Assembly: GCA_021234155.1 (NCBI GenBank)
Contig: JAJEKV010000002.1
Location: forward strand, 18,837,592-18,901,591
DNA length: 64,000 nt
Direction: 5' to 3'
Origin: Isoetes taiwanensis
Lineage: Eukaryota > Streptophyta > Lycopodiopsida > Isoetales > Isoetaceae
Below are positions 1-64,000 of this stretch, in pieces. The notes under the pieces are model-generated. The model saw only the letters and a program-made list of their open reading frames with translations, did no database searches and was not told the origin of the DNA. Each line of letters starts with the position of its first letter. The stretch's first letter is position 1. A program made the position numbers and the translations under genes.

Positions 1-895
1 GCTCATCAGTTTGCAAGCAGGCAAGAATCAATTTCATGCGGTAAGAATCTCGCCTGGATTGTAAGAAATCTTTTCAGAATTTTCAAGATATTTAATATTC
101 TAGTTTTTCTGTTCCAGGTCTCAGAGTTGTACCGGATATGACTAGATCAACAGGATTTGAAAAAAACGTTCATGAGAAGAGACCACATACTATTTAAAAT
201 TTCTGCTATTCCCAACTTCCAGGCAATATAATTTGTATATCTTCGACAGAAGATCATCCAATTTGATCAGGATTACTATCTTGCCAAATCACTTATGAGA
301 TTCGAAGCATGGCCACATATCGTTCACAATACAGTGGAGTCCATCATTTTCAGCTTAAGAATTAGAATGTAATATTTTCTTGAATGCTGCCAGAGATGAG
401 ATCTGAAATCATTTCCATCATATGGAGTACACAATGATCGCTCTGTATTGAACTTGGAATTGGGAAGAGAAATTCTGGAACATTATTATTAGCATTGTGC
501 AACATTTACAAATTATTATCAGTATTGCAATATTATCAGCGTTAGACATTTTCCATTCTTCCGATCATTCAATAACTTAGAAGTTTCATTTATTTTAAGG
601 GGCTCAGGTGAGGCTTATGGTAACTTATATTGGCCATCTATTTAGCAAAATATTAGGGAAAACAAACCTTTCTTTTATGCACGTACAATGGCTACAATTT
701 TATCAAGGCTATAACCTGAGATATGTTCCATAGTTTAAACTGCTGTTATAGGCAATGCTATAATTCTTGGAACTGGTTACTAGTACATATTTCTGGTGAA
801 GATGTCATCTTCAAAGACAATGCAATTTAGAAAGGTCAGCCTATTAATACACAAGAAGTTACAAAAAATGCCATAGATATGAGGGTTCCGTTTGT
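1..895. other. AT-rich stretch, no gene seen
   Basis: No ORF or family is recognised. About 358-700 shows weak, gapped similarity to about 43,600-43,900: both have ttagaatg near a cttgaa block, then gtgcaacatttacaa and a late gatca block. This suggests an old dispersed repeat of unknown type. Confidence 0.4.
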
Positions 896-900
896 AATCT

Positions 901-1058
901 TAGCCCGTCAAGAATTGGCCATCAGGTATTTTCACCTGTTATCATGAAGTCTGAGCCCGTCCAGAATTGGCCATCAGGTATTTTCACCTGCTCATTTCAT
1001 CTATCATGAAGTCTGTAGCCATGGAGCATAGACAAGTCTGTAGCCATGGAGCATAGAC
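901..1058. repeat. Two adjacent short direct duplications
   Basis: A block of about 38 bp (901-938) recurs at 954-990, sharing gaattggccatcaggtattt. A 25-bp block (about 1009-1033) ending in ccatggagcatagac recurs immediately at 1034-1058. Both sit just before the larger array at 1,075. Confidence 0.85.
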
Positions 1059-1074
1059 ATAAATACCATCCTTA

Positions 1075-1810
1075 CAAGATGGGACAAATTTTGTTGATTG
1101 CCTTTTGCAAAGTCTACCGGTTCATCCTTACAAGATGGGACAAATTTTGTTGATTGCCTGTTGCAAAGTCCTTGTTGATGGGACAAATTTTGTTGATTGC
1201 CTGTTGCAAAGTCCGTACAAGATGGGACAAATTTTTATAAGATGAGACAAATTTTGTTGATTGCAAGATGGGACAAATTTTGTTAATTGCCTGTTGCAAA
1301 GTCCTTGTTGATAGGACAAATTTTATTGATTGCCTTTTGCAAAGTCCTTGTTGATTGCCATTTGCAAAGTCCACTGGTTCATCCTGTTGCAATGCAAAGT
1401 CCTTATCAATTGCCTTTTGCAAAGTCCACCGATTCATCTTGCAGTCCTTGTTGATTGCCTTTTGCAAAGTCCATCGGTTCATCCTGTTGCAAAGTCCTTG
1501 TTGATGGGACAGATTTTGTTGATTGCCTGTTGCAAAGTCCATCGGTTCATCCTGTTGCAAAGTCCTTGTTGATGGGACAAATTTTGTTGATTTCCTGTTG
1601 CAAAGTCCTTGTTGATCCTTACAAGATAGGACAAATTTCGTCGTCCACCGGTTCATCCTTACAAGATGGGACAAAATTCGTCGGTTCATCCTTACAAGAT
1701 GGGACAAATTTCGTTGATTGCCTATTACAAAGTCCGATGGGACAAATTTAAATGGGTTTATGCTTACAAGATGGGACAAATTTCGTTGATTGCCTGTTGC
1801 AAAGTCTACC
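1075..1810. repeat. Irregular composite tandem array
   Basis: About 0.74 kb is built from three short modules in shuffled order: a gatgggacaaatttygttga module, a gttgcaaagtcc module and a ccggttcatcc module. Spacing varies, so there is no single period; some stretches lack one module or repeat another. Long reading frames cross it on both strands, including one of about 300 codons on the minus strand, but their repetitive translation shows they are by-products of the repeat. The array ends about 220 bp before the ORF1 start of LINE copy A. It could be promoter monomers of that LINE or an independent minisatellite. Confidence 0.85.
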
Positions 1811-2702
1811 GGTTTAGATATCAGGCTTTGAGAGTTTCTTACCAGTTCAAAGGCAAAAGCTCTAATAGCCCAGCTTCCAACTCCCCATAAGGTTGAATCC
1901 CCCCCAAACCCCCACATGCCAACCACTAAGGGTGGGCACTCTTTATACTTTCCTTCCAATCCTTGAATCCCTATATACTTCCTGCACGCTTTTAATTCAC
2001 TCCTGGATCTTGCAGACTCCAATCAACAATGGCTACTTCTGAACCTCCCTACCCAAAACCCCACCAAGAGGCAGACACCTCTCAGCCCACACCCAGGCCC
2101 AGCCCCGGACTGCTGCTCACGCATGCCCCCAAGCTACCGATCCCAGACAGGACAAGCCCGCCCAGGAGAATCAAGCGGATGGTCCCCCACGTAAACGGCT
2201 CCGACCAGACGGCAAGAACAAGGGAGAGGCCACTTTCATGAGGAGAGGCGCAAAGGCAAAGGCCCAATCAGCAAGATCGTCCCAGGAGGAAGCTGATTAT
2301 TGTTCAGACCCGATGGCAGACCATACACAGACGACATCCTTGAGAGAACTGGAGGCAGGAATCGCAGGCAACAGGACCCGAGTTACAGAACTAGCAGAAG
2401 AGATCAAATCCTCGACGTCCCATGTTCTCATAAGACAACTGGCAGCAGAAAGACACTGGATTGCAGAAATGGAGACTCGGGCACAGCAACTGGAAGATGG
2501 CATCCGTTTGGCACACTTCGAAAGACAACAGCAGAAGCAAGACATTGTTGACCTGCGGGCTCGTGTGGACTCCCTCTCCACCATCATAGAGGCCATGGCA
2601 CAAGATAGACAGCGGGCCGATCAGGAGACAAAGGCAACCATCTTCCGCCTCAAATCGGAAGCCGCGAAGACCGCCACCACCATACTAACTGCTGCAATGT
2701 AA
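1810..2702 (+). mobile_element. GC-rich LINE, copy A (5' end only)
   Basis: Non-LTR retrotransposon fragment holding a 5' leader and ORF1 but no endonuclease or reverse transcriptase. It is recognised by similarity of its protein to the ORF1 regions of copies B (minus, about 10.6 kb) and C (plus, about 31 kb). GC content rises sharply against the flanks. LINE copies usually lose the 5' end; keeping only the 5' end implies a later deletion or rearrangement near 2,700. TATA-like stretches (tttatac near 1,950, ctatatac near 1,970) precede the ATG at 2,029. Confidence 0.7.
2029..2702 (+). pseudogene. LINE ORF1-like coiled-coil protein, frameshifted
   Basis: The ATG at 2,029 has a good plant context (aacaatggc) and opens a Pro-rich N-terminus of 70 codons. 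The conserved part is in another frame: GPPRKRLRP at about 2,181-2,207, a basic cluster resembling a nuclear localisation signal, then MRRGAKAKA from 2,238 and a helical heptad-like region to 2,702. Copy C has the matching GPPRKRPRAD followed by MKKEAR, so a frameshift between 2,029 and 2,180 broke this copy. The helical part shares TSHVLxRQL with copies B and C. No zinc knuckle or RRM is evident. The role as RNA-binding ORF1 protein is inferred from its position in copies B and C upstream of an endonuclease. Confidence 0.65.
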
Positions 2703-3449
2703 GAAACAAGGAAATGCAATGCCATAGTCTAAAATACACGTGCAAAGAAAACAACAAAATGGAAAAACAGAGGCTCCAAAAAATACATGTTTCTGTTGTG
2801 AAGATAAGAGGATGCACTGTTCATGGATAATCTAGGCCTAAATCAGCTCCAATGCCATGGAGAAAGGAAAAGTCCATCTCACTGTTTGTTTATGTATCAA
2901 ATTTGATCGAATTGGAAGCCGCAGAGGCAGGACCAACTGTCAAACTCACCAAAAATCAGACGGCTAATTAAGAAATAAAAGAGAACTGTCCCGATTCTTT
3001 TCTTTGGATACTTCTGGTTTTTCCATTGCGGATAATTGCAAGAAATGTATCGCATCATTTGAAGCCTTCCACATAGATACTTTATGAGGAAGCCAACAAT
3101 TGCAATCTGATGTTATAATGCAAAATGCAAATACATGAATCTAGCAACAAGGTATTGAAATAACTCGTATTATTACTTTAGACCATGTTTTTATCTTGCC
3201 AAAATGTGTGTAGAGTTTTCAGACATTTGCAGACAGAAGCAAAACTTGAAAGTAACTTGGATGGTTTAATTTCTCCTGGACTAGAAACAAGGCAAACACT
3301 ATGTTCCTAATGGCAGATAAGAACACATATTCTTTGTTCACAAGCTTCGGAATGCACTGCCTCTCTTCTTAGATTAATGTCATACATATTTTGTCGTACA
3401 TGAATGCGGTCACAATTTATTAGCCGTGCGAACATTTAATTTCAGATCT
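2703..3449. other. No gene seen
   Basis: AT-rich sequence between LINE copy A and the MITE. Nothing recognised on either strand. Confidence 0.4.
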
Positions 3450-3723
3450 TTTGGTTTGGGTGCATATTCACACGGGGGGTTACTTCGGGCACCGAGAGCT
3501 GTTGGATGGGCATATATCCCCTTTATACCGCGATCTGGACCGTACATAGCGATCCTCATTAATGGGGTATGCCTGTACAAGTTTTTGTACATTGTATATT
3601 GAGATTTGCAATATACTATAAGGTTTGAGGAAATGTACTTAATGGTGTTGATTTTGTACATGTATTATATGATTTTAGGGGCTCTCGCCCCTCGTGCCCG
3701 TGTGAATATGCACCCAAACCAAA
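3450..3723. mobile_element. MITE with perfect 27-bp terminal inverted repeats
   Basis: The ends 3450-3476 and 3697-3723 are exact reverse complements, beginning tttggtttgggtgcatat and continuing into a short diverging second arm ending gagagc on the left and starting gctctc on the right. Total length is 274 bp with no coding capacity, as expected of a miniature inverted-repeat transposable element. I could not settle a target-site duplication, so the superfamily is open. Confidence 0.8.
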
Positions 3724-4730
3724 GGGGGTTTCAGGGGGATTTTAATTTACATGTGTTAAATGCAATGGTTTGCATTCATTAATATTAATGGTAGTTATGT
3801 GTTGTTTGTTATGTCAAAAAAAATTTTTGGGCCCTTAGGGCCTAACAAAACAAACCCCCAGGGAATCAAGCACAGGGCTAATCAAAAACAAATGCACATT
3901 CGGTATTTAGAAAAGGTATTGCATATAAACAAGCCGTTTAAATTATAATGATATTATAAAAGAAATTTAGAAATGAGCATATAATTAGTAGTGAGCTTAT
4001 TTGAATCCATTATGTACGCCCATTTATATCTTTGCAAGTAAAGATTGCAACATAAATTACCACATGAATATATACTCCCCAAATAGATTAAATCTTATTA
4101 ACTACACTACCATAACAAGTATGCAAAGTAAACATTACCAACCATTTGAATATGAAGAACAAAAAAGGCGAGCAATGCAATAATTTCACCAAATTTTATA
4201 TTGCATACTAAGTTGATAGGTGGCCTTGTACCATGTTAGGAAAGTCTGTTGCTTCACATAACTCCATTATGAGATGCATAAAGATTTGCTAGCAATAGAT
4301 ATGGAGGCGCATTCCATCACATAATACCGGATGCATAAAGATGTACAACCGCTCAAAAGGTATGTTTATCCAACCATATAGCCTATGGAGAAGATCAATT
4401 ATGCAATTCGCGATTGCTCCAAAGACGAATTATTCCATGCCCTTCCTACATGGTTATGAGATAGTAGCAGCCTTCATCCACCATTTTAGAATGGAAAAAA
4501 AGCACCAAGAATCCTTTGAAATGTGATCTCATCAAACAACATCCCTCTCGACGAAGATTTTACAGATTAATTCCAGCACTTTGCTGCCATGATATCTTTG
4601 GGCAAACATCGCAATCATTGCTGTCCAAGAAACCAAGTCATCTTGGTGAATGAAGTAAACTTCACGGCAAAAGCTCTCGTGCATATCGGAATAAGAATAT
4701 ATGGTTAACAATTGATGTAAATATGCACTT
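3724..4730. other. No gene seen
   Basis: AT-rich sequence with only short random ORFs. A small palindromic GGGCCCttagGGCC-like patch lies near 3,830-3,842. Confidence 0.4.
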
Positions 4731-4734
4731 AGCT

Positions 4735-5520
4735 TTAAAAAAATACGCCCCGGCTTACTGCGGGCAAGTGCTTGGATGCTATTAACACAACCATAACCTG
4801 CAGACCTGTCATAACAGTAGGTTCAAATAGGTTCGGATCCACAATACGCTCAGATCTGTGATCATCAAGAAACGAGAGATCAACTTCCAATCTAAATACA
4901 TCAACTGATGTTTGCACAACAACTTCTTTCAAGCACTTACCTAATATGGAGACTATGGATGTCATCCATGTGAACCTGCTCACAGATCTGCCAGCAGAAA
5001 ATTGCATCAAGATGGGTAGAAACAGAACCTGCAAATTGGATCGTAGGCATGGTTAGACTTAGAACCTTAAAAATTTTATTGTTTTTAAAACTGGCAGTAG
5101 ACTTTAAGAGAACTGCTTACCGTGAGTTCTTACCGTGAGTCCAAATATAAGAGAAACTTCATTTGAGACACCAGCATTTGCCTTATAGGTTCCAAATACA
5201 CTGCGCAATAATCCCCAAAATCCAAGCTCTAAACCAGCCAAGACAATGCTTTGATCTCTGAGAGCAGTTGGAAGAACATGCAAAAACACAGGCAGTGCAA
5301 AGATGGATATGACAAGAGAGTTTAAGCTTTCCGTACCTCTGAAGAACTATGATCACTCATCTCAGATACAAGTTCTGATCCATACAAGGCAGCCAAAATG
5401 TGCGATGAACAAATTTACGCCTTTATTAGATTCTTTGAGAAATTTTCAGAGCAAGAAGCTGGTGATAGTGACGGTGAAGGGTCTGACTCTGAGGCATTGG
5501 CAGGGACTTCAATTTCTGTG
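4735..5520 (-). pseudogene. Fragment of an unidentified helical protein gene
   Basis: Read on the minus strand. From about 5,520 an acidic, Ser-rich segment (EIEVPANASESDPSPSLSP) leads to a helical segment ending SEMSDHSSSE near 5,332, with one in-frame TAA. After a frameshift the frame continues VFLHVLPTALRDQSIVLAGL and GLLRSVFGTYKANAGVSNEV to about 5,150, followed by a GTAAGA donor. A good acceptor (caatttgcag) near 5,036 opens the next exon, starting VLFLPILMQFSAGRS and open to 4,735. The hydrophobic helical texture suggests an alpha-solenoid or large adaptor subunit; I do not recognise the family. The stop and frameshift point to a pseudogene or a captured fragment. Confidence 0.5.
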
Positions 5521-5828
5521 ATGCTTTGAATAGATTCTTGCACTCTGTAGAATGATTTCAGAACTAAAAAGGAAAAGGTTTTCTAGAATAAAACGGGGGT
5601 TATAGGAAGGAAGGAAGGAAGGAAGTTACTTTTATCGTCCACGGAGACCAATCGGTCTATGGGACCCAATACAAAAATCGTGGCGGATTCTTTTGCACGG
5701 ATTAAAACCCCGCCCGAAGGGTTTGAGGGAAAAACCGTGGCAGCAATCAGCCTGCTGACAAACTGTGCTAATCATATAAAATGCAGAAACATCCCAATAT
5801 ATACAGTCATGCACCACCCCCGTAGTGC

Positions 5829-6140
5829 CTAGTCAGCGGACAGCCAGTCGGGGGCAAAGGTGACCTCGCGAGGTCCAGTTACCTCTGGATGTATGACCCC
5901 GGGCACGCATCTTGACTGTGTGTTCATCAGCAAATGCAAGAGGCACGTCCAGCCGTGCCTAAGGGGCGTGTCGGCCCTTGAATCGATGAACGCTGGGCAA
6001 CTCTGGAAAGTGTGAGACTCATCCTCAACGGCACCCGTTTGACAGCACTGACAGAGCCTGTCCTGGCGGGGCTCCCCAATCCCCCGCCCGCCCCTCGATC
6101 TCGCGAAGATGGTGGGCACCCGTGCGAATGGAGGCAATGA
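5829..6140 (-). pseudogene. LINE copy B, C-terminal Cys/His segment
   Basis: The segment RQDRLCQCCQTG followed by VEDESHTFQSC is the C-x2-C-x(n)-H-x4-C module found after the reverse transcriptase of many plant LINEs. Copy C has the parallel RQDRLCQCCSLG with VEDENHAF, and LINE D has RFCLGCLDLE with EKHVFLEC. Here the Cys and His positions are kept. Confidence 0.8.
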
Positions 6141-6689
6141 GCTGCGCTTTTTCGAGGGCAGCGGGAAACGCGGTAAGTAAGTGGGCCCCGGGCTAACACC
6201 TGATGTGCTCCTTGTAATGGGCCATTTTGACCTGCTCTAGAGCAATGGGGGTCCAGAGCTTGCCAAGAAACAAGCATCTAGGTACTCCTTGGTTGTCACG
6301 ATCGGCCCATTGCGCCCATTTGTCTGCATCGTGCTCACTGCACGTTCCATCTGGCGAACCACTGATCTCTCTTACCCCTCCAACAGGCCCTAAGCCGCTG
6401 CGGACCCATTGCCACAGCGTAAGCCAGGTGCGGGAGCCGAGCATCACCCATAGTAACCACTTTCTGAAAATAGGCGATGTGTCTATCAGGGCTGCTCGCT
6501 GAAGCGGCAAGAGAATCGGTTTCTGCAGCAGAATCTCGATAGGGGACTGAAGGTTTCACCCAAGTGCGGCGCCAAAAATGCCGCCGACCTGCTCCAAAGT
6601 CATTCCGTGTCGCCAAAGAGGCGGCCGGGCTAAACCCCGACCCCCCGCTGGCGAAGGGCCGGGCTCGACCAGTGCCCTAACAGATGTGG

Positions 6690-7720
6690 ACCGATGGCCC
6701 CAATCATAAAAGCTCACGCACGGTGGCCCCGTTGTTCCCATTGCATAAAGCTTTCCGGCCTAACATCACCCGGCCGGATAAGGCATTTCCCCGCCAGGCG
6801 AGGAGGAACTCCACCCCTAGGTACTTGTAGGTGGGCGAGATGTCCAGGTCCCCCCGATATGTGAGTCGCGGGAGGTATGGGGTGACGTGAAGAGGATATA
6901 AGGAACCACCACGGTCTTGGCGGATTGGCCAGCATGTTCAGTAGCGACAAAATGTGTCTAGGGCATCCGGGTGAGGCCGCATATCTTCTGGGGTGTGGGC
7001 CAGCAGGCCAACATCGTCGCATAGATGGTGGCGGATGACCTGGTGCAAAAGATGTATGCCATCCCCCATGCTCGATAAGCGGGGCTCTAAGCGATCAATG
7101 TAGAGGCCAAAAGTGTTGGCGAGAGGGCAACCACATCGGACCCGATACTCTTGGTAAATGCTTGGCGGTCCCGGCGCATCCCCGCCAAAACAACTCTCAT
7201 ACAACTTTGTATATGGCATTACCGCAGTAGGGAGCCCCAGGTTAGCGCAGATCTAGCCCACAACTTTTCGGGGGACGTATCAAAAGCTTTGCGAAGTCCT
7301 GGCGACAATACAAGTCCGGTTAGGTGATTCGGCTATCTTCAATCGGTTCCCAGCGGCGTAAAGATATGGTCAATCGTTGAGTGGCGGGGTCTAAAGCCTT
7401 TGTGTGAGGGCTCCGCGCACATCCACCTCGCCCAGCGGGTCATCAACTGCTTTGCTTTCGAGAATGCCGCCAGCAGTTTGGCAAATCTTGAATCCGACCA
7501 TGATGCGTCCGGTAATTGGCGGACGATTAATGGTCGCCCGCTTTGTGAATGGGAACAACCACGCTTGTGGTCCATTGTCGGGAAACCCTCTGCAATGCTC
7601 ATTGAACGGGGGTAGTGAGGACCGGCACAAGCGGTGCCACCGCCCACTTGAGTAACTCGGCACGCATACCATCGGTCATTTTGCCTTCCCATTAGCTAAG
7701 CCGTTGCGGGCCCTCCTCAA
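6690..7720 (-). pseudogene. LINE copy B reverse transcriptase, broken
   Basis: The catalytic D-D box is visible as CDDVGLLAHTPED (plus-strand 6,985-7,021), equivalent to ADDVDLLAHT in copy C. Upstream on the minus strand YRVRCGCPLANTFGLYIDRL (about 7,150-7,095) matches the region before it, with GCPLA as the usual RQGCPLSP-like motif. GFRPRHSTIDHIF lies near 7,350-7,390. Pieces fall in different frames, so no enzyme can be made. Confidence 0.8.
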
Positions 7721-8637
7721 CATCCTCATCCACGAGAACCAATGGGGGCCATCCCTGTGGGGGTATGGGCGTCTGGCGTCCTGGCGGGTCATAGAGCCTG
7801 CTTTGCAAATCTGTTCCCCCCACCGGGTGTGATGTCCCCCAGCCAGGTTTTGGGCTGGCCTCGAAGCACTTCTGGCCAAAAGGTTCGGGATGAGTGTCCC
7901 AAAGCAGGCCGAACATCTCCCTCGATGCTTGGCAAAGTGCAGCGCCTTTGTGTCCCGCCCGGATGGGCGCGATGCTGCGGTGGTGGCCTGCAAGCGGGTA
8001 CACGGATCCGGGATGTGGCCGGAGCTGCCGGCTTATGCGTTCTTCGATCGCATCAAACCATCGATTCTGGCGGGAATGTTCTTGACCACCCCGCCCGGCG
8101 ACGCGGGGTGCCAAAGCACCTGTCCGCCGCATCCCGTAATAGCCGAAGTCGGTCTGGTGCATGGCACTCTAGTGTGGAGGTCCGGGGAATTACCGGGAGG
8201 CGTTCATGAGCATCTCGGCGTAGTCCTCTGCGCTCATAATCGAGTCTCAAGCGAGGATGGCCGGGGTGGCATAGTGGGGGTTCCGGCGGCTCGCCAAACC
8301 AGGTCCAAATAAAGTGGGAGGTGATCCGAGTCGACCTCCTCATCCCGGCATCCCCGCCCCCAACGGGAAACGATGAGATGCATATCTTAGCGCAACTACA
8401 AGCACATAGTCCACCACACTAGACCCTCCCCACGATTGTCACATGCATGTGTACTTGCGAGAATCGGGCCCTTTGTGAAAGGCCATTGCAAATTATCAAG
8501 TCAAAAATGCCACATAGCAGGAGCAACCTGCACTTAAGCGAAAGTGACACGAGCTGTCATCCGACCTCGGCGGGCTAGCATTAAGGGCGTGCGGACAGGA
8601 CATCGTCGTGAGGGTCAAGTCGCATGGGCTGCTCTAC

Positions 8638-9130
8638 TCACGGTCCGTGCATTGAAATCTCCAAGAAGGGCGACCCTACCCAACTGCTGATGCCGGGCCA
8701 GATGTCATCATATAGATCGACATACGGGTCCATCCTATCCGCATCGGGGTGGCTGCGATAGAAGGTGCTGTCTGCGTGAGGGAAATAACAGGCGGCCAGA
8801 AAAAGAGGGTTGCCACTGGTATTATGCACGAACCCGTGGCACCGGTTGTATCAATGTCTTCTGGAGGGTAACCAATGTGCCAAGGTTGTCCGTGTAGTAA
8901 AGAAACCCTCCACCATGACCCCGTATCCCTCACAATGTGTTGAAGACCGAGAAATGTTGGTAACCCGGCCGTCAGTGCTTTGTGTCCAAAGATGCTCCCA
9001 TGTCTCCATGAGGAAGATGAGATCCATACGGTACGCCCACGGAGTTGACTGCCCCTTACGCCAAGGGAAGCCTCGGCGGTTCCATGAGACCACCCCAGAC
9101 ACAATTCCTATTTGTCGGCCAGGGATGGTA
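8638..9130 (-). pseudogene. LINE copy B AP-like endonuclease, broken
   Basis: Minus-strand pieces match the copy C endonuclease: VVSWNRRGFPWRKG (WNCRGF-type first motif), DLIFLMETWEH (second motif with its catalytic Glu), GNPLFLAACYFPHADSTFYR and DADRMDPYVDLYDDI. A Cys to Arg change is seen in WNRRGF, and frames change several times. The family nicks target DNA to prime reverse transcription. Confidence 0.8.
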
Positions 9131-9679
9131 TCGCGCACTGAGTCCTGAGGGGGAGGACCAAAAAGCGAGAGGTGAGTGAGAAGTAGATGGAGCCGGGCGG
9201 CATGTAATGAGAGGGTGTGGGCCGCGAGGGAGCGGGAGTAGGAGCAGGAGAAGGGGCCGTGGTAGTAGAAGCGAAGCGGGGCAGCGTCACTGTGGTTGGG
9301 GCTGCGGGTTCTGCGGCGTAACGAAAGTGCTGTCGGAAAATGTGCATCCCGCGCGAACCAATCCTCGCGGCACCCCCGCATTGGCGAATGCCTCGACCGA
9401 CAAGCTCCCTGTCTGCGTGCCTCTGTTACGCGGGTGTGAGGTCGGTCCACATCACCGAGGGATGTCCCCTTCAACATCATACGGCGCAATATGGCATCAC
9501 CCTTTGTGCATCCGCAGGCAAGTGAATATGACAATCGCGGTCCGCGGCCGAGCTAGCGGAAACCCATCTTGCGACTTTCGAGAAATGTAGGCCCAGAATG
9601 TCATCCGTTCGGGAATGTGTGTTCCGGATGTTGTAGGTGAGGGACTCCTCCCCACTGCTTTGCTCACGGCATACCTCAA

Positions 9680-10629
9680 ACTACCAGTTGTGGCCTCTCC
9701 GCTGCAGCTCACAGGTTCTGCGGCTTGGCGGGTCAAAAGGTGGGCGGCGTCTGTCTTGGGGGTGGTGGTGGTGAGTAGGCTGGGATGGCGTGGAGTGGCC
9801 CAGGTGTGGGGCGGGGGCCCAGTCGCGGGGGGCGTGGGCTGTCGGCGTGGAAGGCGTGGCCCGGCCGGTGCGAGCACGTTCTGCGTAAACTATGTGAAGT
9901 GAACCGCCACGGCTCTTGCGGGGCTTTCTTCTTTGCTTAGCCATCTCTGCACCCGCTGCTTTGCCGGTGACTATGAACCTCGGTAGGAGACCAGCTGTCT
10001 ATGGATGGTTGCCCGCGGCCCACGGAGCTCAGGACTCACGAGTAGCGAGGCGTGCTCGAGCCCGGCTTCTGGCTGTCCGAGGCGGGCTTGCTGTTCGATC
10101 TTATGACGAAGATCCGACGAAGGCGTAATGCGAGGCATGCTGCAAAAAGCGACTGTGCTCCGTGCCATGGTGGTGGTGCCTCTACCTCGTGGTAGAAGCC
10201 CAGAACGGCGTGACCATCGTCTCTGCATTCGCTCCCTCTCACGTGTCATGGTGTCGTGTGATGAACCGCGATTCTAGCGGGCCGCGTGTAACAACCTCTG
10301 CTGGCTTCTTTGCCGCTCGAGAAGTGTGCAAGGCCAAGGCCATCTTCCACATGCAGCGTGCGGGTCTCCAAGCCTGTGATACGGTTCTTCTCGACCCCGA
10401 TTTGCCTTTTGAGCACATGGGATGCCGAGGACTCCATCTCCACTGCCATGCCAGCCAGGCGGGCACTGTTAGCCTCAATACGAGCACTGTTAGCCTCCAT
10501 TCCCGCTTTGACGTGGCTCCAATTCTCTGCCGAGGCAGGAGTTCCTATGTGGTCTGAGCAATTAATCCCTTCCGGCCGGGCTGGCCTCGCTGAGGGGGCC
10601 TTAGCCTTAGCCCGAGCCTCCTTCTTCAT
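9680..10629 (-). pseudogene. LINE copy B ORF1-like protein
   Basis: Starts MKKEARAKAKAPSARPARPE at 10,629, aligning with MRRGAKAKA in copy A and MKKEAR in copy C. A helical region follows with the tandem ANSARIEANSARLAG and SSASHVLKRQIG. The downstream His/Pro/Arg-rich frame (HHHHPQDRRRPP near 9,760) parallels HHHHAASPPKLGRPP in copy C. No known RNA-binding fold is recognised. Confidence 0.65.
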
Positions 10630-10799
10630 GGAGGATGACTCTCCTGTTCATGATGGCTGATCCGGGACCGTTTGTCTCGGCCGGGCCCTGGTTTCCCGGG
10701 CGGCCCATCTTCTGTGGCCATGACTCCCAAAGTTTGAGGGATCTCTGGCTGCGGAAAGGGTGCCTAGAATTGAGGAGAGACATGCAAGATGAACTCCAC

Positions 10800-11480
10800 A
10801 AGAAAAAATTCTGGAAACTCCAGAACCTACTAGGCTGTACCCATCGTTGCACAAAAAATCCTGAGATGTGGCTCCTTTGGCTTTGCCTTCCCGAGCCCTG
10901 AAAGAAGAAAATGTCGAAACAAACTCCAAAATAACCCTAAAATACCTTTGTTCGATGCCTGCATGTTTGATTTGCAGATATGGAGAGAAATCATAGGTAT
11001 GACCATTGAAAAATGCCACTAAATTTGGGTGAGCGTATGTGCACTCTAGATGTACCGATTAGTACGTCTCATGGAATACTATCATCAAATCATATAAAAA
11101 CCCTTAGGAAAAAAGTACAAAAATACAAAAACAACCCCCTGTTATAATGCTAGATATTAATATGATGCGAAAATAAAGATCTTCACAACGAGAGATTATT
11201 GGAGTTGTTTTGGTGTATATAAAAAGGATGTGGATAAGGTGTAATTAAGTCAAGTACATCACGATTTACCATGCTACTGTATGAAAAAGAAGGAGGAGGA
11301 AAGATTGTAGCTTGCAAATTTATGTATTGCCATGATCTATCATAATGTCATCAAACATGTCCTTTCTAGATAATTTTGAGGATTGTCAAAACTATTGAAA
11401 ATAAAACCTTGATTGTCTTGCAAATGGACTTAATTGATTGTTTTTATGTGCTAAACCAATGTAGAAAAATAACAAATAGA
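10800..11480. other. No gene seen
   Basis: AT-rich sequence upstream of LINE copy B. Nothing recognised. Confidence 0.35.
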
Positions 11481-11489
11481 AAGACATAC

Positions 11490-11665
11490 ATTTACTTTCT
11501 TGTCCTAAAGGACCTCCGTCCTCAAGACTCTCCTCGAGTTGAGAGATGACTAAAAGCGCCTCGTGGGTCGCTTCTCGCAGCCTCGGAACAAAGTTGAATT
11601 CGATGGATGAGGCAGAGGATCTCACCTCTGCTAAAAAATCTATTCTATTCTACTATTCTATTCTC
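11490..11665 (+). repeat. Possible LINE 3' end with (CTATT)n tail
   Basis: A moderately GC-rich piece ending ctgctaaaaaat runs directly into an imperfect ctatt repeat (about 11,640-11,663). This resembles the junction of the mini-insertion at 12,180-12,235, where cgttaaaaaaa is followed by ctatt units on the other strand. I infer a 5'-truncated non-LTR element; no protein motif supports it. Confidence 0.35.
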
Positions 11666-11779
11666 CAGAATCTAATTCCTAGAGCAGTACTTTCGCCATA
11701 GCCTGGCTCATAATCAAAATGTGGGTCATCAAACTTAGCCAAATAGATCTATCTTAGGTTTCTTTAATTTTTAGGAAGA

Positions 11780-12320
11780 CAAGAGTAAATTATTCGCATT
11801 CTTTCCTTTTCAACCTGAAAGGAAGAAATTTAGTTCATGGAATCAACACTTGTGGATTTTTTGAAATGGTTCGGAGGAATCACATTCTCGTACTTTCTTT
11901 TGGTTCTCTTGGCCGATCCTTTTATAATTAGGCTCTGTTGCCACATCTTTGGTCTCGTCTGTCGTCAAGATTTAAGTTTTGGCCCTCGTTCTAGGATTCT
12001 TCTTTTACACAACGAAACTAAGGCTACAACCCATAAAGGAGGCCCCGCAGAAGGGGATCGAGAATATGAGCATGATGACAACGAGTCCTTAACTCAAGAA
12101 AGCATAGGCGACTGTTCTTAGACACTCCAGATCCTCAGCCCTCATCAATTGGGAGTGTAATCCCTTCTTTGAAATTAAGAATAGAATAGAATAGAATAGT
12201 TTTTTTAACGTCCACGGAGACCAATAGGTCATGGGAGGGGTGTAAAGCAAGGTTGTCCTTTAGCTCCTTTTTTGTTTATTATTGCTATGGAGGCCTTTAA
12301 CACTAGACCAGTATGTGGGG
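11780..12320 (+). mobile_element. AT-rich LINE relic, family 2, copy 1
   Basis: Closely parallels 14,460-14,950. The block ends in a reverse transcriptase motif, RGVKQGCPLAPFLFIIAMEA (12,236-12,300), the RQGCPLSP-type region before the catalytic box. A 94-codon ORF (11,837-12,121) with a hydrophobic N-terminus lies upstream in another frame; its match in copy 2 is broken, so I treat it as fortuitous. A 56-bp insertion splits the motif from its upstream part. Confidence 0.7.
12180..12235 (-). mobile_element. 56-bp nested, extremely 5'-truncated LINE insertion
   Basis: Compared with copy 2 at 14,869-14,871, copy 1 has 56 extra bases between gaaattaag and aggggtgtaaag. Read on the minus strand they are a LINE 3' end (ggtctccgtggacgtt, like the ends of copies B and C), an A run, then ctatt units. 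It is thus a tail-only retrotransposition product with a different terminal microsatellite from copies B and C. Confidence 0.75.
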
Positions 12321-13888
12321 ACTATTCGATCCATGGGCGAAACCGCCCACATGACCTCTGCCACTTAAATCCATGTAACTCACTAAAAAAATTTCAATTC
12401 TGTAATACACTGCCACCATTTGAGTCTTCACTTGTTTGAGAATTTCAAGACCAATAGAGTCACCTATACCTTGCAATGATTGCTCTACATTGGAGAATTT
12501 GGCAATTTCTGCACTAGTCCAGAATTGCCTTCTTCGATATTTCTAGCATGAAGTGACCTAAACCTTGCTAAAGTCGGAGGTATTTGCCTCTTTATCATAG
12601 AACACATTGAATTTTATGTTCCCATGGTTTCTTTCTATCATCTGACATCGGTGGAAGCCGCCAAACCCTATTTTGGTCAAAAAAGCTGCTTGGGGTTCAA
12701 GAATTATTTCTCTCTTATTATAACAAGTTTTGACTTAATTCTTGTGGCCATGAGTTGCTAACTATACGAGCTATAGGCTCATGATTTTTTGGAGTGTTCA
12801 TAAGTCATGTTAGCCTCAATATTTACTAAAAGAATCTAATGTACAGAATTCTGGACAAAAATGTATGTCCAAAGGCTCCAATAACAACCATTTATAATGC
12901 ATATGGGTTGATGCGTCCTACTTATATCTACATAGAACATAACTCTTATCAACTTACATATAGTGTAACTAGGGTGTCACCATGCAATTTTTGAAATTCA
13001 AACATGATATACAATAGCCGGATTAATATATTGGAGCATAAAAGATTGAGTCAAATCCACAATTATAGGTCCAAAACTCCACAATGATCATAGTTAGTGA
13101 TGTTGATGAATTCAAGTGGATGTTGTGAAGCTTAACCATGGCAATATGTAAATAGACCATATAACATTTCATATATGCTTCTTTGGTTCATAGAAAGAGA
13201 CACTACTTTTCCCCAAATAAGCTTTTAAAATAGTTCAAAATGTGAGAAATGACATATATAGAGATCTCTTATATAGGTTATATGGTCATATTGAAAAAAA
13301 TACCATAAAATCTGCTTATTTCTTACTAGCATAAACTTCATATCTGTGCTACTGCTATAAAGCATTGTCATCCAAGTCGAATAATAAACATATAGACTAC
13401 TTTTCATGTATATTATATTTTTTGTGGATGCAAACCTTTCTTGGCAATAGAAATCTCTAATTGTACATTAAAGTAACACGTTATTTCTAAGGTTTTAGTT
13501 TATAAGACTATTTGTATAGAGCATATATCTCTCATTAGCCTTATCCATTTTGCCCCATAGAATGATACTATGGCTATTTAGCTTTTATCACATGACTTTT
13601 GAAAGGTATAAGTGAAAGTCCATATAGGTTCAATTGGTCATAAGTACCCCATAAATTCTCAATTTTTTGTGCCTCAACCTTACCCTTAAATTATAAAAGC
13701 TAACCTAATCAATTAATTTTGTCCTATAGAGAACCATACAAGTAAACTATATGTGAAAGTCGAGATCAAAATTGACTATGGTGGCAGTATTAGTGATTTT
13801 TTAAACTTTCTCGCCATTTGGACCAATGATGGTCTCTCATTAGCCTTATCAAATCGGATCACATGCAGATAGCGGTTTTTTGCCTCAC
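12320..13888. other. No gene seen
   Basis: AT-rich, with no ORF of note and no recognised element. Confidence 0.4.
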
Positions 13889-13898
13889 CTTGATTTTT

Positions 13899-14042
13899 AT
13901 TTTTTTTTTTGCTTGAAGGCATGGTTGGTGGGACTTGCACCCCTAATGCCTCCCACCCGATGGTAGCCAGTGGGTTTTGAACCCTGGTGGGGATCACCCC
14001 AATCCAAGATCTTAATACTAGACCACCACCACGATGGGCTAT
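13899..14042 (-). mobile_element. tRNA-derived SINE with poly-A tail and target-site duplication
   Basis: On the minus strand the 144-bp element starts agcccatcgtggtggtggtc, has an A-box-like tggtctagtattaag and a B-box-like gggttcaaaaccc about 30 bp later, and ends in an A-rich tail (plus-strand T run, 13,898-13,910). Ten identical bases, cttgattttt on the plus strand, flank it at 13,889-13,898 and 14,043-14,052. Together these are the marks of a polymerase III SINE moved by a LINE. Confidence 0.8.
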
Positions 14043-14459
14043 CTTGATTTTTTATAGGAAAAGTTTTTCATATTTTTCCTTGGTTCTTTTTGCATTGGTT
14101 TCTTGATATGAGATATTTTGAGGATGTGATTTTGTAAAGTCACACCTTAGGGCACAAATCTAGAATAAACATTGAAGACAATATATTTGATGCTACCAAT
14201 TTTAGTGCAATCCTCAAGATAATGCGCAACAAATATTTTTTGTGAACAAAGTGGTCTAAGTGCTACTGGTATCTTAAAACTCAAATTGAAATGCAATAGT
14301 ATAAGGATATTATCATTTTTTGAATGAACTATGGACCAGTAATGAGCAGGTATGGATATTATTTTTGATTTTTTTACCATGTCTTTTGATATTTTCACAA
14401 GCTTGTTTTTGCATTGATTTCTAATGTGATTTTTTGGAGGACAACTAGAGTCATATGTA

Positions 14460-15150
14460 GCAATGTTATCCATTTGTAGCATTCTTTCCTTTTCAACTGA
14501 GGGAACAAATTTAGTTCATGACATCAACTCTTCCAGATTTCTTGAAATGGTTCTGAGGAATCACAATTTCTCATACTTTCTTTTGGTTTTTTCGGCTGAT
14601 CCTTTTATAATTAGGCTCATACCACATCTTTGGTCTCGCCTCAAGATCAAGATTTAAGTTTTGGCCCTGGTTCTAGGATTCTTCTTCTACACAATGAGAA
14701 CTAAGGCTACAACCTATAAAGGAGGCCCTACAGGAAGGGGATCAGAATATGAGCCTAATGACAACGAGTCCTTAACTCAAGAAAGCATGGACGGCTATTC
14801 TGGGACACTTTAGATTCCAAGTCCTCATCAATGGAGAGTGTAGTCCCTTCTTTGAAATTAAGAGGGGTGTAAAGCAAGGTTGTCTTTTAGCTAATTATTG
14901 CTATGGAGGACTTTAATGGAGCCTTCAATTCAGCTGGTCATAATAATCTGTTCACAGGGCTAAGGATGCCTCATCCTTATGAGGACACCTTCTTTTGAAT
15001 GCTCATTTTGCCGATGATACTTTCTTGTTTATCAAAATGGAGGATCAATCCATCTTCAATACTCAAGAACTCCTTAATGAGTTTGGTAATTGTTTTGGCT
15101 GCAATATCAATTCTACAAAATCCAAGCTCATAGCTCATGACTAGGTAAGT
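14460..15150 (+). mobile_element. AT-rich LINE relic, family 2, copy 2 (reverse transcriptase)
   Basis: In frame from about 14,819: VLINGECSPFFEIKRGVKQG, the classic pre-catalytic stretch of plant LINE reverse transcriptase. After a short deletion compared with copy 1 (PLAPFLF is lost), AHFADDTFLFIKMEDQS at 15,001-15,050 carries the D-D catalytic pair (GAT GAT, 15,013-15,018), then LLNEFGNCFGCNINSTKSK. Stops and frame changes make it a pseudogene. The upstream part matches copy 1 closely. Confidence 0.8.
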
Positions 15151-15189
15151 GGAGAGCATACTGCTCAGAATCTAGGTTGTAAGGATCTT

Positions 15190-18100
15190 CTTCCCTCCTC
15201 TAAGAATCGGGAATTTTGCTAACAAATGCATTATGCGAATATACACATAATAAGTAATCATTGTACAATCATATATGTCTATATAGGCAATTTCTAATCA
15301 TGTATATGCATTCTTGAAGTAATGGGAAAATTTCATAGAAGCCAGCATCCTTATATGCGACGATGTCGGGCACACCTTTACTATAAATACATGACGATGT
15401 GGGCCACACCTTTACTATGAAAACACAAGCTCTACTATAAAATTTGAGTGCCCATATAAAGAAACAACCTCTACTTATGTGTGGCACCGCAAGATATGTA
15501 TTTATTTCTCTACTTATATGATTATTAGCTACGTTGAACAAGTTATTTGGCTATTATAGAATATCATTAAATGCATGGTAGAGCCATGCTAGTTTTTTGG
15601 ATGTATAAAGAGTACTCATTTTCTATTAAATTTAAAACATAATATCATAGATGTAAATGTAAGAATTCGTGTTATATTAAGTTTAAAACATCACTAGTTA
15701 TGGTGCCCGGCATTGTTGGGCTTTAGTAACAATTTGAAGGGGTGATTGTTTGATTGTGGACATTACTAGGCATGAATATGATTCTATTGTAGGCAATTAT
15801 GAAGTTGTAGAGATAGTCAACATAGGTATATTTGAGAATGAATGAAAAAAGAAATAGGAGAAGGTGATGATGGTAGATTCAAAGTTTTTTAAGGTTTGAC
15901 AAAAAAATATTTGTCCAAGGGACAAATAATTTTTATACCAGTGTTTATACGTCGTCAATAGTTCTAGTCCTAGTATTTATTGCCTGTGCAACATTGAAGT
16001 TTTGTACTTAATGCATTTAAAATAGTTAATTTGTAACCATGCTTAATTTTGATAATATGCGCAGTTTCTTATGCCCGTAAGATTTGACAGATGCTGGTTC
16101 AAAAGAGTTTATGCACAACAAAAAAACAATCCAGAGGGTATACAATGTCTCTAATTTAAATAAGCCGAGCCACGTGGTTTAGACGATAATATTCATTTAG
16201 TTATGTCTAAAAGATTGACAATGAGTCATTTAATGATGTGTAGATCTATGCATTATTTGATGCTGGAAAAGTTTTAATGCAACTTGAGAAACTTCATTCA
16301 GATGCAAAATCATTGCAAAATCATAAAATTTATTTCTGTATAACATGGTACATGTGTATCCAAACTTTGAATGGTATCTTGCATAACCATAATATAATCC
16401 ATGACCAGCCTTCAAATGCTAATAATAGGCATGTAAATAAGAATGATGCTCACAAAAGGATTGGAGGTCCAAATGGTCAAATAAGATTGGAAGAAGTGCC
16501 TAGTCTTTTGTCACAGATCATGTAGCATTGTAAGATGTGAGAGAAGTGTAGTACTAACCGTTCTCAAAAAATAGAGGGCACAATATTAATAGAAACGAAA
16601 AAGAACTACATCATGGGTGAATTAGGCAATCATATAGCATGGATTTTGATGGGAAACATCGGTGAATGGTTCAATTATATAACATAGGTATTTCTAGATA
16701 GTTTTAGCACAATAAGTTTGTGACCATGCGCATCATATTTATCACTCCGTTTTCTATATATCTATCACAGTAAATCTAACTACTTTAGTCATAGTTGTTA
16801 GAGAAAAGTAACATACAACTACAAAGTACAGAACATAGTTTTGAATATAATTCACCTCTAACTAAGTTTAATCTTCTTCAAAATATGCCTGCAACATAGC
16901 ACCTAGTTGTGAGAAGATCTCAAGCACAATAACTTTGAAATTTTGGTTGAAAGCAAGTCTAGTCTTCTTCAGAATATGCATTGCATCTACAGTTGTGAAA
17001 ATGTCTCAAGCAGAGACATTGCATTTCTTATATCTAGGAGTTCTCAGGGTCCTTGATGAGAGAACATGCTAGATAAAACTATAAGCATTCAATAACTTGT
17101 AGATTTGTCGCACTCTATGGAATCCTTTATATTGTAGTAATTGATAAATAATTAGAACACACATTTTTCCTACTCGAACATTGTTAATCAAGAAGTAGAG
17201 TTGGCATGAGTTGCCTTCTCCTACTTGCATCTCTATTGTGCGGATAGAAGGAAATAATCACATTACTCCCCTTGTCCTGTAGATGCCATTCTTATGAATT
17301 GTTTCCTTTTTATAGAATTGCAAGTGGATTTTGAGCAAGGAGTTCCTAGGCATGCGAAATGCATGTTTTTTTTATGTCATCTGGAATGCAAGTGAGTTGG
17401 GAGGAAGGAGTTCATCACGTGGATTGGGAATATATAGTATGAATCAGAGTGTGCCATAAAGACTGCCACATGAAACAAATGTTATAAGTTTACCATGGAG
17501 TCCGCTTAAACTTCAATAATATATATAGTTGAATGTGGTTGTTAAGCTAGAATTAGTGCCTTGCATTTCTTGTTCTTCTTGCAATGTTTTGATTTGTGGT
17601 TCTTTTATGTAGTGCTAATAACGTATTTTGTTAAGTTGTGCATTCATGTTTGAGTATACGAACAAATCATTGAACAAATAAAGTGGGAAGACTTATTAGA
17701 CATGCATAGCTACATGCAATCCTTATACTACGTGCAATTCATGTACTACTTATATCATGTCCAACCGTGGAGTTGTGGTTGTAATATTGCAGTAATTTTG
17801 TTAACGTTACAGTACAATGTTCGTGTAAAATATAAATGTAAAGTTTAACACATTTTATATTTGAACAAAAATATTCGTACTATTAGACAATAGAATAATA
17901 GCAAATGAAGGCCCCTCATATTTCTTTGATGGCATCAACAACCATTCAAATGGCACTCTACTTATGGTTCATTAATGAGCAAAGCATGGCACATCGTAGC
18001 AAGTTTACTATTGAAGGTCGGTATCCTGGGAGTAGGAGTGAGGGGTTATTGACAAAGATTGCTAAACTGAACTATGATGTATGCATGATGATTCTAATCT

Positions 18101-18190
18101 ATATGGTGCAAGGCTTAGACAGTTTATTATGACAACTTTCCATATGAGTTCTAGGTTTCAAAACATAGCTCTTGAAGTTATAGTTGCCAA
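15190..18190. other. No gene seen
   Basis: Three kilobases of AT-rich sequence. A cacacctttactat phrase occurs twice near 15,370 and 15,408. No element recognised. Confidence 0.4.
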
Positions 18191-18200
18191 AGGTAGATTT

Positions 18201-18457
18201 AAGGAGTTAAAGAGATTGTTTGGAAAGGAAACCTTGGTTGTAACTAAGGAGTTAAAGAGATTGTTTGGAAAGGAAACCTTGGTTGTAACTCATGTAGTAC
18301 TGAACGCATAGGTGACGAGTTGAAAAGGAAATGAGCATTACATAGATCATCAATAGAAAATGGAGTGCCATATCAAAGGTAGATTTGTATTCAGAATTGC
18401 ACCATCAATAGAAAATGGAGTGCCATATCAAAGGTAGATTTGTATTCAGAATTCCAC
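18201..18457. repeat. Two tandem duplications, 45 and 55 bp
   Basis: A 45-bp unit beginning aaggagttaaagagattg occurs at 18201-18245 and 18246-18290. A 55-bp unit beginning catcaatagaaaatggag occurs at 18348-18402 and 18403-18457. Copies within each pair are nearly identical and each pair stops at two. Confidence 0.9.
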
Positions 18458-18479
18458 CATATTTGATAAGTGCCTTCGT

Positions 18480-21400
18480 ATTGTATTTGTGTTTTTTTTT
18501 TAGACAGGCATCCAGATGCAACATTATATTGAAGATATTTTCATCAAATGCACCCATATATTATGTAGACCTTCATGTAACAAAACATAACCTACATGTA
18601 GCAAAGACCGCTTGTCGCATAACCTGTGTGCACTTATCTATAAGTCAAACTACAACAGACTTGCACCCTTATTATCGCTTGCTGCAAAGTAGTACAACTT
18701 TTAAGTTAACCATAGCAACGTGCCAACGTCTAACCGAGAGTAATCCAAAGGACCTAGCACAATGAAATCCCTAACAACCACATCACAACACCTTGTAAGG
18801 CCATCTTCTATAATATTTTATTATACTCCCTTCAAGCCATTATTTTCTTCATAAAATTAACTCGTAACTTTGTTTCATATATCTTGCATGCATGAGTCAA
18901 CCTTTTAAACCATCATTAGCATGCCACCCAGCCTATAAACTGCATCCTAAACCATGCATGCATGTGCCAACCAGCTAATCTATCTTAACCTGAGTGTAAT
19001 TCCTATAGCAGCACCTCACCTATAACCGTATATCATAATGTACACTGCCTACACACAAACCCAAAACATGCTGGAAAAGCCTGTAGCAAAGGAAATCTGA
19101 GCATTGAGCTATTAGCTTCTGCAACCCATACCGTTAAATTGACATTTTAAGGGACAATTCTAAAACCTAAGCACTGTTCTATCTCAATTCAAATCTCGCA
19201 AGTAATAACCCATGTTCGTACTCCACATCTTATCAAAGACCTGCACAACATGTTTTAATCAATAACTACACATAAAGAATTAAGCTTCGGCAAAAGCGTA
19301 CTTTAAAACCATTGCAAGCTATTTTCTCATAATGCATGTATCAAGCATTCAACATATTTACATTTCCCTGATATTTAAGAAGCAATTCAACCTGATTCAT
19401 CTATAACGAAGCCAAATATGCATCTAGACCCATAAACTGTCACTGCCATAATATTTTCAATGAATTAGATGGCATAATTTTCAAGTAACCCACTTCCGCC
19501 ACACGATGAATAAAAATATAGCATAGCCAAGTAATGTGCAATATCCTAGACACAATCAGCTATTACTTTACCATAATAGGCATGCATGTGCACCAACAAC
19601 CTAAAAAATAAGAATTAGTCTTAAGTCAAATGCACCCAAAGATGAATAGTTGAGCTACTTGCGATTTTCAAGCAATTCTATAAAACGACACTCGACCACC
19701 ATAGAGGCATGCAAAATGCTACATTCAATTATAAAGTCAAGAAAATAAGAAAAGCTCTTCAAGACTTACTTGGTTCGTCCAAATAACATGAGAAATAAGG
19801 TCGTTTGTTATGAGTCTGCCTTAGCTGCCACATATAATGCCATGGAATCTTGGTTCTCAATCATTGAAAGAAATAAGGATGTTGCATGAAGTCTTGTACT
19901 ATCCATGAAGTACTGTCTACAATATGCCCATTCCAATATGCCCTCCAACATGCCCATTCCAATATGCCCTCCAACAATGTTTCATCTTTCTTTGATTTGA
20001 TTGCTTCTAGCAAAGTGTCAATTATATTTAGCTCTCAAATAATAAATCCCTTGTGTATCTCCAGAAACTTTAGAGTGTGCGAGTTTGATGCACTACCAAA
20101 TTATTAGCAAACAACCACAACAAAACTGTTTTGGAACTAACAGAACATTTTACTTGTAAAATGTGCAAGAAAAAGCTAGTATATAAATATTTGAGAAGGA
20201 TTTACATACCTAATTGCACTGACGAACGGTCTTATATAATGCAATGTAAATCTTTAAGAACAACCACAATGGATTCTGAGAGCTCTCAGGTCAACTACAA
20301 TTGCTAACAAAATTTACTCATTCCCCCAAATGGAGCAAAACAGACAAAATTCAAGATAGAAGAAAGCTCCAAAATTGAACCCTAATTGAACCCTAGGATA
20401 ACAAGCAACAACGATAATGAAAAGAGTACCATGAAAAGAGAAAATGCAACAATATACCGGAAGCATTAAAGCGACCGCAAGAGAGTAAAAAAGTCTTATA
20501 ACCTTGACAAAAACAACCTGAATGATACACCTAAACCTTAAATGCAAAAGGAAATAGAATGCTTGAATCATGATAAAACCACAAGATAATCGCGGATGGA
20601 TGTACCACATCAATCGAGAAGACAAATCAAGGTATGTCAATAGACTTTTCCAATTTCCATTTGCAGTATTCAACAATGCTTCTTGAAAGGAAAAAAGAAG
20701 AGGGGATAGAAACTCAAAATAGAGGCGACCATTTTAAACTGGATTTCCTCCAATTCTTCAGGCGTGAATGGAACTGCATCCAGAAATATACACGTTTGTA
20801 AGAAGATGCCTTAAATGGGTGGAGCCCATGTTTACTCTAGGCTTCAATCAATATCTGAAGCTAATGTTGTGCCAACATTTCTAGACACAAATCAATATAG
20901 CATCAACATACTGGTGGGGATGTAAAATATTTAAGAATATTATCTCAAGCTGACCTGGCAAGTGGCAAGTGTCTTTATACAAATAATAAAAGATACTTAA
21001 AGCATCAAGAGGAAACATTGAGACATATATTCATCAAAACTTGAACAATCTAGCATCAAAGTAAAAGCCCAAGAAATTCAAACTTACTTCATATTACAAC
21101 GTTCACAAAACGAATTTCATAAAAGTTCACATTGAAAAAAGCAAGAACTTTGTTGTGCGAGAAAGAATTGCAATCAGCCACTCTGATTCTACATGAAAAT
21201 TTGATAGCCACCTAAATCATGAAGATGCCCAAAATCTAAAAAAGGGACCTAATCGATTGAGTTTGCTTCAAATAACTGTAGATGCTAAAAGCAGACTGTT
21301 AAAGAGAAAAATGATCTCAGAGGTAGGGGTAGATTATATATTACTGTCTATAAGGCTAGGGTAGATTATTCTGTTTGCTGACATTCTAGACCAAGCTCCT

Positions 21401-22320
21401 CATGTCTATAGTTAACATTGCCATAGCATGCATTCTATTGTGCACATTTCATGCCTAAACACCAGTTGTAAAATCTGTTGCTTTTCAACACTACTCAGAT
21501 ATTTTGGAAAAAGCATCTCTTAAGCACATCCATAAGCTGTGTACCAAGTACGTCCTTGTTTTCCAATATAGAGATGCATATCACAATGTATGTAATCTCA
21601 AGAACAGCACTATAAGCAATGGATTATTAATTGAAGCGTACTTGGTACATACAAAAAATAGAAGTCAGAACACAAAGTTACTATTGCAAATTCTAAATTA
21701 CGTTCCCCCGAGAGACTAACATTCATGATGTCACTTGATAGCAAAATGGAATTTAAAGAGATAAGCAACATGTAGAAGGATTTGAAAGACTGAATATACC
21801 TGCACAGAAGAAGCCTGTGCTTCACGCATCAATATTAGCACCCATGAATTCTGAGGTGGGATGTTCTAGTTTTCTAAACAGTCTGCATAACAGAGATGCA
21901 AAGTTAGGTAACGCATATAAAAATCAAGGAGCACCATACATCTAAGAAATATGTGCTTGCCAAAACAGAAGAATAAGTTCCGACAGACAGCTTGAGCATT
22001 TTCCAGCTTAAGCAATTGAAAATCCAGAATATATAAGCTTTCACCAACACTTCAATCCAAATATCCCTAACAGGGAATGAGTGTTCAATAAACGCCAAAA
22101 AGAATAAAATACACAATCAAAACATTATAATCTCCGTTGTCTTTGGTCTGTCTTTTAAAAAATAATCAAACTCTGGCTAGCACTCCCCAGTATAATAAGC
22201 TGCAAGCCACACACATTAGGATACAGACTAAGGCCTGTGTTTCTGCAATAGGCTAACCCAGCACACTCCATAAAATGACAATTGATAGTACCAAACAAAT
22301 AAAATTAACCCAACTCTGCA
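18480..22320. other. No gene seen
   Basis: AT-rich sequence. A short duplication of atgcccattccaatatgccc lies around 19,923-19,975. ORFs here are short and unlike known proteins. Confidence 0.4.
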
Positions 22321-22329
22321 AACTACTCA

Positions 22330-22615
22330 TCTTCAAAAGTGGTCATGATCATCTAATCTTTTCTGATTCCGCATAACTATGCCAGCCCGCTCACTAAAAA
22401 CATCACATGAAGGGCTTTCAACTGCTTCCACTTGTACAAAATTTTGAACCTAGCCTGTATGGTCACCAGCAGCAGGGTATGGCCTAAATCGTGCATCAGG
22501 ACCTCTTTGTACCTGTCTGCTAGAAACACCATAACCACCGCCATATCCTGTTGCACCATTTGAGGCCCCGTCAAAAGTCATTCCAGCTACACCAAGACCA
22601 TACGCACCACTTAGC
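22330..22615 (-). pseudogene. Possible Gly-rich exon, interrupted
   Basis: On the minus strand one frame reads AYGLGVAGMTFDGASNGATG then YGGGYGVSSRQVQRGPDARF, an in-frame TAG, then VQNFVQVEAVESPSCDVF. Gly/Tyr spacing resembles disordered tails of plant RNA-associated proteins. A tgctaag acceptor-like site precedes it. I cannot name the gene; it may be a chance or captured fragment. Confidence 0.3.
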
Positions 22616-23054
22616 AGACAGCGATGGTTAAACGCAGATGGCTAAGACTTCGCCTTCGCCCAACAATTTTGAACAGATTGCAATCTGGCCGCAGAGAAAA
22701 TTGCACTGGCAGATGGCAAGTGGCATCCATGCCACCGAGAAAAACAGAAGAATTGCGAGACCCATCTAGAACAACAGAAGAATTGGGAGACTAAAAAATC
22801 CACTGAATGTTCCTTTTGATTTTCGAGAAGTCGAGAAATTTTCCCAGACTGCCAAATATCTTAAAACCTTAGGAAAGCAAGCTTTAAAAAAAACCAAAAA
22901 AGTTTTTTGCCAAACCGGAAAATCCCAAATTAACAAGATTGATGTTACAAAGGGAGATGGAACAATTTGTGTTATACTAATTTAAAACATCATGCAACAG
23001 ATGCAAATGGTTCTTCCTTGTGAAAACAATGCTCACTGTATGCCCGATTTGGGT

Positions 23055-23475
23055 TGGCCTCCCGTGGAAACCCTTCTAAATTTCCATGGAAACCCTTCCC
23101 CGCCAGTGGGTTTCCATGGAAACTTTTTCCTAATTTCCATGGAAACCCTTCCGAATTTCCGTGTTTGGAAAATAGGAAGGGTTTCCATGGAAAATAGGAA
23201 GGGTTTCCATGGAAATTTGGAAGGGTTTCCTATTTTGAAAAACGGAAGGGTTTCATGGAAAAAATGGGAAGGGTTTCCACCTTTTTTATATATTTTAATA
23301 TTGACACGTGATGACATTTATGGACCACGCCATTCAAGACAGATGCCGCCCGTTAATGGTGCACGCTCATAAATATGAATGCCACCCGAGAATTCAAAAT
23401 TTAATTCAAATGGAAACCCTTCCTATTTTCCAATGCCATGGGAAAATAGGGGAAAAATAGGAAGGGTTTCCACGT
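23055..23475. repeat. Foldback cluster of GGAAACCCTTCC / GGAAGGGTTTCC
   Basis: At least ten copies of the 12-mer ggaaacccttcc or its complement ggaagggtttcc, often joined to tttccatgg, occur here: first mostly in one orientation (about 23,065-23,155), then in the other (about 23,175-23,280), with more at 23,411 and 23,459. The halves can pair, giving a large hairpin. A related smaller cluster is at 38,318-38,400. This looks like the end structure of a foldback-type or subterminal-repeat DNA element. Confidence 0.75.
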
Positions 23476-23639
23476 CCCCATCAAAAAAATTCTAAGGGCA
23501 TATGCTCTTCTTTTGCTTTGTTTCCGCCATTGCATTCTCCTTATGGATCCGGAGCTTGATGCATTTAAACGATGCGAGGAGGATGCTTCTACAAAGAAGT
23601 TGATCAACTTTACAACGCTGCCCAACCCTTCAAATTAAG

Positions 23640-24540
23640 GGATTTTCTTAGGAGCCGTTATTTATAAGGGCAATAAAATAATTTGCCCTTCACCATAAAA
23701 GGGCAAAAAGGAGGACCCTTGAAAATAAGGGCATCAATTTGAAAAACCTTAATATTTTGTTAAGGAGTCCTCTTGGTAAGGACCTTCTAAATATAGTTTT
23801 ATACTTATTTATTTGTGTTTGTTAAATTTACTATCTTATCTACTATTGGGTTTTATTAAAAAATACTTGGGTATGTGTTGCGAGGGGTCAAGAATTTAAT
23901 TAGTATCCCTCAACGCAAAATGATTGACTAAAATTAATGAATTTGGTTGTGATTTGTTTGACGAAGAAGGAAAAATGAGTAGTAAAAATCTAACAATCAC
24001 GCATTACCGCTAGAGCAAGCTCTCATCCATCAATTTTCCATTCGGGTTCCAAAAAAATCCATCGAAGTTGGCTAATCAATTATTCTACTACTTTTTATAG
24101 AATATTATTTTTGTTATGGTGTGTGCTACAGTAGAATATGTTCCTAAGATTGAGTTGAATAGCATCAAAGATGAGGATAGAAGCTGAGTTTAAATTTCAA
24201 GAGTTTAAACATGTTGATGTTTGTCTCTCTAAATAGTCTAAAAGAAATGGAGGACGTAGATTAGATATCCATTTATACAAGGAATAAAAAAATGACAAAG
24301 ATAGGCAGATCATAGAACTTTGGTAGTTTGCTTGATACTTTCGGGGTTTCATACTTCAGTTAAGTATATTGTAAGTATGATACTAAGTACTAGTAAAGTA
24401 TGTTCTTTTTGCTCAAAATAAGCTTCTTTTTGTGATCCTAGTTAAAAAGAAAGGGCAATTTGAATTGTGCACCTAAGTGTATACTAAAATTTGCCATGCA
24501 CGAATAAGGGCACATCAAAATTTGCCCTTAAAAAAAATAT
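23640..24540. other. No gene seen
   Basis: AT-rich, containing loosely repeated 'aagggca' and 'gcccttaa' phrases (23,635-23,740, 24,455-24,545). They may mark the edges of the MULE-like element that follows. Confidence 0.35.
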
Positions 24541-24544
24541 ATAG

Positions 24545-26900
24545 ACTCTACCCTTATAAGTTGATCACTGTTCTACAGATTCATCACTATATGATTCGGA
24601 CGAAACTGTAAGTAATTTTGCTTTTGAAAATATTGACAATGTTGCAAGTTTTGAGGATTTACACAATGAAGGCCATGCAAGACCAAATGTGGAGTATGAT
24701 CCCTTGGAAGAGGAACGTTACATTCAACTATTCCTCCTATTCCTGTGATCGCCTCAGCTGAGGGCTACATTTTTAACGAAGCTTCATACTATTTGATGGT
24801 GCATTGTATCCAAAGTTCCATCCATCCCTCTGTTCAAGATGTCCTTCAAGCAGATCCTAATTTTCCTTTGGGGTATATTCGCCAAACACAAAAGCCACGA
24901 GATACACAAATCATAACGAGGTGGTCGAAGCTTCCAGAGAAGTTGCAAGTCCATACAGAATCTCGCTTCTCATGCGCTTTGACCTTCTAAGAATGGTTTC
25001 TACATCCCACCATCGTGGATGTGGAAGCAAATCATTTTCTGAGCTTATGTCGAAGGTGGTCTAGGCCACTTGCCTATATGTCCTACCCTAGATAACATCA
25101 AGAAGATATGGCAGATTGGAGCCAAGTTTCATGGCATTCCAGAAGATCATGTGAGGCAATGCATAGAAGTATGTGGGTGCAGTTCCCGTCCGACGAAGCC
25201 TACGAGGAGACAAGAGTTATTCAATTATGAGGAGATAGTGCCATACCACTCCTTGGAAAGTCGAAAGGAGCAGTTACAAATAGATCACAAGGTCGCTGTT
25301 TCGACGCCATACTAGGGATTGGATGAATGATATGATATGTGTTGATTACATATGTCATCAATGGGGAAGTGCACGGAGGCATGGTCCGTGGTCGTGGAAG
25401 ACGCATAAGAAGGAGTTTCAAGATAAGATGCGGGGTTCGCCTCTTACAAAGTGATACCGAGCAACCGAAAGTACGAATAGTTCTGCCACAATACACATTC
25501 GTGTTGGGCATGATGGACACAACACATGATCTGAAGATGATGAATGGTCCTGGCCCTTGCATCCCTCAGTTGCAGAGGTGACTGCTAACATGCTGCTGGA
25601 CATGAGAGATTTTCAAGCTGTGTGGAGTAATATGTTAGAGAGCATCACACCGGTTGAGAGAGCCACTTATCGCTTCAAGGTGGCCCACGAGAACATATGG
25701 CACATTGGATACCACTTACGTATAAAAGGTATGTACACTTATCCAACATGGAAGGAATGAAATAAGTTTTTTATGTTTTTTAGGTTACCACGCCTATTGT
25801 ATTGTAGGAGCATTTCTTAGGCCAGGTTAGGATGCCGTAGAGAGTGGGATGGATGCTTGGGTTAGATCAGGAAAGGTTATATACCACCAATCCTATGCAC
25901 CCGACCATGATGACCCGGCTAGGCGGCCTTGGATTGTTGTCATCCAGGACAAATGGATGCTGGAACAAGCTATAAAGTACAGTCCAAATGGTGGTTGGAC
26001 CATGGATTCCACGTTCAGAATTAATATGTATGGTTGTCCACTATATGGTGCACATGTCCCTAATCTCAATGGTATCGGTGTTCCTGTTTTCTACATGTTG
26101 TGCACCATTGTCCCTGGGGAGCACCATCAGAGATTGGCATTGGGAGTGGCCCTGCGTGCAGTCTTTGCCCGCATGGGCACCGTTCGACCTAGGGCTATTA
26201 CGATAGACCTCGATAATGCAGAATGAGCAGCATGAGATGATGTCATTGTCGAGGACCCGCATTGCTGGCTAGGGGAGACACAGGTGAACCCTCTATGGAA
26301 GTTATTACGTAATGCATATTATATCGCGGAATGTATTGTCCGGAGATCGCATGTCATGTTTTTTATGTTTGGTTTCATACGAATCGGGCGTGGCTAAAGT
26401 ATCTACTACCAAAGATAATTCCTCTTTTACGTGTACATATGGCATCACCTCGAAGTTGTTAATCGCGATCCCCTTGCAGGTACCAGGTCAAGCAAGAAAG
26501 AAAGACATCTATTCTCGCTTGCACCAGCAAGTGGGAATATCTCGGCCATCTACACGAGCTTGTGGAGAATTACAAAGATAATGAGAGTGTTATGAGGTAT
26601 TACGTGTATGATTGACCACGATTCATCGAAAATACAACTCACGTAAAAGTGATTGCATGTAGTTATCTCATACCACAACCGGGTCCTTGGAGGACATTGG
26701 GATGGAAAATGGCAGAAGCATGCTAGGATGTTCCCTCACTTGCATTGCGACACCACAAACATGACAGAGGTGCAATGGCGAATTTTGAAGGTGCGTTCTC
26801 GCAACGCAACATGAATGTTCAAGGGGTTCACACATGTATTCCGTGAGAATACGTGGTGCGTGGACGGAGAAGGGGTTTTTTGAAAATGAAAAGTACGTTA
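24545..26900 (+). pseudogene. MULE-type transposase relic with FLYWCH/FAR1-like finger
   Basis: Reading through several frames. An N-terminal part includes LPICPTLDNIKKIWQIGAKF (25,069). A zinc-finger-like part follows (VDYICHQWGSARRHG near 25,340; HIRVGHDGHNT then SEDDEWSWPLHPSV near 25,490-25,573). The best piece (25,849-26,226) is the catalytic core: GGWTMDSTFRINMYGCPLYG, then GIGVPVFYMLC and RAITIDLDNAE, matching the first and second Asp regions of MULE transposases. Later fragments QVPGQARKKDIYSRLHQQVG and TNMTEVQWRILK continue the family pattern. Many stops and shifts; no terminal repeats identified. Confidence 0.75.
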
Positions 26901-26909
26901 TACATAAGG

Positions 26910-29900
26910 TAGGTGATACATTTTGGCACCCGAGATGTAAGAATTTTTACGGTTTTGGCAGGGTTTTCTTGGCTTTGCACAGGGAGTAGAGATACGTTTG
27001 AGGCTAGAGCTTGGTTGCTTGATGCCCTAGATAAGTTAGAGGGTTGTGGGTGTTTTGGAGGTGAGTTTTTAATTGTCTTTGGTTTTTCTATACGCCTCCA
27101 AAACTTTTAGTTGCAAGCAAGACTTCTCATATTTGTTCTCGCTCTAAAACTTATGAATCAAAGAAGAACTTTGGAGTTATTTGGTGTGTGTAACGATTAC
27201 CTTGTAAGCTTGTCTTGTTTTTTTTTTTGTTACTAGCAAGTATTGCAACTAACAAAATGATCGCTTTCGTGATATCCCATTCAATGGTAAAAATAATGGC
27301 ATCCAAGCTCTAAGAATTTTATTTCCAATTTGCAACGTGGAGACTCTCCCTAAGTGGACTAGAAACTCATTAGCCAGCCAAAGATCTTGTTTCTTGCCTT
27401 GAAGTATGGGTATGATGTCGCTATTGGGGTCCCACTTCATGGCACCCGGCATTATTGATCCAAATAAGGTTATTCCCGAGGAGACAAATTAGAGTTTGAA
27501 GTTCTTGCTCCAACCTTATGCAAAAATATTCTTTTCGCAGATGGTAAAGTGCTGCCTAAAACATGCAGGTTCTATATGTAAGACATTCCTTACATCGATG
27601 TCATTGTTGTTTATATATAAAGAGCCATAGCTTACTTCAACCGGAAATCCAATGGGTAAAGGTATAGTTTAATGAGGATAAATTAATTGTCGTAGCCTTT
27701 TAAGAGTATTCATTCGTGGCCTTTGAAGACTCTTAAAGTTAACTATGGTCAAATTTGTTTGTGGACATTTGCAAGATTATGCAGGATTTTCTATTTGCTA
27801 GAATGTTATTATTTATCATTCTTAGCTGCAATATGTGCAAGTATAAATGGTGGCCTCTGCAAATAAATGGCGAATGGCATGACCTTTTAGAGATTCCCGG
27901 ATGGTTCGTGAGGAAAAGCACAACAATATTTGGAATGGACCAACATTTAGAAATAAGCAAGTTTACGGTGAGCAAGTTTATGAAACAAGCTGCGGCCGGT
28001 GTCAATGTGGCAAGGCATGGGCCTTTAAAGATGGAGGCTACAATGCTATGCAGAGCTCCTTGGCAACCTATGAGGAACGAGGAGTCTATGATTTATGAGC
28101 TTTGCGTGTCTGTTTCTTGCTTCTAGAATCAAAGAAATAATGGTTTTGCACTTTTACGAACATTTTTACTAACTTAGGTAACTTGGATTTGACATTGTAC
28201 AAGGCTTGGATTTTGTTGTTTCAAACCGCCAACAATGGCATCAAGTTCATTCTTATCAAAGATAGAGGCTACAATGCAAATGCGAGCTCCTTGGGAGTCT
28301 ATGATGAATGAGCCTTGCGTGTTTGTTTCACTTCTAGAAACAAAGAAGTAATAGGTTTGGACTTTATGAACATTTACTAACTTAGGTAACTTGGATTTGA
28401 CCTTGACATTCAAGGCTTGGTTTGTTGTTTCTAAAGCTTTTAAACAAATGGCATCAAGCTCATCTTTACCTTCATCAACAATCATGGCAATCTGGGTGGA
28501 AAACCCGGGTGGTAAGTATGCAAACTTTTCCTTGGATTTAAGTTTCGTCCATCTCTTAATGTGTCCTTTGGATATACTTATGTTTTCGAAGCATCCGAAT
28601 CATACACGTTGAATATTTTAGTGCTCATAATTTACTTTCTCCTCGCCTCTTGCAATCGCAAATCTATGAGTACTTCTATTCATTCCCTCAATTTGAGGTT
28701 CTATAGATTAGATTATCTCTGATCCCCGATCCAAACTATTTGGCCCATAATACTAGCCGCTACATATACCTTCATCGGACACTTTGTAGTGGAGGAAAGC
28801 AAATTACATAATAAACTTCTCCATGATAATATGTAAACACTATTGCTGCTTTGGAAGTGGCAAAATTATTTAAACAATGGGAAGAACACATTAATTAAAG
28901 CAGCTACATTCTTTCCACATTGCTTTCTCTCCTTTTACTCTCCAACTTTGTCCCTTCTCAATACTTAATGCTTATAATATTATTTGTTATTTGCGGATAT
29001 AGGCACAATGGCGGACAACACATGGACAGTAGTCTACTATACAATACACACAAACACTACACATAAAACCAACTCATCAACACATTTCCGGTTGCCGCAG
29101 CTTGGTGCTTCCCACCGCTGTGCTTGGGCCTCCTCTTGCTCGCCTATCTATGACAGGCTTTTTGTGCCATTTGCATGCGCAGCAACACAATTTTGTAGAG
29201 AATTTGACATGGATTTCTCCTATCATGCTTCGACATGGTAATGGCGATTTATGGAGACAAAGGATTAGAATGGCCAGCAGCCATCATGTGTGCTAAACAA
29301 TGCCATAGCAATTTTTCCAATGAGTGTGTTCGGATTGGTTTGCAATATTCCTCTTTGGACTTGCGGATCTCTTCATATTTTGCGTGGCTGCTAGATTTCT
29401 ACTATGGTGAATCTCCTCGAGAGCCTACAAACATTCCCACTTCCTGTCATGTTTGTGTCTAATTCTCTAGGCTATTTTTAAGCAGAGCCATTGTTTTTGT
29501 TGTCAATGGAATAAACAAGCATGGTTCTAATCCGAGATGGTTGCCTAGGTTTAAAATAACCAAAGAAAATTAAGCAACTTCTAATCGCTCCTTGCGGTCA
29601 TAGGCTTTATCAATTTCGTGGTCTATACTTTTTTTTGCGAAGTGGTAAAGGAGGATATTATACAATTGATTATTCCCGCCTCCAAGCATCACAAGGAAAA
29701 CTCTCAAGCTTCTATGTAGATACCACCTCCAAATCTTATTAATGTAAGTTCAAAACCATTTTCTTTTTGTTTTTAAGGTCCGCCAAGTAGATCGGGAGCT
29801 ATTGAATCATGTGGAAGGGGAAATTAAATGAAGGCATCATTACATTGTTTGTCTCTTTTATGTCCTAAAATGTTTCTTTTGGTTGGAAACCTTTATGTTA

Positions 29901-30200
29901 GAAGTTTATATTATATGTTCCAAGAGGATCTCCTTGACGACATTTTCAATGGACGTCTACTAAAAACTCTATATCTAAGGCACAACATACAACTTGCCTA
30001 ATAGAACTTGAAAGAAATTCAAGATATCTACTTGAGCACGCCTCGACAATATGCATGCATATGTGTAGATAAATATACAGATCCCTTCCAAATACCCATC
30101 CAAAATACCATCCACCAACCCGCTTCGTAGTGATTTGCTTTGATCCACTTGTTTCTCGCAATCGGCTTGTCTTTGGATTTGCTCGCCTTGCCTACAACCC
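26910..30200. other. No gene seen
   Basis: AT-rich. Near-duplicate phrases about aacttaggtaacttggattt (28,170 and 28,378) and gaggctacaatgc with gcgagctccttgg (28,034 and 28,265) suggest an internal duplication of roughly 220 bp. No protein family recognised. Confidence 0.4.
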
Positions 30201-30222
30201 CCTTGATTTGCCCCTTTCTCGG

Positions 30223-30480
30223 CTTTCTCTCTAGGGTTTACAGTCTCTCTCTAGCCCCTAAACCCCAAACCCCTAAAAGTGCTCTCGACCTCGTTTTTGG
30301 TCCTCAAATTGGATTTTGAGCTTAATTTTTGATAGCCGAGAGACCCCAATTGTTCTCTCTCTAGGGTTTACAATCTCTCTCTAGCCCCAAAACCCCCAAA
30401 CCCTAAAAGGTGCTTTCCGACATACGTTTTGGTCCCCAAATTGATTCTCGAAAGCAATTTTATATGCCAGAGACCCCACA
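30223..30480 (+). promoter_or_regulatory. Two 130-bp tandem 5' units with telobox-like motifs
   Basis: ctctctctagggtttaca recurs exactly 130 bp apart (ctagggttta at 30,231 and 30,361). Each unit has CT-rich tracts, a TAGGGTTT element and an aaacccctaaaa or aaaccctaaaa element (the plant telobox is AAACCCTA), and ends in gagaccccaa or gagaccccac. Position at the 5' end of a LINE suggests promoter monomers; teloboxes and CT/GA tracts are known in plant promoters of highly expressed genes. Confidence 0.6.
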
Positions 30481-30718
30481 AACCTTTGGAAGTCAAGGTA
30501 CGAATAATGTTGAGCTAGGCTCCAACATTTTGTTCGATGCCATAGCCCAACCAATCGCCTCTTGGCCTTGCTCTAGTTCGCTCACGCCGGCCACCATAGC
30601 CCCGCCTTGCCCCCGCCGGACGACAAGCCCCCCTCCATAGCCTAAACCTTGCTTTTGACATGCCATACCCCCATCATGGCCACGTATGTTTCCGGTGTCC
30701 TGACTCACCCCCTAGCGT

Positions 30719-31512
30719 GTGAGCTTCCACGCACCAAAGACCCCCACCTGGGCAAACCCCAAAGATTTACTGGCCGACCTCCCCGCAGTCGAAGCCTACT
30801 GGGAAAACCAAGAAGGACCACCAAGGAAGCGGCCCCGTGCAGACGCAGTGGGCAAAGGAGAGACATCCTCCATGAAGAAGGAGGCCCGGACACAGCCAGG
30901 CCGGCTCGGCAGCCGGAAGTTGGCTGCTCAGGCCCCACAGGGCCCCCTCCGTTGGCAGAACCTTGGGCCGCCATCCAAGCTGGGATTGAGGCCAATAGTG
31001 CCCGCATTGCGGGCCTGGCGACAGAGATGGAGTCCGCAACATCCCATGTGTTGCGCAGACAGTTGGTGATAGCGAAACACAACATCATCGAAGTTGGAGA
31101 CCTGTGCACACTGGCCGTGGACGACAAGATCCGCTTTGGTGCACTCGAGAGACAAAGAAGATCGCAGGTGCTACGCCAGGCATGCAGGCTCGCATGGATA
31201 CCCTGGACGCTGCGAGATAGGACAGGGATCTGGCAGAGCGCGAGACACTTGCCATCACATCTCAGCTCCGCATCGAGGTTGATGAGGCCAATGCCATGGC
31301 ATCGGCGACACACAAGCCGCTTTGAAGTTAACCAGAAAGATCGAAAGCGCTCTTCGGAGAAGGATTTGGCATGGGACCGGGAAATGCAGGAGCTCCAATT
31401 TGTCATTGCCCAGCAAGGCAAGGGCATCCAGGCAGAGGCGCATGAACAATGGCGGCACTGCACGCGGGAGAGGGCAAGACAGGACCAAGTCTTGCAAGAG
31501 CCGAGCTCGTGA
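30719..31512 (+). pseudogene. LINE copy C ORF1-like protein
   Basis: One frame carries WENQEGPPRKRPRADAVGKG then MKKEAR, including a basic nuclear-signal-like cluster as in copy A. A second frame carries the helical part EANSARIAGLATEMESATSH then VLRRQL. The alternation between frames shows at least one indel. Charged, coiled-coil-like composition continues to 31,512. Function as an ORF1 chaperone is inferred from context. Confidence 0.65.
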
Positions 31513-32248
31513 CTTCGTGAGAACGTAAGGTTATTCTGACATGACACACCGCATCGCAGGCCCAACAACTGCAAGACGCCAATCGGGTCACTTGGTCAAC
31601 CCGGAACAGCGGAAGCCGCAGCCCCGCCCCTACCACCATCATCACGCTGCGTCGCCACCAAAGCTGGGCAGGCCTCCAATGGACGCCGAGCTCTGTGGAC
31701 GCAGCAGCCGGACCCACAACCTCGTAGTTCGGGCCTCACCGGAAGAGCCGGAGAGAATCTCACCCTAAGATACACACACGTATTCTTGGGGTATGACGCT
31801 TTCGCCCAGATCTGTTCAGTTATCGACCAGCCCGGTGGGGGTCCAGCCGCCTGTGCCGAAGTCGTGGTGTTCACGGTTGCATATGCACGAAGTTCGAGAG
31901 GCCATACCGCGACAGGCAAGTTCGGTTGAAGGGCACATCTCTGTATGTGAGCCGAGATCTTACTCCAGTGCAACAGGAGGTATGTAGGAGGGAGTTCGCC
32001 AGGGTCAGGGACGCCCGCAGTCGACCAAATGCTTTGCCGCACTGCCGCCCAAATGCTACCCCCGCGCCTCCCTCCCGATCCTCCACAACCGCCCCTCACA
32101 ACTCCGGTTCCTGCTCCTTTCCAGCCAAATGCTGTCCCCTGGCCGCCTCAAAGTTGCTTGTCCGGAAGTCGCCCCCAGAATCCCGATGCCTTGCCGCAGT
32201 CCATCGGTGACACACACTACACAAGCATCTCCGACCGCTCAATAGGAA

Positions 32249-33060
32249 TTGTGCCTCCGGGTGGTGGTCTGGAACTGTCGGGGTTTCCTGTGGCAGAAGG
32301 GTGATAGCCTCAATTCAGTAGCTGTGGACATGGACCTCATCTTCCTCATGGAGACATGGGAACACCCAGACCCACAGTGCCCGTCCGCCCGGTACCAGCA
32401 TTTTTCGGGTTCAATGGTTGTACAGGAAGACGTGGGAACGGTGGGGTACTACCGGGTAGCCTTGACACATTTGGTTTCCCTCCAGAAGACCGACAGACAT
32501 AACCGGTACTTGTGGATCCGAGTGCACCACCCTGGCGGAGATCCTCTCTTCCTAGCTGCTTGCTACTTTCCCCATGCAGAGAGCCCCTTCTATCACAGCC
32601 ACCCGGAGGTGAACAGGATGGACCCGTATGTCGATCTATATGATGACATACAACAGCACAAGCGGATGGGCAGAGTCATGCTCCTTGGAGACTTCAATGC
32701 ACGGACAGTGGTGGAACAGGCCATGCGGCTGGACCCCCTCGCGGATGACGTGCTGTTGTTGCGTCCCGCAGAGGCAGCTTGCATACGGCACTCAGATGAC
32801 AGTCAGGTTACCCGCTTCGGCAAACAATTGCTCCTGATGTGCGGTATCTTTGACCTGCTCATATGCAATGGCCTACCACAATGGCCCTCTTCCCACGGGT
32901 ATACTTGCGCATTGGGACAATCACGGCGGAACTAGTGTCGTGGATTATGTCATAGTGGATGCACAGATGTACACCTTGTTAGCCATTTTCATGTCGGCAC
33001 GGACAGTCGGGACGAGGAGGCCGACTCAGATCACCTCCCACTCTATGTGAAGATGGCACG
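32249..33060 (+). pseudogene. LINE copy C AP-like endonuclease
   Basis: Opens VVVWNCRGFLWQKG (first motif with Asn), then DLIFLMETWEH (catalytic Glu), FLAACYFPHAE, RMDPYVDLYDDI and MLLGDFNAR (GDFNA motif, catalytic Asp and Asn). The frame stops at 32,935. After a shift GGTSVVDYVIVDAQ follows, and then in another frame SDHLPLYVKMARP near 33,022-33,060 gives the final SDH motif. All catalytic motifs of the family are thus present but split over three frames. Confidence 0.85.
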
Positions 33061-33559
33061 GCCCGCCTCCGCCCCCAAGATGCAAGACCTTGCCAACCTC
33101 GGTTGGCGCTTTTGGATTATGAGCAGCGGAGGATTACGCCGACATGCTCGCAGTAAGCCCCTACGACGCTTTTGCGGTGCCCACACGCCGGAGCAGCAAA
33201 CCGACCAGCCTAGTTGATGTCGAAAGTGTAAGGAACGCAAACGCGCACTGGCCTCATCGCGGATCAGACACGCCGCAGGTCGCCACCAGCCATTACCGCC
33301 TTCCTCAAGGAAACAAATGCGAGGTACCGCAAGGCACCAAGGAGAAATGTTCGCCTACCGACTTCCACCGGAACTTTCCGCACGGTGGTACTCGCAGGCC
33401 GACACGACCTTACGGGGAACATCACGGCGGTAAGCGATGGGGCGAGACACTGCAATAGCTTTATGATCCCCCAGGAACACCCGACGGATGTGCCCCGCAA
33501 TATGGCTCACCGCTGGTGATCACGCGAAGAAGATGTCGGAGAGGGCTACAGCCACCGGC

Positions 33560-34420
33560 TAATGGGGAAGGCGGAGACTTGGACGGCCACGCAAGCGGAG
33601 TTGCTCAAGTGGGCGGGGATGTAAACCCATGGTGCCCATCCTTGCTGCACTGTTCAACAGGGCGCTGCAAGAGGGTTTTCCCCGGTCATGGACCACAAGT
33701 AGGGTTGTTCCGATCTACAAGGCAGGGGACCCACACTGTCCAGCCAATTACCGAACCATCATGGTCAGCTCAGTGTTTGCCAAGCTGTGCGTGGGCATTC
33801 TCGAACAAAGGGTAACCGATATGGCGGAGCAAATAGGAAGTCGGGGCACTTATCGAGGCGGGCTTCCGACCCCATTCGACCATTGATCACATCTTCACAC
33901 TCGGGGCCCGTCGAGGCGCGAGGAACCGGCGGGGAGGACCTCTTCTTTGTTTTGTGGACTTTGCAAAAGCTTTCGAGACAGTACCCCGGGGAAAGTTGTG
34001 GGCGAGATTGCACCATCTGGGGCTCCCTATGGACCTGCAGAACGCAGTGTACAGACTGTACGAGAGCTGCCCGCATGCAACCGGAAGGATAGTCATTTGC
34101 CAGTAGCATTGGAGTTAGGCAAGGTTGTCCTCTCTCACCCACACTCTTTGGACTTTACATTGACCAGTTGGAAGCTTGGCTTGCTGCCAATGGGGGGCGG
34201 GTATCTGACTCTTGCACCAGGTCATCCGCAGCTCATCTATCGCGGATGATGTGGACCTCTTGGCCCATACACGGAGGGCATGCGAGGCACACCTAGATGC
34301 CACGGACACATTACGCCAGCGGACATGCGTGTCAACCTCGCCAAGACTAAGGTGGTCCTCATATCCTCCTCCGCCATCCAAAGACCTCTGGCGCTCACTT
34401 ATCAGGGGCAGATGGTAGAG
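33560..34420 (+). pseudogene. LINE copy C reverse transcriptase
   Basis: VVPIYKAGDPHCPANYRTI (about 33,703-33,760) is the typical fingers motif. GLPTPFDH is a degraded GFRPHRSTxDH. FVDFAKAFETVPR (33,951-33,989) carries the first catalytic Asp. IADDVDLLAHTRRACEAH (Asp-Asp at 34,245-34,250) is the YADD box with Ile for Tyr. At least four frame changes are needed to join these. Thumb-like sequence (KTKVVLISSSAIQRPLALTY, about 34,345-34,404) follows. Confidence 0.85.
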
Positions 34421-35129
34421 GTCACACCCAGCTACAAGTACATGGGGTGGAATTTTCGTCCTCAATGTATTGGGATGCATCCATTCGCCTTCGGGTGACC
34501 GCAGGTTGGAAGGCGATATGTACATAATGCAAAATAATAGTCACAGGCGAGTTGTATGACCGGGGCCACCATTTGTTTCGCAATTGGTGGAGCCGGTTCT
34601 TTTATAGATGGGGTCGAGGTGTGGGGCCCATTGGTGTCTTTAGCGACTTGGAACCGACTTAGAGCAGTTCGAAGGCATTTTTGACGCTGGCACTTGGGGT
34701 CAAGCCCTTTCCCATATCGATCTTGTTGCGAGAGACGGATTCATGCCCCGCAAAGCATGCCCTTTGATAGACACATTGTTTATTTCCGTAAGGTGGCGGC
34801 GATGTGCGATACTGGCTTCGCGCTGGCTTACGCCGTGGCGATGAGCCCATAACGACTTCGGGCTTGTTGGAAGGACAAGAGAGCCCGGGGCACGGGCGCT
34901 ACTGAACGTGATGCACATAGGTGCGCGTCCAGTGCACCTGCGCCGGCCGGATAGCCTTGAGGGGGTACTTGGACTCTTGTTTCTGGGGAAGCTCTGGGGA
35001 CCACCATGCTCGAACGTAAAGGTGGCACACTACAAACAATTATATAAACCCCACCACGGTTCGAGGCCCACGGCTCTACCTCGTGTTCTCGGTGCCCATG
35101 AAGAAGTGCAGGATCATCGCGTCCATTCG

Positions 35130-35265
35130 AACAGGGGCCCACCATCTTCGGCTTGAGACGGGTCGGTGGGTTGGAGAGCCGCGCCAGGACAGGCTTTGTC
35201 AGTGTTGCTCGCTGGGGGTTGTTGAGGATGAAAACCATGCCTTCCGTGAGCTGTCCGAAATATAG
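35130..35265 (+). pseudogene. LINE copy C, C-terminal Cys/His segment
   Basis: HHLRLETGRWVGEPRQDRLC then QCCSLGVVEDENHAF matches the module of copies B and D. The final Cys of the module is lost (HAFRELSEI), which would damage the presumed zinc site. Confidence 0.75.
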
Positions 35266-35604
35266 TCCGGTCGGGCTCGCTACATTCTCTTGGTGCGACT
35301 GCTACTACTCGATCTTAGCCGTCAGTTCGATCCCTTGGCTCCTACCTCCATGAGGTTTTGGATCTGCGGACTCACCTCTGCCCTTGGGCGCCTACCTGAG
35401 GTGCCGGGAATTCATGTGTATATGTATATTTGTACAGCTGCCAGCAGGCTTGTTGTTGCGACGGTTTTTCCCTCCTAAGGGGGGGTTTTTTAATCCGGGT
35501 AGCAACGGGCTTGCTGCAGCCGTGTAATTTTGGTCCCATAGGCCGATTGGCCTCCGCGGACGATAAAAGAACCTTCCTTCCTTCCTTCCTTCCTTCCTTT
35601 GAAC

Positions 35605-36535
35605 ATGGATTATAGAGATGGAGATTCCCACTTGAATATGAATTAGAGAATAAGGATCCCTTTGATCCCTTTTAATACATCCCTTTGAATGAGAAAGACA
35701 TATCAATAGAGAAAATCTACCTGCTCTCCCATAGTGACATATGTATTTCAAGCAAATGCATCATTATCATGTGCCAAGAAAATCATAACAAATTCTTCAT
35801 CATCATTATGAACTAAGATGGAACCATTGAACCCTAAATCATGAGTTAAACCATTGAGATAAATTCTAAATATGATTGGGGTCAAGTGTAGATTAATTTG
35901 AACTCAATTGGGAGTAGATATAGTGAAAACATTGATCCTATAAAACATATGCCAATAGTTCCCAGCCTTCCTATCAGTGATGACTTTAAGGTGTGAAACT
36001 TCGTAAACTTGCTATATTTTACCATTTTTTTAAATCCGGATTCGATGGTTTATTAGGATGCGTACGCTAAAGCAACTTCATAAAATCGCCAAAATTTGAT
36101 AATATTGCATCCCAATTATAGTAAATTCGCCAAATTAATGGACATTTTATAGTAAAAACCTCAATTTTATGGTAAGACATCCAATTCTACTAAATTTGTT
36201 TCTATAAAAATGTTTGGAAAATAGGAAACAATCGCCATCATTTCTATAGTTTAGAAGCAGCTAAAGGATGATAAAGTCATCACTGCTTCCTATCAATGAT
36301 GTCTACAATGCTCTACAGCCACTCCATGGTCACAAATGAAACCCCAAATGTGCAATTTGGGCAAAATCAAGTTCAACTAATATGACTTTAGCATTGGCAA
36401 TCGAAAAACTTGTGAAGCTTGCAACATTTGTAGCTTGGATATAAATGTAAGGTAGAGGATAGGCTACATGAATAAATATTGGACGTAAAAATAAGGTTAA
36501 GGGTAGGGTAAATTCTGCTTAGACTCGGTGTAAAA
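35605..36535. other. No gene seen
   Basis: AT-rich flank of LINE copy C. Nothing recognised. Confidence 0.4.
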
Positions 36536-36539
36536 GTAT

Positions 36540-36690
36540 GGAATCGGGTATTTTGCTTCGACAACACAAGACTGTCTACATAGGGGTTTCTATGGAGGGC
36601 GAGCCGTATACATAGGGGTTTCTCCCGACCTGATGCACGCACATGCCATATGCCCCTAACATAGAGGTGAACCCCCCCGGCACATGTTAT
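36540..36690 (-). repeat. Dispersed repeat R3, copy 1
   Basis: On the minus strand: ggttcacctctatgttagg, catatggcatgtgcgtgc, then agaaacccctatgtatacgg and a second aaacccctatgta block. The same order of blocks occurs at about 53,345-53,470 (plus) and 58,085-58,215 (minus). All three are adjacent to retroelement material, so it may be part of an LTR or leader of a family I cannot name. Confidence 0.6.
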
Positions 36691-37502
36691 CCACCTTGAT
36701 TGGTTATCCAGAGGGAGGGGTTCCCATTGGAGGCTCCATGTTGGAGTTGTCAAAGCAGCGCCAAGAACTTGGTATGCACTATTTTTTTTTAATCTTGCTT
36801 CAATTCAACTTACTAGTATTTTCTCCAACTGCCCTTGGGCGATTTGGAAGGCGCGGCTGTAGCAAGCGGTTAGCAGCAATTGAGCGCTTATGCAAGATAT
36901 CGTGTGGAAATGTATGCAATATACTGCAGTTCCCAAGCGTATTCTCTAGGTGCAAACACCTTTTGGTTGCAGAGTTCTACCTTGCCAAGCATCATCCTGG
37001 CTTGTATAAGATCCTCCATCCGGGTATTAGTGTAGATGAGGTTGTTGGACTTTACCATGGAATTGAAGCCCCAAAGGGCACAATGGAGACACTGCAAGAA
37101 GTCGCCCTCATGCTTGTAAAGAAGAAGCAAGCAACTCTTCAAAAGTGGGTCGATATAACGACAACGCAGTTTGACAGAATCCAGGCAGAGAAAGAAGAGC
37201 TGGAGCAAATTATCCAGGACGTACGCCGGGATGTTAGATTGCTCGGTTCCGCAGATAGGCCTGCACCTATGAAGTTCAAGGGGTCTTATGCACAGTCGCA
37301 GGCTGCTGCGCGGGCACCTCTCTATTCTTCTAGATCGCCCGGCCCACTTCGACAACAACCATCTCTCCATGTTGGAGGTAGGCCAAGGGGAGGAACAAGC
37401 ATACGTTTGAAGTTTCCCGGGGATGAAGAAATTTACAGCATATTCACTTGCCGTCTTCCTCAGCCTAATCAGCCTCAACCTAATCTATCATGGATTTCTT
37501 AG
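36684..37502 (+). CDS. Unassigned 272-codon ORF, coiled-coil
   Basis: Open from an ATG at 36,684 that overlaps repeat R3, so the true start is doubtful; the coding-like texture begins near 36,830. It has a Cys/Arg-rich part (GRFGRRGCSKRLAAIERLCK), a middle part, a predicted coiled coil (QATLQKWVDITTTQFDRIQA then EKEELEQIIQDVRRDVRLL, about residues 149-188) and a Ser/Pro/Gly/Arg-rich tail ending in PQPNQPQPN. I do not recognise the family. It could be a gag-like or accessory protein of the element that supplies the foldback repeats at 38.3 kb, or a captured exon. There are no neighbours in an obvious unit. Confidence 0.4.
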   Translation: MLSTLIGYPEGGVPIGGSMLELSKQRQELGMHYFFLILLQFNLLVFSPTALGRFGRRGCSKRLAAIERLCKISCGNVCNILQFPSVFSRCKHLLVAEFYLAKHHPGLYKILHPGISVDEVVGLYHGIEAPKGTMETLQEVALMLVKKKQATLQKWVDITTTQFDRIQAEKEELEQIIQDVRRDVRLLGSADRPAPMKFKGSYAQSQAAARAPLYSSRSPGPLRQQPSLHVGGRPRGGTSIRLKFPGDEEIYSIFTCRLPQPNQPQPNLSWIS

Positions 37503-37514
37503 CCTAATCAGCCA

Positions 37515-37634
37515 GTTTTCCAACTAAAATCTGTGGGCCTCTTGCATAAATTTTTGATACAAATTTGTAAAACGGTTTTCCAACTAAAATCTGTCGGCCT
37601 CTTGCATAAATTTCTGATACAAATTTGTAAAACG
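37515..37634. repeat. 60-bp tandem duplication
   Basis: A unit starting gttttccaactaaaatctgt occurs at 37515-37574 and again at 37575-37634 with only a few differences. Confidence 0.9.
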
Positions 37635-37639
37635 AACTG

Positions 37640-38310
37640 GTTTAAAAAGGCCAGCCGTTTTCGATGCATCCATGGCAGAGAAGCAGGCAGGCATTCCGGT
37701 GCTCCAAATCCTTAATTTCCACGGAGCTCAAAATCCTTAATTTCTACGGGTTTATGAAGCTTACCATACAGCCGATTCTCTACAAAGATTGCCACTTGAA
37801 AATCTCTAAAAATTATATATCATAGCTGGTCGGATTTAAAGCCTTTCTGCCATGTCTACATTCTGGCATAGCTGCACCTGATATCCGGCCTTTGGCCCTG
37901 GGTTTCCTTTTGGCCAGATTTGTGCAAAGCTTAGAAGAAAATTTGGAAGTGCTTTGGAAGCTTTCCAGTGTACCTTATTGAATTTAAGCCTTCTAGATTG
38001 AATTGAAATGCCCTGTAATGCAACTCCTGCCAGAATGGAGAGGTTCCAATCAGTTAAGAAGTGGAAAAAAAATTGAAGCAAGGGCGGAACTCCAAGGAAA
38101 CCCTTCTCTGTACCTAATTGCCGCTATATAACGCTTCCTTGATCGACTCTATGCCTTCCTCAATCGCCAATTGCAAAGAAAACTGCCGGAGAAAGAGATA
38201 AGAACAAAAAATATTTCTTTTCTGGAAAAAGCTTTTCAAGAAGAGCCGTCCAAATTTAATTCCAAAAATTAATTACCGGTGGATATCGTCCACCCAAAAA
38301 AAATATATTT
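37640..38310. other. No gene seen
   Basis: Nothing recognised, except aaggaaacccttctctg near 38,093, an outlier of the foldback motif that follows. Confidence 0.4.
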
Positions 38311-38317
38311 TTGTGGA

Positions 38318-38405
38318 AACCCTTCCTTGCTTCAATAAGGAAACCCTTCCCAATTTCAAGGAAATTTGGAAGGGTTTCCATATTAAAACTTGAAAGGGTT
38401 TCTAT
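38318..38405. repeat. Second GGAAACCCTTCC foldback cluster
   Basis: Two copies of ggaaacccttcc (38,316 and 38,339) are followed by ggaagggtttcc (38,370) and a variant aaagggtttcta, giving a short hairpin arrangement. It is the same motif as the larger cluster at 23.06-23.48 kb. Confidence 0.75.
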
Positions 38406-38419
38406 TTTTTTTTTTTAAA

Positions 38420-38980
38420 TAACCCCAATCGGAGATAGTGTGAGCGGTTAAAAAAGGGCGAAAGTGAACGTTACGTGAGAGAGTAATAAAAAGGTTTTTT
38501 TTTCTACCCTGCCTTTTCAACACAACACGTCTTAGTGACCTTAATATCTTTCCAGAGATATCTAATTTGCCTATGTTTTGCTAAGTTTTGAGGGTGAAAA
38601 CATCAAAATTACAGTTAAATTTAAGGTTTTGTTGCTTTCAATGGCTTGGTATTATATTTTTCATAGCTGTTCAACTAGAACTCTGTTTTAGGTGAAATTT
38701 GGGCCAATGGAAATCAAAAGGATATCTAATTTGCCCTTGTTTGGCCAAGATTGAAGGTAAAAAAAGCAAATTTACAGTCGGATTTAGGATTTGTTGTTTC
38801 TCAATGAGTTCGTATTACAATTTTTCTCATAATGATCCAAACGATTCAACCGGAGCTTGTTTTAGGTGAAACTTGCTAGATTTTCACACATGGTGAGTGC
38901 ATGACATATTAGAGAAGTGTAGTAGTACCACCAAATGCTAAGAGCATGTAGGCACATATAACAAAGAAAATTCTAGAAGC
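38420..38980. other. No gene seen
   Basis: A loose duplication of about 190 bp: atatctaatttgcc...ttgttgctttcaatggctt at 38,555-38,650 resembles atatctaatttgcc...ttgttgtttctcaatgag at 38,722-38,805. No gene. Confidence 0.45.
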
Positions 38981-38989
38981 GAATGTATT

Positions 38990-40215
38990 AGGTTAGTACA
39001 TGGAAGCTTCAAACGATGTAGGAATGTACTTAAAAGTTGTCTCTTCTATGGTTTTTGGTGGCAAAGATTGCACTACATTTACAGTGGGTGGTATCCCCTT
39101 ACAAAAGGTAACAGAATATAAATATCTTGGAATTGATATGACATGCAATTACAGGTGGACAAGGGCTGCTCAAAAACGTGCTTCTGGAGGATTGCGGGCC
39201 TTTTATAGGATGATACATCAATGCAGGCTCAATAATTTTGAACATTGGAAATTAAGAAGATTGCTTTTTGGAGTTCAAGTGAAACCAATCATCTTGTATG
39301 GTAGCCCAGTTTGGGGGCCTGGATTATCCAGGAAATGCTGGAATGCTATTGAAAATGTGCGTAAACGTTTTTATTGAGTGAGCTTGGTGCAAAGCCACAA
39401 ACACCTTATTGCATGATGTTAGCGAGACGGGTATCTTTGCCCTTAGAGGTTGAAGCATTGTGCGAATCGATAAATATGTTAACGGGTTATGGCAATGGAT
39501 GAGGAAAGATTTCCTCGCCCTAGCCCTTGAACAATCTAAAGAAAAAGGTTGGTATTGTGAAGTGAAAAAAAATGGTGCGCTAAATGGCTTGGACAAGACA
39601 ACTGGCCGACGTCACACAAATTCAAAGAAGTTTATATGGAGGTTAAGGCATATGTGGTAAAGGAAATGTGGAGGCTCGAACCTGACAAGGATGTTAAGAA
39701 AAGGTTCTATCTTGATGACATCAATAATTTGGACACATATGAAGAACAAGATTATCTGCTTTCTAATATCAGCAGAAAAAACCGCATGTTGATTTCTCAA
39801 TTGCGGTTATCATCACACCATTTACACATTGAAACAGGTAGGTGGAATGGTACACCTCGTAATGAGAGATTTTGTTTAGGATGTCTAGACCTTGAAATTG
39901 AAACAGAGAAGCATGTTTTTTTGGAATGTTCAGCATACGAGAACATCAGAGATAGATATGGTATACAGGGTCAGACTTTAAGAGAACTATTAGATATGCC
40001 AGCCCATAGATTGAGTACATATCTTAGGGATGTTTGGATGGAGCGTACAGATATCATAAGCTTGTTTAACCTCATGGAAGATTTTGATATTTCAGGCGCT
40101 TCGGATTGAGTGCCTATATATATATTCCATGATTGTATTATGTATGTATCTGTTTGCCATAGAGGCCTGGGGGCCTAAAATGGCTTGATCAATTAAATTA
40201 AATTAAATTTCACAT
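38990..40215 (+). mobile_element. LINE D, 5'-truncated 3' end, (TTAAA)n tail
   Basis: Non-LTR fragment starting after the catalytic box. MVFGGKDCTTFTVGGIPLQK and VTEYKYLGIDMTCNYRWTRA (39,049-39,170) are the typical post-catalytic region, with KYLG followed by the helical segment to 39,377, where TGA or a shift ends the frame. The C-terminal part resumes at 39,636: SSHHLHIETGRWNGTPRNER, FCLGCLDLE and EKHVFLEC form the Cys/His module. The body ends near 40,100 and a short 3' UTR leads to aattaaattaaattaaattt (40,191-40,210). AT-rich, unlike copies A-C, so a separate family. Confidence 0.85.
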
Positions 40216-40248
40216 TAAACACTCTAAACGGTCTTGTGATATTTGGTT

Positions 40249-40352
40249 ATGCATGCAAAAATTTGTTACGCAAGAAAGGGGGTTCATCGAACATTGGATA
40301 ATGCATGCAAAAATTTGTTATGCAAGAAAGGGGGTTCATCGAACATTGCATA
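40249..40352. repeat. 52-bp tandem duplication
   Basis: A unit beginning atgcatgcaaaaatttgtta is present at 40249-40300 and 40301-40352, nearly identical, just downstream of the LINE D tail. Confidence 0.9.
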
Positions 40353-40359
40353 TCCACCC

Positions 40360-41190
40360 ATCCATATTGCCCCAAACAGCCCAATGCAGAACTTATGATC
40401 TTCATAGTACATCCGCCATGTGGGTATGCTTACAATCCTGTCAACAAAATCATTTGCAAAACAAAGTATCCAATCTACTTAAACTTATTAAGGTGATCTG
40501 AGTTTAAGACTTGCCTTTAGTATATTTGGTGTAGACTCCAGCTTTCTGCATCCTTCTTATCCACGAATTGGTTTTGCAAAGACCAATGTGTTAGGTGGTA
40601 AGAGTTGCATCCTTTGTGTTGTAATTAACAAAATAGATGTCTTATATCAAGGCACAATATTTTATGGCAAAACCCAATCCATAATAAAGGGGATGTTTGT
40701 GACAGTGAACTCAGATTTGTCCCTAAATGAAATCTTGAAGGACTTCTGCTCATTCCAAAATATTATATAGAAAAACAATGATGCATATATAGTTCTAGTG
40801 GATAGAACTATCTAAGCTGAAAGACTTCAAATATAGACATCTCGCCCTTCTTCAAAGATAAAAAGCAAATGCAGCTGCATCCTTTGTATTTGCCACATGA
40901 GTGCCTACAAATGAAACAGCAAGAATGAATAAAAGAAAATACATTTATTGCAACAGAAGCCCCCTGCAATGAACCCATATTAATTATCCATATTAATTGT
41001 GCAGAACAAATATAAACTTAAACCATAATGTGCATCGCCCTGAGCTTGTGCCTTATCTATGTGGCAGTGCTTGAGCTTATCAAGATGTGGAACTGTACGA
41101 CGAAAACAATTACTAAGCCTTTTTTACTTGAAATCTTAGATGAATAAGAAAAAAGGAAAATGAAATGCACATCATTGTTCTAAACGTGGT
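40360..41190. other. No gene seen
   Basis: No coding or repeat feature recognised between the duplication and the LST8-like fragment. Confidence 0.4.
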
Positions 41191-41199
41191 TTGACTTAC

Positions 41200-41427
41200 C
41201 TATCAAAGTTCATTCTAATGTGAAGTTATCAGTGTCCCATATCTTCACGGTCTGAGGAAGTTGCCGCCAAATATCTGTAACCTAGTAGCCTTCATATTCT
41301 TGAAACATCACCTACAACCAAGCATTGCTTACTGATGCTCGCACAATTCAGGAGACAAAAGACATTTCACAATGTGAGTGTTTTTGTGTGCTTTCAGCAT
41401 ATTTTGAGGTTCGAAATTTGTCATCAT
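41200..41427 (-). pseudogene. LST8 fragment (two WD40-repeat exons), broken
   Basis: LST8 is a WD40 beta-propeller subunit of TOR kinase complexes. After acceptor tttgcag, exon 41,427-41,333 reads MMTNFEPQNMLKAHKNTHIV then KCLLSPELCEH, resembling the plant LST8 stretch MTNFEPxxxLxAHxxxILKC as I recall it; a GTAAGC donor follows. After a 58-bp intron, exon 41,274-41,200 continues in phase: QYLAATSSD, then about 5 bases are missing, then VKIWDTDNFTLE, a TGA, and TLIG before a GTAAGT donor. The splice sites show it is a genomic, not a processed, copy. The deletion and stop make it a pseudogene. I saw no other LST8 exon nearby. Confidence 0.7.
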
Positions 41428-41508
41428 CTGCAAATCAAACCCCAAAATGTCAACAAATATTTCTTGTTTACATAAATGATTACAAACTATACCAACTCAC
41501 AAACCTGA

Positions 41509-41931
41509 ATGCACAAAGATGAAGCCAGCATAGAAAGATCCGAAAATGCTGGCAAAAACATTATTTAGAACTCTAGGCAAGGACTGCTCATCTCAAAAGG
41601 ATTTTGGCATTTCTTCAGCCTTTTATATTAAATACCCGGTTCCATCGTAGCAGTTCACATAATGTGCTAAAAAACATTGCTGAAGATAACTGAGCCTATT
41701 GACCTTAATCCAAGCTCTGCCTGCAACAAACCAAAATATACATTAAAAGATGCCAAAGGCATAATATTGCTTCTTTATTTTCACAGAAACACAAAATCTA
41801 CATGCACAAAGATGAAGCCAGCATAGAAAGATCCGAAAATGCGGGCAAAAACATTATTTAGAACTCTAGGCAAGGACTGCTCATCTCAAAAGGATTTTGG
41901 CATCTCTTCAGCCTTTTATACAAAATACCTT
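41509..41931. repeat. 130-bp direct duplication, 293-bp spacing
   Basis: A block starting atgcacaaagatgaagccag occurs at about 41509-41638 and 41802-41931, with only a few differences. Neither copy encodes anything recognised. Confidence 0.85.
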
Positions 41932-42848
41932 TAGCCACTGCAGGACATGCTTGCAATTTTAGATGTTGAGATACTTTTGACATTGATTCGACGTTGCATC
42001 AATGTAACAACTGCCCTCATAAATTCAAGCAACCTCATCAAAGGGATAACCTCATTCTCTGAACTTCTTGACCATACTGAGCAGCTACAATTAAATTTGG
42101 AATGAAAAAATTCTGGGAATTGGATACACCGGCAGCCTTCAATTGCAACCCATTCACAATATCGTCTGATGCAATTCCAATGCAGCTTGGTTTCTACTAT
42201 CAATTGCCATAGTATGTTTTCCAGTTCCTGTGAATTTTGTATTTCTGGACAGACATTCTACTGCAATTTGTAACAAATAGAGCACATTCTGCATGATGTG
42301 CAATTGATCCATAGTGCAGGCAGTTACACAGTATATCCAATACATGTCCAATTTGCTCCTGCAACTATTTAAACAGAAGAATAATGGCTGTCTGATCAGG
42401 GTGTAAACGCACGAAAGAAACTAACAGCTGCAACAGGATGTCCACCTTGCCCAAACATACTGAATTAAAACTCTATACTATGCATAGAATCTAGCAACTA
42501 TTGAAAGCTCCAGATCCCAAGCTCAATGGGGCTTCAAATGTCACTAATACATGTGTTAACACTCACGCATTTAATACATGTCTTAATATTCAAGCATTTT
42601 TACATAATATCTGAGGCACATTTCAATTGAATTCCACACTCTGCAAAATGTAACTGAATAAATTCAAACCATAGCACCTGGCACAAATTGAAGCTTTAAT
42701 GTTTTTGGGCATTGCCAGATAAAAAGACTACTTCATCAGACATGTTATTTGAAACCGTGATGACATCCCATTGAGTCATGGTAGAAAAGAAGAGTCATTG
42801 AAATGGAAATATACTTTGCTAGGCACAAAACCTAATAAAATCACTTAC

Positions 42849-42984
42849 GTCTTAATCCGATGAGACCTCCAACTGCAAAACATCCAAGGACGTCCTTTTT
42901 ACCTCTCAAATGTTCAGCCATATTATCAATGAAAGCAAAGGAGCCACCAACGGCAGCAAAAGTTACACCCCAGCTAGCAGTCAT
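42849..42984 (-). pseudogene. Tim17/Tim22/Tim23-family exon
   Basis: After an acceptor (aaaaaaactctgcag) the exon reads MTASWGVTFAAVGGSFAFID then NMAEHLRGKKDVLGCFAVGG and LIGLR, ending in phase 1 at a GTAAGT donor. The Gly-rich helix with GGSFAFID and LRGKKD is typical of the Tim17/22/23 family, which includes the mitochondrial complex I subunit NDUFA11/B14.7; the latter is the best fit by memory. No stop is present, but I could not find a convincing next exon on the minus strand before the LST8-like fragment, so I treat it as an orphan exon. It could also be the real first or second exon of a gene with distant exons. Confidence 0.6.
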
Positions 42985-43318
42985 CTGCAGAGTTTTTTTT
43001 GAGACCAGGCAACGGGCATGTGCTGATCCTTAGCAAAATGTGTGTATCTAAGAAAAATGTGGCAAATCTGTTCGTATTTTATGTGCAGTGCTATAATCAC
43101 ACAGATGCTGCAGATGCTCGCTGCCCTGCTTTGGGGCAAATCTGTTTGTATTTTTGCGCCACCGTCTGATCTTAGCCCGAACGCTATGAACCGTGTGATT
43201 TGTTGGGTGCTTATTTTATCGTGGTATTATTAACCTACGCTTAAAAAGGAGTTAGGGTTTGGGCATAAAATCATGCCATTAAAAAGTGCAGCTAAGATAG
43301 AGAACTTGTATTGGTGCT

Positions 43319-43612
43319 ATGGCGAAGGAGAAACAATCTCATTCTAGGCGTTGCTCTTGCCGCTGGATATGTATATGCGTATGTTGTAACTGTTGCTCCC
43401 ATCAACAATTTCGGATCGATTGTGATTGTTGTGTCAAGTCTCAATCTCCTCAAGCTCCGCTCGTCCGCAATAAACCTCAATCTCCTCCGCTACTCCATCT
43501 GCCACCTCCAAATCCTCAAGATCCAGCTCCAAAGCCTCAAGCTCTGCCTCCAAATCCTCCAAAGGATGGCATCATACCAGCCACAGTATTGTCAATTCTG
43601 CCATTAGAATGA
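43319..43612 (+). CDS. Small Cys-rich/Pro-rich ORF, 97 codons
   Basis: The ATG at 43,319 is in good context (gctatggcg). The N-terminus is Ser/Arg/Cys-rich (CSCRWICICVCCNCC), the C-terminus Pro-rich with short P-x-P repeats (PPPNPQDPAPKPQALPPNPP). No family is recognised. A hydrophobic frame overlaps it at 43,311-43,607. The Pro-rich part resembles small plant wall or secreted proteins, but there is no clear signal peptide. It could be noncoding. Confidence 0.25.
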   Translation: MAKEKQSHSRRCSCRWICICVCCNCCSHQQFRIDCDCCVKSQSPQAPLVRNKPQSPPLLHLPPPNPQDPAPKPQALPPNPPKDGIIPATVLSILPLE

Positions 43613-43619
43613 AATACTT

Positions 43620-44335
43620 TCTTGAAGGCAACGAACCATTGACATGAAATTTCTATAATATGGAGGACAGAGATGGTGCAACATTTACAATATTATCTGC
43701 GTGCATTATTACGAGTCTTTAGATATTTTACACTAGGTATTCTTCAAGATCACCCGATGGAGTTCCATTTTCTTTGAGGGCCTCCATGCATTTTTTAGTA
43801 GGGACAATTATTCTATATTTTCTTGGATCTAAACTATATTTGTTGCTTGATTGTGAAATGTATATGTTTAAATTGTTTGATTTTCAGCCTTCATTATATG
43901 GAAAGATGGATCCACGATTTGCTAATTTAATGGGTATATGCACATATAAATCAAATCATTCAAAATGATTGTAATATATGGTCTTGATGTCCACTGGTGC
44001 AAACGATAACTCTGCTTTAGAAAGATTTTATACATGATTTTTCGCCAGGTGTTACAAAGATTTACAAAAATAAGCTCTTTCCATTATATATTTCAACTAG
44101 ACCTAGGCCAACATCTTTAGGATGCTACATTTGAGTGTACTTTATGTGCAGGTTCTAATTTAATGAAGTGTATTTTGTGTGCAGCATTAGTTAGATACCG
44201 TTGCAACAATTTCAAATAAACAATATTGACAATTTTTAGAGTAATATTATCTCGACTCAAAACATTAATCTCAAGGAATATCATCTCTCGACTCAAAATC
44301 ATAACTACGTTATCCCTTTTCTTAGGCATGTCATT
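43620..44335. other. No gene seen
   Basis: AT-rich; 43,600-43,900 is weakly similar to 358-700 (see that entry). Confidence 0.4.
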
Positions 44336-44354
44336 GTCATTGCATCTTCATGTG

Positions 44355-44960
44355 CAAAGACATTGGTGCATAAATATTGACATTGGTGCATAAATATTGC
44401 GGTACTATGGAAATGAGGTTATGTGTATCTCACAAAATGCTTTAGACAGACATTTCCATATTATATTGTACATCTAAGAAAATTGCTTTCAACATTTCCA
44501 TACTGTTGTACAATGGTATACATCTTTAACACGGAAAAAGAATAGCTCATAAAGTACTCATTTTAATTTGAAAGATCACTCATTCTCTATTCTATTCTAT
44601 TCAGGTGAAGCTCTATTTTACATTCACATTCAAAAGCATTAGCAAATCTTAAGTTATTGCTAATGCAAATCTTAAGTTATTGCTAATGCCAATGTATGCT
44701 TCAAACTCACACAGGTGTTTCACTTGCTATGTGGAAGATCTATCATGTGCTAATTAAGTGGGGTATTGCTAATGCCAATGTATGTTAAAAGTGGGGTATT
44801 GCTAATGCCAATGTATGCTTTAGACTCACACATGTGTTTTACTTGCTATGTGGAAGATCTATCATGTGCTAGTTAAGTGGGGTATTGCTAATGCCAATGT
44901 ATGCTTTAGACTCACACCTGTTTATGTGGAAGATCTATCATGTGCTAATTAAGTGGGGGC
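44355..44960. repeat. Nested tandem repeats around tattgctaatgccaatgtatg
   Basis: A gacattggtgcataaatatt pair (44,357-44,400) is followed by repeated blocks: caaatcttaagttattgctaatg twice (44,642-44,690), then three or more copies of gtattgctaatgccaatgta combined with ctatgtggaagatctatcat and tcatgtgctaattaagtggg. Block order varies, showing repeated unequal or slippage duplication. Confidence 0.85.
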
Positions 44961-45126
44961 TTGGTGAGTTCAAAGGTCTAAGTAAAATGGCTTGTCAATG
45001 TTACTCAATGTTTTGAGTACCAATACTTCTTAGGCTTCAAAAAAAGTTTGATCATCATTTTGAGTACCAATAATTCTTAGGCTAACTCAAATATTGCAGT
45101 ATTTGGTTAAGTGGAGGATGCAACCT

Positions 45127-45268
45127 GGGTTCTTAGCAACGGAGGATGCAAATGCGGCAATGCCAATGCTGAAGCATTCATGATGTGATTGACTCCAGGG
45201 TTCTTACCAACGGAGGATGCAAATGCGACAATGCCAATGCCGAACCATTCATGATGCAATTGACTCCA
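45127..45268. repeat. 71-bp tandem duplication
   Basis: A unit starting gggttcttaccaacggagga occurs at 45127-45197 and 45198-45268 with scattered differences. Confidence 0.9.
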
Positions 45269-45734
45269 CCTCCAATGGTGAGCAGTTCATTGTAGATTCG
45301 GCAATTCGACAGGGATCATATGAGTGTTCGATCCGGCAGGGATCATGTAAGGGGTTGGGCTTGATGCATCTTAGATGGGGAAATGGGCATATAGGCATTC
45401 ATGATAGGATGCGCTCGTCTACGGCTATAATGGAAAAATTGCCAGTCCTTATGCCGAGACGAAATGCAAGCCTTAGGCATGATAGATTTCCTTCATTCCT
45501 ATTTCTTTTTCTTTAAGGGGGTGGTCCCCTCAACCACGCTATTTTAATTATTTCATAGGTCTTGATGTACTGTAATTCTGTAGGCCAGTAGCACGTACTG
45601 TAGTATCTGCAGAAGCTTCGAGGCCTCTGTCTGGGCATCCCTTGTTGTTTCATTGTCTTCTACGAAGTAATTTTATCTTCTATAATTTAATTGTTTTTTG
45701 CTTACCTAACCCCAATGCTGAGGACAACATTATT

Positions 45735-45749
45735 CCAAAGGGGGGAGAA
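45735..45749 (+). other. Polypurine tract of an LTR retrotransposon
   Basis: caaaggggggagaa sits immediately before the LTR start tgtgacg at 45,750, exactly where the plus-strand primer belongs. The preceding codons (NAEDNIIPKGGECD) resemble the C-terminal end of plant LTR-retrotransposon polyproteins, which typically closes with a Glu/Asp-rich DxxxxxGG segment over the tract. Confidence 0.75.
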
Positions 45750-47083
45750 TGTGACGTTCCATGTATTTATACGGTATATATATATATATACTCTGACACG
45801 TATCAGGGTATCAGTAGACCCTTATAGGTCATTAGGGGATGACTTGGGCTAACCTAAAAGGGCTTTTATTAGCTATGCTAAGTTGTTAGTAAGTTAAATA
45901 ACCTGATTAGACTAATTAACCTATTAATTAGTAAATGTTAGCTAATTAGGGATAGCGACCTGGCCCAAATTGATTGGCCAGGGAAAACTTACCAAGATTA
46001 GGATGCAAGTTGGGTCCCTACCCCCAATTCTGCCCCAAATCGATTTGGGAAGGGTTGGATAAGGGAGGAGCTACTTGCTACTGCACCCAGACCTGAATAA
46101 TGGAAGCCTTCCGTGATAAGGGTTCTAGCCAAGAGATCGGTTAATCTTTAGATAATTTGTGCTTCAGCTAATCCTTGTATGATTAGATGGATGTTTAATA
46201 TGTGCTGTTAAGATGTGGATGGTTACTGTGTGTATGTTTATGTTCTCTCTTTCTGTTCCTCTTTGTGTATTTGGGGTACGGGTGGGTAGAGACCTGAAAG
46301 CTTCCTAGTAGTAGATATGTCCCTAGCTAGGACCCTTAAGACCCAATAGACTAGCGATGCTATAAAGTGGTTCATCACCAGATAACGGTCACAGCTGGTG
46401 AAGTGGGGGCGGATGCCTTGCTGAGCGTGGCTACTAGGTCTCCTACAGTGTGCTAGACTTATAGTCGATCACCTCGTGTGGGTCGGGTATGGGTCTGACA
46501 CCTTCTGAGTCGGAAGATATGTGCCTATATGGACCGGGGAGATGTAACCCAGAGTAGTCTCATAGAGTGATTCTATGAGATCGCGTCTCTGGAAGGCTAC
46601 AACCACATCATAGTATGATTCAACCTATCTGCAAAGTGTGCACAGGAGGGGCGGATGGAATGGACTACCCTCGCCATTGTTCTATGCCAGCCAACGCCAT
46701 GTCATATCTCTGTGTGTTATTATCCGGAGGCCTTGACCATCAGTCGACCCCCTAGAGTCTGAGCCTGGGATAGAGCCCTTATTTATGGTATATTCTGTAT
46801 GTTATCTTGTCCTTGTATTGTTATTTATATGATGATGGATGGACCACCCTTCGTGGTGGTATAATATATTGTGTATAATTGCTGGATGCTAACATGTATG
46901 TACGCTTCCGCTGTATAGGATTTTCATAGAGGACGCGGGACGAATGACACTTCCGTGTCCTTCACCCAGACGCTTGGCCATCCCAAGTGGTCTGAGTTAG
47001 ACGGAAGGCCCTTCCATGGTGATGTAGTCGCCATGGGAGGGTTTGTATGATAGGAGCATTGTACAGATTCTGAGAGCGTCACA
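45750..47083 (+). mobile_element. Complete LTR, 1,334 bp
   Basis: Starts TGTGACG and ends CGTCACA, a perfect 7-bp inverted terminus with the usual TG...CA. A TATA run (45,776-45,793) lies close to the start. It is preceded by a polypurine tract and followed after one base by a primer binding site, so internal sequence flanks it on both sides. Hence it is both a 3' and a 5' LTR: the middle of a tandem element joined by LTR-LTR recombination. Only short internal remnants remain on each side. A diverged relative is at 57,397-58,000 (minus). Confidence 0.85.
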
Positions 47084-47084
47084 G

Positions 47085-47096
47085 TGGTATCAGAGC
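47085..47096 (+). other. Primer binding site for initiator tRNA-Met
   Basis: tggtatcagagc lies 1 bp after the LTR end and is complementary to the 3' end of plant initiator tRNA-Met, the usual primer of plant Copia and Gypsy elements. Confidence 0.85.
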
Positions 47097-47099
47097 ATA

Positions 47100-48000
47100 A
47101 TTTTGGTGGTCCAGATCATTGCACCATACTCTAACTCGTTAGATTGGTTAGTTGTAGGGGACTTTTACTCTAGGATAAATTACCCCAATATACATGGGAA
47201 TACAATCAATTCCATGTGTATACACCATAAGATCTCATCGCATGGACCCCTGGAAAATATAAGACACTAAAATATAGTACAGATTCTTGAAAAAATGCAT
47301 ACAACACATCAAATCCTAGCATATTGACATCCTTTTAAAAAAACATCAGTAACAAAATCGAGGTTGTCCTTTAACGGACATTAACAGAGGGCCTAGAAAC
47401 TAGATGTATTGAAAATGCAATAAAGGACAGGGCAAAAGTATCTATTGCACCTAACATAAGATCATAACATTTCAACTTGTGACAAACAAATAGAGCAAAC
47501 TTTGGTATGATAATAGTGGAGAATTTGGAGCGGTTTTTCTAATTTCCATACCATTGGATCAGAAAATAAGAATCCAACATTGTAAGATAGGTCACATCAA
47601 TTTTCAAATGATGTGGCAGACACATGTACAAGCTAGAATTGTAGGAATTTTTGTATGGGGATTTGAGTGCACAATTTTGGAGGGTTTCTTTGGAAAGGTT
47701 TAGAGGGTTCTATAATTGATCCTTCAACGTATACCAAAGAGAAATCATGTAATTACATTTCATAAAGTAGACGAAAAGCATCACATCTACATCTATAAAA
47801 ATCATAATCATTGTACTATGGGTTACACAAAAATTGGTACAACATAAGAAGTTTCAACTAAGTCTGGGTAGAATTGAAACTAAAGTTACATAGTTGGTCG
47901 TATAAGTGTAACAGTCATCACAAACTATATAAAAGTGTATTAGAAATTAAGTCATAAGGTCATAAAGGTCTAGGCACATTAGGGTCCTTTCAAGAAGAAA
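47100..48000. other. No gene seen
   Basis: The first part may be the residual leader of the LTR element. No gag or pol sequence is recognised. Confidence 0.4.
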
Positions 48001-48033
48001 ATCAATAAGGTGATGTCGCTCAATGGGTTGTCG

Positions 48034-48175
48034 CACAATGGGGTAGAGAAGGATGGAATGAGTTTGAGTTGGGATGTGCTATCTGGAGAGGTTGCACAAT
48101 AAGGTGATATCGCAGAATGGGGTAGAGAAGGATGGAATGAGTTTGAGTTGGGATGTGCTATCTGGAGAGGTTGCC
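48034..48175. repeat. 79-bp tandem duplication
   Basis: A unit containing aatggggtagagaaggatgg and ggatgtgctatctggagagg occurs at 48034-48112 and again from 48113, the second copy slightly short. Confidence 0.9.
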
Positions 48176-48179
48176 GCCG

Positions 48180-50911
48180 TGTTTTGAAGATGTTGTAATG
48201 AGCGTTAAACTTGTTTGTGTAGTTTGGTAAGGTGATAGAGCTTTGACTTGTAAACCATTAAGTGTACTTCCGTAGAATACTAAATGTTATTAAATTAAAA
48301 CGCAGCAAAATTAGATGACATAGATTTACAAAAATGGAATGAATCTAAAAGATTCTTAATAACTTGCCTCTCTTTAAAAAAAAACATGACACATTCATGT
48401 GAATAACTTTTGAGATTTCAACTTGTCCATGTAAGTATATTAATGTACATACATATTGTCTATGGATATGAAAGCTCTAACACGGTTGGACCGATTCATA
48501 TATTGTAATATCTTCCCTATATGTTGTAATATGTTCACTTTATTCACTTCTTCTGCTTTTCATTTGAGCATCTTAAAAATTGTTCAACATTGTCTTCCAA
48601 TGTGTAGGTGCATGTAACAAGAGCTGCTTATCACGCCTTCAATGGAAGGTCATCTATCCACGAAAAACCAAAACTTCTACACTCTCCCGTAGGCTTGTAA
48701 GCATCCATCTCTTTTAAGGGCTGCGTTAAGGTTACATTAGATGCCCTCATATTGCTGGTGAAAGCTTTAACAATGTATTAGATTTTATAGAAAAGATTCA
48801 ACATCATCTCCATGACTTGAAGTAATTACAGATGACAATCAACTTCGTGGCAACACATCAACTCCAAAAAAACTTTGTGAAATGATATGAGAATTATTAA
48901 ATAGCAATGCATTCTTTTCTTCAAAAAAGGAAAATGGCGACAATCTCAGTTCGGCTTCTGCCCCTCCAAGCCTATGACATGTTGCTTGTGGACCAACCAA
49001 ATTCTTGTAATGATGTGCATGCCGAGTGTTATCCCTTTCGCCTTGAGCTGCTAAGTAGTGTGAGAAAATAATCAACTGTCAGAACAAAGTTATCTTATTT
49101 ACTCAACTTGACATCTCAACTTAACCTTAAGCATTAATCTTCTTCATTATGCATAATACAATAATTATGCTTAAACATTCACAAGCTTGAGTTAATATAT
49201 TCCAAGATCAATACCTTGTTTGGTTCTTCAAAACAAGTCCTTAAACAAATCTCGTCTAGCATAAACATAAAATAATTAAAAAACCAATGGTTTATAATAC
49301 ATTGTAGCTCGGGCACTATTCATCTTGGTATTGACCCACTATTATAGCAAGATTGACCAATTAACATACCTAGTGAATCGATCGAAGCTCAAAATTATTG
49401 TAATTAGTTTATACGGCGGTGGTTCCGATGGTTTTAGGACCATCGATCTTATCCACGTTCCGATCATAGAGGAACCGAGCTTTTTCAAATTTCTCTTGGC
49501 TCCATTTTAGTGGAACAAGAAATTTACCCCTTTCCTTTAGGGTATTTACAGATATAGAATATTCACACGTATTCAAGATGGAAATTTGAAGGAATCAGCT
49601 TAGTTTTTAACCTAGGTTAAACAACTTTAACCTACATAGAATACTTAAGGAATTTGGCTAGGCAAATATCCTTCAAACCTTCATTCTGCATATATCTTTG
49701 CATTTTAACTGCAGTGTGCATATCTTCACCAACTTGTGCAGCTAAGGATTCAATGCTTTAACCTTCACACGTATATCTGTACAGATAACAAATTATGAGG
49801 TGAACAATTCTCACAAGTGGGGTGCTTGAACGCACTATGTAACATCCAAGCCTTGGAGCCCCCATACAAACTCATCCCCCTTCAAGAGGCATGTTTCTTA
49901 AACCTTAGTCCTTGCAGGTTCTAAGCATCGGACCGCCATTCACAGAGTGGTTATATCACATAACCTCTCGAATATTCTTTGTAAGAGAATATTCTGATGA
50001 TTATTGCCAATAATGTCCTAAATATTCTTTGTGGAAAATATTTGGACTTCTGGCATTTTGACAAAGTGCTCCCCTGCTTCCCCGGCTTGAAAGATGATCG
50101 GAAGAGAAATATCACGCTCTTATTTGTATCTTGATGGTTGTTTCTACAATTATTGCTTGTTTCTACCATAGCTAACCATTCCATTTCTATTAGTCACTCA
50201 CAGAACCTGCTCGAACTATAGTTTAAGGGAGGCCAACCCTCCCCTCTTGTGGATCATGGCAATAACCCTCTCGGCCTACTAGCCTCGAGGGTTATTTGCC
50301 ATAATCCATTTGAGAAAAGGGTTATCCTCCTCATGAATATCTTGTAGACCCCTATAGCTTGGAAGCCTAAGTCAATTGGACTCCTGCTTGCTCCTTTTAA
50401 ATCTATCAGAATTAACCTAGCCATAAACAAACCTTGCACAACAATCTGTAACAAAGGCCCAAAAATACCTGATCTAGATGGTTGTGACAGTTTGAGCTGA
50501 ACCTTTTGATCCTTGATATTGATTCAGAGGGAGAAGCCGCCACTTCGTACTTGGCCATTTTGTTAGATCAATATCTTCAATTGCAATGATAGTATCTATA
50601 TATCTATAATACATGAAGACAACATTATAGATACTAATTTCCTCTAATCCTAAAAAAGCTACACTTAAAAAAATTTGTAAGAATAAGGCCGCCAAGATTA
50701 TGATAATCTTAGTTCTACAGATCTTTCAGTTTCAAATCGCATTTTGAATCGCATCCAAGTGACATATTAAGTTTAAAAGCTTTTATATATTTATAATATG
50801 GAAGCACAAACGTTGCAGGACTTGCCCTGGTAAATCGATGCTTAACCAGTTAGCATAGCAAAAATCCAACTGGAACTAGAAGCAGACTGCATGATATGAA
50901 TATCGCGAATT
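48180..50911. other. No gene seen
   Basis: AT-rich. 49,965-50,040 has a repeated aatattctttgt phrase. No element recognised up to the LTR at 50,912. Confidence 0.4.
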
Positions 50912-51154
50912 TGTAAGTATTCTAGAGAGAGAATATTACTATAAGAGAGATTGTATAGAAAACTAGATTGAATAGCCCAATTCACAGCTACATATACTTG
51001 CCTAAGAGATATGTCTCTTGCCTACAGACTGGACTCTTCATTAAGGACATGACTCTACATAAGGTGATGATCCTTGGACAGGATCGTCACATCATTTTAT
51101 GCCACTTCATCCTATATGATGACTAGGTTGATGAGGTGGAAGATTGCTCATCTT
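50912..51154 (-). repeat. 3' LTR of the 50.9-57.2 kb element
   Basis: About 243 bp. Closely matches 56,961-57,207, sharing cacatatacttgcctaagaga-like and gacatgactctacataaggt blocks. On the minus strand it starts tgataagatgagc and ends cttaca. Confidence 0.85.
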
Positions 51155-53140
51155 ATCACTTCCCCTCAAGCTTCACATCGAAGCTCTAACCATAATCGTC
51201 ATGCCCTGGCTCATGAGTCGGCTCTCTTTGATTCAGCCAATGTACATTCAATCCTTCTTAATTTCATAATTCTACATGTTTTAATCTTCTTGTAACATCG
51301 CAGAATCGTGAAACTTCTTTTCTTTCTATACAATTCTTCATCTTCTTGATCCAATAATCGCTGAAGGTCATTAGATGCACTGCTCCAATGTTCTGAACCA
51401 TTATCAATGTAGCCTGTATTTCTAATATCAACTCTGGATCTGTATATTCTCTCATATCCCTTATTCTGTTAAGTTCTATCATAGGCTGCTAGTATACCTT
51501 CCTCTTCATCACTTGAGATTTCAATTATTTCCTGATAACTCTCCTCTTTGCTTTCTTCTGCTAGCATTATGTTCAAATCGAAGTTCTGCATTTAATTCAA
51601 CAGATGCTCATCTTCCCCTGCAAAAGTAGGATTTGAACAGTTTCTGCACCATTGTCTTATCAATGAGTTTTTGACAATGGTGCTATAACGGGATGGCCTT
51701 TCATACATTCCAAAAAATTCCAGCCATACATATAACGGTACTGTTACATCAGCCAAGCTTAAGGAGTTATCTATTTCGAGATCAATCTGCTGGTGATGAT
51801 TCTTGTTTGCATTTCGTTGATGTTGAGAATGACTTCCCTTTAAAATAGGCATTGCTTCCTTACCATCTCGCCATGTAAGATCCTCATGGCATGCAATCTG
51901 CCCTTGATTCTGACATTCTGGTATCCATCTTCCTGCCATTCTTTCCACAGCCTGTTGCCCTGCTCTAATTGCTGTGCTTCTGTCCAAGATATTGCTATTG
52001 GGAGCTTTATGAAGGCATCTGGCATCCGGTAACTGGTTTGCTTGTTGCTTGGATGACTCAATGCCCTGCTAGCCTTCTTTGGGCCAGGCCAATGAATGAG
52101 ATCATCCAATATGGCTTGGCTTCTTGGATAATTTCTTATCTTATCTTGTCTTATCACTTCTCCTCAAGCTTCACATCGAAGCTCTAACCATAATCGTCAT
52201 GCCCTGGCTCATGAGTCAGCTCTCTTTGATTCAGCCAATGTGCATTCAATCCTTCTTAATTTCATAATTCTACCTGTTTTAATCTTCTTATAACATCGCA
52301 GAATCGTGAAACTTCTTTTCTTTCTATACAATTCTTCATCTTCTTGATCCAATAATCGCTGAAGGTCATTAGATGCACTAGTCCAATGTTCTGAACCATT
52401 ATCAATGTAGCATGTGTTTTCAATATCAACTCTGGATCTGTATGTTCTCTTATATCCCTTATTATGTTGAGTTCTATCATAGGCTGCTAGTGTATCTTCC
52501 TCTTCATCACTTGAGATTTCAATTATTTCCTGATAACTCTCCTCTTTGCTTTCTTCTGCTAGCATTATGTTCAAATCGAAGTTCTGCACTTAATTCAACA
52601 GATGCTCATCTTCCCCTGCAAAAGTAGGATTTGAACAGTTTCTGTAACATTGTCTTATCAATGAGTTTTTTACAATGGTGCTATAACGGGATGGCCTTTC
52701 ATACATTCCAAAAAATTCCAGCCATACATATAACGGTACCATTACATCAGCCAAGCTTAAGGAGTTATCTATTTCGAAATCAATCTGCTGGTAATGATTC
52801 TTGTTTGCATTTCATTGATGTTGAGAATGACTTCTCTTTAAAATAGGCATTGCTTCCTTACCATCTCGCCATGTAAGATCCTCATGGCATGCAATCTGCC
52901 CTTGATTCTGACATTCTGGTATCCATCTTCCTGCCATTCTTTCCACAGCCTGTTGCCCTGCTCTAATTGCTGTGCTTCTGTCCAAGGTATTGCTATTGGG
53001 AGCTTTATGAATGCATCCAGCATCTGGTAACTGGTTTGCTTGTTGCTTGGATGACTCAATGCCCTGCTAGCCTTCTTTGGACCAGGCCAATGAATGAGAT
53101 CATCCAATATGGCTTGGCTTCTGGGATAATTTCTTTGGCC
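51155..53140 (-). repeat. 998-bp tandem duplication inside the LTR element
   Basis: The block from about 51,157 recurs from about 52,155; for example cagaatcgtgaaacttcttt starts at 51,301 and 52,299, exactly 998 bp apart. The second unit also carries the polypurine tract and the first bases of the LTR (tgataaga on the minus strand). The two units differ at a few percent of positions. Duplication of the sequence next to the 3' LTR suggests a strand-transfer event during reverse transcription. Confidence 0.85.
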
Positions 53141-53452
53141 TTGGCTGTTTGACCCAACATTGCCAGCCCTTAATTCCTTATGCCATAAATCACAGTAACG
53201 CTTATCAGCCTTTGTTCTTCTATCTATTGCATGAGTTTTGAGTCCTTTGATCTGGAACCCAGCAGGACGCTCTCCAATTCCGACAGGTGCCTGGTGGCCC
53301 TTGTCGCTCCTCAGGTTGCACAAGCCGCCGCTCCTCAGATCGCACAGATCGTGGCCCGGGGAGTGCACCTCTATATATGGAGAGATGGCATGTGCGTTCG
53401 AGGGGTCACAGAAAAACCCCTGTATACGACTTTTTGGAGTAGAAAAACCCAT
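51592..53452 (-). pseudogene. Unassigned retrotransposon ORF pieces in the duplicated unit
   Basis: Two types of protein segment occur. One (about 53,452-52,838, 204 codons) contains ILDDLIHWPGPKKASRALSH and AQQLEQGNRLWKEWQEDGYQ. The other contains YVWLEFFGMYERPSRYSTIV with WCRNCSNPTFAGEDEHLL, then in another frame an acidic EIIEISSDEEEDTLAAYDRT. They are repeated in both units in shifting frames. I recognise no gag, pol or envelope motif. They could be a remnant of a gag-like protein or of captured host sequence. Confidence 0.35.
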
Positions 53453-53470
53453 ACCATACAGGTTTTCGAA
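53345..53470 (+). repeat. Dispersed repeat R3, copy 2
   Basis: gtgcacctctatatatggag, ggcatgtgcgttcgagggg and aaaaacccctgtatacgac follow the block order of copies at 36,540-36,690 and 58,085-58,215. It lies inside the minus-strand LTR element but in the plus orientation. Confidence 0.6.
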
Positions 53471-53479
53471 TTAACATAC

Positions 53480-54690
53480 ATTGTAGCCCCTATCCATAGA
53501 TTTACGATTGGTTGTGCCAAATTATATAATCCCTTTCCGACTTTGTATCTTTTGTGAGGACATAGATCTAAGGTTCCATTTAGAGGCCACACATGCTTGC
53601 ACGGACCCATGGACGTTGATCACGTTGAACTTGGTCACGTTCCAAAGTAAACATGACACATTGACCTTGATCACGGGGTCTTTATAATGGTTACCTGATT
53701 TATTTAATTAGTATATTTTATTCATATACTTTAACGATGTGGTTCAAATAAGTAACACATGCATTAAACCATTATCCTTGTTGGAGCGGTTTTTTAATGA
53801 AGCTAACTATGTCGTTTCCTATAAACCCCATAGGGCGATGTAATTGATATTAATGCACTTACTAAGCCATATTCAACTTGGAAAGCATTATCATTTTGCA
53901 AACTTAAGTGGTCAGTCAATCAATATGAGTTTCTTCATCAAACTATATTGTTTCCTTTTCCATTATAAATCACGATTCATACAACAAACTAAGAAACAAT
54001 TTTTGAACTTTCTAATATCAATTCTGATGATATTACAATAAATTGCACCAGAATCTGCAGTTTAAGAACCTACCAAATGTAAAGAACAAAGATTAGCCAT
54101 TTATGTCATAGAATATTTATAAATCACAAAATAGAAAACAAAGAAGTAAAATTGACAAATGGGAAGACAAGATGCTAGAAAACAGAGTAATTAAATCAAG
54201 TTGGTGAATGCCAAAAGCTATATACCAAAATCTGGTATCTGCAACTAGGCTTATGACAGATTTTACAAAGGCCACTATCTCATTTGCATTATCTATTCAT
54301 AAGTCATATCTATGCATTATTATATGCTGCTGTATAAACATCATTCTGTCAGAGATACTTCTGATATTCTGAATTTACAGCTACAAAGCCCACATAAATC
54401 AATCTCATTAATATATCTCATTACTATATCAAACATGCCACTATGTCATATGCTACTGTTTATGATAATCTATAGCTAGCTTCATTGAATCTACCTCTTA
54501 CCCAATCCCTACTATAAACGTCTTGATAAAATATGTTATCAAGCATACAACCATGCCATAGAGTATAATAAATCTTTTAGGCATGTTTATGATCTACATA
54601 ACATCAGATAACCCTATTAATCGGATCTTCCAAACAGAACATCCGGCCAGCCGTATCTCTGGCTCAATCACAATGGAAATGAATAAGAAA
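53480..54690. other. No gene seen
   Basis: AT-rich interior of the LTR element. No coding feature recognised. Confidence 0.4.
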
Positions 54691-54779
54691 AACCCTCAAA
54701 TCTGAACATTAAGCCTAACGAATAGATTGCTAGCTATAAAATAAACAATATTTATGTAAGAGCTCTTATGAACCTGTTT

Positions 54780-55020
54780 AGTTTCGCTCCTATCATTAGC
54801 TCCAGGCCTTACATTGTTCTTTTGGACAGGAACATTTCTTCCTCCATTGTCCAGCCTCTGAAAACACCTATATGGAAAGTTTCCAACTGCAGACTCCACA
54901 AAATCACATGCAAGGCTCAAAAGCCAAAGATAAAATGAGTGAAAAACTTACTTGCAGCAAGTTTCCTTTGAACACGGTTTTCGTCGGACAGAGTCTCCTT
55001 GCAGATCAAACAACCACCTA
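54780..55020 (-). other. Possible further exons of the HEAT-like gene
   Basis: On the minus strand a stretch ending GTAAGT (54,950) reads ETLSDENRVQRKLAA after a ctgcaag acceptor. A stretch after gtctgcag near 54,885 reads GNFPYRCFQRLDNGGRNVPV and ends at AATGTAAGG. Phases are compatible with each other, but a link to the exons at 55,675-56,369 is unproven. Confidence 0.3.
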
Positions 55021-55674
55021 AGGAAAGAAAACTCTCAATGAGATGATAAAAAAAGACAAAAAACTTTAGAAACCTAGAGCCCTAGATTTGATGTGTTGTA
55101 TAGGATCATATAAACCCAAGAATCCAATATGCAGATGGGGAATTTCCTCAACCTAACTGCTCAGAGAATGCCTCCTGCTTCATAAGGCATTCATGCATCT
55201 ATTGAGACTTTGGCAATTGGCCTTTTGCTCAAAATGGGCTAAGTTCACAAAAAACGTTTGATTTTGTGCCTTGGTCCATATAGCCTGGGAGTTGACAAGT
55301 TATAACCAATGAGCATTGACGTGTTATATTCACATCCAATTTATACGGTCCTGTGCGTTGTTTATTCTATTTATCAACCTCCACAATGGGCAAATTTCAA
55401 ATGCAGTTGGCAAAAGGCTAGACCAAATATTGCTCATCTAAATGAATCAAACATCTGAAGGTGGAAGAACTAGAGATTCCACTGCCTCATTCCCTTACTA
55501 AAATGTTTTTGTCTTGCAACCATATGGATTATTCTTGAGCATTACGTACAAAAAATAAAGTAGACAACTAAATTATGTGCAAAAGGCTCAGGCTCATGCC
55601 TATGTGATACACACTAAAAACTATGAGTTAGATTACACAAACTGCTAGGAGCAAAGGGCTTTTAGGAATCAAAC

Positions 55675-56369
55675 CTTCAAAAGCAGTGCAAGTATTTCTG
55701 TTGATGCACACTCGCACGATACACCCAAAACTCTAATAATACTTGTAAGTACTGCCAGGAGCTGCCACTCAAAAATGCTGTTAAAATTGAAGGTTTCATA
55801 GATCACAATATAAGTTACAAGGAAAGACAAAAGACCTGTCTTTTGACTCCAGGATGATCAATGGAGTATAAACTACATTCGGAAAGGCTTTCACAAAGCT
55901 GCATCAAAAGTTGCCAGAAAAATGAAACCATAAGACATTATTGCCATATTACATATGTATGCATTTCCTATGAATGTTAGAATACCTGAAGAAGTTGTTC
56001 ATTAGTCCAGCTTTTGTCCTGAACTTTGTATAATAGACCAGATAGAACCACAAGAGTGTTCGCTCTCTATAACATGATACATGTTTAAGAAAATGGTTTC
56101 TTTCAAAAAACAAAAACAGAGAAACCATATGTAGATACCTGAGCATCTGAAGATTTTGAAGATATCAAGTGATCCATAATGATATCTGACCAACTTTGTG
56201 GTGAAACATAATAGCCAAGTACTTGTGCTACTTTGACTACATATTGTGCAATATTTACATCATCATCACCAACTGCACTGCACAGGATGTGTGTAATTAG
56301 AGTCTCTGCATCATGCTCTGAACCAAGCACTAATGTAATTTTACATGGTAACTCATATAATGAAAGAAA
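55675..56369 (-). CDS. Four spliced exons of a HEAT-repeat-like protein (partial)
   Basis: Exons 56,369-56,139, 56,066-55,986, 55,898-55,836 and 55,767-55,675 are 231, 81, 63 and 93 bp, all multiples of three, with no stop. Donors are CAG|GTATCT, CAG|GTATTC, CAG|GTCTTT and AAG|GTTTGA; introns are 72, 87 and 68 bp. The product (156 codons) is amphipathic-helical: DVNIAQYVVKVAQVLGYYVS with PQSWSDIIMDHL, then RANTLVVLSGLLYKVQDKSW, LCESLSECSLYSIDHPGVKR and WQLLAVLTSIIRVLGVSCEC. This is HEAT-solenoid texture; the SPxxW-type helix pair recalls DNAAF5/HEATR2, a dynein-arm assembly factor expected in plants with motile sperm, but I am unsure. Start and end are missing. The gene lies inside an LTR element, in the same orientation. 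Confidence 0.6.
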
Positions 56370-56479
56370 CTGCATTTATTTCCGCTGGACTCATAGAAGC
56401 AAAGAAAATGCAGCAAATTCAAGAAACTTGGTCTGATTTCACCACTCTGGGAAAAATAATCTAAGCAGCGATTACACTT

Positions 56480-56960
56480 GCTAGCCTGGCCATGGCTGCA
56501 CTTGAGGAGTTCTGAGATGGGTTCTCTGCATTTGTCCAACGCTTAGGGAATCACTTCTTCCCTTTGTCCTTGTATCCTCTTCTTGACACATGACATTGAA
56601 GTTGCCTTCCGCCACTTCTTCCCATCTCAACCAACTCTTCTTGCTTTCTTTTAGTCGCTCATTCTCGGATGACATTTCAATCTGCCTCATTCTTGGCTTC
56701 GGGCTTCTTTTGATACAATGGTGACATCATGTATCTCTCCCATCTTTTTCTCTTAGGATTTTGCTTAAAATGCTTAAGAATCCTAATATTAGTTATACTA
56801 TATCCCAATGCATACTATAGTTACCTCTAGTATCTTCTTGGCCTTTGCTTCTTGCTTTGGCTTTTGCATTTATTTTTCTCTCTCACACACACTAGGATCT
56901 TTGATATGGCTACCCTATTGGGCAATCTCTTCTCTTCTTAGAGCCTGAGCTCTGATGACA
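56480..56960 (-). other. Leader and short ORF of the LTR element
   Basis: After the primer binding site the minus strand has about 250 bp of leader, then a 69-codon ORF (56,690-56,481), MRQIEMSSENERLKESKKSW and continuing charged. Its place suggests a gag remnant; no motif supports that. Confidence 0.35.
56944..56960 (-). other. Primer binding site (imperfect) for initiator tRNA-Met
   Basis: Minus strand tgtcatcagagctcagg directly follows the 5' LTR end. It matches 10 of 12 positions of tggtatcagagc. Confidence 0.7.
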
Positions 56961-57207
56961 TGTAAATATTTTAGAGAGAGAATATCACTATAAGAGATAT
57001 TGTATAGAAAAATGGATTGAATAGCCCAATCCATAGCTACATATACTTGCCTAAGAGATATGTCTCTTGGCTACAAACTTGACTCTTCATTAAGGACATG
57101 ACTCTACATAAGGTGATGACCCTTGGACAGGATCGTCACATCATCTTATGCCACATCATCCTATATGATGACTAGGCGGCTGAGGTGGAAGATTGCTCAT
57201 CTTAACA
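56961..57207 (-). repeat. 5' LTR of the 50.9-57.2 kb element
   Basis: 247 bp, starting tgttaagatgagc and ending aatatttaca on the minus strand (TG...CA). The pair differs from 50,912-51,154 at perhaps 15-20 positions, implying an insertion that is not very recent. Confidence 0.85.
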
Positions 57208-57396
57208 GGATTGTAGAAGACATTGAACATAATTTTTGTAGATACTGCATGTGCTGCAACAAAGCACAGAGGGATTGGAAATAGCAAATCATAGATACAA
57301 AAATTGCAAACCCAAAGCCCACAATTACAATTTAACAAGGCCTGCTCCATCAACCCGAGCTTTGACCAGCGAGTCTAAAGCATGTGATTCGGCGCA

Positions 57397-58000
57397 TGTG
57401 ACACTCCCCTCCAAATATACGATGCCCCGTTGTACATCTCGCGGGAAATCCCCCATCCAGCACACCTGTCGCATGGGCCCTCCATCTATCCTGCACCTGG
57501 GATAGCCATACGAAGGTGTCTTGCGCACCCTTCCCCTATGGGCTCCTATAACATCGGAAGCATAAACATAAACATTAACACTAGCGATAACAATACAATC
57601 GGCTACCTCGAAGGGTAGCACCATCTATCCATCCATAGATCCATCATAGACAATAATACATCGTAAAGCAGAATAGCTCCTATCCAGGCTCAGACTCATA
57701 AGGGAGGTAGATTGACGACTGGGCCTCAAGATAGAGCAGACCGAGATATAACAAAGGCTGGGCTGGCTATAGACAATGGCTAGGATTGACCACTCCATCC
57801 GCCCCTCCTATGCATACTATGCAGACGGGCTAAATCGGGCTCTGGCATGACTATAGCCTGCTGGATAAGCAATCTCATGGCATCACCCATCAAGACTACT
57901 CTGGGTTGCATCTTCCCGGTCTGATGAGGCATGAAGGGTTGGATCTCCCCTTTCTGAGGTCTAGTGGCCCAGGGGATTCACACAGAAGACCCATATGAAC
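57397..58000 (-). mobile_element. Diverged, truncated relative of the 45.75-kb LTR
   Basis: On the minus strand it shares, in order, gatgcaacccagagtagtct, ggaggggcggatgga, a cttccgatgttatagg-like block (cttccgctgtatagg in the other) and the terminal gtgtcaca with the LTR at 45,750-47,083. The inner end at 57,397 is tgtgaca. No primer binding site follows, and the other end is not clear, so it is a solo or truncated LTR. Confidence 0.7.
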
Positions 58001-58084
58001 CTAGTGAGCGTGTGGAAGGGGGTTTTTTCTCGATGCTTTCTTACGTATACTAGAGGTTTAAATCCCCCTCTAACATTCTAGTGT

Positions 58085-58215
58085 ATTTTCTCCACGGAAG
58101 GGTTGTTTTTCCAACACTTTGGCGTACGTATATAGGGGTGTTTCTTTGCACCTTAAGCACGCAGGTGGCATATACTGATGTGATAAAGGTGAATCCCCTG
58201 GGTCTAGTGGCTCCA
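58085..58215 (-). repeat. Dispersed repeat R3, copy 3
   Basis: Minus strand: ggggattcacctttatcac, gccacctgcgtgcttaaggt, gaaacacccctatatacgta. Same block order as the copies at 36.6 and 53.4 kb. Confidence 0.55.
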
Positions 58216-58229
58216 CGGGCGGCTAGAAA

Positions 58230-58950
58230 ATCGTGGCGACACACAATTCGTACCCGACTGAATCCCCAAAAACAAGAGCCAGGCCGACACCTGCGAGAGG
58301 CAGGTCGACACCATTGCCCCAGGACGGCGAACAGTCATCTCAGAACTAGAACAAACAAGGGGAATCCGACTGTTTAATTAAAAAAAAGCATTGCAATGGT
58401 CCCTGCGAATGTTAACGCGATGTGATTTCTGCCTAGTGCTCTGAATGTCAAAGGGAAGAAATTCAACCAAGCGCGGATAAATGGCAGGAAACAAGATTGA
58501 GTATTAAACGGGAGCAAATCATCGAAACGAGAGCAAAAGGAATATTCCTCAAAGATTCCCTTTTTTTTACAAAAAGGGGGGTAAAATGAGGTTAAAAAAA
58601 AAAGATGCATGAAATTCTATTTTGATCCCCCCCCCCAAATGACTAATTTTTTTGTGCAACGAAAGAATTGACTTTTTTAAAGTGTCACTTTTCTTAGCAA
58701 ATAGAATGTTCTTGAAGTATGTTTTACAAGAGAAACTCTAATTTCAGAGGATAAAATATTTAACAAAAAATTGAAGTAAGTCTGTAACTGAAACTGTAGT
58801 ATTCTCAAAATTTGAAGATAGAATCTTCATATTCACATGCAAAATTTACAGTTTTTTTCTAAGACTCAGTTATGTACAGATGAGTGATGAGAGAGGGATC
58901 CAGGACGTCATCATATTCATTTATGCCATCCTCATCACCTTCACTTCTTT
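58230..58950. other. No gene seen
   Basis: Contains homopolymers (A8 near 58,380, C10 near 58,627). It could hold the 3' end of the transposase-like gene that follows, but no ORF continues here. Confidence 0.4.
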
Positions 58951-58955
58951 CACTG

Positions 58956-61900
58956 TCACTCGAGGAAGTGCTTGAGATTATCACTATCAACAGATGGTGA
59001 AGCATTGCCACCACCTTCTTCATCCTCTTCTTCGTAATTACAAGCTTTTTTAAGCAAATTGATAGTCCTCTGGCATAGACGATTGTCAGATTTCAATTTA
59101 AAATCATAGCACAATATAGTCACGTCATTAAGGTTCAGCTCATCCCTACAACCCACCTTCTTAGACTTTCTCTCTTTTTCCTTGGCTTCTCATTTCTCTC
59201 TCATATCTACCTTCAAAAGCATTTTCTGAGCGTGTTGCAAGCCAATGGATCTTGAGTATAGTGACTAAGCCTTCCTCCTTGACTGTGTCAAGCACTTTTG
59301 CTATCCAGAAAGGTTGACCTTTGTCATCCTCCTCAGTTGGAAGAGCAATTAGAATACCTTTGGTAATTTCTGTGATATTACCTTGAGGCTCATTCCTGCA
59401 TCTTGGTCCGAGGTACGTGACTCGATCCTCGTCTTCTTCTACTGCAGGTGCTAATGTAGCATTGCTTGGACCTGTTTGGTGCTGGGGTTGATGGAAGGTG
59501 TTAGGCCATTGAAATAGTTCTTGCAACTGTCTTAGAGCTATGTTTTGTACAACAATTTTCTGTTCGAGAAAGAAATTACTCCACCACATCCGATCTTCTT
59601 CTAAGAAGTACTTAAAGCCTGAGGAAATTCCATTTTCAATGGCTTTTAAGGATGACACTGGGGTACTTTTCTTTTGCTTGGACTTCTTAGGATTTTTGAG
59701 AGGAAGTTGCTCAGCACGTTCTATGAAGGAAGTGTCTGGAATATATTTAAGGAAGCGTAATCCCTCTGGTGGACTCCAGTCCTTAGTTGTGGTATACTTC
59801 TTCCCCTGTAAGAAAGCTTTGGCCATCCTTCAAGTAGAACTTGATGTGATGTTGGAAGGTGAGATCATTCAACTTGTTCACAGCTTGTTCTCTGTCTGAA
59901 CGTTGAGAGAAAACAAACTCTCTGAAATCAGCAGTCTCTTTAAGAAGATCGATCACTGGAGTGGGAGTGTAAGAATCTTCAATAATTCGAACTAAAGTAG
60001 GAAGAGAAAAAACCTTCTTCCTTCTAAGGTGCACAGAAAATCTGCTGAACACTTGGTCAATCTGATCATGAGTGTGGCCTACAAGTAAGAAACCGAGCTT
60101 CACTTTTCTAAAGATCCCTAGCTCCACTAACATGGCACAGTAAGCAAAGAGTGTTTGATTCTTGTTCTCCCTTGTAGTATTGTCAAGTTGCAGGTAAAGC
60201 ACTGGTGGTAACTGCTCTTGCTCGCACAGGACCTTGTTAAGAATTATAATTGTGAGGTTCGGGTCATCATGCAAGTTTGGATACGTCAAAAATACTTTGC
60301 ACTTTAGACTTCCTTTGAAGACCATAGCTCCTACAAGGTGACCTTAACAAAACATTCCTCTGGCACATCTTTAGGAATGTTCAAGGAATGGGGTAGAGTA
60401 TTTTTTTTTTTGATCCATTCCATCAATCACAACAGACATATATTGCAATAGACATTCAAGAGCTTTTTTTCTGTGCTTGGTCTCTCTGCTGCTTGTTGTT
60501 CACGATGTCTGGCAAGGTTCTGTTGCACAATATCTGTAAAAATAATCAAGTCAAAGCATTTTCTTTAAAATAAGTGAGAGATTGGAGAGCATGAGCTTAC
60601 TTCTTTCGACCTCTGTCTTTGCAGTTTCTCGTTGACTCTTTAATTCTGCACACCTTGAGCAAACAGACATTCTATGTCTCCTGGGAATTTTCACAAGACC
60701 GAATTCACTTTTCCACAGTCTGGTGAAGTGTGAGTAAGAGATGTGCTGAAGCTGAGTGCAAGTCTCTGTGTACTCATTAAAAACATCTTTTTTGGTGATG
60801 TTATCAGTTAAATGATACATGTTGCTGTTAGGCAGCTTCTCACATGTTTCTCTGAAATATTTCTCCATCCATGACACAGCAGCAAGAGCATGCATGGTTA
60901 CAATTCTTCTTGGACCACAATGATCATCAATTGCTGGATTTTTGTCCAGTCTTTTGTGTATTCTAGACATTCTGGTGGACCCTAAACGGTGGACAACCAT
61001 AAAGCATTTCTGGCAAACTTCTTCACGGTTAATGTAGTGCAAGAAGGTGTTGCGGTCTGGTCTTACATGATAGGCCAAGTAGGCATTCTGATCAGCCAAT
61101 ATCATTGAACTGTAGTTGTCTCTAATTGCTCATAACTCAGACATGTTAAATTTGTTGATGCAACCCAATGAGCAGCATTTACTTCTTAAAAGTCTTCTCA
61201 TTTTATGCGCGTCCATAAGGTTTCTTCTTCTTACAGAGGAGCATGCTCTCAAACCATAATCCACCTTGAATTTCTTGGTGGACTGGCTAGAGAATGTGTA
61301 ATCTCGTTGCACCTCGTTGGTGTCTTCATCTTCTGAAGAGAGTTCTACTCTGGGGGTGACCTCCTCTACCTCTAGTGGTGTGCTTGTAGAGGAGAACAAA
61401 CCACGTGAAGCTGTACCCGAATAAGGCAGAGGTACAGTGTTGAATGAAGGAGATGAGCCACCATATGATGTGCCAGCGAATGTTGTTGCAGCTTCTTCAC
61501 AAGGAGTTCGTTCAAACATGTCTCAAAGAGCCGACTGAAATTCTGCAAACCCATACGTCACCACGGTTGTGTGAAGAGGAGTAGATGCTGCAAGGTCGTC
61601 TTCATTTGTAGTGAAATCGTGGTGGGAAAAGCGATGGAGAATCTCGCAGTCTTCGGAACGTGCTGTATTCCTTGCTTGTGTAAGTAAAGAAGGAGAAACT
61701 ACAAATGGCTAAGGTAGTATGTTTCGAAAAATTTGCTGAGGTCGAGCCTTTGTAGTGTCGGGGGATGGTACAAATGGTGATGGAAGATTGCTACGTGCAA
61801 CAGGTGAGGCTGTGAAAGGGTGGCAGCCAGTTTCCTACTGGACTTGGAGAGGGTTGGAAAGGTGGTGGCAGTCTACTAGTTACTGGACTCGGAGTGTCTT

Positions 61901-62026
61901 CGAGAAGCAAGAAAGACCTTGTCGAGTTAGGAGTTGAAGAAGCATCTCCGTCTTGTGTTCCATCTGAAGTAGAGGTACTTGGGCAAACAAAGGGTGGTGG
62001 AAGTTTGTTCACGAAGGGTTAACCAT
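58956..62026 (-). pseudogene. DUF7869-like, transposase-like protein, degraded
   Basis: Candidate start ATG 62,026-62,024. The N-terminus (to about 61,560) has repeats of the type LPPPFxPSPSP. Next come TYGFAEFQSAL, an in-frame TGA, MFERTPCEEAATTFAG (61,519), RSKCCSLGCINKFNMSEL, another in-frame TGA, and a Cys-rich segment with NREEVCQKCFMVVH and SVCSRCAELKSQ. After a 67-bp intron and a shift in an A run comes VVIDGMDQ (60,433-60,410); then, after another shift, LQLDNTTRENKNQTLF (Asp at 60,184) and LVGHTHDQIDQVFSRF (60,085-60,038). The C-terminus after a further shift has KDWSPPEGLRFL and an SH3-like GQPFWIAKVLDTV. These are hallmarks of the domain I know as DUF7869; Asp spacing suggests an RNase H-like DDE/D nuclease, which is inference. 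It diverges from the ParB-like gene. Confidence 0.7.
60534..60600 (-). other. Intron of the transposase-like gene
   Basis: Donor GTAAGC at 60,600 and acceptor ttatttttacag ending at 60,534, 67 bp. Splicing joins KTEVER to IVQQNLARHREQQAAERPST, which continues the family pattern, whereas reading through gives a stop soon after. Its length fits the short introns elsewhere in the window. Confidence 0.7.
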
Positions 62027-62086
62027 GTTAAACAATTGCAAAAAATTGTGGACTTATCAGTAACTCACAAGTCTGTTGGACTGATG

Positions 62087-62752
62087 ATATTCGAGAATAT
62101 AAATGCTATTCCGGAATACTATTTTGTGTGCAGCATTTGTTGTGTGTGTGCATAGATGCTATTCCAGAATACACTTGTCCAAAGTGTTTGGACAGACATA
62201 TTCTGCATCACATACAAAAACACAACTGACAGTGGCCTACCTTTAAAAAGGAAATTTGAGCGCCTCAGTTGCGTATTCCGCTTTCAGAGTTCTAGTCGCT
62301 AGCTCGAGCGCCTTCCGACCTATATTGATTTGCTGTATTCCGATTTACATAGCGAAAATAATGGACAGGTAAGCATATAAAGTACATAGTACGTTTTTAT
62401 TGTGTTTCCTGATTTACTTTTATAGGGCAAAGTGTATTCCGGAATACACTTTGCCCTTTAGGTGAAGTGAATTCCGGAATACACCTTGCCCTTCAGGCGA
62501 AGGGCAAAGTGTATTCCAGAATACACCTTGCCCTTCAGGCAAAGTGTAGAGTGTATTCCGGAATACACTTTGCCTGTCTTATTGAAAACGTTTGTTTTTT
62601 TAGCCTAAACATACCACTTCTTAGGTTAAACGGACCACTTTTTAGTCCAATTAAAGCATGAAAAATCGAGTTAGAGCGACAATGTTTTCGCTTGTTTTCA
62701 TGTCTTTTGCTGGCTTTTAGGGCAGAAGATTAGGAAATCTTATTCTGGAATA
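62087..62752. promoter_or_regulatory. Array of palindromic TATTCCRGAATA sites between divergent genes
   Basis: Sites: TATTCGAGAATA at about 62,088; TATTCCGGAATA at 62,107-62,118; TATTCCAGAATA at 62,160-62,171; half-sites near 62,267 and 62,334; TATTCCGGAATA at 62,435; attccggaat at 62,471; TATTCCAGAATA at 62,512; TATTCCGGAATA at 62,554; TATTCTGGAATA at 62,741. The one at 62,435 is the centre of a perfect 32-bp palindrome (62,425-62,456) with arms gggcaaagtgtattcc. Several carry the extension acaccttgccctt or acactttgcc. The array spans the shared upstream region and the first intron of the ParB-like gene; it looks like protein-binding sites. Confidence 0.75.
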
Positions 62753-64000
62753 CAGTTTTCGTCCCATTTGATATCTTAACATTGTTGTTTTAAACGTTTC
62801 AGTGGCAGGCAAGAAGGAAGCAAGAGGGCACCAAAAAAAAACTCTTAAGCTCAGGCGGCCACACCCAATGAAGCAGACCGCGGACATGGACGAGCCTGCG
62901 ATTTATGAAAACTTTCAAACGCAATGGTTCGTAACCAGGGGTGCAGGCGAAAAATACAGCACACTGATGTTTCTACATGTCTGCAAGAGTGCTGGGAACA
63001 AACGGTACGCGGACTCCGAGTTTCTTAACCTGGGGACAATAAAAGAGGTCTTCGAGGTTGCCGGACAAGGAGGTCAGGCAGGGAGGCTATCCTTCAAGAC
63101 CTCCCAGGGATTCATTGTCGTAGACATCGCAAGCTTCAGAATTATCAGTGTGCAACCACAGCTACTGTACAAATTCATTTCTCACTACCGGACCAAACGA
63201 AGCCTGTCTACAATAATTAGATAGGTTTGTTCTACTACGAGCGAGGACTTTCCTGTCAGTGAGTCCGAGCAATCAGATGGAGGAAGATCACAATCATCAC
63301 CTTCTGCTAGTACTTCTGGGAGGGAAACAGATGGAGGTTCCGAAGAAGAAGAAGCGGAAAACCCCCCAGAGCAGCCAATAAACTTAGCAGGCCAAGAGAC
63401 ACCATAGCCGCTAAGGAACCAAAGAAGCGGAAAGTACAACAGCTGGAAATTGCAGAAATCCCGGAGGAAAGCTCAAAAAAACAAAAGGGAAAAGGAAAAG
63501 CTCCCGGGGTAGTAATAAAAGAAAAGAAGGTTGATAAGACCTCCGAAAGAATGGAGGTAATAAACAGAGAGAAATTTGTACAAGGGGTGATCTATCTTCC
63601 TGTGACTTGCATGAAGCTGCCCCCGAAGAATGAAGCTGGTGAAAGGCCGCTTCAGGTTCGAAAAATTTATGCCGACCACTTAAGGAACTTGAAGGACCGA
63701 ATTAGGAGCAATCCAAATGCTCATGTGGCCCCAATAGTTGTCCTTGTTGACAGGGAGCAATGCAAAACCCCCCAGGACTATGACAGAGAAAATGCAGAAA
63801 TATACACTCACTACGTCTTGGGAGGAAATCATAGCTTTAAGGCAAGAAGGTAGCTGTACAAAGAAAAGAATAACCCCAGGTACCTCTCCGTCCTGTGCGC
63901 CGTTTACTGTGGTCTTACCGACGAAGAAGCAAAAATCATTGCCAATACCCATAATGCTGACAACGAGTACAAACTAAAGATGAGCTTCGTCGACAAGATC
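62361..64000 (+). pseudogene. ParB/sulfiredoxin-like domain protein, degraded, runs off window
   Basis: Probable first exon ATGGACAG (62,361-62,368) with donor GTAAGC, then a 434-bp intron ending ttttaaacgtttcag (62,802). Exon 2 begins SGRQEGSKRAPKK, basic, but a 9-A tract (62,832-62,840) is one base out of frame. The main frame runs to TAG at 63,222 with a middle domain (FLHVCKSAGNKRYADSEFLN). After that TAG the frame continues acidic and Ser-rich, then a shift leads to EPKKRKVQQ (63,416-63,442), an SV40-type nuclear signal. From 63,551 comes INREKFVQGVIYLPVTCMKL then the ParB/Srx-like signature YVLGGNHSFKARR, an in-frame TAG at 63,851, and LYKEKNNPRYLSVLCAVYCG, EEAKIIANTHNADNEYKL to the window end. 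The GGNHSFKA motif resembles the GxHRxxA loop of ParB/sulfiredoxin folds. Function is unknown. Confidence 0.6.

Follow-up and report, generated by a model that had tools for sequence, protein, structure and literature searches.

Probable remnant of a two-gene DNA transposon, with a DUF7869 transposase and a divergent ParB-like gene, in Isoetes taiwanensis

The 64-kb stretch of Isoetes taiwanensis DNA analysed here (the window) very likely contains a decayed cut-and-paste DNA transposon with two genes, most probably belonging to a land plant. One gene would encode a DDD RNase H-like transposase with a BAH-like end. The other, transcribed divergently, would encode a ParB-methyltransferase, of which only the front half lies in the window. 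An earlier sequence-only reading had described two multi-domain genes diverging from ATGs about 335 bp apart. Both genes proved real, with ATGs at 62026 (minus strand) and 62361 (plus strand), a distance of 335 bp, but both are broken by stop codons and frameshifts.

Transposase gene

The minus-strand gene extended from its likely first ATG at 62026 to its likely stop, a terminal TAG ending at 58859, and thus beyond the end at 58956 first assigned to it. It was disabled by four or more frameshifts and by an in-frame TGA at 61130-61132. The PF25273 (DUF7869) profile matched it with an E value of 2.9e-49 and 167.7 bits (Pfam cut-off 26). The gene product is a clear member of this family, as the sequence-only reading had suspected, and Pfam gives the family no function. 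The conserved acidic motifs and the Cys-rich region were also recovered, as columns conserved across 57 aligned relatives. A probable intron (GTAAGC...TTTACAG) was located at 60534-60600 on the minus strand, and the frame downstream of it matched the start of P0001, the closest relative among the matches listed (76% identity over 59% of the query).

The model of a relative, P0018, had an RNase H core resembling that of DDE transposases, with a conserved D..D..D pattern. The conserved columns and this model placed three acidic residues where a DDE/D enzyme is expected to have them. The second and third conserved Asp were separated by 42 residues, with no DxxH in between. The DUF7869 domain of the window gene (59822-60340, minus strand) carried both of these residues, within QLDN and VGHTHDQID, as indicated by the profile match, the conserved columns, the P0018 model and the fold comparison. 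The three Asp likely form the predicted catalytic DDD core. Fold comparison also returned BAH matches for residues 681-797 of the P0018 model, at its C-terminus, so that this end looks BAH-like in the model, where an SH3-like end had been proposed. The corresponding stretch of the window gene (59190-59370, minus strand) was placed by these fold matches and by alignment to the transposase end of L005, one of the fern-type loci described below (32% over 244 columns). Overall, the DUF7869 family is likely to consist of DDD transposases with a chromatin-reader end.

A PDB sequence search with the DUF7869 query gave only xylanase rows, all at E 0.08 or higher. The best family in PHROGs and NCBIfam was no better than E 0.02, and a BFVD fold search gave nothing at E <= 0.001. 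A weak PHROG match (E 0.021) had suggested that the GHTH motif marks a metallophosphoesterase, an idea abandoned given the RNase H-like model.

Relatives of the transposase

The transposase had 367 relatives at E <= 1e-3. The best 120 of these, which were listed, included the ferns Ceratopteris and Adiantum as well as molluscs, echinoderms, amphioxus and anthozoans, and 40 of the 120 came from the liverwort Riccia sorocarpa. We take P0106 to be from Ginkgo, judging by its Gb_ label. A tree of 29 rows (24 of the relatives listed, the window and four fern-type loci) separated the named animals from a group of all named plants with full support. The window and P0001 grouped in a lineage distinct from both Riccia and the Azolla/Ceratopteris lineage. 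The branching order among these three was not settled, and 10 of the 26 inner branches were open. The gene pair was present in both lineages whose neighbourhood is known, that of the window and that of Azolla/Ceratopteris.

Fern-type copies and their partner gene

Scanning the transposase alignment against a collection in which each prokaryotic species is represented by one genome yielded 17 loci. Eight of them (L001-L008, the fern-type loci) came from a metagenome-assembled genome labelled as an uncultured Trichormus, a cyanobacterium. They are probably fern DNA in that bin, from the host of the Azolla cyanobiont, because they were 53-58% identical to the Ceratopteris query, their partner genes contained introns, and one copy lay within a Gypsy-like element. 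Three loci (L001, L002 and L007) had less than 860 bp of upstream sequence and were uninformative for pairing. In all five of the others, a divergent ParB-like ORF adjoined the transposase, so that the expectation of a recurring pair held in these loci. The remaining nine loci (L009-L017, several with less than 2 kb upstream; L013 is identical to L014) were matched by neither the ParB nor the methyltransferase queries, and a Pfam scan of 10 ORFs from seven of these nine found no methyltransferase.

The ParB-like ORF was open in L003-L006 (555-575 aa) and shortened to 271 aa in L008. It was followed in L005, L006 and L008 by exons containing DIPYG and then LDLFSGT, with one frame change in the DIPYG exon of L005; the contigs of L003 and L004 have room for the DIPYG exon only. 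The spliced L006 partner matched the N6/N4 methyltransferase family PF01555 (E 2.9e-17, 63.8 bits), and an exon of L008 scored 30.4 bits, against a cut-off of 26.7. The PDB sequences nearest to the L006 methyltransferase part were CcrM (E 4.3e-9) and DpnA (E 6.2e-6), and its DIPYG precedes LDLFSGTG as in the CcrM alignment. CcrM and DpnA are bacterial, whereas the L006 methyltransferase is fused to a ParB-like part within a eukaryotic transposon. Many phage methyltransferases also resembled the methyltransferase half of L006 (294 of 50,697 records at E <= 0.01, the best of the matches listed at 7e-8).

Three fern-type copies were complete, bounded on both sides by inverted ends about 33 bp long. 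The two ends agreed at 26 of 33 positions in L006 (7724 bp), 31 of 33 in L008 (6044 bp) and 28 of 35 in L005 (about 7806 bp, plus or minus one base), and ten ends out of seven loci could be aligned. L006 is inserted in the Gypsy-like element, and deleting L006 together with one AACA from the sequence restored a continuous reading frame. This 4-bp target-site duplication was found in one of the three complete copies; none was seen at L008 (GTAA/CATA) or L005. Since common inverted ends enclose both genes in three copies, the two genes constitute one mobile unit. The proposal of a two-gene DNA transposon with its own palindromes gained support from the fern-type contigs.

Of 31 pairs, 14 had a computable dS (13 of 21 transposase pairs, from which the broken L008 transposase was excluded, and 1 of 10 ParB pairs), and their dN/dS values were 0.06-0.13; dS exceeded 1.5 in 12 of these 14, and synonymous sites were saturated in the remaining pairs. 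Coding in the relatives is under purifying selection.

When the window was searched for the fern-type end at greater length, only two matches came up, each with 6 edits; one falls within the transposase gene and the other within the palindrome array. A match of 13 bases with 2 mismatches lies at 58113-58125, correctly oriented and some 730 bp beyond the stop of the transposase, but it was not counted as an end of the window element, because by our estimate about one such match is expected by chance in 64 kb on both strands.

Partner gene in the window

The decayed ParB-like partner gene (62361-64000, plus strand) was recognised from its sequence and its homology to the fern-type proteins. It is cut by the window end at 64000, ahead of any methyltransferase part. 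It is disabled by two TAG codons, at 63222-63224 and at 63851-63853, and by two or more frameshifts. Only 8 coding bases past its ATG stands a GTAAGC, which points to a tiny first exon (probably 62361-62368) and a 5' intron reaching to about 62802; the main palindromes would therefore lie within this 5' intron. A PKKRKV motif at 63419-63436 (plus strand), which resembles a nuclear-localisation motif, corresponds to the nuclear signal noticed earlier.

The ParB-like region (63593-64000, plus strand), with its GGNHS motif, shares homology with the ParB-like portion of the ParB-methyltransferases in the fern-type loci. It was 41% identical over 140 aa (E 3e-37) to the protein of a probable fern contig in a single comparison with one stop read as Q, and a second alignment to the fern-type ParB-like part gave 42% over 151 aa. 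The N-terminal part of the window partner had no recognisable kinship to the fern-type proteins. The second gene of the sequence-only reading is thus real, but its ParB label is backed by a match below the cut-off, that of Pfam DUF6551 (E 0.002, 18.1 bits; cut-off 26.8). The window partner matched none of the ParB profiles, and the fern-type proteins scored no better. A fold search with a low-quality model of the window ParB piece gave only rows at E 0.68 or higher. In a word-seeded search of 5.8 billion proteins with the decayed ParB gene as query, none of 2197 candidates matched at E <= 1e-3, and none of 3348 longer candidates matched at E <= 10. The ParB part gave only rows at E 0.8 or higher against phages and plasmids and at E 0.33 or higher against PDB sequences, and the ParB profile gave no PDB rows.

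Comparison with Sola1 and other transposons

A ParB-methyltransferase gene opposite a transposase has been published, and the word 'undescribed' in the sequence-only reading goes too far. According to the available text of PMC12477816 (Genome Biology 2025), the Ectocarpus transposon Sola1-1_Ec32 carries a 1104-aa ParB-like and N4C/N6A methyltransferase protein transcribed opposite its transposase. In the view put forward there, proteins of this kind bind the transposon that encodes them and modify it; green and red algal cases are cited. The element here may accordingly be filed as an ordinary Sola1 transposon, with DUF7869 as the Sola1 transposase, the ParB-methyltransferase as its described accessory gene, and only the host group new. 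This is a rather probable assignment and is compatible with the decayed two-gene transposon that we favour, since it concerns filing. The likeness, one DNA transposon with a transposase and an oppositely transcribed ParB-like/methyltransferase gene, is a likeness by description. The three Asp and the one 4-bp duplication seen here presumably fit Sola as well, though that duplication is a single case. The sequence-only reading put neither protein in Sola, and this exclusion gained no support. Duplications of 4 bp are stated for Sola2 (PMC3627910). A land-plant Sola1, from Physcomitrella, is recorded in a table of PMC9033089, but no Physcomitrella name occurred among the 120 of 367 DUF7869 relatives that were listed. 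The brown algal element is also longer, at 21.5 kb in the available text of PMC12477816, than the complete fern-type copies of 6.0-7.8 kb, and that text does not mention palindrome arrays for Sola1-1_Ec32, which are present in the window and the fern-type copies. DUF7869 may be the Sola1 transposase.

The family is not a member of Mariner. The transposase domains of Mos1 and Metnase were about 10% identical to the transposase here and have no BAH-like end, and Mariner elements make 2-bp TA duplications, in contrast to the one 4-bp duplication here. Dada elements are likewise DNA transposons with introns and Cys motifs, but the accessible part of PMC3706591 describes a distant Glu (D567, D635, E811), a DxxH and 6-7 bp duplications, none of which was seen here. 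Membership in Dada was rejected, given the absence of DxxH between the second and third Asp of P0018 and the 4-bp duplication of L006.

The name DUF7869 occurred in none of 5.39 million papers searched. A literature search for a ParB-methyltransferase transposon in land plants found no case, with most subscription papers outside its reach. The combination of ParB-methyltransferase and transposase is already known from algae; what looks new is its occurrence in land plants, together with a palindrome array whose position is conserved.

Palindrome arrays

Allowing up to 2 mismatches, GTATTCCGGAATAC occurred seven times in the window, and all copies lay within 62106-62753, between the two genes and inside the 5' ends of both. 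The mean over 100 shuffles was 0.10 and the maximum 2. The repeated palindromes of the sequence-only reading are therefore well founded, although they are at least 18 bp long and not 12. Motif search placed single copies at 62106-62119 (CTATTCCGGAATAC), 62159-62172 (CTATTCCAGAATAC) and 62740-62753 (TTATTCTGGAATAC). The main array (62421-62588) consists of four GTATTCCGGAATAC-like cores spaced by 35, 42 and 42 bp, inside longer inverted repeats. When palindromes were defined less strictly (10-base arms, 1 mismatch), the 1338-bp intergenic stretch of the window held 4 palindromes and the remaining 62662 bp held 21.

In seven of the eight fern-type copies, 3-13 palindromes with 10-base arms and no more than 1 mismatch (shuffle means 0.06-0.32) were found between the genes or just 5' of the transposase, with 0-5 outside that region of the same loci. 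L005 had 3 in the region and 5 outside (14.6 kb). The eighth copy, L008, has 161 bp in the region and no palindrome. A core of GTCGATGC/GCATCGAC recurred in six fern-type copies, confined to the region save for one match in L002, and L001 had a related CCGATGC form.

The window core, TATTCCGGAATA, differs from the fern-type GTCGATGC...GCATCGAC, but the position of the array is kept. Co-evolution of the site with its binder would be expected to keep the position and change the sequence, and the palindromes are candidate binding sites. Their binder could also be the transposase or a host factor, in which case the palindromes would be an operator or promoter element for self-regulation. We regard this as possible but incline against it. 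Their location, in the upstream region common to both genes or in the 5' intron, would suit such an element, as would the change of core at a constant position. Conversely, the conserved position beside the ParB-like gene favours binding by the ParB-like protein, and bacterial ParB sites are 16-bp palindromes, an analogy that may point the same way.

Discussion

Two further explanations carry little weight. Chance adjacency of two host genes or unrelated elements, for which one could cite the decay of the window copy and the nine loci where no partner was found, is very improbable in view of the same divergent layout in all five informative fern-type copies (three within common inverted ends) and of the many divergent copies in one genome, that of Riccia sorocarpa. 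A fragment of a giant-virus-derived insertion is no more credible: ParB-like and methyltransferase genes do occur in such viruses, but pattern scans of IMG/VR viral contigs with DUF7869 and ParB queries found no relative of either gene, introns are present, and inverted repeats bound the complete fern-type copies at a length of 6.0-7.8 kb.

In the two-gene transposon that we favour, the transposase would cut and paste the element via its inverted ends, and the BAH-like end might bias insertion toward certain chromatin. The ParB-like part would bind the palindromes (the candidate target of the fern-type protein being GTCGATGCNNNGCATCGAC) and guide the methyltransferase to the promoter region or the body of the element itself, where methylation could protect or regulate the element. 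A more elaborate version, which we consider unlikely, has this land-plant transposon lineage marking itself epigenetically, with the palindrome array acting like parS: the ParB-like protein would load there, within the shared promoter or 5' intron, then spread along the element in the manner of bacterial ParB and methylate adenines, so that the element escapes host silencing or times its transposition. The palindrome and the ParB-like protein of each lineage would then have evolved together, and host chromatin would be read by the BAH end of the transposase.

Three points would mainly interest specialists: that the system occurs in land plants, that palindrome arrays accompany it, and that the transposase end looks BAH-like. 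The members of DUF7869, a large plant and animal family of unknown function, are likely DDD transposases whose BAH-like end would read chromatin. Functional DNA adenine methylation in complex plants, and its writer, are debated. Selected transposon-borne ParB-methyltransferases beside candidate recruiter sites in ferns would provide a concrete candidate writer and target for plant adenine methylation.

Other features of the window

Two GC-rich blocks (8851-9552 and 32246-32935; GC about 0.55-0.58) contain open reading frames that are alike (VVSWNRRGFPW and VVWNCRGFLW, respectively) and that resemble L1-type LINE endonucleases. At positions 1134-1806, units resembling GTTGATTGCCTGTTGCAAAGTCC are repeated in tandem arrays that overlap one another, and one frame of 302 aa remains open through them. 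A candidate outer end of the window's own transposon copy, AACACTTTGGCGT (58113-58125), was located past the transposase stop in the right orientation. It differed at two positions from the inverted end of the fern-type copies, and a match of this quality is at chance level.

Related copies in metagenome-assembled genomes

At least eight transposon-bearing contigs (L001-L008, CAKZGI01) were present in the MAG of an uncultured Trichormus, a cyanobacterial species representative, and these contigs look like fern nuclear DNA. In one of them, L005, which carries a complete copy, the left end of the transposon directly adjoins a stretch of about 4.6 kb (L005:1-4641) made up of direct and inverted repeats that resemble one another. 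Within these repeats, at about 168-300, lies a near-copy of the transposon's left flank that lacks the insert.

DUF7869 genes were also seen in other MAGs. In L012, from a MAG labelled Paceibacterota, a partial DUF7869 domain lies within a single open frame of 1839 aa (1052-6568). The 8492-bp contig of L013 and L014, which carries a DUF7869 gene, was checked and found to be identical in two MAGs. These belong to different phyla (Planctomycetia versus Flavobacteriaceae), and the contig is probably eukaryotic contamination in both.
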